39,978 nucleotides of DNA, from positions 1-39,978 of IMG/VR virus record IMGVR_UViG_3300032331_001137. One strand, written 5' to 3'. Below, in pieces: positions 1 to 39,978 of the stretch. Both the position numbers and the translations under genes were made by a program. Positions within the stretch are counted from its first letter, which is position 1, and each line of letters opens with the position of its first letter. The notes under the pieces are model-generated. The model was not told the origin of the DNA and ran no database searches. It worked only from the letters and a program-made list of their open reading frames with translations. Source of the DNA: a virus.

Positions 1-1
1 A

Positions 2-613
2 ACCGAAGAACCCCCAACGGAGCCACCTACGGAAGAGCCGCCAACATGGTGGACTGATCCTCCTACGTTTACTCCACGTCCTACGATTACTATACGGCGT
101 ACACCGCCCCCTACAAGCACGCCACCACCTACAAGCACACCAGTTCCTAGGACGGGCGTATATCGTTCGCAATATCAGAACTACGCTAACCCATTGACAA
201 TGTTCAATGTGAGTAACTACGGGCAAGATGTTCCTACATCTGCTGGCTATAACTATGCCGCTAGTCACCAAGGTATTGATGCGCTTAATCAAAACTTGCG
301 GGATATGGCTGATAGGCAAATGGCGCAAACGTATCCTAACGGTTCACCAAAAGGCGCGGATATGAATGCCGTGCTGAAGGAAATGCGTGCGGTTGGGCTC
401 ACACCAACTGATTTGGAAAATGCGTACTATGGTCGTACTACTGGTTTGAATACGCCGTTTAGTGTGTATGGAAAGAATGCGCCTATACAGACCCCGTTTA
501 GTTTTACTGATGTACAGCAGCCTCAAAAAGTACAGGCACCGCAAACAGTACAACAAAAACAAGTTGCTATGTCCAATGGTATTTTTGACCTAATTAAGAA
601 ACTGCCTAAATGA
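2..613 (+). CDS. Partial virion-region protein with Pro/Thr-rich segment (5' end outside window)
   Basis: The frame is open from base 2 to the TGA at 611-613, giving 203 visible residues, so the gene begins left of the window. The first 60 or so codons are dominated by Pro, Thr and Glu (repeated PPT, TEEPP and STP units), a typical disordered linker. The rest is an ordinary soluble sequence with Asn/Tyr/Gln-rich stretches and no membrane segment. An internal ATG at 194 exists but the frame continues upstream without a stop. The stop overlaps the next start as ATGA at 610. Placed just before ejection-type internal virion genes, it is probably a structural or tail-associated protein. I do not recognise a family. 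Confidence 0.7.
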   Translation, partial: TEEPPTEPPTEEPPTWWTDPPTFTPRPTITIRRTPPPTSTPPPTSTPVPRTGVYRSQYQNYANPLTMFNVSNYGQDVPTSAGYNYAASHQGIDALNQNLRDMADRQMAQTYPNGSPKGADMNAVLKEMRAVGLTPTDLENAYYGRTTGLNTPFSVYGKNAPIQTPFSFTDVQQPQKVQAPQTVQQKQVAMSNGIFDLIKKLPK

Positions 614-1041
614 GCTTAAAAATCAGCTATGTTGATACTAATTATGTCCAGCAAGTCTGGCCTATGGTAAAACCTTTCATTGAAGAAGCCATGACAAAAG
701 GTGGCGATTTTCCTGATTGGGCGCAAAACTACACAGTTGATCACATACAAAGTTTCTTAAGTGCTGGTGCGTGGTTACTTGTTGTTGCAGTGAGTGAAGA
801 AGGCGAAATACAAGGTGCGACTACAATCTCGTTTATCAATTACCCTATGCATCGGGTAGCATTTGTAACGGCAATTGGTGGCAAACTTATTTCAAGCCAA
901 GAGACTTTTGAGCAGTTTAAAGCCTTGTTAAAACTGCGTGGTGCAACGAAAATACAGGGGTACGGGCGCGACTCAATCGTTCGCCTCTGGAAACGATACG
1001 ACTTTGAACCTAGAAATACCCTTGTTGAGGTACTAATATGA
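610..1041 (+). CDS. GNAT-fold-like phage protein (T7 gp13-like position)
   Basis: 143 residues. The pattern resembles a small GNAT acyltransferase fold: an N-terminal helix pair, a strand motif AWLLVVAVSEEGEIQGATTI at about residues 54-73, and a C-terminal GYGRDSIVRLWKRYDFEP segment like the last helix and strand of acetyltransferases. T7-like phages carry a similar small GNAT-like internal virion protein (gp13) just before their large internal core proteins, and the position here is the same. Whether it is catalytic cannot be told; a canonical acetyl-CoA loop (Q/RxxGxG/A) is not evident. It overlaps both neighbours by ATGA, so it is translated with them. Confidence 0.6.
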   Translation: MSLKISYVDTNYVQQVWPMVKPFIEEAMTKGGDFPDWAQNYTVDHIQSFLSAGAWLLVVAVSEEGEIQGATTISFINYPMHRVAFVTAIGGKLISSQETFEQFKALLKLRGATKIQGYGRDSIVRLWKRYDFEPRNTLVEVLI

Positions 1042-2321
1042 GCTATTCACGCCGAGAACTTTATGCCATGGGTGAGCCCCTTGGTGAATGTGTAACCCGT
1101 CTTAAACCCGGTGGAGGCCGCATTTATGGCGGCGGTGGTGGTGGCCCCACATCTTCAACAACTAACACATCTAATATTCCTGATTGGCTGCGCCCTCAAG
1201 TTGAAACAGTACTTGCTGGGTCTATGGAAGAGCTGTTTAATACCAAAGCTGCCATGGATCCAGATACTGGTAAACCCATGCTGAATGAAGCCGGGCAACC
1301 AGTAAAAAATGTTACTGGTGTTAAAGCCGATACGTTCAAACCTTACAGTACAAACCCACAAGACTATGTGGCGGGCTTTAGTCCTTTACAACAACAAGTT
1401 CAGTACAACGCTGCAAATATGCAAATGCCTAGTCAGTACAACCAAGCAACGGGTATGACTGGTATGGGCGGTATGGGTGCATTAGGTTCTGCTCAGCAAG
1501 CTATGGGCTACGGCCAGCAGGGCGCACGCATGGGTTCGGATTACCTGAATGCCGTAAGTAATACATACAACCCAACAACAGGTGGGTATGAGCCAAGTAG
1601 CGCAATTGGTGCGTTCATGTCGCCTTATACGCAAAACGTAGTCGATGTACAGAACCAAGCCGCTCAACGTCAGGCTGACATTGCTAGAACACAACGCAAT
1701 GCACAGGCAACCAAGTCTGGTGCTTTTGGTGGTAGCCGCCAAGCTCTTGAGAATGCTGAAGCTAATCGATCTTTGCAAAGCCTGATGAACAACAACCAAT
1801 TGCAAGGACAGCAATCAGCTTATCAAAGTGCTTTGCAAAATATGCAAACTGGTGCCGGTCTTGGTCTTCAAGGTCTTGGTCTCGGTTTGCAAGGTGTTAG
1901 TGGTGCACAACAAGGTTATGGTATGGCGGGTCAAGCAGGTGCCAGCCTAGCTAATATTGGTAATCAGCAACTAGCCGCACAGCAAGGTATCCTTGGGTTA
2001 CAAAACCAGATCGGTGGCCAGCAACAAGCTCAGGAACAGCAGATTACAAATCAAGCTATCCAGAACTACGCTAACCAGCAGCAAGCTCCTATGCAGGCTT
2101 ACAACCAGTACAACGCTTTATTGCGTGGCTACGCCGTGCCTGGTATGACTACTACGCAGTACCAAGCTGCGCCTAGCATGACTTCACAAATTGCCGGTCT
2201 TGGCACAGCAGCGGCTGGTGCTTATGGTTTGATGAAGAAAAAAGGTGGCGCGATTAAAGAGCCAAAGGGCCAAGGTATTGACTCTCTTGGTTTATACAAC
2301 GCTTTGAATGCGGGGAAATAA
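1038..2321 (+). CDS. Gly/Gln/Ala-rich internal virion (ejection) protein candidate
   Basis: 427 residues. After a glycine run near residues 33-40 the protein becomes rich in Gln, Gly, Ala, Asn and Met, with a helical QNQAAQRQADIARTQRNAQA-type stretch around residues 205-225 and a Gly-Leu repeat near 275-290. It ends with a basic MKKKGGAIKEP tail. Composition and position between a GNAT-like protein and a transglycosylase protein suit the second internal core or ejection protein of short-tailed phages. No catalytic motif is visible. It starts by ATGA overlap with the previous gene and ends by TAATG overlap with the next, showing tight coupling. Function is inferred from context. Confidence 0.6.
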   Translation: MSYSRRELYAMGEPLGECVTRLKPGGGRIYGGGGGGPTSSTTNTSNIPDWLRPQVETVLAGSMEELFNTKAAMDPDTGKPMLNEAGQPVKNVTGVKADTFKPYSTNPQDYVAGFSPLQQQVQYNAANMQMPSQYNQATGMTGMGGMGALGSAQQAMGYGQQGARMGSDYLNAVSNTYNPTTGGYEPSSAIGAFMSPYTQNVVDVQNQAAQRQADIARTQRNAQATKSGAFGGSRQALENAEANRSLQSLMNNNQLQGQQSAYQSALQNMQTGAGLGLQGLGLGLQGVSGAQQGYGMAGQAGASLANIGNQQLAAQQGILGLQNQIGGQQQAQEQQITNQAIQNYANQQQAPMQAYNQYNALLRGYAVPGMTTTQYQAAPSMTSQIAGLGTAAAGAYGLMKKKGGAIKEPKGQGIDSLGLYNALNAGK

Positions 2322-4237
2322 TGGCCGGTATTGCTCAAAAAATTATTGCTGACCCCGATAGTTTCTCTATCGATATGCTCACGCAAGGCGTGCAGGACGG
2401 ATCCGTCCCTGCTTATATTGGCGTCCCGTTAATTCAAGAAAAGATGCAAGCCCAAAAAGAGCAAGAAGCCTTAATGGGTGGCACACAGCAAGAGGGAGAG
2501 CCTCCAATTGCACATCAAATTTTGGGCGAAGCTCAACAGACTAACGGAGTTGAAGCACTACCTACCGGCTTACCTGCCGAAGGTTTTGCGCCTGGTGGCA
2601 TCATTACATTTGCTGATGGTGGCTATGCAGATGATGAAGAAGATGATGGGGAAGAAGACAGCTCCAGTATGAGCGAAGATGAGCAAAGATTGTTCAACGC
2701 TTTACGTAGCCGCTTAGCAAGTTCTAGTGAGTATGAAGAAATGTCTGGCATCGGTGCGCTGCCGTTAGGTGCTGCCAAAACTGCTGTTCGCGAAACTAAA
2801 CACGAAGTCTCATCTAAAGTTGGTGATGAGCCTAAAAGGACCAAGTCCGAAGGCGTTAAACAGCTTTACAAAGAAGATACACCCACTGGCGGTATCTCGC
2901 AGTTGACCAAAGAAGGCACACCTGCCGGTGATCTAATTGATAAGATCATGCAAAAAGAAAGCGGTGGTCGCCGCTATGATAAGAATGGTAATCTATTAGA
3001 GGGTCCGCAGACCAAGTATGGCACTGCCAAAGGTGAGATGCAGGTTATGGATGCTACTGCCCGTGATCCTGGTTATGGGATTCGTCCCGCACGCCCCGGG
3101 GATCCTGATGATTTAGCTCGTGTAGGTCGCGAATATTTTAGCGTCATGCTTGATCGCTACAAAGATCCTAAAATTGCCGCTATTGCTTACAACTGGGGTC
3201 CAGGCAACACAGACAAATGGTTGGCTGCTGGCGCGGATATGTCTAAGCTTCCTAGAGAGACTTACAACTATTCACGCAACATGGCCGCTGGTGGTGAAGT
3301 TCCTGGCTTTGCTGGTGGTGTCTATATGGATCCAATGGGTAATGTAGTCCCCGGTGATGAGCCTGAGTACACTGGCACACCTTTTAGACCTGGTGAGGCT
3401 ATTCAAAATTGGTCCATGGGTCTTGGCTTGTCTAATACCGAAGACATTCTTCGTCGGCAAGAAGAAAAGAAAAAAAGAGACGCTGCAAAGAAAACTAAAC
3501 CTATTATTACGGACGCAGATAAAGAAGCCGCCGCTGCAGAAACTGAAAAGTTAAAACGGTTGGCTAGTGTCGCTGCAACGACCAGAGCATCTGAAGAAGC
3601 CCCCGCCGTTGCCCCCGCCGCTGCCCCCGCTGAAGTTAACCCGATGGGTGACTACCTTGGTGACTATGCCGCGTACCTTAAAGATCAACGTGCGGAAAAT
3701 GCTAAGAATAAGGAACAAAATAAGTACTTAGCTCTCTTACAAGCTGGTCTTGGCATGATGGGCGGTACATCCCGTTACGCCGGTGCAAACATTGGCCAAG
3801 GCGCAAGTCAAGGCGTAGCTGCATTGATGGCAGGTCGCAAACAAGAGTCCGCTGATGACCGTGCACTTCAACAAGGTATGTTAGGTCTTTCCCGCGCAGA
3901 CCTGTATAACAAGATGCATAGCGAAGATATTGCTCGTAGAAAAGAAGCTGGTATTAAAGGCGAAGAAGCTAAATACATGAGCCAGATCGTATCCTTGCAA
4001 AATGCGGCATATAAAAATGCAGTCACTTTAATTGGTCAGGATAAACTGGGGGCAATGGAGCCCACCGCTGCCGAGGCAAGAGTCCAAGAAGTAGCAAACA
4101 AAATGTTAAGTAACTCTAAGGCTTATCGTGATTTGCACAAAAAAGCAAAACTTGGTGACCCGTTTGAGGGTATGGACAGCGGCGGTGGATCGGGTACCAT
4201 AGAGCGTAATTGGAGCGATCTTGGAAAGAAAAAATAA
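2321..4237 (+). CDS. Internal virion protein with lytic transglycosylase domain
   Basis: 638 residues. Residues about 203-325 resemble an SLT-type lysozyme-like domain: catalytic Glu213 in KESGG, GEMQVM at 238-243, AYNWGPG at 289-295 and an LPRET-Y-Y segment at 310-318. Such domains cut peptidoglycan so that phage DNA can cross the cell wall. Around it are low-complexity regions: an acidic run (DDEEDDGEED) near 104-113, Gly-rich FADGG and FAGG motifs on both sides, and an Ala/Pro-rich linker near 425-440. The C-terminal third is helical. In T7-like phages the transglycosylase sits on the largest internal protein; here it is separate from the giant protein downstream, whose ATG overlaps this stop. 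Confidence 0.8.
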   Translation: MAGIAQKIIADPDSFSIDMLTQGVQDGSVPAYIGVPLIQEKMQAQKEQEALMGGTQQEGEPPIAHQILGEAQQTNGVEALPTGLPAEGFAPGGIITFADGGYADDEEDDGEEDSSSMSEDEQRLFNALRSRLASSSEYEEMSGIGALPLGAAKTAVRETKHEVSSKVGDEPKRTKSEGVKQLYKEDTPTGGISQLTKEGTPAGDLIDKIMQKESGGRRYDKNGNLLEGPQTKYGTAKGEMQVMDATARDPGYGIRPARPGDPDDLARVGREYFSVMLDRYKDPKIAAIAYNWGPGNTDKWLAAGADMSKLPRETYNYSRNMAAGGEVPGFAGGVYMDPMGNVVPGDEPEYTGTPFRPGEAIQNWSMGLGLSNTEDILRRQEEKKKRDAAKKTKPIITDADKEAAAAETEKLKRLASVAATTRASEEAPAVAPAAAPAEVNPMGDYLGDYAAYLKDQRAENAKNKEQNKYLALLQAGLGMMGGTSRYAGANIGQGASQGVAALMAGRKQESADDRALQQGMLGLSRADLYNKMHSEDIARRKEAGIKGEEAKYMSQIVSLQNAAYKNAVTLIGQDKLGAMEPTAAEARVQEVANKMLSNSKAYRDLHKKAKLGDPFEGMDSGGGSGTIERNWSDLGKKK

Positions 4238-7200
4238 TGCCATACAACTTGCGGCTTCCAAACGGAGTAGTACTTAAAGATATTCCTGACGATGTTTCAG
4301 ATGATGATGTCCGCAAGAAAGTTCTTGAGGAGTTTCCTGACATTGCGCTTAAAGAAAAGCGTACATGGGGTGAGGCGGGGATTGATACTTTAGCCAGTTT
4401 AGGTTCAGGTATAGGACAACTTGCGCAGTTTCCAGACCAATTTGGTCGTTTAATTACTGGCGCAAAACCAAGAGAAGCATTAGAGACCACACCTGATGAA
4501 ACCCCCGGGCTATTCAAAGAAGGCCCTGCTGCACTTCTTGGCGCATACGGCAAACAATTTGAAGATTACAGCCAGGGGCAAAAGACCGCCATACTTCGTG
4601 CTAAAGAACAAGCACGTGCGGAAAAGATTCAGAAGGCCGAAGGATTCACTGATGAATTCCTTACTTCTATCAAAGAGACAGCCAAAGATCCTGCGCTGAT
4701 TTCTTCATTCTTTTTTGAACAGATCCCCAATTTAATTGGCTCTGGTGGTTTTGGTATGTTCACTAAGGGCGGCGCTAAACTGCTCATGCGTAATGCTACT
4801 GAAGAAGCGTTGGCTAAATATGGTGTTCGTGGTGCGGTTGCTGGCGGTGCGATTATGCAAGGTACGGATGTTGGCTCCGATACCTATGAGCAACTCTATA
4901 AGCAGTTGCGTAAACAAGGTACACCTGAAGAAGAAGCTCATGGCATCGCTCTAGCCAAAGGCCGCGTGGCGGCTATTGAAGCGGCGGCTATTAGTTTGGC
5001 GGCTACTAAGCTGCCTGGTGGTAGTTCTATCGAACGCGCACTAGTGGGCCGCAAACTTCCTGGCCAAGGTTTTGTTAAAGGTCTGGCCGGCGAGGCATTG
5101 AGCGAAGGTATTGAAGAGGGTGGCGGTGCACTCGCCAAGAACTACAACGTTCAACAAGTATTTCCTGAGACAAGCTTGATGAAGGGTGTTGGTTCCGCAG
5201 CAGGTCTTGGCGCTCTTGGCGGCGCTTTGCTTGGTGGTGGTGCTGGCGCATTAGGTGGTGGCAACTTGCCTAGCGTCCCTGCTGGAACACTTTTACCTCC
5301 TGTCAATCCACCGACTCCTCCAGCGGTGCAGCCACCGGCGCAACCACAAGGTGCGATGCCACCACAACCCATGCCACCTGGGGTTCCCGGCGTTGCTGCT
5401 AGTCCTAGCGCACCAGTAGGCCCATATACACCACTTAAGCTTACACCAGAAGGTACTCCAGAACGTGATCTGGCAGGTGTCGTGCCGCAAGGTCAGGCAG
5501 TTAACCGCAAAGAGATGATTGGTCCTGATCGTCCGGCTGGTGAGCTCCCCCCTCAAGTGCAAGGCGAGTTGCCTCTGGGAGGCCAAGGTGAATTGTTCCG
5601 CGGTCAGGCACCACAACAACCTGCACAAACTCCTACACAGCTTCCAAAAGTTTCTGCACCGGAATCTATTGGTGGGTTTTTGCGTAAAGTTATTGACATT
5701 GCCAAAGCTGACCCTAGCACTTCAAAAGTAATGCGGGGCAATAATTCATCTACCGCAAAGATTGTGGAAGAGCGCCTGCAAAATTTAATCAATGCAAATC
5801 CGGATTTGGATCATGCAACTGCAATGGAGCAGTTATATCAACAGAACAAGCTCGGTCAAGGCAGAGCACTTTCTCCCGCTCAGCAAGAATTGCTTGATGC
5901 GGCTTATCAACGACTAACAGGGCTAGACATTGAAGAAGGTATTAGAAATCGTTCATTCATGGCTGCTCCCCAAGGCGAGCTCTTCCCAGGAGAAGGAAAT
6001 GCTGAACCACCTGCAACTCCCCCCAATGCACCCGGAGAAGCTCCACCTGATGTGGGAGTTTCTGGCCAACCCCAGCCTCCTGCAACCCCCCAAGGAACTC
6101 CAGGAGGTGTCGGACCTGGAGTGGTACCTGGCGGGGTACCTGCTGGAACGCCTCCAACAGGAACAGGAACTCAGCCAACTGCACTAGACCCTGCAGTGGA
6201 GTGGGATCGCCATCGTGATCCTGCACAACCTGACTACAACCAGCTAAGCCCTGAAGAAAAAACCGCTTGGGATAAATCTGTCGCCGCGGGTCGTAGCACA
6301 GGCACTAACTTTACTAAAGTCATGCAGAAGCACCTTGACCGCAAAGCTGCGGAGCAGGGTAAGTCAGCCGCTGAAATTAAAGCCGCATTTGATAAACATG
6401 GCCAAGAAATGAAGGCGGATATTGAAGCCGACATTAGTGGCAAAACATTTAGCCAAGTTTTAAAATTCCTGACACAAAATGGCCCCGAGGCCAATCGTCA
6501 GATTGCTAAAGCACTAACCGCTCGCGCAAAAGAATTATCAAAGCTTGGGTATACATTTAAGTTCTCCGTTCCAAAGTCTCCAACAGAAGTTAATAGAGTA
6601 GGTGGATATAGTGGTAGCGGTGTTCTTGGACGTGTGTTACCCGGCCAGTATCCAAACTATAAGCACATGGATATCAGCGTTGCTGGTAGAGGTTCAGGTC
6701 AACCGTTTGGTGCCACCTATCGCACAACTACGCACGAGTCTATCCATGCAGTTACTGCGTCGTTAGTTATCTACGGCGAAAAGAATCCTACGACAGAAGC
6801 CGGCAAACTTACAGCCGAATTAGAGAAGCTTAGTAAGTTTGTACTTAAGCACCTGACAGATAAACAAGCCCGTGGTGAAACTTTAACCCGCTCAGAACAA
6901 AAAGTTTTGTCGGGCTCAAACGCGCTAGGCAATACCTACGGAAGAGGCCGCTATAACCAGGCACATGAAATGCTTGCCCACGGCATGACAAGTAACTTCA
7001 TGCAAGAGGTGCTTGAGTCTATCCCCTACAAGGGACGCCGCAGCGTAATGTCGCAGTTTGTGGAAGCCCTCCGTAAAGCACTTGGCCTGTCTCCTAAAAC
7101 AGAAACTGCTTTGTCTCAAGTTATTTTCTTAACTGATCAGATGCTCAACACATCGTTGACACCGATTCAAGGCAGTACTTCCAAACAAGGACCAATCTCG

Positions 7201-9999
7201 GCTACAACAGGGCCGGTCAATGTCCCCGCGCCTGGGCAACCCTACACACTGCCTAAGCTGACTAAGCTTCAGGCACCACAGACAACTGGTCAGCAAGTTA
7301 AGACTGTGGTGGGCAAAGTTCAGAAGAATTGGAACGACAACGACTTCTGGACACGTTTTCGTATTGCTGCGGTGGACCCTACATCTGGCTTAGCTCAGAC
7401 CCTGAGTAGTATGCCCGTATTCCAGAACGGTCAACTTCGCGCTGATATGTTGATACGCTCGTTCAACCAAGTGATCAACCTGATCAAAAATGGTTTGCAG
7501 TCGGGAATTCCCGTTGTCAATAACGACGGTACTATCATCATTCAACAAGATCCCGCTAACCTTGCGCGGTCACAGTTGGTGGCTGACAAGCTTGATAAGA
7601 ACGCAGTGGTGCAGGGCTCCGGCATGACAGGTCGTGAGTTTGTGGGTGAAGTTGCCCGTATCTTGCGCGGTAAAGAAATCTTGGCCATCGATGCACAACG
7701 CCGTGCCAAAGCCGCACAGATGATGGCTGTTGCTAAGAGTAAGATTCAGCAGGCTAAGCAAGCCAAGGCGGCTAACGCCCCGCTCAATGAAATCATGAAG
7801 TTGGTTAACGAAGCCAAAGCTATCCGCGCTCGTTACCGTGAAGACCTGCACGTCAACCGTGAACGCCAAGTTACTCAAGCCCATATGAACTGGGCGCAGC
7901 AGCAAATGCAGGCCGTGCCAGAGATGAAGGAAGTCTTCGACATCTGGGGTAAGACTAACAATTCTTTGATCGATCTATGGGAAAGCGCAGGTCTCCTGTC
8001 CCCTGCACAAGCTGCTTACTACCGCAGCATGAAGTCCTATGTACCTCTCTATGCGGCTCGGGAAGACTTAGCCCCCTTGAAACAAGAAGGCTACACCGGC
8101 AAAGCTGGGGGTACTAAAACTGTTCGTGAGCTTGAGCATCTCTCAGGCAGTGATTTGCAGCGTAACATTTGGGAGAACATGGACAAGCACTATGCCTCCA
8201 TGGTTGCCGCTGCCTACCAGAACCAAACCCGCAAGGTGGCCGTTGGTCAACTTAAAGCTTTAGGTGCTGCAAGAATTGCATCCAAGCCAACTGACCCTGA
8301 TGTGAACTTGCGTTACCGCGACCCCACAAATCCGGATGCGGATGCAAACGGTTACGTGTCTGTGATCTTGGACAACCCCAACGATCTGGCTGCGTTTCAA
8401 ATCATGAACTATGAGATGGGTCCTTTGCTTAAGGGTCTGTCTGCTACGACACAGGTTCTGCGTACTACCGCGTTGCTCAACCCAATGTACTGGATTAAGC
8501 AGTTGATTCGTGACCCATTACACGCAACGTTGGTGGCCAACTCAGGCATCGTGACACCGTTCCATGCAGTGGCTGAGTACGCAAAGATCTTGGCTAACAA
8601 TTCTGCCGAAGCTAAGTTCTTGGCTTCCCGCGGTGTTATTGGTCAAGTAGATTCAACGATTGATATCCACCAATTCTTGAAGCAAGCTGGCACCCAGAAG
8701 TTGAATCCATCCGTGCTCGATAAGATGATGCACAAGGTAATGCAAGCACATGAGGCATCCGATGCTGCAACTCGTGTAGCCATTTTTAAGAAGTCTAGAG
8801 ACCAAGGTCTGAAGCAAGGCATGAGCGTTGATGAGGCCAATGACTACGGTGCCTTCCGTGCACGTGAATCAATCAACTTCTCTGTTCACGGTAACTCCAA
8901 AACTTTGCACGCTTTGCGTCATATGATTCCGTTCTTCTCGGCATCCATTACCAGTATGGACACGTTGTACCGCGCAGCGACAGGCTACGGCTTGAACCCC
9001 CAAGAAAAGGCAGAAGCTCAACGTTTGTTTATAAGCCGAGCCGCCGTCATGGTGGTGCTCTCTACGCTGTACGCTATGTCGCTGCAAGACGATGAGGAAT
9101 ACAAAAAGCTGCCGGACAACGTTAAGGACAACAACTGGCTCATGCCTAACCCATGGGGGACTGACGGCAAATCATTCATTAAGGTTGCTGTACCATTTGA
9201 AGTTGGTTTCTTCTTCAAGACACTACCCGAAGCTTCCGTGCGTTATATGTCCGGCACCAGTACAGGCAAAGAATATTTGCGTTCCGTAGTTGACGGTATT
9301 CGTCACAACTTACCTGGAGAAGGTATCTTGATTCCCCAGGGTGCCAAACCTATCCTTGAAGCCGCAACAAATTACTCGTTCTACTCACGCCGTCCTATTG
9401 AAGGTATGAGCGATCAGGCACTGCCTGTTGCAAGTCGTGGTCCTAATGCAGGTGAAGCAGCTAAGGCGCTCAGTGCTATGGGTTTAGATAAAGCTGGCTT
9501 GTCTCCCGCAATGATTGAGCATTTAACGCAAGCTTATTTTGCTGAGTTAGGTACGTTCACAATGGGCGTGTCTAGCTCAATGATTGCAGCGGCTAACGGT
9601 AAGACACCACCTACCAAGAACATTGAAGAACAGCCGTTCTTTAAATCGTTCATGACCAATCCTAACACCAGTAATGCAGCTACAGATTTTTATGAAATCA
9701 CGCATACGTCCCAGGAAGTTGTTAATCAGTTCAACCGTTATGTAAGCCAAGGCAGGAAAGAAGAAGCCCAAAACTTTATGGCGGATGAGGAAAACAAAAA
9801 GTTATTTGCTGCTGCCCCCGTCTTGCGTAACTTGCAAAACCAAATGAATTTGATTCGCAAACGGGTCAACTATTTGAAAGAGCAAAACGCTGGAGACCCT
9901 GATGCTCGTCAAGCTCAAATCAACGAGTTGATGACCCGATACGATGCAGTGGCTAAGAAGGGTTACCTTGTGTTGGAAAAAGCCGGTATTGAACGGTGA
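4237..9999 (+). CDS. Giant polyvalent internal virion protein with zincin-like motif and LPD38-like region
   Basis: 1920 residues from ATG 4237, chosen over an in-frame TTG at 4210 because GGAAAG precedes it and it overlaps the previous stop as TAATG. The N-terminus (LRLPNGVVL, then DVSDDDVRKKV) is a short module, followed by helical and Gly/Ala-rich hydrophobic stretches near 165-375. Pro-rich linkers lie at about 375-480 and 585-650. HESIH at residues 833-837 is an HExxH metallopeptidase motif; Glu911 in AHEMLAHG is a possible third ligand. Residues about 1390-1620 (TALLNPMYWIKQLIRDP; later RESINFSVHG and HMIPFFSASI) match my memory of Large Polyvalent Protein-associated Domain 38. It probably enters the host with the DNA; the peptidase activity is inferred. 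Confidence 0.8.
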   Translation: MPYNLRLPNGVVLKDIPDDVSDDDVRKKVLEEFPDIALKEKRTWGEAGIDTLASLGSGIGQLAQFPDQFGRLITGAKPREALETTPDETPGLFKEGPAALLGAYGKQFEDYSQGQKTAILRAKEQARAEKIQKAEGFTDEFLTSIKETAKDPALISSFFFEQIPNLIGSGGFGMFTKGGAKLLMRNATEEALAKYGVRGAVAGGAIMQGTDVGSDTYEQLYKQLRKQGTPEEEAHGIALAKGRVAAIEAAAISLAATKLPGGSSIERALVGRKLPGQGFVKGLAGEALSEGIEEGGGALAKNYNVQQVFPETSLMKGVGSAAGLGALGGALLGGGAGALGGGNLPSVPAGTLLPPVNPPTPPAVQPPAQPQGAMPPQPMPPGVPGVAASPSAPVGPYTPLKLTPEGTPERDLAGVVPQGQAVNRKEMIGPDRPAGELPPQVQGELPLGGQGELFRGQAPQQPAQTPTQLPKVSAPESIGGFLRKVIDIAKADPSTSKVMRGNNSSTAKIVEERLQNLINANPDLDHATAMEQLYQQNKLGQGRALSPAQQELLDAAYQRLTGLDIEEGIRNRSFMAAPQGELFPGEGNAEPPATPPNAPGEAPPDVGVSGQPQPPATPQGTPGGVGPGVVPGGVPAGTPPTGTGTQPTALDPAVEWDRHRDPAQPDYNQLSPEEKTAWDKSVAAGRSTGTNFTKVMQKHLDRKAAEQGKSAAEIKAAFDKHGQEMKADIEADISGKTFSQVLKFLTQNGPEANRQIAKALTARAKELSKLGYTFKFSVPKSPTEVNRVGGYSGSGVLGRVLPGQYPNYKHMDISVAGRGSGQPFGATYRTTTHESIHAVTASLVIYGEKNPTTEAGKLTAELEKLSKFVLKHLTDKQARGETLTRSEQKVLSGSNALGNTYGRGRYNQAHEMLAHGMTSNFMQEVLESIPYKGRRSVMSQFVEALRKALGLSPKTETALSQVIFLTDQMLNTSLTPIQGSTSKQGPISATTGPVNVPAPGQPYTLPKLTKLQAPQTTGQQVKTVVGKVQKNWNDNDFWTRFRIAAVDPTSGLAQTLSSMPVFQNGQLRADMLIRSFNQVINLIKNGLQSGIPVVNNDGTIIIQQDPANLARSQLVADKLDKNAVVQGSGMTGREFVGEVARILRGKEILAIDAQRRAKAAQMMAVAKSKIQQAKQAKAANAPLNEIMKLVNEAKAIRARYREDLHVNRERQVTQAHMNWAQQQMQAVPEMKEVFDIWGKTNNSLIDLWESAGLLSPAQAAYYRSMKSYVPLYAAREDLAPLKQEGYTGKAGGTKTVRELEHLSGSDLQRNIWENMDKHYASMVAAAYQNQTRKVAVGQLKALGAARIASKPTDPDVNLRYRDPTNPDADANGYVSVILDNPNDLAAFQIMNYEMGPLLKGLSATTQVLRTTALLNPMYWIKQLIRDPLHATLVANSGIVTPFHAVAEYAKILANNSAEAKFLASRGVIGQVDSTIDIHQFLKQAGTQKLNPSVLDKMMHKVMQAHEASDAATRVAIFKKSRDQGLKQGMSVDEANDYGAFRARESINFSVHGNSKTLHALRHMIPFFSASITSMDTLYRAATGYGLNPQEKAEAQRLFISRAAVMVVLSTLYAMSLQDDEEYKKLPDNVKDNNWLMPNPWGTDGKSFIKVAVPFEVGFFFKTLPEASVRYMSGTSTGKEYLRSVVDGIRHNLPGEGILIPQGAKPILEAATNYSFYSRRPIEGMSDQALPVASRGPNAGEAAKALSAMGLDKAGLSPAMIEHLTQAYFAELGTFTMGVSSSMIAAANGKTPPTKNIEEQPFFKSFMTNPNTSNAATDFYEITHTSQEVVNQFNRYVSQGRKEEAQNFMADEENKKLFAAAPVLRNLQNQMNLIRKRVNYLKEQNAGDPDARQAQINELMTRYDAVAKKGYLVLEKAGIER

Positions 10000-10025
10000 A
10001 AAAAAGCGCCCCAGGGGAGGGGCGC
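9999..10025 (-). terminator. Rho-independent terminator for the minus-strand replication operon
   Basis: Stem GCGCCCC (10006-10012) pairs with GGGGCGC (10019-10025) around a six-base loop. Seven A residues at 9999-10005 become a T-run directly after the stem when read on the minus strand. No T-run follows on the plus strand, so it ends leftward transcription. The last A of the giant gene's TGA stop is part of the run, so convergent units abut with no spare sequence. Confidence 0.85.
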
Positions 10026-10067
10026 AAACCAACTAAGGAAGGAGAAAAAACGCATGAACTACATACG

Positions 10068-10292
10068 TCAGTCGGAATGTAACACATCCAATTCAATTCT
10101 CCAAAACCTAACTCCGTAAAAACCCTTATCTATGCAAACCCTGTGGGTCAGGCGGATCCCCCGCCTGGTAGCGGCTTTACGCACCGCCCTAGCTAACTGG
10201 GTTGTCTGTATTGCAGGGATAAAGAAAGAAGCGCCTGGGGTTAGCAGGTGCCACTCAATATGAACTTCCGCCCCCTCATTCTTTATTTCCAT
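10068..10292 (-). CDS. Small basic protein downstream of the primase-helicase, unknown function
   Basis: 74 residues from the ATG at 10292, which lies inside the last codons of the primase gene (17-nt overlap), so it is probably translationally coupled. The frame extends 8 codons further upstream, but that lengthens the overlap to 41 nt. The C-terminal half (ARAVRKAATRRGIRL, then GFYGVRFWRIE) is basic and could be a small nucleic-acid-binding unit. No family function is recognised. It is the last gene before the terminator at 9999-10025. Confidence 0.65.
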   Translation of the reverse strand: MEIKNEGAEVHIEWHLLTPGASFFIPAIQTTQLARAVRKAATRRGIRLTHRVCIDKGFYGVRFWRIELDVLHSD

Positions 10293-13098
10293 CAGGCATG
10301 AACTCCTGCATATCAAAGCCGTCTATCTTGCGGGTATCGAGCACCATAGTATTCACCGCGGGAGTGTTTAGTTTAGTACCACGGGCTAGACGTTTCTTAA
10401 TACCAAGTTGTGCAACGCCATCCTTTTCAAGCGCCTCACTAATTGACTTGTAAGAAGTCTGGTGCTTTGTACACCAGTCGCGAAAGTGTTTGGTTGTTAG
10501 AAATAGCAAGTGGGTATCGGGCTCATAGCGCACCAACAATTCTCTGTACGGCATCTGCATCGGAGCTTGCTCCATGTTTGTGCGGCTATCCACCTCACTC
10601 TTAACCACAAGCACTGACTGATTAAACTCGTTGAGGTAGCTACCAATCTGATCCAAAGGACCGGATGAGTTTGGCTTAACGGCAGACTTCGTATTGGAGA
10701 AATACTGCACCGCCCACTGATACACAGGACCGGTCTCAATGTCATGCAAGCCAAGGCGCTTAGCGATCATGCCGCCTACGATGGCCACCGCTGCAAGTGC
10801 AGAGTAAAAGCGTTCACGCTGAGTCAAGCCGGCATCAGCATCAAACTTCGCCTGGACTTCTTTGATCTTTTCTTTGATGGCATCGAGGTGAGCCACCACA
10901 TACTGCATATAGACTTCGCCTGCTACGCCGTAGTTCTCAAACATCAAGTTGTAAAGCTCGTCAGTCTCTTCCTTGGTCATGCTTGTATCGCGGGGCACGT
11001 TGATCTCCACCACACGAGCTAACTCGCCATCGGGAAAAGTCTTCATGCTGTAGAGCACATCATGCACACTGCGGTTACCAGAAGTCCACAAGATCAACGC
11101 CCATGAGGTGTTGTTAAGACGCTCAGAGTTTGACTGAGACATCATGCGGTTACGGCCACGGCCTTGTGTACTGATGTAAGCCAAGTTACTGACTTCATCA
11201 TTGTGCATATTGGTGATCTCATCAATCGTTGCAGGCATATTCTGGATCGTACCCATGCGGTGCATCTTAGATTTAAACGTGTCCTGCTCAAGCATCATGG
11301 TCTCAGACGGGTGGCCAAAGATGCTGTTGATCATCATCTGGATCGTAGTCTTACCGGTGCCTGAGCCATCATCTGTTAAGTGGATCTGCACACCTTTAAG
11401 GTTGGTGAACTTTAAGAGCGGTGTACCAAAACCTGCAAACAGATTAAATGCACGGGCTTCCATGCCTGGACGTGCGTACCAGTTGGCCACACGCTTCCAA
11501 CTCTCTAACGTACCCTTCTTGGCGTAAGCCGGCACCAGATTAGCGGTGGATGAGGATGGTGGGCTGTAGATTGTCTCCCCCACCTTAATCTCGCGGTCTC
11601 CGACCACAAACGTGTTGTCTGCTGTCCAACCAAACTGTAGGCGGGACTTCTCTGCATTTGTCATAAGTTGTAACTCCTTTACCCAACGTGTCATATAAGC
11701 CATGATGCTGTCCATTTGTTTGTTCAATGCAGCCACGCCCTTAGACGCAATCACATCTCTTAGTTTGTCCTTAGCCAATACACTGGCCAGAGGGATCGAG
11801 AACTCACGGATGCCGTCTCTTGGTAGGTGCAGGCGCATCCAAACCATCTCACCCAACTCAGGATCTTCTAATCGCTTAACGACATATAGGTCGTGCTCGT
11901 AGACCAAAATATCTTCTGCCGGTTCATCCGAGCCTTCTTCGGAATCCCCTTTATTTGCCTTGCGGTACACGCCACCATTCCGGCCTCGGAAGTAAGGGAA
12001 TGGGTATTCTGGGATTTCAATCGTGACGTTCTGCCCCAGAGTCTCGTGCTTGATAACGACAATATTATCTTCAGCAGTTGCTTTAGCGATCTCGGAGCCA
12101 AGCTGAATGGGGGAAGAGATCTTCCCTTTGTGTGGGCATCCATCGCACCCAGTAGGATTAGTCTTTTCAAACGTGGCGCAAGTGTGTGGCCCTTTGATAA
12201 GTGCGGCCTTCTCTTCAGTGCCCGCAGGTGAGTAGCCGCCATGCTTACTTGAAAGACGGTGTATGGCCGTGTCCCTATCCTCACAGAACTGAGCGATAGA
12301 AAGACCGGATCTCCATAGAGGTTCTTCAATGGTTTGTTGGTTGACGTAAATGTGAGTAAGCTGCGCACAACCTTTTCCTTCTTTGCCCTTGATCATGATG
12401 GTGGAAAACTTAGACACACGGTTGCCTAGCAACGCCATAGTGGTCTCATCAAGCGGACGCTTGGGTGACGCGGCCAGTGCGGCCATCATATCTACACCAA
12501 CTTTGTCCTTAAATGCCGCAAACTCCACCGACTGCGACATCGACATAATTTCAACTGGGTACGGTGACTCTTCGTTCTTGAAGTTCAGCGTATCAGGTAC
12601 TCGCAAAATGCGTGCGGCATCCGCAGTAACAACAGGGTCTGCATATAGGTTGTGCGTGACGCACAGTTTCTTCAAAGATTCGGCAACGGGTTTCCAATCG
12701 TTATAGCTAATTGCTTCGTTCAAAGCCCAGTATGTATGTACACCTCGGCCAGAGTTAACGATAATGGGTTTAGACAGCCCCGTGTCTTTGCAGAACTCAC
12801 GTAGTGCGGCTATCGCTTGCGCTTGGGATTCATATTTCTTTCCTTCTCCACAGTCTAAATCCAACCAAAATGATTTGAACCACTTAGCATTCTTTGTTGT
12901 CCGGCCTTCATCCGTCTCGAACTTGGCGCATCCAAAATATGCGTCATACCCCTGTTCAACTAGATGCCCTACAAGCTCTGTAAGCTCTGGGACCGTCCTA
13001 ACAAATTCCTGCTTTGAGGTTCCCTTTTTTAATCCCACCACACAATAGATGCCTTCTGTCGGCAGTATCGTGGAGAGAAAGAGATTCCTTGAGGTCAT
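10276..13098 (-). CDS. Primase-helicase: AEP/PrimPol-like primase fused to a P-loop ATPase
   Basis: 940 residues. The N-terminal 170 or so look like an archaeo-eukaryotic primase: acidic WLDLD motif (Asp80, Asp82), SGRGVH with His121 at 116-121, and a DAARILRVPDT stretch near 160-170. A CATFEK...GCDGCPHKG cluster at about 306-325 may bind zinc. The second half has a Walker A motif DDGSGTGKTT near 572-583 and a Walker B-like PATIDEIT near 618-625, then TQGRGRNRM, resembling DUF927-type superfamily 3 helicases. The C-terminus looks like a winged helix. The protein should unwind DNA and make primers at the phage fork. The first gene of its type on this strand before the terminator, with one small gene following. 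Confidence 0.85.
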   Translation of the reverse strand: MTSRNLFLSTILPTEGIYCVVGLKKGTSKQEFVRTVPELTELVGHLVEQGYDAYFGCAKFETDEGRTTKNAKWFKSFWLDLDCGEGKKYESQAQAIAALREFCKDTGLSKPIIVNSGRGVHTYWALNEAISYNDWKPVAESLKKLCVTHNLYADPVVTADAARILRVPDTLNFKNEESPYPVEIMSMSQSVEFAAFKDKVGVDMMAALAASPKRPLDETTMALLGNRVSKFSTIMIKGKEGKGCAQLTHIYVNQQTIEEPLWRSGLSIAQFCEDRDTAIHRLSSKHGGYSPAGTEEKAALIKGPHTCATFEKTNPTGCDGCPHKGKISSPIQLGSEIAKATAEDNIVVIKHETLGQNVTIEIPEYPFPYFRGRNGGVYRKANKGDSEEGSDEPAEDILVYEHDLYVVKRLEDPELGEMVWMRLHLPRDGIREFSIPLASVLAKDKLRDVIASKGVAALNKQMDSIMAYMTRWVKELQLMTNAEKSRLQFGWTADNTFVVGDREIKVGETIYSPPSSSTANLVPAYAKKGTLESWKRVANWYARPGMEARAFNLFAGFGTPLLKFTNLKGVQIHLTDDGSGTGKTTIQMMINSIFGHPSETMMLEQDTFKSKMHRMGTIQNMPATIDEITNMHNDEVSNLAYISTQGRGRNRMMSQSNSERLNNTSWALILWTSGNRSVHDVLYSMKTFPDGELARVVEINVPRDTSMTKEETDELYNLMFENYGVAGEVYMQYVVAHLDAIKEKIKEVQAKFDADAGLTQRERFYSALAAVAIVGGMIAKRLGLHDIETGPVYQWAVQYFSNTKSAVKPNSSGPLDQIGSYLNEFNQSVLVVKSEVDSRTNMEQAPMQMPYRELLVRYEPDTHLLFLTTKHFRDWCTKHQTSYKSISEALEKDGVAQLGIKKRLARGTKLNTPAVNTMVLDTRKIDGFDMQEFMPDGNKE

Positions 13099-13133
13099 AC
13101 TCTCACATTTCTAAAACAGCGTTATTGTGTGGC

Positions 13134-13361
13134 TTATGCCAATTTTTCTATGTACTGTTCAATGGCGTGTTCATGCCGCCAGTGTGGCTCACTCCTGCCG
13201 TAAAACCAAGAGTAAATAGTTTGACGTGATACGCCAAAATGATTCGCAACATCAGACACAGGTACGTCCGCTGCAATGCAGGCACGTCCTAGTTTGACAC
13301 CAAGCTTAAATCGAGAAGCGCGTTTGTTCGCCTCAATAAGTGAAAGGGTGTATCCGTACAT
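13134..13361 (-). CDS. Small helix-turn-helix DNA-binding protein
   Basis: 75 residues. A clear HTH lies at about residues 35-55: SDVANHFGVSRQTIYSWFYG, with a typical second helix (VSRQTIYSW). The domain resembles Cro/XRE-like or transposase-type HTH folds. It lies 35 bp upstream of the primase-helicase in the same direction. No good Shine-Dalgarno precedes the ATG at 13361 (TTTATTTAAACC), so expression may be low. It is a candidate repressor for the palindromic promoters at 14.8 and 30.0 kb; that link is inference. Confidence 0.75.
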   Translation of the reverse strand: MYGYTLSLIEANKRASRFKLGVKLGRACIAADVPVSDVANHFGVSRQTIYSWFYGRSEPHWRHEHAIEQYIEKLA

Positions 13362-13475
13362 GGTTTAAATAAAGATGGAATGGGGACAGCTCACATAAAG
13401 CAGTGTTCTTTTAACGTCCCCCCGATTAAAGGGTGCGATGGCGCTAACCCAACGCCCATCCCCATCCCAAACTTT

Positions 13476-14351
13476 TTATTGCGCCCAATCGTCCAAGATA
13501 GATGAAACGTCTTTGGGAGCAGCGGCTTGTGGCTTCTCGCGTTTCACTGGCTCTTTAACAGGCTCAGCAGCTTTAGGTGTTTCAATCACTGGAGCAGGGG
13601 CAGGGGCTGCAAACACAGCACCATCCAACTCAGCAGGCGTAGAACCAATAGCACGCATGGCATCAGGGTGCTTAGCTAAGCTGCGGATCAACTCAATCTC
13701 TTCAGGCTCCAGGGGGCGAGCCGCTTTGAAGTTAATCTTCTGGCCAGATGCGGCTGTATCAAAGCGCATCTCGGTTACAACTTGAGTTACGTTCAAGCCG
13801 TGGCTACCTAAGAATGCTGCATAGGGTTTGATACCAAGCTTGCCGTTGTCAGAGTTCCACAAACTACTTGATGGGATAACAATCTGGAAGATCTCACCAC
13901 GTTGGTCGTTATCAAGTACCACAGCAAGGCGGCGTTCAAACTTGCAAGCGCGGGAATCACCACGGCCAGAAGAGCCTTTGATATTTTGTGGGCAAGTCAT
14001 GCAGCGGTTTGATTGTGGTGCCTTAGCACGGGGATCAGGCACATCACCCAATGTACTCCAGCAATCAGGAGCCTTAGCGCCTTGGCCTTCTTCATAAGCG
14101 CCTGCGTAGAACTTACGTGACTCACTAGCGGCGGCGGCAACAATCACAACATTCATGCTGCGTTCTTCATTGGTGGCAACTTCTTGTCCGTCTACCATCA
14201 TGCGCCAGACACCACCCTTGATGGAAATGCGCTTAGCGTTTGTCTGCCCTTTTGAAGGCAGGTTACCCATAAGGGCAAGTGTTGCCGCATCAAGTTCAGC
14301 GTTTTTCAAATGAGCGGGGATGCCGCCCTTAAACAAAGTTACTTCTGTCAT
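13476..14351 (-). CDS. Probable single-stranded DNA-binding protein (zinc-containing)
   Basis: 291 residues. The central part has Cys in DCWS, RCMTCPQN and ACKFERR, a set that could bind zinc, followed by beta-rich LAVVLDN and IFQIVIPSSSLW segments like an OB-fold core. The last 50 residues are Ala/Pro/Lys-rich and end with an acidic tip, SSILDDWAQ, as in SSB proteins that recruit partners through their C-terminus. It lies between helicase and primase genes. These traits suggest a gp2.5- or gp32-like ssDNA-binding role, but no family-specific motif proves it. GGAG precedes the ATG. It could also be a recombination mediator. Confidence 0.5.
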   Translation of the reverse strand: MTEVTLFKGGIPAHLKNAELDAATLALMGNLPSKGQTNAKRISIKGGVWRMMVDGQEVATNEERSMNVVIVAAAASESRKFYAGAYEEGQGAKAPDCWSTLGDVPDPRAKAPQSNRCMTCPQNIKGSSGRGDSRACKFERRLAVVLDNDQRGEIFQIVIPSSSLWNSDNGKLGIKPYAAFLGSHGLNVTQVVTEMRFDTAASGQKINFKAARPLEPEEIELIRSLAKHPDAMRAIGSTPAELDGAVFAAPAPAPVIETPKAAEPVKEPVKREKPQAAAPKDVSSILDDWAQ

Positions 14352-14370
14352 TTATTTTCTCCAGTTAAAA

Positions 14371-14763
14371 TTAAGATGCACGTGTCACGGTGACTACGTA
14401 CTTGCTGTCCGAATTCAACCCTGCAGGGGTTGCGTCAGGATTCTCTTCAAGGAACTCACGCACGGCCTTCATAGACAGGCGTTTGTGTAGCAGATGGAAT
14501 GCATCATGCTCCTTGATCATGTTGTAGAAAGCAGGCCAATCACTGGTCCAGTACTGGTGATCGATGCGGCGGTTAACACGTCCAACTCCTGGGACGGAAA
14601 TGTTTCCACCTGCTTCTTCACAGCGAACCAATAGCTCTTGGTTGAGCATCTCAAGTTGCTCTTCCATATGCAGAAGCTCTGCTTCTTGTTGTTTGCGCTT
14701 TTCAGCGATAGCGTCCCGCAAATTGATGTATGCGGAAATTACTTTCTCAGTTGGGTAGTCCAT
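14371..14763 (-). CDS. Coiled-coil phage protein of unknown function in the replication operon
   Basis: 130 residues. Residues about 15-50 are a strong coiled coil (KRKQQEAELLHMEEQLEMLN), followed by VPGVGRVNRR and a DWPAFYNMIKE segment, then a C-terminal strand YVVTVTRAS. This pattern is familiar from small proteins in many phage replication regions, but I know no assigned function. AAGGAG stands before the ATG, and a promoter with a palindromic -35 region lies directly upstream, so this is the first gene of a transcription unit running to the primase. Confidence 0.7.
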   Translation of the reverse strand: MDYPTEKVISAYINLRDAIAEKRKQQEAELLHMEEQLEMLNQELLVRCEEAGGNISVPGVGRVNRRIDHQYWTSDWPAFYNMIKEHDAFHLLHKRLSMKAVREFLEENPDATPAGLNSDSKYVVTVTRAS

Positions 14764-14786
14764 ATTATTTTCTCCTTGTGTGCTCT

Positions 14787-14815
14787 ATTCTAATCACAAA
14801 CTTGACATTGTCAAG
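14787..14815 (-). promoter_or_regulatory. Sigma70-type promoter with palindromic operator on the -35 box
   Basis: Read on the minus strand: TTGACA (14814-14809), 16-base spacer, TAGAAT (14792-14787), 24 bases before the ATG at 14763. The perfect palindrome CTTGACATTGTCAAG (14801-14815, 7-bp arms, one central base) covers the -35 box, as expected for an operator bound by a dimeric repressor. Confidence 0.7.
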
Positions 14816-14821
14816 AATTAT

Positions 14822-16369
14822 TTAACTAAGTATTTCCCCGTATAGATCGGTCATCTTCGTATGGATGTCAACCTTCTCTTGGAGCATCTTGTAAATCTTA
14901 CGTTCTACAGGACTGCCTTGCAGGTGAAATACTGTGCTTGGATTCTTCTGACCCGCACGATGCACGCGTGCGTTTGCTTGCAGGTATGTCTCTACGGACA
15001 TTACTGGGCTCCAGTAGACGATGGTGTCGGCTGCGTGGAGTGTTACACCATGGCTTGCAGCTTGTGGCTGTATAACCAAGATGCGTGGGTTCTTTTCCGT
15101 TTGGAACTTGTGGAATATTTCTGTGCGCTTCCTTGCTGTGACTCCTCCATGAATAACGTCAACTGTGTAGTGCTTACTCAACTCGTCAGAGACAATTTGA
15201 ATAGCGTGTCTGTAGGGGACAAATATCAGTACTTTGTGACTGGCTTCATCGATAACTTCTCTCAAAACATTCAAGCGGTTGCTTGCATCAAACTCAACAA
15301 TCTCACCGTTGTCCGCATACACCGCACCGCCTGATAGCTGCAACAGTTTGTTTAGGTTAGCTGCCGCGTTGATGGTGGTGATTTGTTCACCGGCTGCAGT
15401 GACAAGCATCTCTTTACGCATCAGGTCATAGTACTTTTGTTGCTGCGCTGTGAGCGGTACATCTCGCGTCACGTAGGTCATCTCTGGTAAGTCCAAACAC
15501 TGCTCCTTCGTAAATCGTATGGCCGGCTGCAAGGCTTCATGAACAACGGTCTCCGCGTTGGGTTTTACAATCCATCTAAACTGCGTAACCTTGTGCATCA
15601 CTGTGTCTCTAAATGCGCCCATGTACTTGGGCACCCGCTCAGGGCTTACAAGCTTGGCAAGGCCAAACGCATCTACAGGGGATTGAGATGCCGGTGTACC
15701 GGTAAGCATCCAGAGCCACGTGTCTGGCTTGATAATGTTAGACAACACCTTCCAACGTTTAGTCTGTGGGTTCTTGTAGGCATTGGCCTCATCTACTACG
15801 ATCAGATCAAAGCCGGCCTTAGCAACATCATCTGCAACGATCTCCACACCATCAAAGTTAATGATGATGAACTCAGCATCACCACTGATAATTTCTTTGC
15901 GTTTATCACGAGCACCATGAGCGATGTCCACTGTGCGGTGCATGGCAAACTTAAAGAGGTCTGCTCTCCAGGCTGAGTCCATGATGGACAGCGGGCAGAT
16001 CACAAGCACTCTGCGCACAAGCCCTAACTTCATGAGGTAGTCTGCCGCCCAGATAACTGAGCCAGTCTTGCCAGTACCCTGCTCGTTGAAGCAGAATGCC
16101 TTGCGGTTAAGCGTAAGGAACGAAGCCGTGGTTTTCTGATGGTCAAACGGTTTATACATTCCGTTCCATGCGTACTGCCCCTCGATAGGTGAGGGCGCAC
16201 CAGTGATCTTGAGGTTGCGCAGAACCTTTACTTCTTCCAAGCCCCAGTGCACCAACACCTCATGATGATCGGGGTGTTCCTTGATAATGCGGCTCTTTGG
16301 GATCACGTTGGTGATCCTGTAACCGTCGCGCACTCGCAACAAAAGTGCTCTGTTGTCAACTACTTCCAC
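14822..16369 (-). CDS. SNF2-type superfamily 2 helicase
   Basis: 515 residues from a GTG start at 16369, preceded by GGAG six bases upstream. Helicase motifs: I (NEQGTGKT, 95-102), II (VVDEAN, 191-196, DEAN rather than DEAD/DEAH), III (LTGTP, 222-226), and C-terminal motifs V-VI ending in ARVHRAGQKNP (about 467-477), the SNF2/Rad54-like form. It should translocate on or remodel duplex DNA, for example in fork restart or recombination. Phage members of this family are usually short like this one. It is followed by the promoter at 14787-14815 and preceded by a 120-base gap. Confidence 0.9.
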   Translation of the reverse strand: MEVVDNRALLLRVRDGYRITNVIPKSRIIKEHPDHHEVLVHWGLEEVKVLRNLKITGAPSPIEGQYAWNGMYKPFDHQKTTASFLTLNRKAFCFNEQGTGKTGSVIWAADYLMKLGLVRRVLVICPLSIMDSAWRADLFKFAMHRTVDIAHGARDKRKEIISGDAEFIIINFDGVEIVADDVAKAGFDLIVVDEANAYKNPQTKRWKVLSNIIKPDTWLWMLTGTPASQSPVDAFGLAKLVSPERVPKYMGAFRDTVMHKVTQFRWIVKPNAETVVHEALQPAIRFTKEQCLDLPEMTYVTRDVPLTAQQQKYYDLMRKEMLVTAAGEQITTINAAANLNKLLQLSGGAVYADNGEIVEFDASNRLNVLREVIDEASHKVLIFVPYRHAIQIVSDELSKHYTVDVIHGGVTARKRTEIFHKFQTEKNPRILVIQPQAASHGVTLHAADTIVYWSPVMSVETYLQANARVHRAGQKNPSTVFHLQGSPVERKIYKMLQEKVDIHTKMTDLYGEILS

Positions 16370-16389
16370 GTTTTCTCCGATGCGTAATC

Positions 16390-16413
16390 GCTCTGAAAGC
16401 GGTCTTTCAAAGC
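16390..16413. other. Imperfect inverted repeat in the leader of the SNF2 helicase gene
   Basis: GCTCTGAAAGC and TCTTTCAAAGC form an 11-bp near-palindrome with two mismatches and a 2-base loop, beside a T-rich tract on the plus strand. It lies in the 120-base non-coding gap (16370-16490), 21 bases upstream of the GTG. It could be a leader hairpin or operator; no promoter box is convincing here. Confidence 0.3.
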
Positions 16414-16490
16414 ATTTTTATTTTAGTTCGGGGCTTCCACCCGATCCCACTTCGCTTTAACGTCTGCGTGTCCTAGACGTCTTTGCAAGA

Positions 16491-16769
16491 TTACTTCTTA
16501 CGTTCTCGCTTGCTTGTCTCAGACACCAAGTTCTTTTGAGCATCGCGCTTGAAAGATCTATTCTTTGCAGCCGACTCCACACGGATACCATTCTTGATGG
16601 AGCCGCCCTTGTCAATTGCCTTTACGTGAGCGGCATCCATGCCGTCACCCTTATGTACTTTACCTTCTCGCGTCAGCTCACGACGAGCCTTGTTGCGCTG
16701 AGCACGGTTCTTCTTTTGCTCTTCCGTACCTTGGTACGTTTCGTATTCACGTTTGTAGTTACGGGGCAT
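16491..16769 (-). CDS. Small HNH-like phage protein
   Basis: 92 very basic residues. The N-terminus (YKREYETYQGT, then KKNRAQRNKARREL) and the core (KGDGMDAAHVKAIDKGG, then NGIRVESAAKNRSFKRD) match a common small phage family with an HNH-like layout: a His after an Asp, then two spaced Asn. Other members usually have two adjacent polar residues (DHK or HHK) where this one has AHV, so nuclease activity is uncertain and it may only bind DNA. It lies two bases after the Cas4-like gene with AGAGG before its ATG. Confidence 0.65.
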   Translation of the reverse strand: MPRNYKREYETYQGTEEQKKNRAQRNKARRELTREGKVHKGDGMDAAHVKAIDKGGSIKNGIRVESAAKNRSFKRDAQKNLVSETSKRERKK

Positions 16770-16771
16770 GA

Positions 16772-17449
16772 TTACCTCTTACCATTATGGGAACATTCTA
16801 GGACGGGACACCAATTCTTGCAAGTGAAGTTGCGCTTAGGATTCCACACATTGTTCTCGTGGCACGCCACCAACTGATCCACGATGGGATGGAACGGAGC
16901 GAACAGATCATACGTAGTTTCCACATCGTAATCCTCTTTGATAAAGTCCTTGGCCACCACAAACAACAGCCCTGCCTTGACCTTCTTAATGTCAGGAAAG
17001 TGCAGGAATGTGGCTGCAGCCAAAAGCTTTAACTGCTTGGTGTCCGCGTACTGGGCACTCTTGCCGGTCTTGTAGTCCACCAGACGAGCCTCGCCCTTTT
17101 CCCTGTTAATCACCAGCAAGTCAGCGATGCCCCGCCAGTAGCGGTCAGGGTCATGAAACCCACAGGGTGTCAACACTTGGTTTACATATTTCACACCCAT
17201 CTCGTACTCGCAAAGCTTCTCGCCATCGAGTTTGTTCAGTGTGTCAAGCATGGGCTGAACGTAGGCGTACTTGCCTGGAAGTGGCTTGCCGTCACGGATG
17301 AATAGCTCAGCCGCTAAATGCAGGTCTTTGCCGTAGTTCATCGCGTCCGACTCGGGCTCGACAATGCTCTTTTCCACCTTGATGTGGAAATACTTTTTAG
17401 GGCACTGATCAAAAAGGCTCAGGCTACTGTACGACCAAGTAATGTTCAT
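16772..17449 (-). CDS. Cas4-like / RecB-family exonuclease with predicted Fe-S cluster
   Basis: 225 residues. N-terminal [15 protein letters not shown] (Cys16) is the RecB-type opening; His44 in GKDLH, Asp110 in GIADLL, Asp125 and Lys127 in VDYKTGK, and Gln139 give the full PD-(D/E)XK active site. Cys210, Cys214 and Cys219 ([10 protein letters not shown]) near the C-terminus with Cys16 form the four-cysteine set that holds a 4Fe-4S cluster in Cas4 and AddB. The enzyme should resect DNA ends. No Cas genes are nearby, so a recombination or host-DNA-degradation role is likely. Its ATG overlaps the sigma-like gene's stop (ATGA). Confidence 0.85.
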
Positions 17450-18318
17450 CTGTCTAATACCAAGTGTGCGTTTCTTTTGCTAATCTCGAGAAGCAGTTCA
17501 TGCAACTCTGGTTTTGTGCGTTTGAGATGTTCCATCCATGTTGTATCTGTACCGCGCACAGCCATACGTTCATGAAACTCTTTGTCTGCTTTTGCCTCGG
17601 CTTCACGTTGCCGCTGCCTAGCTTCCTGCCATCTTAACTTATGTTCTTCATTTGCTTTCTCCTCTTCTGCGACTCTTTGCTTGGCTTCCCAAGCTTTTTC
17701 TGCCGAAGACTTTGGGGTCAACAAGTCTCTGAATATGTCTAACCGTGACGGGTGCTTTAGTTTGCGTAACGCTTTGGCCTCGATCTGTCTGATTCTTTCT
17801 TTTCCCACATCAAACATAGGTCCGATCTCTTCGAGAGTATGTTCTTTACATCCGTCCAGACCAAACCGCAAGACTAGAACCTTCCGCTCACGTGGTGTAA
17901 GTGTATCAACCACCTCCATGACTTTAGATTTTCGCTCTTCGTCAAAGAGACTATCATCAACTTCAAGCATTTGAAACGCATCTTCCGTGGTCATCCCTAA
18001 AGCCGCACGCATTCCGTTCATGTCAAGCTCACGCTGAGCCACATTCGTAGTGAGCTTCATAGTTAACTGCTCTGATGTCCATAGTTCTGTAGGCAGGGCG
18101 CAGAGTTCCTCCATAACCTTCTTGGCCAAACCGCTAAACTCACCAGTGTTTAAAAGTGGTGGATCTTTCATGGCAATCAAACGTCCTAGCGATTGTTGCC
18201 GTATGTCTGCCGCCCTGCAAAACGAAGCAACGTTAGCGTAGCCGGCATTCTCAATGGCATTCAAAAGTAGGTTGTTGCGAACCGTTACCTTGATGCGGTA
18301 TTCGTTAACAGTCTCCAT
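17446..18318 (-). CDS. Sigma-70 region 4 protein with N-terminal XRE-like HTH (phage transcription regulator)
   Basis: 290 residues from ATG 18318, chosen because GGAG lies six bases upstream and only 14 nt overlap the polymerase gene; the frame runs on to 18396. Residues 13-75 resemble an XRE-like HTH ([17 protein letters not shown]). Residues 138-192 are a clear sigma-70 region 4: [15 protein letters not shown], then [20 protein letters not shown] and KALRKLKHP, the part that reads the -35 box and binds the RNA polymerase flap. Region 2, needed for -10 melting, is absent. Residues about 205-255 are a charged coiled coil. It may redirect host polymerase or act as an appropriator-type factor for late genes. 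Confidence 0.85.
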
Positions 18319-20128
18319 AGCTTTCTCCATATCCTGCTTCACAGTTAAGCGGTAGTCCTGTCGCCCACTCGGGCACCCACCGCATACACTCTTCAACGTA
18401 CGCTAGGGCTTCGTCTACTTCTTCTTGTCTGGCGATACACGCCACGGCATCGTGCACAGTCAGCACGGTCTTATATCGCTTGGCGATGCGGATCATCTGC
18501 TCACCGATAATACAGCGGGCTAAGCCTTGGCAAATGTTCTCTACCAACTTGCCGCCATAGATCTTGTTTACCCCACGACGAGCGTCATAAACAAACTGAG
18601 CGCGGCCTTCTTCGTTGGTTACCTTGCGTAGGTTTGGATAAGGTTGGTGCAGTCCGTTGGGCATCAAGATACCTTCCACCCCATTGACGGCCACACAGCC
18701 ATTACCAAACGGCACAGACTGGTTGCTCATGATGGCCTCCAGTACCGAGTTACCCTGCCGCCACAACTCTGGTATCAGAGGATACGTGCCTCGATAGGTA
18801 GAGACAATGTGGGATGCCTCTGAATCTTCAACCGACGTCCCGAACGTCTTGAGTTGCGCTGCAAATTTAGCAGCCCCCATGCCATACCCACATCCCAGAA
18901 TCGTGGTTTTTCCCACGAATCTTTCTTCTTTGGTGACTTCATCTGCTCCCTTGCCGTATATAGCAGAAGCCATGATTTTGTATACATCTTCTTTCCTTTC
19001 AAACGCTTCGACCAAGTCAAGCTGTCCTGCGAACCAAGCCAACACACGCGCCTCAATCTGCGCAGAGTCGGAGTCTATGATCACGTAACCCTTGGGGGCT
19101 CGGATCGCTTTTTTAAGCTTGCCGCCATTAGTGCCGCGGCTTGGTAGGTTCTGTAGGTTAATCTTGTCTGTACCGCCCCAACGCCCAGTATGAGCCGCGT
19201 AGTACTGCAAGGGCACTGGCATCGCACCACGCTTAGAGATGCTAATGAACCGCTCCGTGCGTGTCTCCTCTAGCGTTGACTTGTTACCGAGCCTGGCCGC
19301 AACCAAAGCCTGCACCCGCTCGTCCGGATGCTCGAGCAGAGCCTTAAAGCCTTCATCGCTCTTGGCCAGAGCCAAGGTTTCTTTGCCTGTGGTCAGGCTG
19401 ATCTTCATGGGCGGCTCAACACCGCACTTGCGCAGTAGCTCAGCAAACTGTGGGTTAGACATGAGCGCATCTTTGTTTGCCTCGATAGCTTGCATCAGCT
19501 TTTCTTTGCGTGCCTTGACATCCTCTAGGTGTGCCTCGAGCAGGGGCGTATCAAGCACAAGCACAGGGTCAGAAAACATCTGGATGGTCAAGTCAATTAG
19601 TTTTAACTCTGGCTGCTTGAAGTGGGGCGCAAGGATATGAAACAGTGACCAACACAACTCGGTGTCGTTCTTGCAGTACTCACCATAGCGTTCAAGCGAA
19701 GCCGAGCTGAAGTCTTTCTTTTGCAGACCCATGGCATTGTCCACCTCCACACCCTTAGCACCGAGGCCATAGTGTTGAACAAGCTTAGCCAAACTGTTGC
19801 CGGCATCCGCACCACGCACAGCACGAGCCATCGAGAGTGTATCGAGCCAAGCCATCGGCTTGATGCCATACCGCCAAGATAGGATGGACGCATCAAACAT
19901 GGCGTTGTGTGCCAAAGCAAATGATTCCTTCCAAGGCAATACTTCTAATGAGGCACGGATGTAGTTATCGTCCCCCGTAATCCAACGAGCCGGCTCGTCA
20001 TCAATCTTGTACGAGAAACCAATCATCTCAAACCGGTCATCGCGTACGTACTCCTCTGTCGTTATCTTTGATAGGCTGAACTCTTTGTCGTAGTAGGTCT
20101 CAGCATCAAACGTGATTATTCTGCTCAT
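18305..20128 (-). CDS. polA: DNA polymerase, family A, with 3'-5' exonuclease
   Basis: 607 residues. Exonuclease motifs: FDAETYY (Asp8, Glu10), HNAMFD (74-79), and YCKND (151-155). Polymerase motifs: [13 protein letters not shown] (351-361); [15 protein letters not shown] (403-416); C, TVHDA (557-561). In motif B the residue matching E. coli Phe762 is Leu411. In motif C the usual HDE is HDA, with Asp560 kept and Glu replaced by Ala561. No 5'-nuclease domain is present, as in other phage enzymes. It copies the phage genome with the primase-helicase downstream. AAAGGAAACC precedes the ATG; the previous gene overlaps by 23 nt. Confidence 0.95.
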
Positions 20129-20306
20129 GGTTTCCTTTGTCGGTTGTTTTTAATTTTTCGTAATACTTCTTAGGAAATGGATCTTTTTTATCCAACAAAT
20201 TCCTTAGCCATTCAGCACCGCCAAGGTGATTAAAAATATGGAAATGTCTATCAGACATCCGTACCTGTCTTCCTATAAGGGGCTCTGGTGGTTTTGGTCT
20301 GGGCAT
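20106..20306 (-). CDS. Small basic phage protein, unknown function
   Basis: 66 residues with a core IFNHLGGAEWLRNLL preceded by a basic IGRQVRMSDRHF stretch, a layout seen in small phage proteins that may fold as a strand plus helix-turn-helix or ribbon-helix type; I cannot assign it. AAGGAG lies nine bases before the ATG. The gene overlaps the polymerase start by 23 nt and the end of the previous gene by 56 nt, which supports coupling. Confidence 0.6.
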   Translation of the reverse strand: MPRPKPPEPLIGRQVRMSDRHFHIFNHLGGAEWLRNLLDKKDPFPKKYYEKLKTTDKGNHEQNNHV

Positions 20307-20568
20307 CTTCTAAAACTCCTTCGTGTTTGTTGGGTTGTCTCTCTTTTGCTCGGGTGAATGTCCCAAACTGTTTGTAGCCTAAGCCTTCTTCGCTCTTGAT
20401 CGTACCGGTGGCTTGCTTGGCGCGGAAGAATGAGTCTATTAAAAAGATACTTGGGCGATCTACCTGTGCCAACTCTTCCCATGGGTTGAGGGCGCGTGTA
20501 CGTTTCTTATCTTTCAAAACAAAGCATCCTTTCTTTGGGTCATACTTGATTAAGTCTAATATCTTCAT
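20251..20568 (-). CDS. Hypothetical protein between glycosyltransferase and polymerase genes
   Basis: 105 residues, basic and Lys/Arg-rich in the second half, without recognisable motif. The N-terminus (MKILDLIKYDPKKGCFVL) is hydrophobic/charged mixed; no membrane segment. It overlaps the glycosyltransferase-methyltransferase gene by 29 nt at its start and the next small gene by 56 nt at its end. Start choice rests on a GGGTAGAG sequence upstream. Long overlaps on both sides mean the exact limits are less secure. Confidence 0.55.
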   Translation of the reverse strand: MKILDLIKYDPKKGCFVLKDKKRTRALNPWEELAQVDRPSIFLIDSFFRAKQATGTIKSEEGLGYKQFGTFTRAKERQPNKHEGVLEDAQTKTTRAPYRKTGTDV

Positions 20569-22165
20569 CTTGCTCTACCCTTTCCATTAAAGGCTGTTTC
20601 CAATCATCATGTTCTAAAACTTTTTGTATTTGTTCACGACTCCATAAGCACATATGCCTATCATCAAAACCATCTAAGACTTTGAACAGCGTGTCTTGGG
20701 AAAAGTTATATGGACTGGCGAACAAATCCATGTACCTAAACGAACCCGCTGAGATATCGTGATTCTTAAATGGCTTTTCTGGACGCTTCATGTGACTGGT
20801 GGTAAACAGGTACTTGATACCTGACTCCACAAAGTTGGTAAGCACCTTATAGGTTTCCACGTAGGGCATATGAAATAGGAAGTCCCGACATAGCATCAGG
20901 TCTGCCATTGGGTACTTGTCCTCTACCAAATTGGTATAGACAAACTTCATCTTGGGGTTGTCTTTGTACTTTTCTTTAAGGTCTTCTATCAAAGCCTGCA
21001 CAATATCGGCACCAATATATTCTATGTTCGTTTGCTCCAAGACCTTGGCCATCCAGTTCAGATCACCGCATGGCGCATCGAATACAGACTTAATCTCAAA
21101 CTGCTCAAACAACTTAGGCAATTCCTGACGCAATCGCTCTGTGTGTTTCAATGTGGACGATGGTCCGCTTACTGTTTCACCTGAGCCCCAACCCTTTTTC
21201 TGAAAGATCTTGGTAAACTTCTCTTCCATGGTCTGCTGTTTGTCCCAGTACAGTCTTGATGCCCGACCCTTGGCTTTCTTATTGAAGTAGTCAACGCCTG
21301 AGAAATCAATGTAGTCCTGTACAGATCTGACTGAGCCAGTCCCGTAGATGCCCATGTCTTTGCCATGAATCAGGGCTTCCAACCTATCTGTTGCACGTTG
21401 CTGCATGGTTGCCCAATGCTCGGCACGTTTAGTAGTGACTTCAGTATCCCAGTGTCTGGGACGCTCACCACCTTTTGATTTGGCGTACAGGTGGTAGATG
21501 GGCATATCAGGCACGTGGTAAATATCCCAACCATGGGTGTAAGCCCGCAACGCTATAGCTTGCTCTTCACCATTGAAGTACATATACGGATCGTATGGAA
21601 TCTCATATACAAACTTACCCAATGTGAACAGACAACCTGCACCTACGTGGACGCCTGGAATAATATCTTTGGTATCCACCGGAGAGGCGACAAACTTAAG
21701 CTTGGAGTTCTTTGCTTCAAACCCATCCGCAATAATGTGAACATTAGTGCCTCGGAAAATGTGCTTGGTAACAATTCCATTCTCACGTTCGTATGAATTG
21801 GGGTAACTGGAAATGATGAACTTTGAACTTAGCTCAGCGCACTTCGCAGCCGCCTTAATGAATCGTTCATCCCAATCTGGTTCAAAGATCATGTGCGCAT
21901 CAATCTGAAAAAACCAATCCTCATCGTTGTACATGGACATACATACTGACCTTGCCCAACAAGCACCGCGAGATTCGTGTGGGTTGACTCCAAGGTAACG
22001 CACATTCTTATGGTCAGGGGTAATCTTTATACGCTTATCCAGTTCGCTTTGCTCCACCACCCCAAAGAATAAATCATTTGGGTACTTGGCTTTTTTTATG
22101 GCGTCATTTATCGTGTGTCCCAATAGCACATCAGAGTAGGAAGCAATACTTACAAAGATGGTCAT
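20540..22165 (-). CDS. GT60-like GlcNAc-type glycosyltransferase fused to a SAM methyltransferase
   Basis: 541 residues, two domains. Residues 1-285 match the GT60 GlcNAc-transferase pattern: IFVSIASY at 3-10, FQIDAHMIFEPDWD (86-99, family form Q-D-S-H-M), FNGEEQ (197-202) and THGWDIYHVPDMPIYHLY (210-227). Residues about 335-541 are a class I methyltransferase: VFDAPCGD (361-368), IGADIV (384-389) and DLMLCRDFLFHM (422-433). Known GT60 enzymes add alpha-GlcNAc to hydroxyproline or Thr. The target here could be the host surface, a virion protein or a nucleotide. It lies among replication genes, not tail genes, so it may be an early host-modifying enzyme. ATGA overlap couples it to the gene upstream. 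Confidence 0.85.
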   Translation of the reverse strand: MTIFVSIASYSDVLLGHTINDAIKKAKYPNDLFFGVVEQSELDKRIKITPDHKNVRYLGVNPHESRGACWARSVCMSMYNDEDWFFQIDAHMIFEPDWDERFIKAAAKCAELSSKFIISSYPNSYERENGIVTKHIFRGTNVHIIADGFEAKNSKLKFVASPVDTKDIIPGVHVGAGCLFTLGKFVYEIPYDPYMYFNGEEQAIALRAYTHGWDIYHVPDMPIYHLYAKSKGGERPRHWDTEVTTKRAEHWATMQQRATDRLEALIHGKDMGIYGTGSVRSVQDYIDFSGVDYFNKKAKGRASRLYWDKQQTMEEKFTKIFQKKGWGSGETVSGPSSTLKHTERLRQELPKLFEQFEIKSVFDAPCGDLNWMAKVLEQTNIEYIGADIVQALIEDLKEKYKDNPKMKFVYTNLVEDKYPMADLMLCRDFLFHMPYVETYKVLTNFVESGIKYLFTTSHMKRPEKPFKNHDISAGSFRYMDLFASPYNFSQDTLFKVLDGFDDRHMCLWSREQIQKVLEHDDWKQPLMERVEQDEDIRLNQV

Positions 22166-22383
22166 TTCTTCATATTCCTTATGTATACGGCCAAGCTTGC
22201 CATTGTGTCTGCCTCAAAGATTTTCATCTTATCAAACTCTTTGGCAACTTCTTCCAGTACTTCGTTTCTTACCAAATCGTTTATTTGCGCAATTCTTTTA
22301 TCGAACTGTTTTTCAGTACCGGTCTGACGCTTACGCCAGCCTGAAGAAACATAGTCTTGAATGTCATCGTCATCGTCTATCAT
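22162..22383 (-). CDS. Small acidic-N-terminus hypothetical protein
   Basis: 73 residues beginning MIDDDDDIQDYV and continuing as a likely single long helix with charged heptad-like pattern. No family is recognised. GAAGGAAAAG precedes the start, which overlaps the previous stop, and its own stop overlaps the glycosyltransferase start as ATGA. Confidence 0.65.
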   Translation of the reverse strand: MIDDDDDIQDYVSSGWRKRQTGTEKQFDKRIAQINDLVRNEVLEEVAKEFDKMKIFEADTMASLAVYIRNMKK

Positions 22384-22619
22384 TTCTTTTCCTTCAAGCG
22401 TATTCTCAGTATGCGGTTCTCTTGCAAAGCATCTTCCAACATCCTGAGATGCTCTTGATGGCGGTCTTCCATAACTTTGACTATCTTTTGAAAGTCGTTA
22501 TCCCACTGACCCATCTTTGCCGATAATAATTTGGCGTGATACCAAACGTACTCTTGGGTAATGCCTTCGACAGTGACGCTATCTTTGACAACCCAATCTT
22601 TAAAGTCTTCGAATTTCAT
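22380..22619 (-). CDS. Small helical hypothetical protein
   Basis: 79 residues. The C-terminal half (VMEDRHQEHLRMLEDALQEN) is predicted coiled coil. AAAGGAG lies before the ATG, and both ends overlap neighbours by ATGA-type junctions. No function recognised. Confidence 0.65.
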   Translation of the reverse strand: MKFEDFKDWVVKDSVTVEGITQEYVWYHAKLLSAKMGQWDNDFQKIVKVMEDRHQEHLRMLEDALQENRILRIRLKEKK

Positions 22620-22912
22620 GATTGCTCCTTTGCTTTTGCATACTCAATTTCAAATAAAGTTTGGATCTTTGGCATCAATGCTTTGAACAACTCGTTGCGG
22701 TCAATCTCTGGCTTCTTGAGCTGCGGTATGTAATCAGGAACCACCATCTCAAGGCCAATGTACTCTGCAAAATCACTAAGCACGGTTGAAGCAAAGTCTC
22801 TGCGAGTGGCATACCAATCATCCATATCCTCGCCATCATGCGTATCAATGAACGCCAACATCTTGTCTTTAAGCTCTTCTGGTGTCATGCGAATAATGTC
22901 TTCTCTACTCAT
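22616..22912 (-). CDS. Hypothetical protein
   Basis: 98 residues from ATG 22912 (MSREDIIRMTPEELKDKML), preferred over an in-frame start at 22966 because GGGAG precedes it and the overlap with the previous gene falls to 8 nt. Acidic, helical, Trp/Tyr-containing middle (HDGEDMDDWYATRRD). No family recognised. Confidence 0.65.
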   Translation of the reverse strand: MSREDIIRMTPEELKDKMLAFIDTHDGEDMDDWYATRRDFASTVLSDFAEYIGLEMVVPDYIPQLKKPEIDRNELFKALMPKIQTLFEIEYAKAKEQS

Positions 22913-23240
22913 ATCCGTTTTTCTCCCTAAGTAGTTCCTCGGTTCTTTTTTGTACAAGCTCCGCAAAGGTCATAGCGGTATCTCGTATATCCCCTTTGTG
23001 TGCAAGAAAGCTTGGTGGGGTTGTAAGTAGAATCTGTAACCGCTCGTCATCCGTCAACCCTTCCCACTCGCGCTCATCAAGCTGCTCCACCATATCGACA
23101 ATGCCGGCATAACAAGTGGGGCAGAATGAGACGGGCAGGATACCGAGGTAACCCTGTATCCCGCCTTCGTCATCGGTGTAGTCGCAAGAGCAAACGTTAC
23201 AGACATGGTCAGTCCCAACGTGATCAAATCCATCGATCAT
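22905..23240 (-). CDS. Zinc-ribbon-like hypothetical protein
   Basis: 111 residues. Two cysteine pairs, CNVCSC near residues 14-19 and CPTC near 40-43, about 20 residues apart, suggest a zinc ribbon at the N-terminus; the rest is helical with an acidic EREWEGLTDDER segment. GGGAG precedes the ATG, and the start overlaps the previous stop (ATGA). Function unknown; a nucleic-acid or protein adaptor is possible. Confidence 0.65.
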   Translation of the reverse strand: MIDGFDHVGTDHVCNVCSCDYTDDEGGIQGYLGILPVSFCPTCYAGIVDMVEQLDEREWEGLTDDERLQILLTTPPSFLAHKGDIRDTAMTFAELVQKRTEELLREKNGYE

Positions 23241-23422
23241 GAGCCTCTCCCAATAGCCAGTAGCTTCTCAAGCCATGATGGTTTAACCTGGGGGTTTAAA
23301 AGCGCGTCTTGTAGCATTTCAGCGTCCGCGCTCACTGCGTAGTCTCTTGGTGGTGTGTAAAGCAAACCGATCTTGACCTTGCCAGTGTCATACGGCACAA
23401 CCTTCTTCTCTACTATCATCAT
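23237..23422 (-). CDS. Small hypothetical protein
   Basis: 61 residues, mixed beta then helix (KVKIGLLYTPP, later KPSWLEKLLAIG). TAGGAG lies seven bases before the tandem ATGATG start; its stop overlaps the next start. No family recognised. Confidence 0.6.
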   Translation of the reverse strand: MMIVEKKVVPYDTGKVKIGLLYTPPRDYAVSADAEMLQDALLNPQVKPSWLEKLLAIGRGS

Positions 23423-23431
23423 TCTTGTCTC

Positions 23432-23494
23432 CTAGTCTTTTAAGCTTAACCACACCACCCACAGAACAAACAAAAGTTCAAGTAGGTAGATCAT
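23432..23494 (-). CDS. Possible 20-residue membrane peptide
   Basis: A 21-codon frame, ATG 23494 to TAG 23432. Nearly all of the peptide is hydrophobic (YLLELLFVLWVVWLSL), enough for one membrane span. Its ATG overlaps the stop of the previous gene (ATGA at 23494-23491), the coupling used throughout this cluster. The Shine-Dalgarno is weak (AGGA, about 13 bases away). It fills the only 68-base gap between two genes here. Coding status is uncertain. Confidence 0.35.
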   Translation of the reverse strand: MIYLLELLFVLWVVWLSLKD

Positions 23495-23706
23495 TTCGTG
23501 GATCGTTTCCTTTTAATGGACGCGATACCCTCGGCTTCACGATCTTCGGCTTCGATTTCTCTCACCACCATGAACTCATTGGCAAGTTGATAGGCGTGCT
23601 CGGGGATCTCCCGAATGTCAGCAGGCAGTCGCCTGTCTGCCGCAAGCAAGCCCATCATCGCAAACATCGCAGCAAGGTCACGAAGATTGTCTTCGTGTTC
23701 ACTCAT
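23491..23706 (-). CDS. Small hypothetical phage protein
   Basis: 71 residues. An N-terminal helix with a Met/Ala-rich core (LAAMFAMMGLLAADRR) followed by a helix ending in a basic KRKRSTK tail. Similar short proteins with a QGLLA or MGLLA core occur in many phage early regions, function unknown. ATGA overlap with the previous gene. Confidence 0.65.
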   Translation of the reverse strand: MSEHEDNLRDLAAMFAMMGLLAADRRLPADIREIPEHAYQLANEFMVVREIEAEDREAEGIASIKRKRSTK

Positions 23707-24164
23707 AGAATTGCCGCCAGTCTCTCAACCAACTTCAGCAGAGCCGGATGCGCAGAGATGGTCACAGTCACATTGTGGTGGACTGTATTGGTCTCAGGTG
23801 GCGCGGGACGGATCTGTGGTGGTGGCTTGGGTGTACTAGGCATCGGTTGTGGTGGCATCGCAAGGGACTTCATTATCTCGTTGCTCATCTTCCTCAAGCT
23901 CTTAGGCGTGATCTTCTGCACACGCTTGAACTCCTGCGTAGTCGCCCAGTACTTGTAGACGTGCTTGCGCGGGATGTCCGTGTTGCGGTTGATTACCCTC
24001 TTGCGATCAAGAAGCCCACGCTTGTACAAAGAGTTCACGATTGTTGCGCACTGTTGTCTTCCTAATTCCAAGTTGTTCTGGGCTTCGTAGGCTGAAGAGC
24101 TTGGAAAGCGAACAAAGAAATCGAAGACCTGTTTGGTGTTTGATTCTTTCTGTACTTCAATCAT
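23703..24164 (-). CDS. Winged-helix-like DNA-binding protein
   Basis: 153 residues from ATG 24164 (TGATG overlap with the previous stop, GGGAGG upstream). Residues about 10-70 resemble a winged helix: KQVFDFFVRFP, then RQQCATIVNSLYKRGLLDRK and a wing with Asn/Arg before HVYKYWAT. A Pro-rich linker (MPPQPMPSTPKPPPQIRPAP) at about 105-125 leads to a small beta C-terminal domain. It may bind DNA or regulate early transcription; no target is known. Confidence 0.65.
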   Translation of the reverse strand: MIEVQKESNTKQVFDFFVRFPSSSAYEAQNNLELGRQQCATIVNSLYKRGLLDRKRVINRNTDIPRKHVYKYWATTQEFKRVQKITPKSLRKMSNEIMKSLAMPPQPMPSTPKPPPQIRPAPPETNTVHHNVTVTISAHPALLKLVERLAAIL

Positions 24165-24604
24165 CACTCACCTCCCAATGCACGAGCCAGACGTGTGGTG
24201 TACCAGTTCAGTTTGCCGGCATCCGTCACGGCATCACCCTTATGACCCAGACGGCTTGCGTATTTCAGCACGTTGCCTTTGAGGTATCCGATGTACTCAT
24301 CGCGTGAGAGCTTTGCCTCAATGAAGTCGATGGTCTCAATACCGCCTGTGGTGTAGTGTGGTGGTTGGTTGACCACATCAACCTTGACCTTCTCAATGGT
24401 GGGCTTACGTCCGCGCTTGGGCTTGTCTGCATAGCTTCCGATAATGTCTTCAGCGGTTGTGCCGTTCAAGCCTGATGTGAATACAGGGGATAAATGCTTT
24501 GCTGCAACATCAAGTGCTTCTTGTGAAATCTCTTCGCCACCGATGCCGTACTCTTTAAATTCTTTCATGTTCTCTTCCTTTGGTTGTGTTGCTTTCCAGT
24601 TCAT
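24164..24604 (-). CDS. DUF3310 family protein (T7 gp1.7-related)
   Basis: 146 residues from ATG 24604 (MNWKATQPKEEN), chosen because AGGAG precedes it and it forms an ATGA overlap with the VRR-NUC stop. The C-terminal 75 residues carry the DUF3310 pattern: NQPPHYTTGGIETIDFIEAK, then YLKGNVLKYASRLGHKGD and DAGKLNWYTTRL. The related T7 gp1.7 is a nucleotide kinase acting on dGMP and dTMP; whether this protein has such activity is not known. The N-terminal half is variable and hydrophilic with a KPKRGRKP AT-hook-like stretch. Confidence 0.85.
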   Translation of the reverse strand: MNWKATQPKEENMKEFKEYGIGGEEISQEALDVAAKHLSPVFTSGLNGTTAEDIIGSYADKPKRGRKPTIEKVKVDVVNQPPHYTTGGIETIDFIEAKLSRDEYIGYLKGNVLKYASRLGHKGDAVTDAGKLNWYTTRLARALGGE

Positions 24605-24897
24605 TTCTTTTCTCCTAAATAGTTTAAAAATCTTTCTACTTTCCAAATACTCTCTTCGTTAATTACTGCCGTGATCCCTCCTTGTTTGTCTATATCGTCT
24701 AAGTTTTTAAGCTGCAATGCAGTTGGTTTGTTAGTCCCTGCCTTGCACTCTATCGCTATAAATCTACCCTTGTAACAAGCAATTATGTCCGGCACACCGG
24801 AAGCTCCGAAGCCCCCTGTGACAGGGCTAAAGTAGTAAGCACCATACTGTTTGAGTATCGCAGTTACTTGCTTTTTTACTTTGCCTTCAGGTGTCAT
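24601..24897 (-). CDS. VRR-NUC domain nuclease
   Basis: 98 residues, one domain. The PD-(D/E)XK core is complete: GVPDII (Pro36-Asp37), Glu50 and Lys52 in AIECKAG, and Gln62 in ALQLKNL. Stand-alone VRR-NUC proteins of this size are common in phages and are related to FAN1-type, Holliday-junction or flap nucleases. It probably processes branched DNA made in replication or recombination. It overlaps the preceding 52-residue gene by 11 nt and the next gene by ATGA. Confidence 0.9.
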   Translation of the reverse strand: MTPEGKVKKQVTAILKQYGAYYFSPVTGGFGASGVPDIIACYKGRFIAIECKAGTNKPTALQLKNLDDIDKQGGITAVINEESIWKVERFLNYLGEKK

Positions 24898-25045
24898 AGT
24901 CTTTGGTCATTATCTGCCATGCGCCTTTAAATACTTCCCAGTTAGTTGGGTTGTCTTCTTCGTTAGTAACTTCAAGCCAATTTTCGTAGGCTAAATGAAG
25001 TTCTTCACCTTCGCCAAAGTCTAATTTCATCTGGTAGTTCTTCAT
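24887..25045 (-). CDS. Short 52-residue hypothetical protein
   Basis: ATG 25045 to TGA 24887. AAGGAG lies ten bases before the ATG, and the start overlaps the previous stop as ATGA. The product is acidic and Trp/Tyr-rich (KLDFGEGEELHLAYENWLEV, later NWEVFKGAWQIM) and probably folds as strand plus helices. No family recognised. Without this gene there would be an unusual 145-base gap in an otherwise gapless cluster. Confidence 0.65.
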   Translation of the reverse strand: MKNYQMKLDFGEGEELHLAYENWLEVTNEEDNPTNWEVFKGAWQIMTKDYDT

Positions 25046-25347
25046 CGTTTTTTCTCCTTGGGGATGCGATTATTAACCAGTTTTGAGAGACTTGACAATG
25101 GGGTTTCATCTATATTTTCATCATGATTTGAAAAACTTTCAGCACCCTTGTAGAAGCATTCGATGGAATCTTTAACTAAAGCTTTCATTACTGCCTCCCC
25201 GTCATCAAACTCCTCGGAGGTAGCTTTCATCCATCCACCCAGTAAGTACATATTGAACATGACAAACTCAATCACGTCATCGATGTATGGATCATCGTCC
25301 ACCATCCATTTCTGTATCCCTTCGGCAAGTATCTCTGGTTGTGGCAT
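25042..25347 (-). CDS. Acidic hypothetical protein
   Basis: 101 residues from the second of two tandem ATGs (25347; the first is 25350). GGAG lies three bases before the first and six before the second, so the second is preferred. The product is acidic with Met/Phe-rich helices (EFVMFNMYLLGGWM) and a basic PKEKKR end. No family recognised. It follows a micro-ORF whose TGA overlaps these ATGs. Confidence 0.6.
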   Translation of the reverse strand: MPQPEILAEGIQKWMVDDDPYIDDVIEFVMFNMYLLGGWMKATSEEFDDGEAVMKALVKDSIECFYKGAESFSNHDENIDETPLSSLSKLVNNRIPKEKKR

Positions 25348-25436
25348 CATGGTCTCCAATAAAATAAATCGGCAATAAGTATTATTATGGCTAGTAAAAG
25401 CAACACACGTTCAAACTTTTCCCATCGTGTCATCAT
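25347..25436 (-). CDS. 29-residue predicted single-span membrane peptide
   Basis: ATG 25436 to TGA 25347. After a charged TRWEKFER head comes an unbroken hydrophobic stretch (VLLLLAIIILIADLF) ending YWRP, a classic small membrane protein. Its ATG overlaps the previous gene's TGA (ATGA) and its own TGA overlaps the next gene's ATGATG, so it is joined on both sides. It may be a small regulator of a membrane process or a minimal holin-like peptide; function unknown. The tight junctions argue that it is translated. Confidence 0.55.
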   Translation of the reverse strand: MMTRWEKFERVLLLLAIIILIADLFYWRP

Positions 25437-25786
25437 GCTTGTACTCCCAGTTCGTTGCAATGACACCCAAACCCATCAACCGCAGGGCAGTCTGGGTGGT
25501 GTGTTTCCTCCCCATACTCGCTATCCAAAACCTCCAAGAATTCACCCTCAAACGGCACTTCGGTGATGTAGTAATTGATCCTGTTCACGAGGTGGTAGCC
25601 GTTCACGATGTACGTACCGCCCTCCCCATCAACGACAGTCCACACGCGGTTTGGTTGTGTGTCAGCCACACCTAGCACATAGCCAAGCTCGATGCCATAG
25701 GTTTCAAACGTTTGCTGCCCATCCTCTGGTGGCACAAGGTGATTCATCTTGGGCTTGTAGGTCTCTTCCCATTGTTCGTAGTTCAT
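25433..25786 (-). CDS. Hypothetical protein with C-terminal Cys/His
   Basis: 117 residues, beta-rich middle (RVWTVVDGEGGTYIVNGYHL) and a C-terminal HHPDCPAVDGFGCHC group that could bind a metal. AAGGAG precedes the ATG; ATGA overlaps at both ends. No family recognised. Confidence 0.65.
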   Translation of the reverse strand: MNYEQWEETYKPKMNHLVPPEDGQQTFETYGIELGYVLGVADTQPNRVWTVVDGEGGTYIVNGYHLVNRINYYITEVPFEGEFLEVLDSEYGEETHHPDCPAVDGFGCHCNELGVQA

Positions 25787-25992
25787 GTCAGCTCCTTCTT
25801 ACTATCATAAGTTTTCTTCCAGAGTTGGTAGTTGTGTTTTAAACACCACTCTTCCCCAGTCTTGGGGACGCGGTTCTCCCACTTCTTGATGTAAGCAAGG
25901 CACTCTTGCTCTGTCTTTGGTTTGTAGTAGAACTCAGGCGCGCTCTTGCCAAAGTACTTATCGTGCCACGGATCGTTTGTCCATTCGCTCAT
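25783..25992 (-). CDS. Small hypothetical protein
   Basis: 69 residues from ATG 25992, preceded by a strong AAGGAGGTG and overlapping the previous stop as ATGA; an upstream in-frame start at 26040 would overlap that gene by 52 nt. Trp/Tyr/Lys-rich (NDPWHDKYFGK, CLAYIKKWENR). No function recognised. Confidence 0.65.
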   Translation of the reverse strand: MSEWTNDPWHDKYFGKSAPEFYYKPKTEQECLAYIKKWENRVPKTGEEWCLKHNYQLWKKTYDSKKELT

Positions 25993-26285
25993 TTGCACAC
26001 CTCCTTCGCAAACTTCATCGCGTCTTGCCACACAAGCCATGCGTCCTCGATGGACGTGAAGATGTAGTCAGGCATAACTGTATTCTTGTCTGGGTCGAGG
26101 ATCGACAGGAACTTCAGCACGTCCTCGCGTGAGCCCACGGCTACGCAAGTTGCGTACGACTCCACAAACGCTAAGTCTTCCGCGGTCGGCTTGAACTCTT
26201 CCTGTTCTTCGCGTTCAGCTGCTTCATCAATACTGCGCTGATGCTCAGCCAGTAAGCCGTTGTAGTAGTTATCTAATCCTTGCAT
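25989..26285 (-). CDS. Acidic hypothetical protein
   Basis: 98 residues, helical and acidic (IDEAAEREEQEEF), with a C-terminal DAWLVWQDAMKFAKEV helix. GAGGGG stands before the ATG; 17-nt overlap with the previous gene. No family recognised. Confidence 0.65.
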   Translation of the reverse strand: MQGLDNYYNGLLAEHQRSIDEAAEREEQEEFKPTAEDLAFVESYATCVAVGSREDVLKFLSILDPDKNTVMPDYIFTSIEDAWLVWQDAMKFAKEVCK

Positions 26286-26472
26286 TTGCTTTCCCCTCTA
26301 CGTTGTTAACACTATAAATTTCCCAGTCACCGCTCTGCACAACACCTTGATCAAATGGGATGAAGTCACCACCATCCGTGTTGCGGGCGATCTGCCACGC
26401 TTCGTCTTCGTCCTTGGCATCCACCATGAGGTAAGAGTAAAAGACAGTCTTTGCAATCACTTTGTATTTCAT
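26269..26472 (-). CDS. Small hypothetical protein
   Basis: 67 residues from ATG 26472 (MKYKVIAKTVFYSYLMVDA), with GGGAG upstream and an ATGA overlap. The pattern of strand, DAKDEDEAWQIARNTDGGDF helix, strand (WEIYSV) resembles small alpha/beta phage proteins that are common in early regions. Function unknown. Confidence 0.65.
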   Translation of the reverse strand: MKYKVIAKTVFYSYLMVDAKDEDEAWQIARNTDGGDFIPFDQGVVQSGDWEIYSVNNVEGKANARIR

Positions 26473-26615
26473 TGCTTCTCTCCCAAGTTCAGGTGCACCC
26501 ACTCATCGATCTCGTCCACCATGGTGATGGTGTAAATGTCATGGTCGTTCCATGTGTAGACCTCGGTCTCGGGGTTGCACTCTTGCAGTAGTGCGATCAG
26601 TTCTTTGACTTTCAT
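26469..26615 (-). CDS. Short 48-residue phage protein
   Basis: ATG 26615 to TGA 26469. The start MKVKELIALLQECNPETEVY is typical of a small phage family in which a KELI-LL helix is followed by a PxxEV strand; function unknown. It overlaps neighbours by ATGA at both ends, which strongly supports it despite its length. Confidence 0.7.
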   Translation of the reverse strand: MKVKELIALLQECNPETEVYTWNDHDIYTITMVDEIDEWVHLNLGEKQ

Positions 26616-26965
26616 GATGCGTCCCTCAGAGCTTGTAAGTACCCTTCAACCCAAATCTCCCGATCATCATCGGACAATTCAGAATCATCCTCGTAGTGCA
26701 GTTCTTCCCATGCATAGAACGCTTCGTTGGCTTTCGCCCAGTTGGTCTGCTTGTTTCCCCACCAGTCTGGTGTGTACTCAATCGCTTCATGGATTACAAA
26801 ATCATCGTACTCCCCCACCACAGGCTTGCCATCGGTATAGAAGCTAATGCGTGAGTCCTCTTCATCGTCTTTGCCATCCCACTCACCATCACACATTACA
26901 AAGTTTGTGAATGGTTTTTTGTCCTCTTTCCAGTAACCGGTGCATATCCATAGTTTTGCAGTCAT
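26612..26965 (-). CDS. Acidic hypothetical protein
   Basis: 117 residues from ATG 26965 with AAGGGAAAT upstream. Trp-rich and acidic (CDGEWDGKDDEEDSRISFYT, later TPDWWGNKQTNWAKANEAF). Probably alpha/beta; no family recognised. ATGA overlap with the next gene. Confidence 0.65.
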   Translation of the reverse strand: MTAKLWICTGYWKEDKKPFTNFVMCDGEWDGKDDEEDSRISFYTDGKPVVGEYDDFVIHEAIEYTPDWWGNKQTNWAKANEAFYAWEELHYEDDSELSDDDREIWVEGYLQALRDAS

Positions 26966-26966
26966 T

Positions 26967-27137
26967 TTATTTCCCTTCAAGGTAAGTTACCAACAAGCCA
27001 TGCAGTCGATCCATTTCCGCCTCGGATAGGTCAACCTCATCGCCAATCATGTCGCTCATAATTTCATGCTCGAGTGCTGCTTTTGCAATCTCAAGAGCTT
27101 TAATGATGTCGCTCTTTTCTAGTCCGTGTGTTCTCAT
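26967..27137 (-). CDS. Short 56-residue helical protein
   Basis: ATG 27137 to TAA 26967. The product is nearly all helix with charged faces (SDIIKALEIAKAALEHEI, then EAEMDRLHGLLVTYLEG). Its start overlaps the previous stop as ATGA, and the next gene starts two bases downstream of its TAA. The gene would otherwise be a 170-base gap. No function known. Confidence 0.65.
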   Translation of the reverse strand: MRTHGLEKSDIIKALEIAKAALEHEIMSDMIGDEVDLSEAEMDRLHGLLVTYLEGK

Positions 27138-27322
27138 TCTGTTACCTCCAAGCCTTCCAAAAATAAAATCACATCATCGATGCAATCACCAATTGAATAG
27201 TCAAAGTCGGTGTCATCGGTAAGAGGTTTGTTCTTGATCCTCTTGGACAGGGCGTCCCTGATGTCGTACATATTCAGCACCGCATCCGATACTTTGTTTT
27301 GATCTAGCAAAAATATAGTCAT
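27134..27322 (-). CDS. Small hypothetical protein
   Basis: 62 residues from ATG 27322 (MTIFLLDQNKVSDAVLNMYD), with GGAG before it and ATGA overlap with the previous gene; a longer in-frame start lies deep in that gene. Alpha-helical, acidic C-terminus (CIDDVILFLEGLEV). No family recognised. Confidence 0.65.
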   Translation of the reverse strand: MTIFLLDQNKVSDAVLNMYDIRDALSKRIKNKPLTDDTDFDYSIGDCIDDVILFLEGLEVTE

Positions 27323-27582
27323 GGTTCTTCTCCGTGATTTAGTTCTACGATGATGTGTAACGCCTCGTAGGTCTTGGCATTGGTCTCTTGCCATCTGCCA
27401 CCACAGGCTTGCTTGTCGCCAAAGTTAAACATCCCATCTTCCTCGTCATGCGGGTCACCCCAGAAGTCCGAGGCAATCCTGTAGAGATATTCGTTGGGTG
27501 GAATATCTGTCTTGAACTTAATCGTTGTAGTTACTTCGCTCTCACCAAAGTAAGTATCAATCTCTCCGATGTAGTACTTCAT
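27319..27582 (-). CDS. Hypothetical protein
   Basis: 87 residues from ATG 27582, GGGAG upstream. Beta strands at the start (KYYIGEIDTYFGESEVTTTI) then DFWGDPHDEEDGMFNFGD and a C-terminal helix. ATGA overlaps both ends. No family recognised. Confidence 0.65.
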   Translation of the reverse strand: MKYYIGEIDTYFGESEVTTTIKFKTDIPPNEYLYRIASDFWGDPHDEEDGMFNFGDKQACGGRWQETNAKTYEALHIIVELNHGEEP

Positions 27583-27758
27583 GCTTTCTCTCCCTGTAGT
27601 TCGTTTATGTATCCAATGTCCCAATACAAATAAGGGTCACGTACATTCATCGCACCAAACTTCTTCCATGCAAGTTCAGTTGCTTGTTCTTCTGTCTCTG
27701 CCTCAATAGTCATGTTTAAACTGGCGGTGTTTACAAAATTTATTTTGTAGGTGTTCAT
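27579..27758 (-). CDS. Short 59-residue hypothetical protein
   Basis: ATG 27758 to TGA 27579. A strand (YKINFVNTASLNMTIEA) is followed by an ETEEQATELAWKKFGA helix and an aromatic C-terminus (LYWDIGYI), an alpha/beta layout like the 67-residue protein at 26269-26472. ATGA overlaps at both ends support translation. Confidence 0.65.
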   Translation of the reverse strand: MNTYKINFVNTASLNMTIEAETEEQATELAWKKFGAMNVRDPYLYWDIGYINELQGEKA

Positions 27759-28219
27759 TTGATTTCTTCCTGTATGTATTTGTTTGCTTCTTCTTTGGTA
27801 TCAAAGGCAAGGCAGTCGCCCTTGGCATCGATGTACTCACCCGCAAATGTCTTGCCATAGATAGCCCAGATGTCGCCCACCCGCTCGGCTTCCCAGTACT
27901 GAGGCTCGAGCAAGCCTCCGTCCCTGTAGATCTGATGGACGATCTGATAGCACAGGGTGTCGCTCTCACCGGTCAGGCGTGATAACTCCGCGGGGTGGTT
28001 CTCATCCATCAGAATCTCGATCTTGGCTTTGAGTTCGTTCGGATCATTCTCCGAACCGCAGACCAAACAGGTCGCGCCTTCATGCGGGGACTTGCACTCA
28101 CAGGGGACGCATCTGTGCCAACTGGTGGCAGTCAACGTGCCGTTCAACACCGCATCAAACACGGCTGATTGACCCTTGGCTTCGTAGATCTCTACGGCTT
28201 TGTCGTAATTGGTTGTCAT
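27755..28219 (-). CDS. Zinc-binding-like hypothetical protein
   Basis: 154 residues from ATG 28219 with GGGAGGAAG upstream. Cys in CVPCEC and CLVCGS about 15 residues apart (near residues 37-60) suggest a zinc finger or ribbon. The rest is mixed, with KTFAGEYIDAKGDCLAF and a C-terminal helix. ATGA overlaps. No specific family recognised. Confidence 0.65.
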   Translation of the reverse strand: MTTNYDKAVEIYEAKGQSAVFDAVLNGTLTATSWHRCVPCECKSPHEGATCLVCGSENDPNELKAKIEILMDENHPAELSRLTGESDTLCYQIVHQIYRDGGLLEPQYWEAERVGDIWAIYGKTFAGEYIDAKGDCLAFDTKEEANKYIQEEIK

Positions 28220-28569
28220 TTCACTTCCTCCCATTTCAAGTCAAACACAGTTGGGAAATACTCCCCGCCACCCTCTACCCAAACTCTGCCTGTACTGCCC
28301 AAGTGCACAGGTGGTCTGCCTCCGGTGATGGTGTACTCTTCGTTTCGGTGGCTTAGGGCTTTGTCTCCGCGGTTGACAGGCTTGCCGTCTTTGCTTACCA
28401 GTTTCCAGTTGTCGTACGTGATCCCTTCCCTGCCCCAAAACACCGCCTCAGCCTCAGCGTAGGTGTCCCAAAGGTTGTCGCCACGGGTATCGCAAAGGTA
28501 TTCGCCTTCGAGTTCCCCATCCGTGTGTTGCACCATGTAGCCATCGTTGGTTTTAATAATCTCAATCAT
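28216..28569 (-). CDS. Beta-rich hypothetical protein
   Basis: 117 residues, with GGAGG before the ATG. The sequence has a strand-turn pattern (IIKTNDGYMVQHTDGELEGE), a helix DTYAEAEAVFWGREG, then Gly-rich strands (STGRVWVEGGGEYFPTVF). No family recognised. The previous gene stops one base before this start. Confidence 0.65.
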   Translation of the reverse strand: MIEIIKTNDGYMVQHTDGELEGEYLCDTRGDNLWDTYAEAEAVFWGREGITYDNWKLVSKDGKPVNRGDKALSHRNEEYTITGGRPPVHLGSTGRVWVEGGGEYFPTVFDLKWEEVK

Positions 28570-28570
28570 T

Positions 28571-28771
28571 TCATTCCTCCATTAAAAATGTGCCGTTGTG
28601 CACGCAAGATGCAAACAAGTTGTTGTCCGGTAAATTCTTGAACCCTTCAAACCCATGCAGTTGGATGTGCCGGAACACTTCCCTTTGTTCCGCGGGTTCT
28701 CTATCGAAGAACCAATCCACCTCGTAGTCAACACAGGCGTTCACCATCTGTGTCCTTGTCATTGCAGTCAT
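28571..28771 (-). CDS. Small protein, paralogue of the one at 28941-29141
   Basis: 66 residues from ATG 28771. The core MTRTQMVNACVDYEVDWFFD aligns with MTRNDLITALTKAELEWFLE in the gene two places upstream, and both continue with a second helix and an aromatic/Gly segment, so they look like diverged duplicates. ATGA overlap with the previous gene. Function unknown. Confidence 0.65.
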   Translation of the reverse strand: MTAMTRTQMVNACVDYEVDWFFDREPAEQREVFRHIQLHGFEGFKNLPDNNLFASCVHNGTFLMEE

Positions 28772-28944
28772 TCTGTTTCCCCTTTTAAAGTCTTTGGTGT
28801 GATCTGCTGAAGTAGTGCCTGTGCGCGGTCGATGTCGTTGAGCAACTCGCCAAGCCAAGACCCATCCTCAATGTAGTGGTCAGCGGATTGGTAGAGGTTG
28901 TTCAGAGCCTCACCCAGTTTTTCAATCTTTTCTGCATCGGTCAT
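28768..28944 (-). CDS. Short 58-residue helical protein
   Basis: ATG 28944 to TGA 28768. Amphipathic helices (DAEKIEKLGEALNNLYQSA, later ELLNDIDRAQALLQQI). ATGA overlaps at both ends and complete filling of the gap between two paralogous genes support it. No function recognised. Confidence 0.65.
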   Translation of the reverse strand: MTDAEKIEKLGEALNNLYQSADHYIEDGSWLGELLNDIDRAQALLQQITPKTLKGETE

Positions 28945-29141
28945 TTTGTTTCGTCCTCGTTGTCGCCAAATCGTTTTACATAAATCTGTTTAAGTTTCTC
29001 GGTGTCGTACTGGTCGTAACAACCCTGTTTAATAAACTGCACCATCTCGTTAATGCCATGTGGTGTTTCTAAAAACCATTCCAACTCTGCCTTGGTTAAC
29101 GCAGTAATCAGGTCGTTGCGTGTCATGTTCTGCCAGTTCAT
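28941..29141 (-). CDS. Small protein, paralogue of the one at 28571-28771
   Basis: 66 residues from ATG 29141 (MNWQNMTRNDLITALTKAEL), with AAAGGAG before it. Its MTR...W-F core matches the second downstream gene. The C-terminus (KLKQIYVKRFGDNEDETK) is charged. The preceding stop is one base away. Function unknown. Confidence 0.65.
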   Translation of the reverse strand: MNWQNMTRNDLITALTKAELEWFLETPHGINEMVQFIKQGCYDQYDTEKLKQIYVKRFGDNEDETK

Positions 29142-29142
29142 T

Positions 29143-29289
29143 TCATTTCTCCTTTGAAACAAGAATAGCTATAGTGGCGCGAATCAATGCGAGTATTTGT
29201 GGGTCAGCTTTGGCTTGATTGGTGTCGATTAAAAGACGTGCCAAATTAATGGTTTCAAATGCTTGGTTCTGTACTTCTTTGTATGTCAT
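29143..29289 (-). CDS. 48-residue protein, first gene of the small-gene cluster
   Basis: ATG 29289 (MTYKEVQNQAFETINLARLL), with TTGGAG upstream. Entirely helical and fairly hydrophobic (ILALIRATIAILV), possibly a helical hairpin or weak membrane helix. It lies 24 bases downstream of a near-consensus promoter, so it is the first gene of the long minus-strand operon. Confidence 0.6.
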   Translation of the reverse strand: MTYKEVQNQAFETINLARLLIDTNQAKADPQILALIRATIAILVSKEK

Positions 29290-29312
29290 GGTCTTTTCTC
29301 CAAGTTGTTTAC

Positions 29313-29340
29313 ATTGTATTTGTTTAATTAACATTGTCAA
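29313..29340 (-). promoter_or_regulatory. Near-consensus promoter for the minus-strand small-gene operon
   Basis: On the minus strand: TTGACA (29340-29335), 16-base spacer, TACAAT (29318-29313). The first gene's ATG is at 29289. The -35 lies in CTTGACAATGTTAA, which resembles half of the palindrome at 14801-14815. Confidence 0.8.
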
Positions 29341-29358
29341 GTGTTTATTTAAATTTTT

Positions 29359-29381
29359 ATTGGGGGTGGTTAGCCCCCAAT
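29359..29381. terminator. Stable hairpin between two minus-strand genes
   Basis: ATTGGGGG (29359-29366) pairs with CCCCCAAT (29374-29381), an 8-bp stem with 7-base loop, just after the stop of the gene at 29387. The minus strand continues AAAAATTT rather than a pure T-run, so termination strength is uncertain; it may also protect the 3' end. Confidence 0.5.
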
Positions 29382-29386
29382 TTGCA

Positions 29387-29620
29387 TCAGGCGGTTGCCA
29401 GTTCTAGGATCTCGTTGACTGAGATCCAAATGCCGTTGTCGGTCATCACAAGGTAGCCCCTGCCGTTGGTGTAGTTCTGCCACCATTGGCGTTTGGGCTC
29501 GTACCAGTAAAACTCAAAGCTTGTGAAGCCCATTTTCTTGAGCATCGCGTTGTACTTTTCAGCATACTTTGCACCTTGTTCTTTGTCTTCGGGACGCTCC
29601 AGTTCGATCCATACTTTCAT
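29387..29620 (-). CDS. Hypothetical protein
   Basis: 77 residues, with AGGAG before the ATG. Charged N-terminal helix (ERPEDKEQGAKYAEKYNAML) then an aromatic beta part (SFEFYWYEPKRQWWQNYTNG, GIWISVNEIL). It is a one-gene unit with its own promoter (29677-29704) and a hairpin after it. Function unknown. Confidence 0.65.
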   Translation of the reverse strand: MKVWIELERPEDKEQGAKYAEKYNAMLKKMGFTSFEFYWYEPKRQWWQNYTNGRGYLVMTDNGIWISVNEILELATA

Positions 29621-29676
29621 TTTTAACTCCTAGTAGTTGGTTTAAATTGTCAGCGGTCTTTGCCACCAACATCTTC

Positions 29677-29704
29677 ATTGTATCACGTTGTATTACGTTG
29701 TCAA
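29677..29704 (-). promoter_or_regulatory. Near-consensus promoter with 10-bp phased TTGT repeats
   Basis: Minus strand: TTGACA (29704-29699), 16-base spacer, TACAAT (29682-29677). On the plus strand TTGT occurs at 29678, 29688 and 29698, exactly 10 bp apart, so the same face of the helix shows the motif three times across the promoter. Confidence 0.75.
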
Positions 29705-29753
29705 CAATTATTTTAAACTATTTTCTAGGTGTTTACCCTAATACTTTGGGGTT

Positions 29754-29960
29754 TTATTCCCAATCGGTGTCGGCAGAGGTTGTAGCGGGTTGTACTGCTT
29801 TGCCCTGTGTTGTAGTCAGGTAGCCGGCACGTCTCAAGCCGTCTCGGAGGTATCTACGTATGACGTGCGATGGCGTTGTATCCTCTTGTGCTACGGCTAG
29901 TTGTATCGCGTTGTATGTCTCTGTATCGAAACGTACGCTTAGGTTTTGTGTCTTTTGCAT
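29754..29960 (-). CDS. Ribbon-helix-helix DNA-binding protein
   Basis: 68 residues from ATG 29960 (GAGG upstream). QNLSVRFDTETYNAIQLAV followed by TPSHVIRRYLRDGLRR is a clear Arc/MetJ-type ribbon-helix-helix: strand LSVRF for DNA contact, then two helices. The C-terminus is a polar tail. Such proteins are dimeric repressors; its own promoter carries a near-perfect palindrome, so autoregulation is likely. Regulation of the related promoters at 14.8, 29.3, 29.7 and 31.2 kb is a reasonable guess. Confidence 0.8.
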   Translation of the reverse strand: MQKTQNLSVRFDTETYNAIQLAVAQEDTTPSHVIRRYLRDGLRRAGYLTTTQGKAVQPATTSADTDWE

Positions 29961-29988
29961 TGCAATGTCCTCGTTTGTTGAAAATGTC

Positions 29989-30019
29989 ATTATATGTCAA
30001 CTTAACACAATGTGTCAAG
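29989..30019 (-). promoter_or_regulatory. Promoter and palindromic operator of the RHH gene
   Basis: Minus strand: TTGACA (30018-30013), 18-base spacer, perfect TATAAT (29994-29989). The -35 and part of the spacer are in CTTAACACAATGTGTCAAG (30001-30019), a 19-bp palindrome with one mismatched pair, so a dimeric repressor bound here would block polymerase. Confidence 0.75.
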
Positions 30020-30056
30020 ATGTTTACGATGTATTGTTGATTGTTCCAAAAATGGG

Positions 30057-30345
30057 GTAAAGTTCTGGAAATTTAAAGTGACGTAACTTTATGAAAGCTA
30101 GCATCCATGCGGGTTGTGGCGGTAAAGTTCCAAAGTTCTAAAGTTCTGAGCCTTTTCAGTCTGGGCAAAAATAGCCGTGTAAACAAAGACATTGTAACAC
30201 ATCTAAATACATAAAGTAAAATAATTTGCCGTTCATTCTTTTATTTATTAAGTAACTTTGTAACTTTATATATATATATACCCGTAAGTGCTTGATTTCA
30301 TTAGCTTTTATAAAGTTCTGCTTACGTGGAACTTACTGGAACGAA
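30057..30345. other. Iteron-like, AT-rich region; candidate replication origin
   Basis: Within this non-coding stretch AAAGTTC(T) occurs at 30059, 30124, 30132, 30140 and 30312, and its inverse-type GTAACTTT at 30083, 30252 and 30260. A (TA)7 run lies at 30267-30280. Clustered short direct repeats beside an AT-rich, easily melted block are typical of replication origins. The cluster also could bind a regulator. No gene is seen between the RHH promoter and the terminator at 30519. Confidence 0.5.
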
Positions 30346-30382
30346 GTAACGAAAGGTTTTGCCCATTCCCGCCCTCCCCAAA

Positions 30383-30510
30383 CTCACCGGACGCAATAGA
30401 AAACTATCATCAATTGCGGATTACTCCGCGGAATCAATTCACCGGATGCCTCGCCTGAGAGCTCACCGGACGCAATAGAAAACTATCATCAAGCCCGCGG
30501 GTGAGCGGGC
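30383..30510. repeat. First pair of 31-bp repeats, each followed by a hairpin
   Basis: Two identical 31-bp copies at 30383-30413 and 30462-30492 (start CTCACCGGACGC, internal ATAGAAAACTAT, end CATCAA). Each is followed at once by a 6-bp stem with a 6-base loop: TTGCGG/CCGCGG (30414-30431, two G-T pairs) and GCCCGC/GCGGGC (30493-30510). Stem sequences differ while pairing is kept. A partial copy, TTCACCGGATGC, lies at about 30438-30449. Confidence 0.8.
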
Positions 30511-30518
30511 GATGGGCA

Positions 30519-30542
30519 ACAAAAAACCCGCCTGAGCGGGTT
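30519..30542 (-). terminator. Rho-independent terminator of the Gp88-like gene
   Basis: AACCCGC (30525-30531) pairs with GCGGGTT (30536-30542) around a 4-base loop; the A-run at 30521-30526 gives a T-run after the stem on the minus strand. It lies 4 bases beyond the TAA at 30547. Confidence 0.85.
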
Positions 30543-30546
30543 CGGT

Positions 30547-31206
30547 TTAGTGGTACGCGTATGAGACCGGTGCGCTAGTCCAACAGGTTCGGCATTCTCT
30601 ACACTCTCCGTTTTGCTTTGGTGCGTGGCACTCATTCCCGATAGGTTTTGTCGTGTGAACGTTCGAGACTGTAACCCCGCGAATGCCTTGCAAACTCTTC
30701 GGAATAATTACCGGCTTGTCGATATACATCGCGGATAAACGCACAATCAAATTGCCTGGGATAGCATCGCGCCCATGTTTATCAATAAATGCCTTAATGA
30801 TTTTATATTCGCGAGTCGGCAACCAATGCAGCGTTTTTGGCGTCAATTTTGCCACCGATACAATGTTTTCAAAATGCCAGAGACCTTGAATATCCCCGCT
30901 ATCATGCCACCGGAAATAGGGATCTAATCCAATGCTCGAGACCATCGCGGATATCCACAATGGATCTGATAATGCATCTAATCGCGCAAACTGTGCGGGT
31001 TTAATTGTGCCGGCATACTTAGCGTAATTACCCTTATTCGCGTAACATTTATTGCAAATCGATCCTTCTATTTTTGCCATCTCAAAACCGGTCATACAAG
31101 CTTCGGTCGGTAAACTGTTGGATTTGCACGGCATCTTTGTAGTTTGGGATAATCCACCATGGATAGCGTGCGCATCTGATTTGCGCATGAAAATAACTTT
31201 ATGCAT
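30547..31206 (-). CDS. Cysteine-rich Gp88-like phage protein
   Basis: 219 residues from ATG 31206 (CCGGAG upstream, 27 bases below a promoter); an earlier in-frame start at 31263 would include the promoter. Pattern: CKSN...EAC, ICNKCYANKGNYAKY, RWHDSGDIQ, a PTREYKII stretch, and a C-terminal HAPKQNGECRECRTCW cluster. Phage Gp88-like proteins share the CYA, HDSGD and threonine-arginine barrel motifs; their function is not established, and the cysteines suggest a metal or Fe-S centre. The gene is a single-gene unit with its own promoter and terminator, standing between two pairs of 31-bp repeats, so it may be an acquired cassette. Confidence 0.7.
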   Translation of the reverse strand: MHKVIFMRKSDAHAIHGGLSQTTKMPCKSNSLPTEACMTGFEMAKIEGSICNKCYANKGNYAKYAGTIKPAQFARLDALSDPLWISAMVSSIGLDPYFRWHDSGDIQGLWHFENIVSVAKLTPKTLHWLPTREYKIIKAFIDKHGRDAIPGNLIVRLSAMYIDKPVIIPKSLQGIRGVTVSNVHTTKPIGNECHAPKQNGECRECRTCWTSAPVSYAYH

Positions 31207-31232
31207 TTGATTCTCCGGTTGGTTAAAATTAC

Positions 31233-31260
31233 ATTGTATCACATTGTCATACGTTGTAAA
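31233..31260 (-). promoter_or_regulatory. Promoter of the Gp88-like gene with phased TTGT repeats
   Basis: Minus strand: TTTACA (31260-31255), 16-base spacer, TACAAT (31238-31233). TTGT occurs at 31234, 31244 and 31254 on the plus strand, the same 10-bp spacing as in the promoter at 29677-29704. Confidence 0.7.
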
Positions 31261-31349
31261 CATTTATTTTGTAGGTGAAAACCCTTAGAGGGTTCGAAGC
31301 TTCGCGCCCCTGATTCGCGTGGGGCTCGCGTGGGGATCTCACCGGTGGG

Positions 31350-31476
31350 CTCACCGGATGCAATAGAAAACTATCATCAAGCGCACAATGGCGCAAAAAC
31401 TCTCCGGAAAAACTCACCGCAGGGCTCACCGGACGCAATAGAAAACTATCATCAAGTTCGCAAAAACGCTGCGAAC
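31350..31476. repeat. Second pair of 31-bp repeats, each followed by a hairpin
   Basis: Copies at 31350-31380 (one C-to-T change) and 31425-31455 match the pair at 30.4 kb in the same orientation. Following hairpins: GCGC/GCGC with a 6-base loop (31381-31394) and GTTCGC/GCGAAC with a 9-base loop (31456-31476). Partial CTCACCG units stand 12 bp before each full copy (about 31338 and 31413). No gene is seen in 31261-31533; it also has CGCGTGGGG twice near 31316-31335. Confidence 0.8.
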
Positions 31477-31490
31477 AAAAAACAAACAGA

Positions 31491-31517
31491 AATAAAAAAG
31501 CCCCGATTTCTCGGGGC
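31491..31517 (-). terminator. Rho-independent terminator of the four-gene leader cluster
   Basis: GCCCCGA (31500-31506) pairs with TCGGGGC (31511-31517) around TTTC; the A-rich run 31491-31499 becomes a T-run on the minus strand. It follows the stop of the gene at 31534. Confidence 0.85.
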
Positions 31518-31533
31518 AAAACCTACTAGAGTT

Positions 31534-31830
31534 TTAACTTGCAATACATATTGGTGCGTTGTAGTGGCGTCGTTTGTATTCCCCAAACGTTTCGTATCCG
31601 CGGATTTTGCTTTGCTTTTCTCGGGCAATCCGGTCGCGGATCTTGGGCATTTCAATTCCCTTTTCTTTTAGCGTCTCGAAATAAGTTGACGCATCACAGT
31701 CTTCTTCGAGATATGCATAGTCTCCCTTCCAGTAACTGTAGCTACTGATCCGGTCGGCAATGTCTAGCTTGATCAATTGCTTGATACTTACCTTAAACCA
31801 TCCGTGTCCACCATCTTGAATGTAGTCCAT
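31534..31830 (-). CDS. Hypothetical protein, last of four genes with the same leader
   Basis: 98 residues from ATG 31830, directly after the shared TAAGGGGAACAAC leader. The sequence has a GGHGWFKVSIKQLIKLD start, an aromatic acidic middle (SYSYWKGDYAYLEEDCD) and a basic C-terminus (KIRDRIAREKQSKIRGYETF). No family recognised. The previous gene's TAA is the first three bases of the leader. Confidence 0.65.
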   Translation of the reverse strand: MDYIQDGGHGWFKVSIKQLIKLDIADRISSYSYWKGDYAYLEEDCDASTYFETLKEKGIEMPKIRDRIAREKQSKIRGYETFGEYKRRHYNAPICIAS

Positions 31831-31840
31831 GTTGTTCCCC

Positions 31841-32008
31841 TTAAATGTAGTTAACTTTGAGCGAGCTTTGCTCATGCTTGATCATGCCGTTGGCAAGCCA
31901 GATCTCATAGAGTGTCCGGATACTTAAACCTTCGCTCCACAGTACGTAATGAAAACCAAAGTGGATTAGGTCGCTTTTAATCTGGAAAATGTTTTTTCTA
32001 AATGTCAT
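31841..32008 (-). CDS. Small hypothetical protein with shared leader
   Basis: 55 residues from ATG 32008 (MTFRKNIFQIKSDLIHFGFH), after the shared leader. Mostly helical, aromatic; SIRTLYEIWLANGMIK could be a short HTH-like turn, but this is weak. Its TAA is used as the start of the next leader. Confidence 0.6.
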   Translation of the reverse strand: MTFRKNIFQIKSDLIHFGFHYVLWSEGLSIRTLYEIWLANGMIKHEQSSLKVNYI

Positions 32009-32018
32009 GTTGTTCCCC

Positions 32019-32255
32019 TTATTTGATACCGGCAATTAATTTCAATTCTGCTTTGAGTCTCTTCGCGTGTTCCCCGCGGAATGTACTTGCATTCGAGAGA
32101 AAATAAACAACGATAGATTTGGCGTCGTCTTCAAAATATTTATCGTTGATACTGTGCAAGCTTTGCATAGCTTCGAGATAGGGCTTTGCCCCGTAATTAA
32201 CGTTCTCCCAGTACTTGCGGATCTCGCGTGCAATTTCATTTAATGGTCGTGTCAT
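32019..32255 (-). CDS. Small helical hypothetical protein with shared leader
   Basis: 78 residues from ATG 32255 (MTRPLNEIAREIRKYWENV), after the shared leader. Fully helical, with a C-terminal basic segment (HAKRLKAELKLIAGIK). This architecture is common among small phage proteins of unknown role. Its TAA begins the next leader. Confidence 0.65.
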   Translation of the reverse strand: MTRPLNEIAREIRKYWENVNYGAKPYLEAMQSLHSINDKYFEDDAKSIVVYFLSNASTFRGEHAKRLKAELKLIAGIK

Positions 32256-32265
32256 GTTGTTCCCC

Positions 32266-32424
32266 TTATTTGTTGAATGATGCAATCCACTCGAGCAATG
32301 CGTCTTTAGCTTCGCGTTTAGACAATCCTAGGTCGCGCTCAAGATACGCGCTCGCGCCCCACATATTGGTTACCCCACTATCGCGTAGGTCGTTTAGATA
32401 TTTAAAAATGTTTTCTTTTGTCAT
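32266..32424 (-). CDS. 52-residue small phage protein with shared leader
   Basis: ATG 32424 to TAA 32266. The sequence ENIFKYLNDLRDSGVTNMWG, then YLERDLGLSKREAKDALLEW, is familiar from small phage proteins with a helix-rich, HTH-like pattern in which a Leu-Ser-Lys-Arg-Glu turn precedes the last helix; function unknown. It is preceded by the shared leader and, upstream of that, by the hairpin at 32441-32458. Confidence 0.7.
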   Translation of the reverse strand: MTKENIFKYLNDLRDSGVTNMWGASAYLERDLGLSKREAKDALLEWIASFNK

Positions 32425-32440
32425 GTTGTTCCCCTTAATT

Positions 32441-32458
32441 GCCCCGCTTGCGCGGGGC
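32441..32458. terminator. GC-rich hairpin between two minus-strand genes
   Basis: GCCCCGC (32441-32447) pairs with GCGGGGC (32452-32458). In minus-strand RNA the loop is GCAA, a stable GNRA tetraloop, and no T-run follows, so an attenuator or processing role fits. In the plus direction TTTGTTGTT follows and it could terminate stray rightward transcripts. Confidence 0.5.
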
Positions 32459-32465
32459 TTTGTTG

Positions 32466-32663
32466 TTACTCTGATTTGCCAATTAATTTGCCGAACTGTT
32501 CCAGAACGCTTTGCTTCGTGCCGGTCAATCCGAACTCTTTTTTAACCAACGCATAAACTGATATGCGGGAATGTTTCATTCCTTTGGTCTCGAGCTTTAA
32601 CATTTGATACATAGCGAGCAAACGATACATTTGTATCGACTCAGGGTTATCTAATACTTGCAT
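32466..32663 (-). CDS. Small hypothetical protein, first gene of the four-leader cluster region
   Basis: 65 residues from ATG 32663 (MQVLDNPESIQMYRLLAMYQ), with AGGAAAC upstream. Helical; the HSRISVYALVKKEFGLTGTK stretch could be a small DNA-binding helix pair. It is the first minus-strand gene after the divergent region, and two TACAAT-like boxes lie at 32712-32717 and 32741-32746 upstream without good -35 boxes. Confidence 0.6.
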   Translation of the reverse strand: MQVLDNPESIQMYRLLAMYQMLKLETKGMKHSRISVYALVKKEFGLTGTKQSVLEQFGKLIGKSE

Positions 32664-32706
32664 GATGTTTCCTAGTAGGTTTGTGTCTTGCACTATTACA
32701 AGACAA

Positions 32707-32721
32707 TGTGATTGTATCACA
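32707..32721. promoter_or_regulatory. Perfect palindrome upstream of the 32466-32663 gene
   Basis: TGTGATTGTATCACA: 6-bp arms with a 3-base centre. It covers a TACAAT-like -10 box on the minus strand, so it may be an operator; its arms resemble a CRP-type half site, but the spacing is too short for CRP. Confidence 0.5.
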
Positions 32722-33120
32722 TATACCTACAACGTCCTACATTGTATTTGGTTTACTTATTTATCTAAGTACTTTCCCTAATACAACAGCAATGATAAAT
32801 CTCCCAGGTGAATCACTATCTATCTAATGTTTATCTAGCTTAGCTCTAGCTCTAACTATCATCGCTATCCATGGCAAGCCCCACCAACAATGCGCCACCT
32901 AGCCCGCCCCGCCACCCCCACCCCCCGAAACCACGTTTGGAGTCCCTATAGATTTATATACACTGTAATATGCACAACCAATCCCAATTTTTATAGCCCC
33001 CCCCCCCTATCTAAAAAGTTAGCGACCACTAACCACCCCAATATATAAAACACCCCCCATCACTAAATATTTTTGTGCACCCCCTACCCCTATATATTTT
33101 TTTGTAATACACTGCGCGAC
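32722..33120. other. Non-coding divergent region between early and late genes
   Basis: About 400 bases with no credible gene. The left part is AT-rich with repeated CTAGCTCTA and TATCTA units; the centre and right are strongly C-rich on the plus strand (including eleven Cs at 32997-33007) mixed with TATATA runs. Two similar blocks, CACTGTAATATGCAC (about 32960-32974) and TTTGTAATACACTGC (about 33102-33116), could be late-promoter elements. Its place beside the terminase small subunit makes it a candidate packaging site. Confidence 0.45.
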
Positions 33121-33732
33121 ATGACGATTGTTGTAATTCCATCGGAAATTGACGTGCCTTTGATCCACGAGGTCGAAGGTTCTGCTGTAGATATTGCACA
33201 GAGAGCTAAAGCATTCTTTAAAACCGCCGAGTTTTTAGACGATGCGGACGCCGTACTTATTGTGGACAAAAAAGCGCGAGATGAATCCCGTGCCATGTTT
33301 ACGGAAAGCGAGAATGCGCCAGCAGTGCCATCCACTTCAGGTGTTGCACTGCACTTAAAAGCACTAATTACACAGTATGACCACCAGATTTTGGACTCAA
33401 ACATCCAGGCGCGTAACTACTTAGTGAACAGATTGCTTGAAATTAGTGACCCAGAAGGGCCTGCTAAGGTTGCAGAGCAGCTTAGAGCTTTGGAATTAAT
33501 GGGTAAAGTGAGCGAAATTGGGCTGTTTACCGAGCGAGTTGAGGTCACAATCAACAATAAGTCCACAGAAGAGCTGGAACTTGAGCTTGTGAACACATTA
33601 TCCAAGTACATGGGTAACGCCATCGTAGTAGACACCAAAGAAGATGCTGTTTTAGGTATAGATTTGGACGAAGAACTAGGCCGCGTGCCTAAAACGGAAC
33701 AAAAAAGTGCACAAACCCAACAATTTGAGTAA
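33121..33732 (+). CDS. terS: Terminase small subunit (putative)
   Basis: 203 residues from ATG 33121 (MTIVVIPSEIDVPLI); the frame extends upstream only through non-ATG codons. There is no Shine-Dalgarno; the leader ends TAATACACTGCGCGAC. Middle helices (LHLKALITQYDHQILDSNIQ, EQLRALELMGKVSEIGLF) and a C-terminal acidic tail fit a small DNA-recognition subunit, and the gene stands eight bases before the large subunit. Assignment is mainly from position; sequence similarity to known small terminases is not obvious. Confidence 0.65.
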   Translation: MTIVVIPSEIDVPLIHEVEGSAVDIAQRAKAFFKTAEFLDDADAVLIVDKKARDESRAMFTESENAPAVPSTSGVALHLKALITQYDHQILDSNIQARNYLVNRLLEISDPEGPAKVAEQLRALELMGKVSEIGLFTERVEVTINNKSTEELELELVNTLSKYMGNAIVVDTKEDAVLGIDLDEELGRVPKTEQKSAQTQQFE

Positions 33733-33740
33733 ATAACCGC

Positions 33741-35276
33741 ATGAATACACCAGTCAAGACAAAATTGACGGATTTCACGGTGGCGGAGATTGAACAAGCC
33801 ATCAAAAATGCGCCGGCTACTGCAAAGATGCAGATTTCTGCGCTCAAAAACGAGCTAAACCTACGCAAAGAGCGTACCCAGGCACAGGGCAGCTTCATGT
33901 CTTTTGTGGGAAAGGTGTGGCCAAACTTTATCCATGGTCGGCATCACGCCAAGATGGCTGCGGCGTTTGAGCGTGTGGCCAGAGGCGAGGTAAAGCGCTT
34001 GATTATCAATATGCCGCCTCGCCATACAAAGTCTGAGTTTGCCTCTTACCTTTTGCCGGCTTGGTTTCTGGGAAATTTCCCCGGAAAGAAAGTCATCCAG
34101 ACCAGCCACACGGCTGAACTTGCGGTGGGTTTTGGACGTAAGGTGCGTAACTTGGTGGATATGCCCATCTACCAGGAAGTATTCCCAGAGTTAGAACTTC
34201 AGGCCGATTCAAAGGCTGCTGGCCGCTGGAACACCAGCAAGGGCGGTGACTATTTTGCGATTGGTGTGGGGGGAGCCGTGACTGGTAAAGGTGCGGACTT
34301 GCTCATCATTGATGACCCGCACTCAGAGCAAGAAGCCGCCCTGTCAGAGACAAACCCAGAGATTTACGATAAAGCCTACGAGTGGTACACGTCCGGTCCT
34401 AGGCAGCGTCTGCAGCCTGGCGGGGCCATCGTGGTTGTGATGACTAGATGGTCAAAAAAAGACTTGACGGGTCAGGTACTCAAAGCTGCAGCGCAGCGCT
34501 CGGGTGAGGAGTGGGAAGTAATTGAGTTTCCTGCCATCATGCCCTCGGGTTTGCCTCTGTGGCCAGAGTTCTGGAGCTTGGTTGAACTGGAAGCTTTGCG
34601 CCAAGAGTTGCCCAACTCTAAGTGGATGGCGCAGTATATGCAGCAGCCGACATCTGATGCGTCGGCCATTATTAAGCGGGAGTGGTGGCAGATATGGCAG
34701 GAGGAGTCACCCCCATACTGTGACTTCCTGATCCAGTCATGGGATACGGCGTTTCTAAAAACGGAGCGGGCTGACTACTCTGCGTGCACAACGTGGGGCG
34801 TGTTCTACCAGCCAGACGATACGGGCATAAACCAAGCCAATATTATTTTGCTCAACGCGTTCAAAAAGCGGATGGAGTTCCCGGAATTGAAGCAGCGGGC
34901 GATGCAGGAGTACAAAGAGTGGAACCCAGATGCAACAATTATTGAAGCTAAAGCTGCGGGTTCTCCACTTATTTTTGAGTTAAGAGCGATGGGTATACCC
35001 GTGCAGGAGTTCACACCAAGCAAAGGTAACGATAAAATTGCACGACTTAATGCAGTGGCTGATATATTTGCATCCGGACGTGTTTGGGTGCCTAATACAC
35101 ACTGGGCCGAGGAGTTAGTCGATGAGGTCGCGTCGTTCCCGTCCGGGGAGCATGATGACTTGGTGGACTCTACCTCGCAAGCGCTCTTAAGATTTAGACG
35201 TGGGGGCTTTATCCGACTGGCATCAGATGAGCCGGATGAGCCAAGAGAATTCAGACGCAAAGTCGCGTACTACTGA
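33741..35276 (+). CDS. terL: Terminase large subunit
   Basis: 511 residues. ATPase: MPPRHTKSE (91-99) is the adapted Walker A, LLIIDDPHS (187-195) the Walker B, with Gly-Lys-Gly upstream (TGKGAD). Nuclease: SWDTAF (333-338), IEAKAAG (401-407) and HDDLVDS (471-477) supply the acidic metal-binding residues of the RNase H-like domain. It drives DNA into the procapsid and cuts concatemers. It lies between the small subunit and portal, the usual order. Confidence 0.95.
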   Translation: MNTPVKTKLTDFTVAEIEQAIKNAPATAKMQISALKNELNLRKERTQAQGSFMSFVGKVWPNFIHGRHHAKMAAAFERVARGEVKRLIINMPPRHTKSEFASYLLPAWFLGNFPGKKVIQTSHTAELAVGFGRKVRNLVDMPIYQEVFPELELQADSKAAGRWNTSKGGDYFAIGVGGAVTGKGADLLIIDDPHSEQEAALSETNPEIYDKAYEWYTSGPRQRLQPGGAIVVVMTRWSKKDLTGQVLKAAAQRSGEEWEVIEFPAIMPSGLPLWPEFWSLVELEALRQELPNSKWMAQYMQQPTSDASAIIKREWWQIWQEESPPYCDFLIQSWDTAFLKTERADYSACTTWGVFYQPDDTGINQANIILLNAFKKRMEFPELKQRAMQEYKEWNPDATIIEAKAAGSPLIFELRAMGIPVQEFTPSKGNDKIARLNAVADIFASGRVWVPNTHWAEELVDEVASFPSGEHDDLVDSTSQALLRFRRGGFIRLASDEPDEPREFRRKVAYY

Positions 35277-35284
35277 GGTAAAAA

Positions 35285-37813
35285 ATGGCTATTGATAAAG
35301 CACTGTACCAAGCACCCCAAGGACTTGATGCCCTGGCGGAAGAGCCAATGCTCGAGATTGAAATGGAGCCGGAAACGGAAGTCACGGAGCTAGAAGTTGA
35401 TCTAGGTCCTGTGGCACCCAATATGGACGATTCGTTTGATGATAATCTTGCCGAATATTTGGGTGAGGATGTGCTTGAGGAACTTGCCAGTGAATTGGCC
35501 AGTGACTTTGATGATGACGTTGGTAGCCGCAAAGACTGGATGCAGACTTATGTAGATGGTCTGGAACTCTTAGGAATGAAGATTGAAGAGCGCACTGAGC
35601 CCTGGGAAGGCGCTTGTGGGGTGTACCATCCACTTTTGTCTGAAGCGCTGGTTAAGTTTCAAGCTGAGACCATGATGAGCACATTCCCCGCTGCGGGACC
35701 CGTTAAGACTCAGATTATTGGTAAAGAAACACCCGAGAAAAAAGCGGCGGCTGTTCGTGTGCAAGATGACATGAACTACCAGTTAACAGACGTGATGACT
35801 GAGTTCCGTCCCGAGCACGAGCGGATGTTGTGGGGCTTGGGTCTGTCTGGTAATGCGTTCAAAAAAGTCTATTACGACCCGCACATGGAGCGTCAGATCT
35901 CTCTGTTTGTGCCGGCGGAAGATTTGGTTGTGCCCTACGGTGCCAGTAACTTAGAGACTTCTGAGCGTGTCACGCACGTGATGCGTAAGACCGAGAATGA
36001 GTTGCGCCGTCTGCAGGTCGCTGGGTTTTACCGTGATGTTGACTTAGGCGAGCCAGACAATGTGCTCGATGAAGTTGAGAAGAAGATCGCAGAGAAGATG
36101 GGCTTCAGAGCTACATCGGATAACCGCTACAAACTTCTTGAGATGAGTGTGGACTTGGACCTGCCTGGTTACGAGCACGAGGAAGATGGGGAACCCACTG
36201 GCATCAAGCTGCCATACATCGTGACGTTGGAAAAAGGTTCAAACAAAGTTTTGGCCGTACGCCGCAACTGGGAGCCCGATGATGAGACCTATCAGAAACG
36301 ACAACACTACGTACACTACGGATACGTTCCTGGATTTGGCTTCTACTATTTTGGCCTCATACACCTTATCGGGGCTTTTGCTAAGTCAGGCACTTCTCTT
36401 ATTCGTCAGCTTGTCGATGCTGGTACGCTAAGTAACTTGCCTGGTGGCTTTAAAGCTCGTGGTCTTCGTGTAAAGGGAGACGATACACCGATTGCCCCTG
36501 GAGAGTGGCGAGATGTTGACGTGCCAAGCGGTACTATTCGCGACAACTTGTTGCCCCTGCCGTACAAGGAACCTAGCCAGACGCTAATGGCGTTGCTGGG
36601 TCAAATTGTGGATGAAGGACGCCGTTTTGCCAACACCGCTGATCTGCAGATTAGCGATATGTCTGGGCAGGCTCCAGTGGGCACCACACTGGCTATCCTT
36701 GAGCGTACGCTTAAAGTGATGAGTGCTGTTCAAGCGCGCATTCACTACTCGATGAAGCAAGAGCTAAAACTCTTGAAGGGCATCATCGCTGCATATACGC
36801 CAGAGGACTACGATTACGAGCCCACTGAAGGCTCACGCAAAGCCAAGCGCAGCGACTACGACAACGTGGATGTAATACCAGTGTCAGATCCTAATGCGTC
36901 AACCATGGCGCAGAAGATTGTGCAGTATCAAGCTGTGATGCAGTTGGCTCAGCAGTCCCCACAACTCTACAATATGCCGCTCTTACATCGTCAGATGTTG
37001 GACGTGCTGGGTATCAAGGACGCACAAAAACTTGTGCCAATGGATGAGGATCAGAAACCTACAGATCCAGTGTCAGAGAACCAGAACGTACTGATGATGA
37101 AGCCAGTCAAAGCGTTTATGTACCAAGACCACCAGTCACACATCATGGTGCATATGTCTGCGATGCAAGATCCCAAGATCATGTCGCTCTTGCAGAACAA
37201 CCCAATGGCTCAGCAGTTGCAAGGCGCAATGATGGCGCACATCAATGAGCATTTAGGCTTTGAGTATCGCAAACAAATTGAGCAGCAGTTGGGTATGAGT
37301 CTGCCCCCACAAAAAGACGAGTCAGGCGAAGACATCAACATGGATCCAGAAGTCGAAGCACGTTTGGCTCCCCTGCTGGCACAAGCGGCACAACGCCTGC
37401 TGGCTGGCAATATGCAGCAGCAAGCTCAATCTAAAGCTCAACAGCAAGCCCAAGATCCGCTGGTTCAGTTGCAGCAGCAAGAGTTGCAAATCAAACAAGG
37501 CGACTTGCAGCGTAAGGTGGCCAAGGATCAGACCGATGCACAGCTCAAACAAGCGCAGTTGGGCCTGGAAGCGCAGCGTCAAAAAGTTGATGCGCTTAAA
37601 TCCGTGACGCAGATGCAGAACGACAAACAGAAAAACATGATTGCCACAGGCGTTGACGTGCTTAAACACTTGTCGGATAAACAACATGGCAAGTCTGGCC
37701 AAGAACGTGACCACGAGCATCAAGGCCAGCAACAAGAGCGCAATCATTTAAGTCAAGGACTACAAGCAGTCTTGAACAAGAAACGTGAAACACCTACAAC
37801 CAAGGAAGAGTAA
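35285..37813 (+). CDS. Portal protein
   Basis: 842 residues. An acidic, disordered N-terminus (about 1-75) precedes the portal core: KDWMQTYVDGLELLGMKIEE, PWEGACGVYHPLLSEALVKF, and a long helical stem and clip. DISFSMSGQAPVG-type segment (near 455-465) precedes the C-terminal helix region. From about 705 on the sequence is very Gln-rich (QQQAQSKAQQQAQ, LQQQELQIKQGDLQ), a coiled-coil crown. It resembles large portals of podoviruses. GAGGT precedes the ATG. Confidence 0.9.
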   Translation: MAIDKALYQAPQGLDALAEEPMLEIEMEPETEVTELEVDLGPVAPNMDDSFDDNLAEYLGEDVLEELASELASDFDDDVGSRKDWMQTYVDGLELLGMKIEERTEPWEGACGVYHPLLSEALVKFQAETMMSTFPAAGPVKTQIIGKETPEKKAAAVRVQDDMNYQLTDVMTEFRPEHERMLWGLGLSGNAFKKVYYDPHMERQISLFVPAEDLVVPYGASNLETSERVTHVMRKTENELRRLQVAGFYRDVDLGEPDNVLDEVEKKIAEKMGFRATSDNRYKLLEMSVDLDLPGYEHEEDGEPTGIKLPYIVTLEKGSNKVLAVRRNWEPDDETYQKRQHYVHYGYVPGFGFYYFGLIHLIGAFAKSGTSLIRQLVDAGTLSNLPGGFKARGLRVKGDDTPIAPGEWRDVDVPSGTIRDNLLPLPYKEPSQTLMALLGQIVDEGRRFANTADLQISDMSGQAPVGTTLAILERTLKVMSAVQARIHYSMKQELKLLKGIIAAYTPEDYDYEPTEGSRKAKRSDYDNVDVIPVSDPNASTMAQKIVQYQAVMQLAQQSPQLYNMPLLHRQMLDVLGIKDAQKLVPMDEDQKPTDPVSENQNVLMMKPVKAFMYQDHQSHIMVHMSAMQDPKIMSLLQNNPMAQQLQGAMMAHINEHLGFEYRKQIEQQLGMSLPPQKDESGEDINMDPEVEARLAPLLAQAAQRLLAGNMQQQAQSKAQQQAQDPLVQLQQQELQIKQGDLQRKVAKDQTDAQLKQAQLGLEAQRQKVDALKSVTQMQNDKQKNMIATGVDVLKHLSDKQHGKSGQERDHEHQGQQQERNHLSQGLQAVLNKKRETPTTKEE

Positions 37814-38001
37814 TGGACATCATTGACGTACTGGTAAAGCAATCTGACGAGAAGGTTGCTCAACTTAGAGACTACTTGGCCGAGGGCCGGGTAGAAAACT
37901 TTGAGGAGTACAAGAAACTCTGCGGCGAGATCAAGGGTCTGCTCACTGCACGAGGATATGCACTAGACCTGCAACAAACCATGGAGAACGCGGATGACTA
38001 G
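37813..38001 (+). CDS. Small helical protein of the head cluster
   Basis: 62 residues; start overlaps the portal stop (TAATG). Helices VKQSDEKVAQLRDYLAEG and YKKLCGEIKGLLTARGYALD suggest a small coiled dimer. Similar short genes follow portals in several phage groups, role unknown. It overlaps the next gene by 8 nt. Confidence 0.7.
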   Translation: MDIIDVLVKQSDEKVAQLRDYLAEGRVENFEEYKKLCGEIKGLLTARGYALDLQQTMENADD

Positions 38002-38422
38002 TTCCATCCTGTTGGCTACAGACGCCAACAACCCGCAAGTTGTCGGAGCCTACAACTTTACTGCCACCGCAGAGGAGAAAGGCAAACAACTACCTAAGCC
38101 GTCAGGCTATCGAATTCTTTGCGCCATCCCAGAGGCGGAGAAAGAATTTGAAGACAGTGAAATTGGCTTGATTAAAGCTGATGAAACCATGCGCAACGAA
38201 GAGACACTCACAACCGTCTTGTTTGTTGTTGATATGGGTCCAGACTGCTATATGGACGAAAAACGGTTTCCAAATGGGCCCTGGTGTAAACAAGGTGATT
38301 TTGTTCTTGTGCGCCCCCATGCAGGTACCCGCTTAGTCATTCATGGTCGGGAATTTCGCATCATTAACGACGATTCCGTAGAAGGAACTGTTGATGATCC
38401 CCGTGGTATTAAACGCAAATAA
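37994..38422 (+). CDS. GroES-like co-chaperonin
   Basis: 142 residues. The GroES layout is visible from about residue 34: PKPSGYRILCAIP, then EIGLIKADETMRNEET in place of the mobile loop, LFVVDMGPDCYM, WCKQGDFVLVRPHAGTRLVI, and REFRIINDDSVEGTV. GroES-like phage proteins (T4 gp31 is the known example) make a wider cap on host GroEL so that the capsid protein can fold. The location just before scaffold and capsid fits this role. The loop lacks the typical IVL triplet of host GroES, so it may engage GroEL differently. Confidence 0.75.
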   Translation: MTSSILLATDANNPQVVGAYNFTATAEEKGKQLPKPSGYRILCAIPEAEKEFEDSEIGLIKADETMRNEETLTTVLFVVDMGPDCYMDEKRFPNGPWCKQGDFVLVRPHAGTRLVIHGREFRIINDDSVEGTVDDPRGIKRK

Positions 38423-38433
38423 AGGAGTACAAA

Positions 38434-39402
38434 ATGCCTGAATTTGAAAAAGACGAATTTAAGTTTCCGGACGAGGTTGCGGAAAAAGGTAAGTCAGCGG
38501 ACAAAGAGCCAGAGTTTGAGATCGAGGTAGAGGATGACACCCCTGCGCAAGATCGAGGCCGTGAGCCAATGCCTAAACCTCTAGTTGAAGAACTAGAGAA
38601 AGATGAGCTTGATAAGTATGACGATGAAGTCAAGACCAAGCTTAAACAAATGCGTAAAGTCTGGCACGATGAACGCCGAGAAAAAGAATCGGCCCAACGT
38701 GAACAGCAAGAGACTTTAAACGTAGCACAGCGCCTGTTGCAAGAGAACAAGCGCATTAAAAGCATTCTTACGAATGGTGAAAAAGAGTACATTGCAACTG
38801 TACAAAATGCCGCCAACATGGAGTTGGAAATGGCAAAGCGGGCATACCGTGAGGCATATGACGCAGGCGATACTGACAAAGTTATCGAAGCGCAACAGGC
38901 TTTACAAAATGCTAATTACAAAATAATGCAGGTAAAAAACTTTAAGTTACCCCCTTTACAAGAGGAAGAATTTGAAGTACAACCGCGTCAAGAGCAACGA
39001 CAACCTGTTCCCAGGCCCGACAACAAGGCTGAAGATTGGCAAAACCGCAATTCGTGGTTTGGCAAAAACAGGGGGATGACCGCATATGCTTTGGGTGTTC
39101 ATGAAGACCTGAAAGACAACGGCGTACCAGTTGGCTCGGACGAATATTATTCGGAATTGGACAAAACAATCCGGCAAAGGTTTCCAGAAGTCTTTCAAAG
39201 ACAACCGGCACCAAATGAATCAACGGCTAGAACTGAACCTGCTAGACCAAAACCTAGCACAGTAGTAGCCCCGGTAGCTCGAAGCACATCTCCAAACAAG
39301 GTGAAACTCAAGCAGAGCCAGTTGAATACAATTAAAAAATTAGGAATTACTCCCGAACAATACGTGAAAGAGTTCCTGAAAGTGGAGGCCCAAAATGGCT
39401 GA
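38434..39402 (+). CDS. Scaffolding protein (putative)
   Basis: 322 residues. Acidic N-terminus (EKDEFKFPDEV), a long charged coiled coil at about 75-160 (RREKESAQREQQETLNVAQR and MELEMAKRAYREAYDAGD), a Gln/Pro/Arg linker, and a basic C-terminal helix-turn-helix (KVKLKQSQLNTIKKLGI, then TPEQYVKEFLKVE). This is typical of a scaffold whose C-terminus binds capsid protein. AAAGGAG precedes the ATG. It overlaps the next gene by 8 nt. Confidence 0.75.
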   Translation: MPEFEKDEFKFPDEVAEKGKSADKEPEFEIEVEDDTPAQDRGREPMPKPLVEELEKDELDKYDDEVKTKLKQMRKVWHDERREKESAQREQQETLNVAQRLLQENKRIKSILTNGEKEYIATVQNAANMELEMAKRAYREAYDAGDTDKVIEAQQALQNANYKIMQVKNFKLPPLQEEEFEVQPRQEQRQPVPRPDNKAEDWQNRNSWFGKNRGMTAYALGVHEDLKDNGVPVGSDEYYSELDKTIRQRFPEVFQRQPAPNESTARTEPARPKPSTVVAPVARSTSPNKVKLKQSQLNTIKKLGITPEQYVKEFLKVEAQNG

Positions 39403-39847
39403 AGATCAAAAACTTACAAGAGAGTTAACAACACGTGAGGTACAGGAACGCCCCAAGCAGTGGATGCTTCCTGAAATGTTGCCCGAGCCCGACAAGCAGG
39501 CCGGCTACAACTACCGCTGGATTCGTGTCTCGACGTTAAATAACGCAGACCCACGCAACTTATCGGCCAAACTCCGAGAAGGTTGGGAACCCGTTGCACT
39601 CGAGGAACAACCCAAATTTAGACTGTTAGCTGATCCCAATAGTCGCTTCCGCGAAAACATTGAGATTGGTGGATTGTTACTTTGCAAAACCCCTTCTGAT
39701 TTTGTTGCCCAGCGAAGCCAACACTTTGCTAAACAAACACAAGCTCAGACGGACGCTGTAGATAACAGTTTCATGCGTCAAAGTGATGCGAGGATGCCCC
39801 TCTTCCAAGAGCGTAAATCCTCAAGTAGCTTTGGCAAAGGTACTTAA
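39395..39847 (+). CDS. Head-cluster protein, unknown function
   Basis: 150 residues. The core NYRWIRVSTLNNADPRNLSA, then KLREGWEPVALEEQP and ENIEIGGLLLCKTPSDFV, resembles a small protein found before the capsid gene in several phage genomes; function not established. A C-terminal tail is Ser/Gln-rich. Lies between scaffold and the capsid gene, so it may be an assembly or decoration factor. Confidence 0.7.
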   Translation: MAEDQKLTRELTTREVQERPKQWMLPEMLPEPDKQAGYNYRWIRVSTLNNADPRNLSAKLREGWEPVALEEQPKFRLLADPNSRFRENIEIGGLLLCKTPSDFVAQRSQHFAKQTQAQTDAVDNSFMRQSDARMPLFQERKSSSSFGKGT

Positions 39848-39867
39848 ATCTTTTATAGGAGTCTTAA

Positions 39868-39978
39868 ATGGCTTATCCCGTTATCTCGGCCCCTTACGGC
39901 CTAAAACCGATCAATCTGATCGGAGGTCAGGTATTTGCGGGTTCTACTCGTGATTACCCGATCACTAACGGTTACTCT
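39868..39978 (+). CDS. Likely major capsid protein, 5' part only
   Basis: ATG 39868 with AGGAG upstream; open to the window end (37 residues). MAYPVISAPYGLKPINLIGG continues through a Thr/Arg/Pro segment. The start resembles capsid-protein N-termini that begin with an APYGLKP stretch, and the gene follows scaffold. Too little is visible to assign firmly; it could be another structural protein. Confidence 0.55.
   Translation, partial: MAYPVISAPYGLKPINLIGGQVFAGSTRDYPITNGYS

Follow-up and report, generated by a model that had tools for sequence, protein, structure and literature searches.

A putative replication origin with tandem repeat units and variable hairpins in a group of uncultured phages

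The window analysed here, the whole stretch of 39,978 nucleotides from IMG/VR virus record IMGVR_UViG_3300032331_001137, encodes a terminase, a portal protein, a family A polymerase, an SNF2-type helicase, an exonuclease and a sigma-like protein. The locus under study contains two pairs of a repeat unit, each unit being a conserved core with a hairpin behind it, together with short iterons and an AT-rich stretch. The features of the locus are as follows.

30056–30147, no strand assigned: left iteron set, with AAAGTTC at 30059, 30124, 30132 and 30140; the cluster recurs in the same place in relatives
30190–30300, no strand assigned: AT-rich stretch (75–83% A+T) with TATATATATATA, candidate unwinding element
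30310–30345, no strand assigned: right iteron set, with AAAGTTC at 30312 and GGAAC at 30328 and 30338
30383–30413, plus strand: core of unit 1 (CTCACCGGACGCAATAGAAAACTATCATCAA)
30414–30431, plus strand: hairpin after unit 1, TTGCGGA/TCCGCGG, with two G-T pairs
30462–30492, plus strand: core of unit 2
30493–30510, plus strand: hairpin after unit 2, GCCCGC/GCGGGC
30524–30543, minus strand: terminator of the GP88-family gene, bordering units 1 and 2
30547–31263, minus strand: GP88-family gene (PF17338), between the two unit pairs
31350–31380, plus strand: core of unit 3
31381–31394, plus strand: hairpin after unit 3, GCGC/GCGC
31425–31455, plus strand: core of unit 4
31456–31476, plus strand: hairpin after unit 4, GTTCGCA/TGCGAAC
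31500–31517, minus strand: terminator of the gene at 31534–31875, bordering units 3 and 4

Units 1 and 2 adjoin the AT-rich stretch that is flanked by the iterons and lie 2–3 kb ahead of the terminase genes, and units 3 and 4 sit about 1 kb from the iterons. When the window is read in the direction of the genes, each unit pair comes after a terminator and is followed by a sigma-70-like promoter. The GC skew at fourfold sites was uninformative. A gene for a small ribbon-helix-helix-like protein (29754–29990) is located left of the iterons and is also present in relatives of the window clade. In the window, runs of C occur between the early and late operons (32880–33060), and a similar C-rich gap was seen in G006, G026 and G027.

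The first-pass annotation had described four nearly identical 31-bp copies in the same orientation, each with its own hairpin behind it and with periods of 79 and 75 bp. All of this was confirmed in the window, shuffled versions of which give no such family. The motif AATAGAAAACTATCATCAA occurs exactly four times, starting at 30395, 30474, 31362 and 31437, always on the plus strand; no further copy was found in the window with up to three mismatches allowed, and none in the shuffles. The four 31-bp cores vary at a single C/T position, and the spacings between unit starts are 79, 888 and 75 bp.

Scanning viral contigs with the pattern revealed the same unit in nine further contigs of uncultured phages, with one to five units per contig. 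These relatives are metagenomic fragments. Their unit consensus is CTCNCCGNANGC-NN-TARAAAACTATCATCA, mostly followed by AG and a stem. In every genome carrying them the units are near one locus and in a single orientation; this locus belongs to the early operon, not far from the late one, and the units are directed towards the terminase genes. Iteron clusters adjoin the units in six contigs of the clade, the AAAGTTC/GGAAC repeats cluster at this locus in the contigs that include the region, and the iteron pattern is restricted to one locus per genome (7/7 genomes). The box is absent from G025 and G020, and since terL was likewise found in neither contig, the locus may be missing from both. The relatives of the GP88-family gene in L057 and L058 are without the unit, which argues that this gene is not its carrier. 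Short tandem repeats that differ from the unit (CAAGCTT, GCGAGC) flank the GP88-family gene on both sides in Pelagibacter phage HTVC027P and phage 023Pt_psg01 (L103, 4612–5854; L104, 4914–5835).

The collections searched were annotated phages and plasmids, Rfam, IMG/VR and GTDB contigs, and any novelty of the unit is meant with respect to these. It has no match in annotated phages or plasmids by similarity search, and in Rfam no family reached the gathering score and nothing credible appeared at relaxed thresholds. The search of genome contigs gave one match, from which the unit is absent. An exact 16-mer scan returned 52 stretches, mostly chance matches within unrelated sequence.

The stems were assessed on 24 distinct units from the relatives. 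A perfect stem was defined as at least 4 Watson-Crick pairs, at least 3 of them G-C, starting 0–3 nt past ATCATCA. Such a stem is present in 14 of the 24 units, compared with 5.6% of random positions and 6.1% of shuffles (binomial p ~1e-11, indicative only because the units are related by descent and the counts are thus not independent). The claim of a conserved core followed by a varying paired stem holds for most units; the other 10 are without a perfect stem of their own, G-T pairs rescuing 3 of these, two being G001 and L164. Own stems are mostly absent in units of distant clades. Some of the stemless units abut a terminator hairpin instead, and units next to a terminator often have no stem of their own. 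When wobble pairs were allowed, G-T extended four stems and A-C three, which does not tell the folding strand apart. No conserved start trinucleotide was found 3' of the hairpin. The inner hairpin ATAG-AAAA-CTAT noted earlier is present in the window and disrupted in relatives (TAAAAAACTA, TTAG..CTAT), and is thus not conserved.

More distant phages were obtained from 80 loci fetched by terminase alignment and an iteron-pattern scan. Their layout consists of iterons, TATATATA, iterons, a pyrimidine-rich stretch, ACTATCAY and the terminator of the opposite-strand gene. CTATCAY is found right of the iterons in 15 of 16 distinct modules, counted by eye with near-identical ones put aside, the exception being L136. 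CTATCA is also the top 6-mer, in 19 of 25 rows as compared with at most 8 in shuffles; in this count the rows of the window clade were chosen by the box, and four rows are left-hand sides, which lack CTATCA. In the clade of G026 and G027, whose initiator is 54% identical, GAATAAT iterons are followed by three to four tandem units that occupy the equivalent position and point the same way, with GATACAGGTWTCA or a close variant as the core, preceded in G027 by ACGCGTCAAG. The L183 module showed no similarity to annotated phages and plasmids, and the L146 module matched only over ~40 bp (positions 412–458) in or beside its terminator, which is an annotated terminator in several records. Repeated palindromes of 16–18 bp peculiar to their clade, such as TTTCATACGGTATGAAA, TTATTAACTCCTGTTAA and TTTCCCACAGTGGGAA, were observed in L116, L123, L124, L129, L140 and their relatives, and are possibly operators of clade-specific regulators. 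Repeats similar to CATTGTATCACATTGTC are found in the window at 29676 and 31232.

A candidate for the protein acting at this locus is encoded 17 kb from the iterons (30.06–30.34 kb).

10276–13098, minus strand: predicted fusion of a primase-polymerase and a DUF927 helicase, 940 aa, candidate initiator

Its primase motifs (DLD, SGRGIH) and Walker motifs are fully or almost fully conserved in 21 relatives. The model of the N-terminal 310 residues (pLDDT 85) has as its closest solved folds the S-2L PrimPol of a cyanophage (Z 19.8) and RSF1010 RepB' (Z 14.9; 14.7 for RepB' with initiator DNA), and on this model the domain is kin to both. Modelling of the whole protein was poor (pLDDT 59.5), its fold search giving SaPIbov1 Rep (2e-10) and also SCCmec Cch; this is backed by a sequence match of the C-terminal half to SaPIbov1 Rep (2e-7), by which that half is a predicted helicase of the DUF927/Rep type, akin to the initiators of SaPIbov1 and SCCmec. 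Homologues were found in the window, G009, G012, G013, G016, G020, G025, G026 and G027. Among genomes of the three clades, all those whose contig covers the replication genes carry the initiator; the G003 contig may end ahead of the gene. The portal protein of the window (35285–37813) is 93% identical to that of G013 and the initiator (10276–13098) only 43%, which indicates that replication genes have seemingly been exchanged among phages with near-identical portals.

The position of the units beside iterons and an AT-rich stretch indicates a DNA replication element, and from the arrangement of the sequence we consider the four-unit locus, with good confidence, to be part of the phage replication origin. 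By analogy with known origins, the iterons and the AT-rich stretch would form the site of opening, with the units as sites of priming or recognition. The prim-pol/DUF927 initiator helicase would bind the iterons on both sides and unwind the AT-rich stretch that they flank, and opening of the right-hand fork would expose the tandem units to its right, all on the plus strand, as single strand, each presenting a conserved sequence that leads into a hairpin of free stem sequence. A RepB'-like primase could then see the single-stranded tail and the foot of the hairpin, the units serving as sites for site-specific priming or initiator recognition, and a primer made there would extend leftward through the opened stretch. 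The polarity fits, because plus-strand sites right of the opening site are on the lagging-strand template of a rightward fork. The full scheme of an origin, an iteron-binding prim-pol/DUF927 initiator and units for priming or recognition seems to us evenly balanced between right and wrong, and a role of the units as single-stranded priming or recognition sites in the manner of RSF1010 ssi is put forward tentatively, at somewhat short of an even chance. Weighing against the scheme are the units without a perfect stem of their own, above all in the distant clades, the distance of units 3 and 4 from the iterons, the 17 kb that separate the iterons from the initiator gene, and the lack of a conserved start trinucleotide behind the hairpin.

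The strongest rival to this reading is that the units belong to the origin as double-stranded binding sites. They would then be bound by the initiator or another protein, marking a stop of unwinding or loading the helicase, with hairpins that are incidental or act as transcription barriers. Such sites would explain why the invariant part is CTATCAY and not the stem, and why many units have no stem of their own; the stems are, however, far commoner at a fixed place than expected by chance, and we regard this reading as rather unlikely. That the units, upstream of the terminase genes, are part of a packaging site recognised by the small subunit of terminase appears improbable. The units do keep a constant orientation towards terS/terL at a distance of 2–3 kb, and the sequence of the predicted small subunit differs from clade to clade (~30–67% identity), but the units adjoin iterons and an AT-rich stretch, and the two pairs are 1 kb apart with genes in between.

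The orientation towards late genes, the similarity of TATCAT to TATAAT and the sigma-70 region 4 protein encoded by the phage could also suggest promoters, with TATCAT recognised as a -10 by the phage sigma factor or host polymerase and the hairpin at the RNA 5' end. This is very improbable, because G009, in which no sigma homologue was found (its polymerase and exonuclease genes being ~220 bp apart), keeps four units, several relatives have TATCAC, other late genes are without units, and a terminator-like site on the plus strand separates unit 4 from the late genes. The first-pass annotation had suggested selection on structure, as in a mobile palindromic element or a repeated RNA signal. The latter found no support, since the units have no Rfam match, occupy the gap between terminator and promoter and adjoin the iterons and AT-rich stretch. 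A mobile element (REP-like, or a T4-type promoter/stem-loop cassette shuffling genes) is scarcely credible: the second pair is flanked by different genes in different relatives, but no genome has a copy outside this one locus and orientation, no transposase was identified nearby and the stem sequences are not conserved.

If the reading as an origin is true, it defines the replication origin for a group of uncultured phages and provides a sequence signature for spotting it in new contigs. The three clades, which differ in their iterons and tags, would then form a natural series on the choice of start sites by prim-pol initiators.

In plasmid RSF1010, the ssi sites are located beside an origin made of iterons and an AT-rich region. 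The phage units may resemble ssiA and ssiB in that a conserved single-stranded stretch would lead into a hairpin beside such an origin, and the RSF1010 primase RepB' is among the closest folds of the predicted phage primase domain, S-2L PrimPol being closer. RepB' recognises the ssiA hairpin with a 5' single-stranded tail, reading the tail and the first G-C pair (PMC4434180). The phage differs in having multiple units, all on one strand and with variable stems, whereas RSF1010 has one site per strand; no GTG start site was seen in the phage units, and the phage primase is fused to a DUF927 helicase. In SaPI origins, iterons flank an AT-rich stretch. SaPIbov1 and SCCmec Cch have in common with the phage both a DUF927 helicase of the Rep type and a cluster of short repeats at one locus, in two sets with an AT-rich stretch between them. 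Iteron binding is described for SaPI Rep, and the DUF927 protein Cch is a relative of SaPIbov1 Rep (PMC7581432). SaPI origins adjoin rep, directly downstream of the gene, whereas the candidate phage origin is far from its initiator gene and adds tandem units with hairpins. The pRN1 protein ORF904 is, like the phage protein, a prim-pol/helicase with a structured origin of poorly conserved stem, and replication of pRN1 needs a stem-loop (PMC4234260); this origin is a single 100-bp stem-loop right after the rep gene, without such a layout of iterons and AT-rich DNA. The PrimPol of phage NrS-1 is likewise a prim-pol and starts at a defined motif (PMC8718748), the template motif being TTTGGTTA or GTG, with no hairpin reported there. 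Compared with these systems, the phage origin may, still more tentatively than the likeness to RSF1010, combine several initiation sites on one strand, each a conserved tag with a free hairpin, that would be read by a fused RepB'-like prim-pol/DUF927 self-loading helicase, the tag varying between initiator clades.
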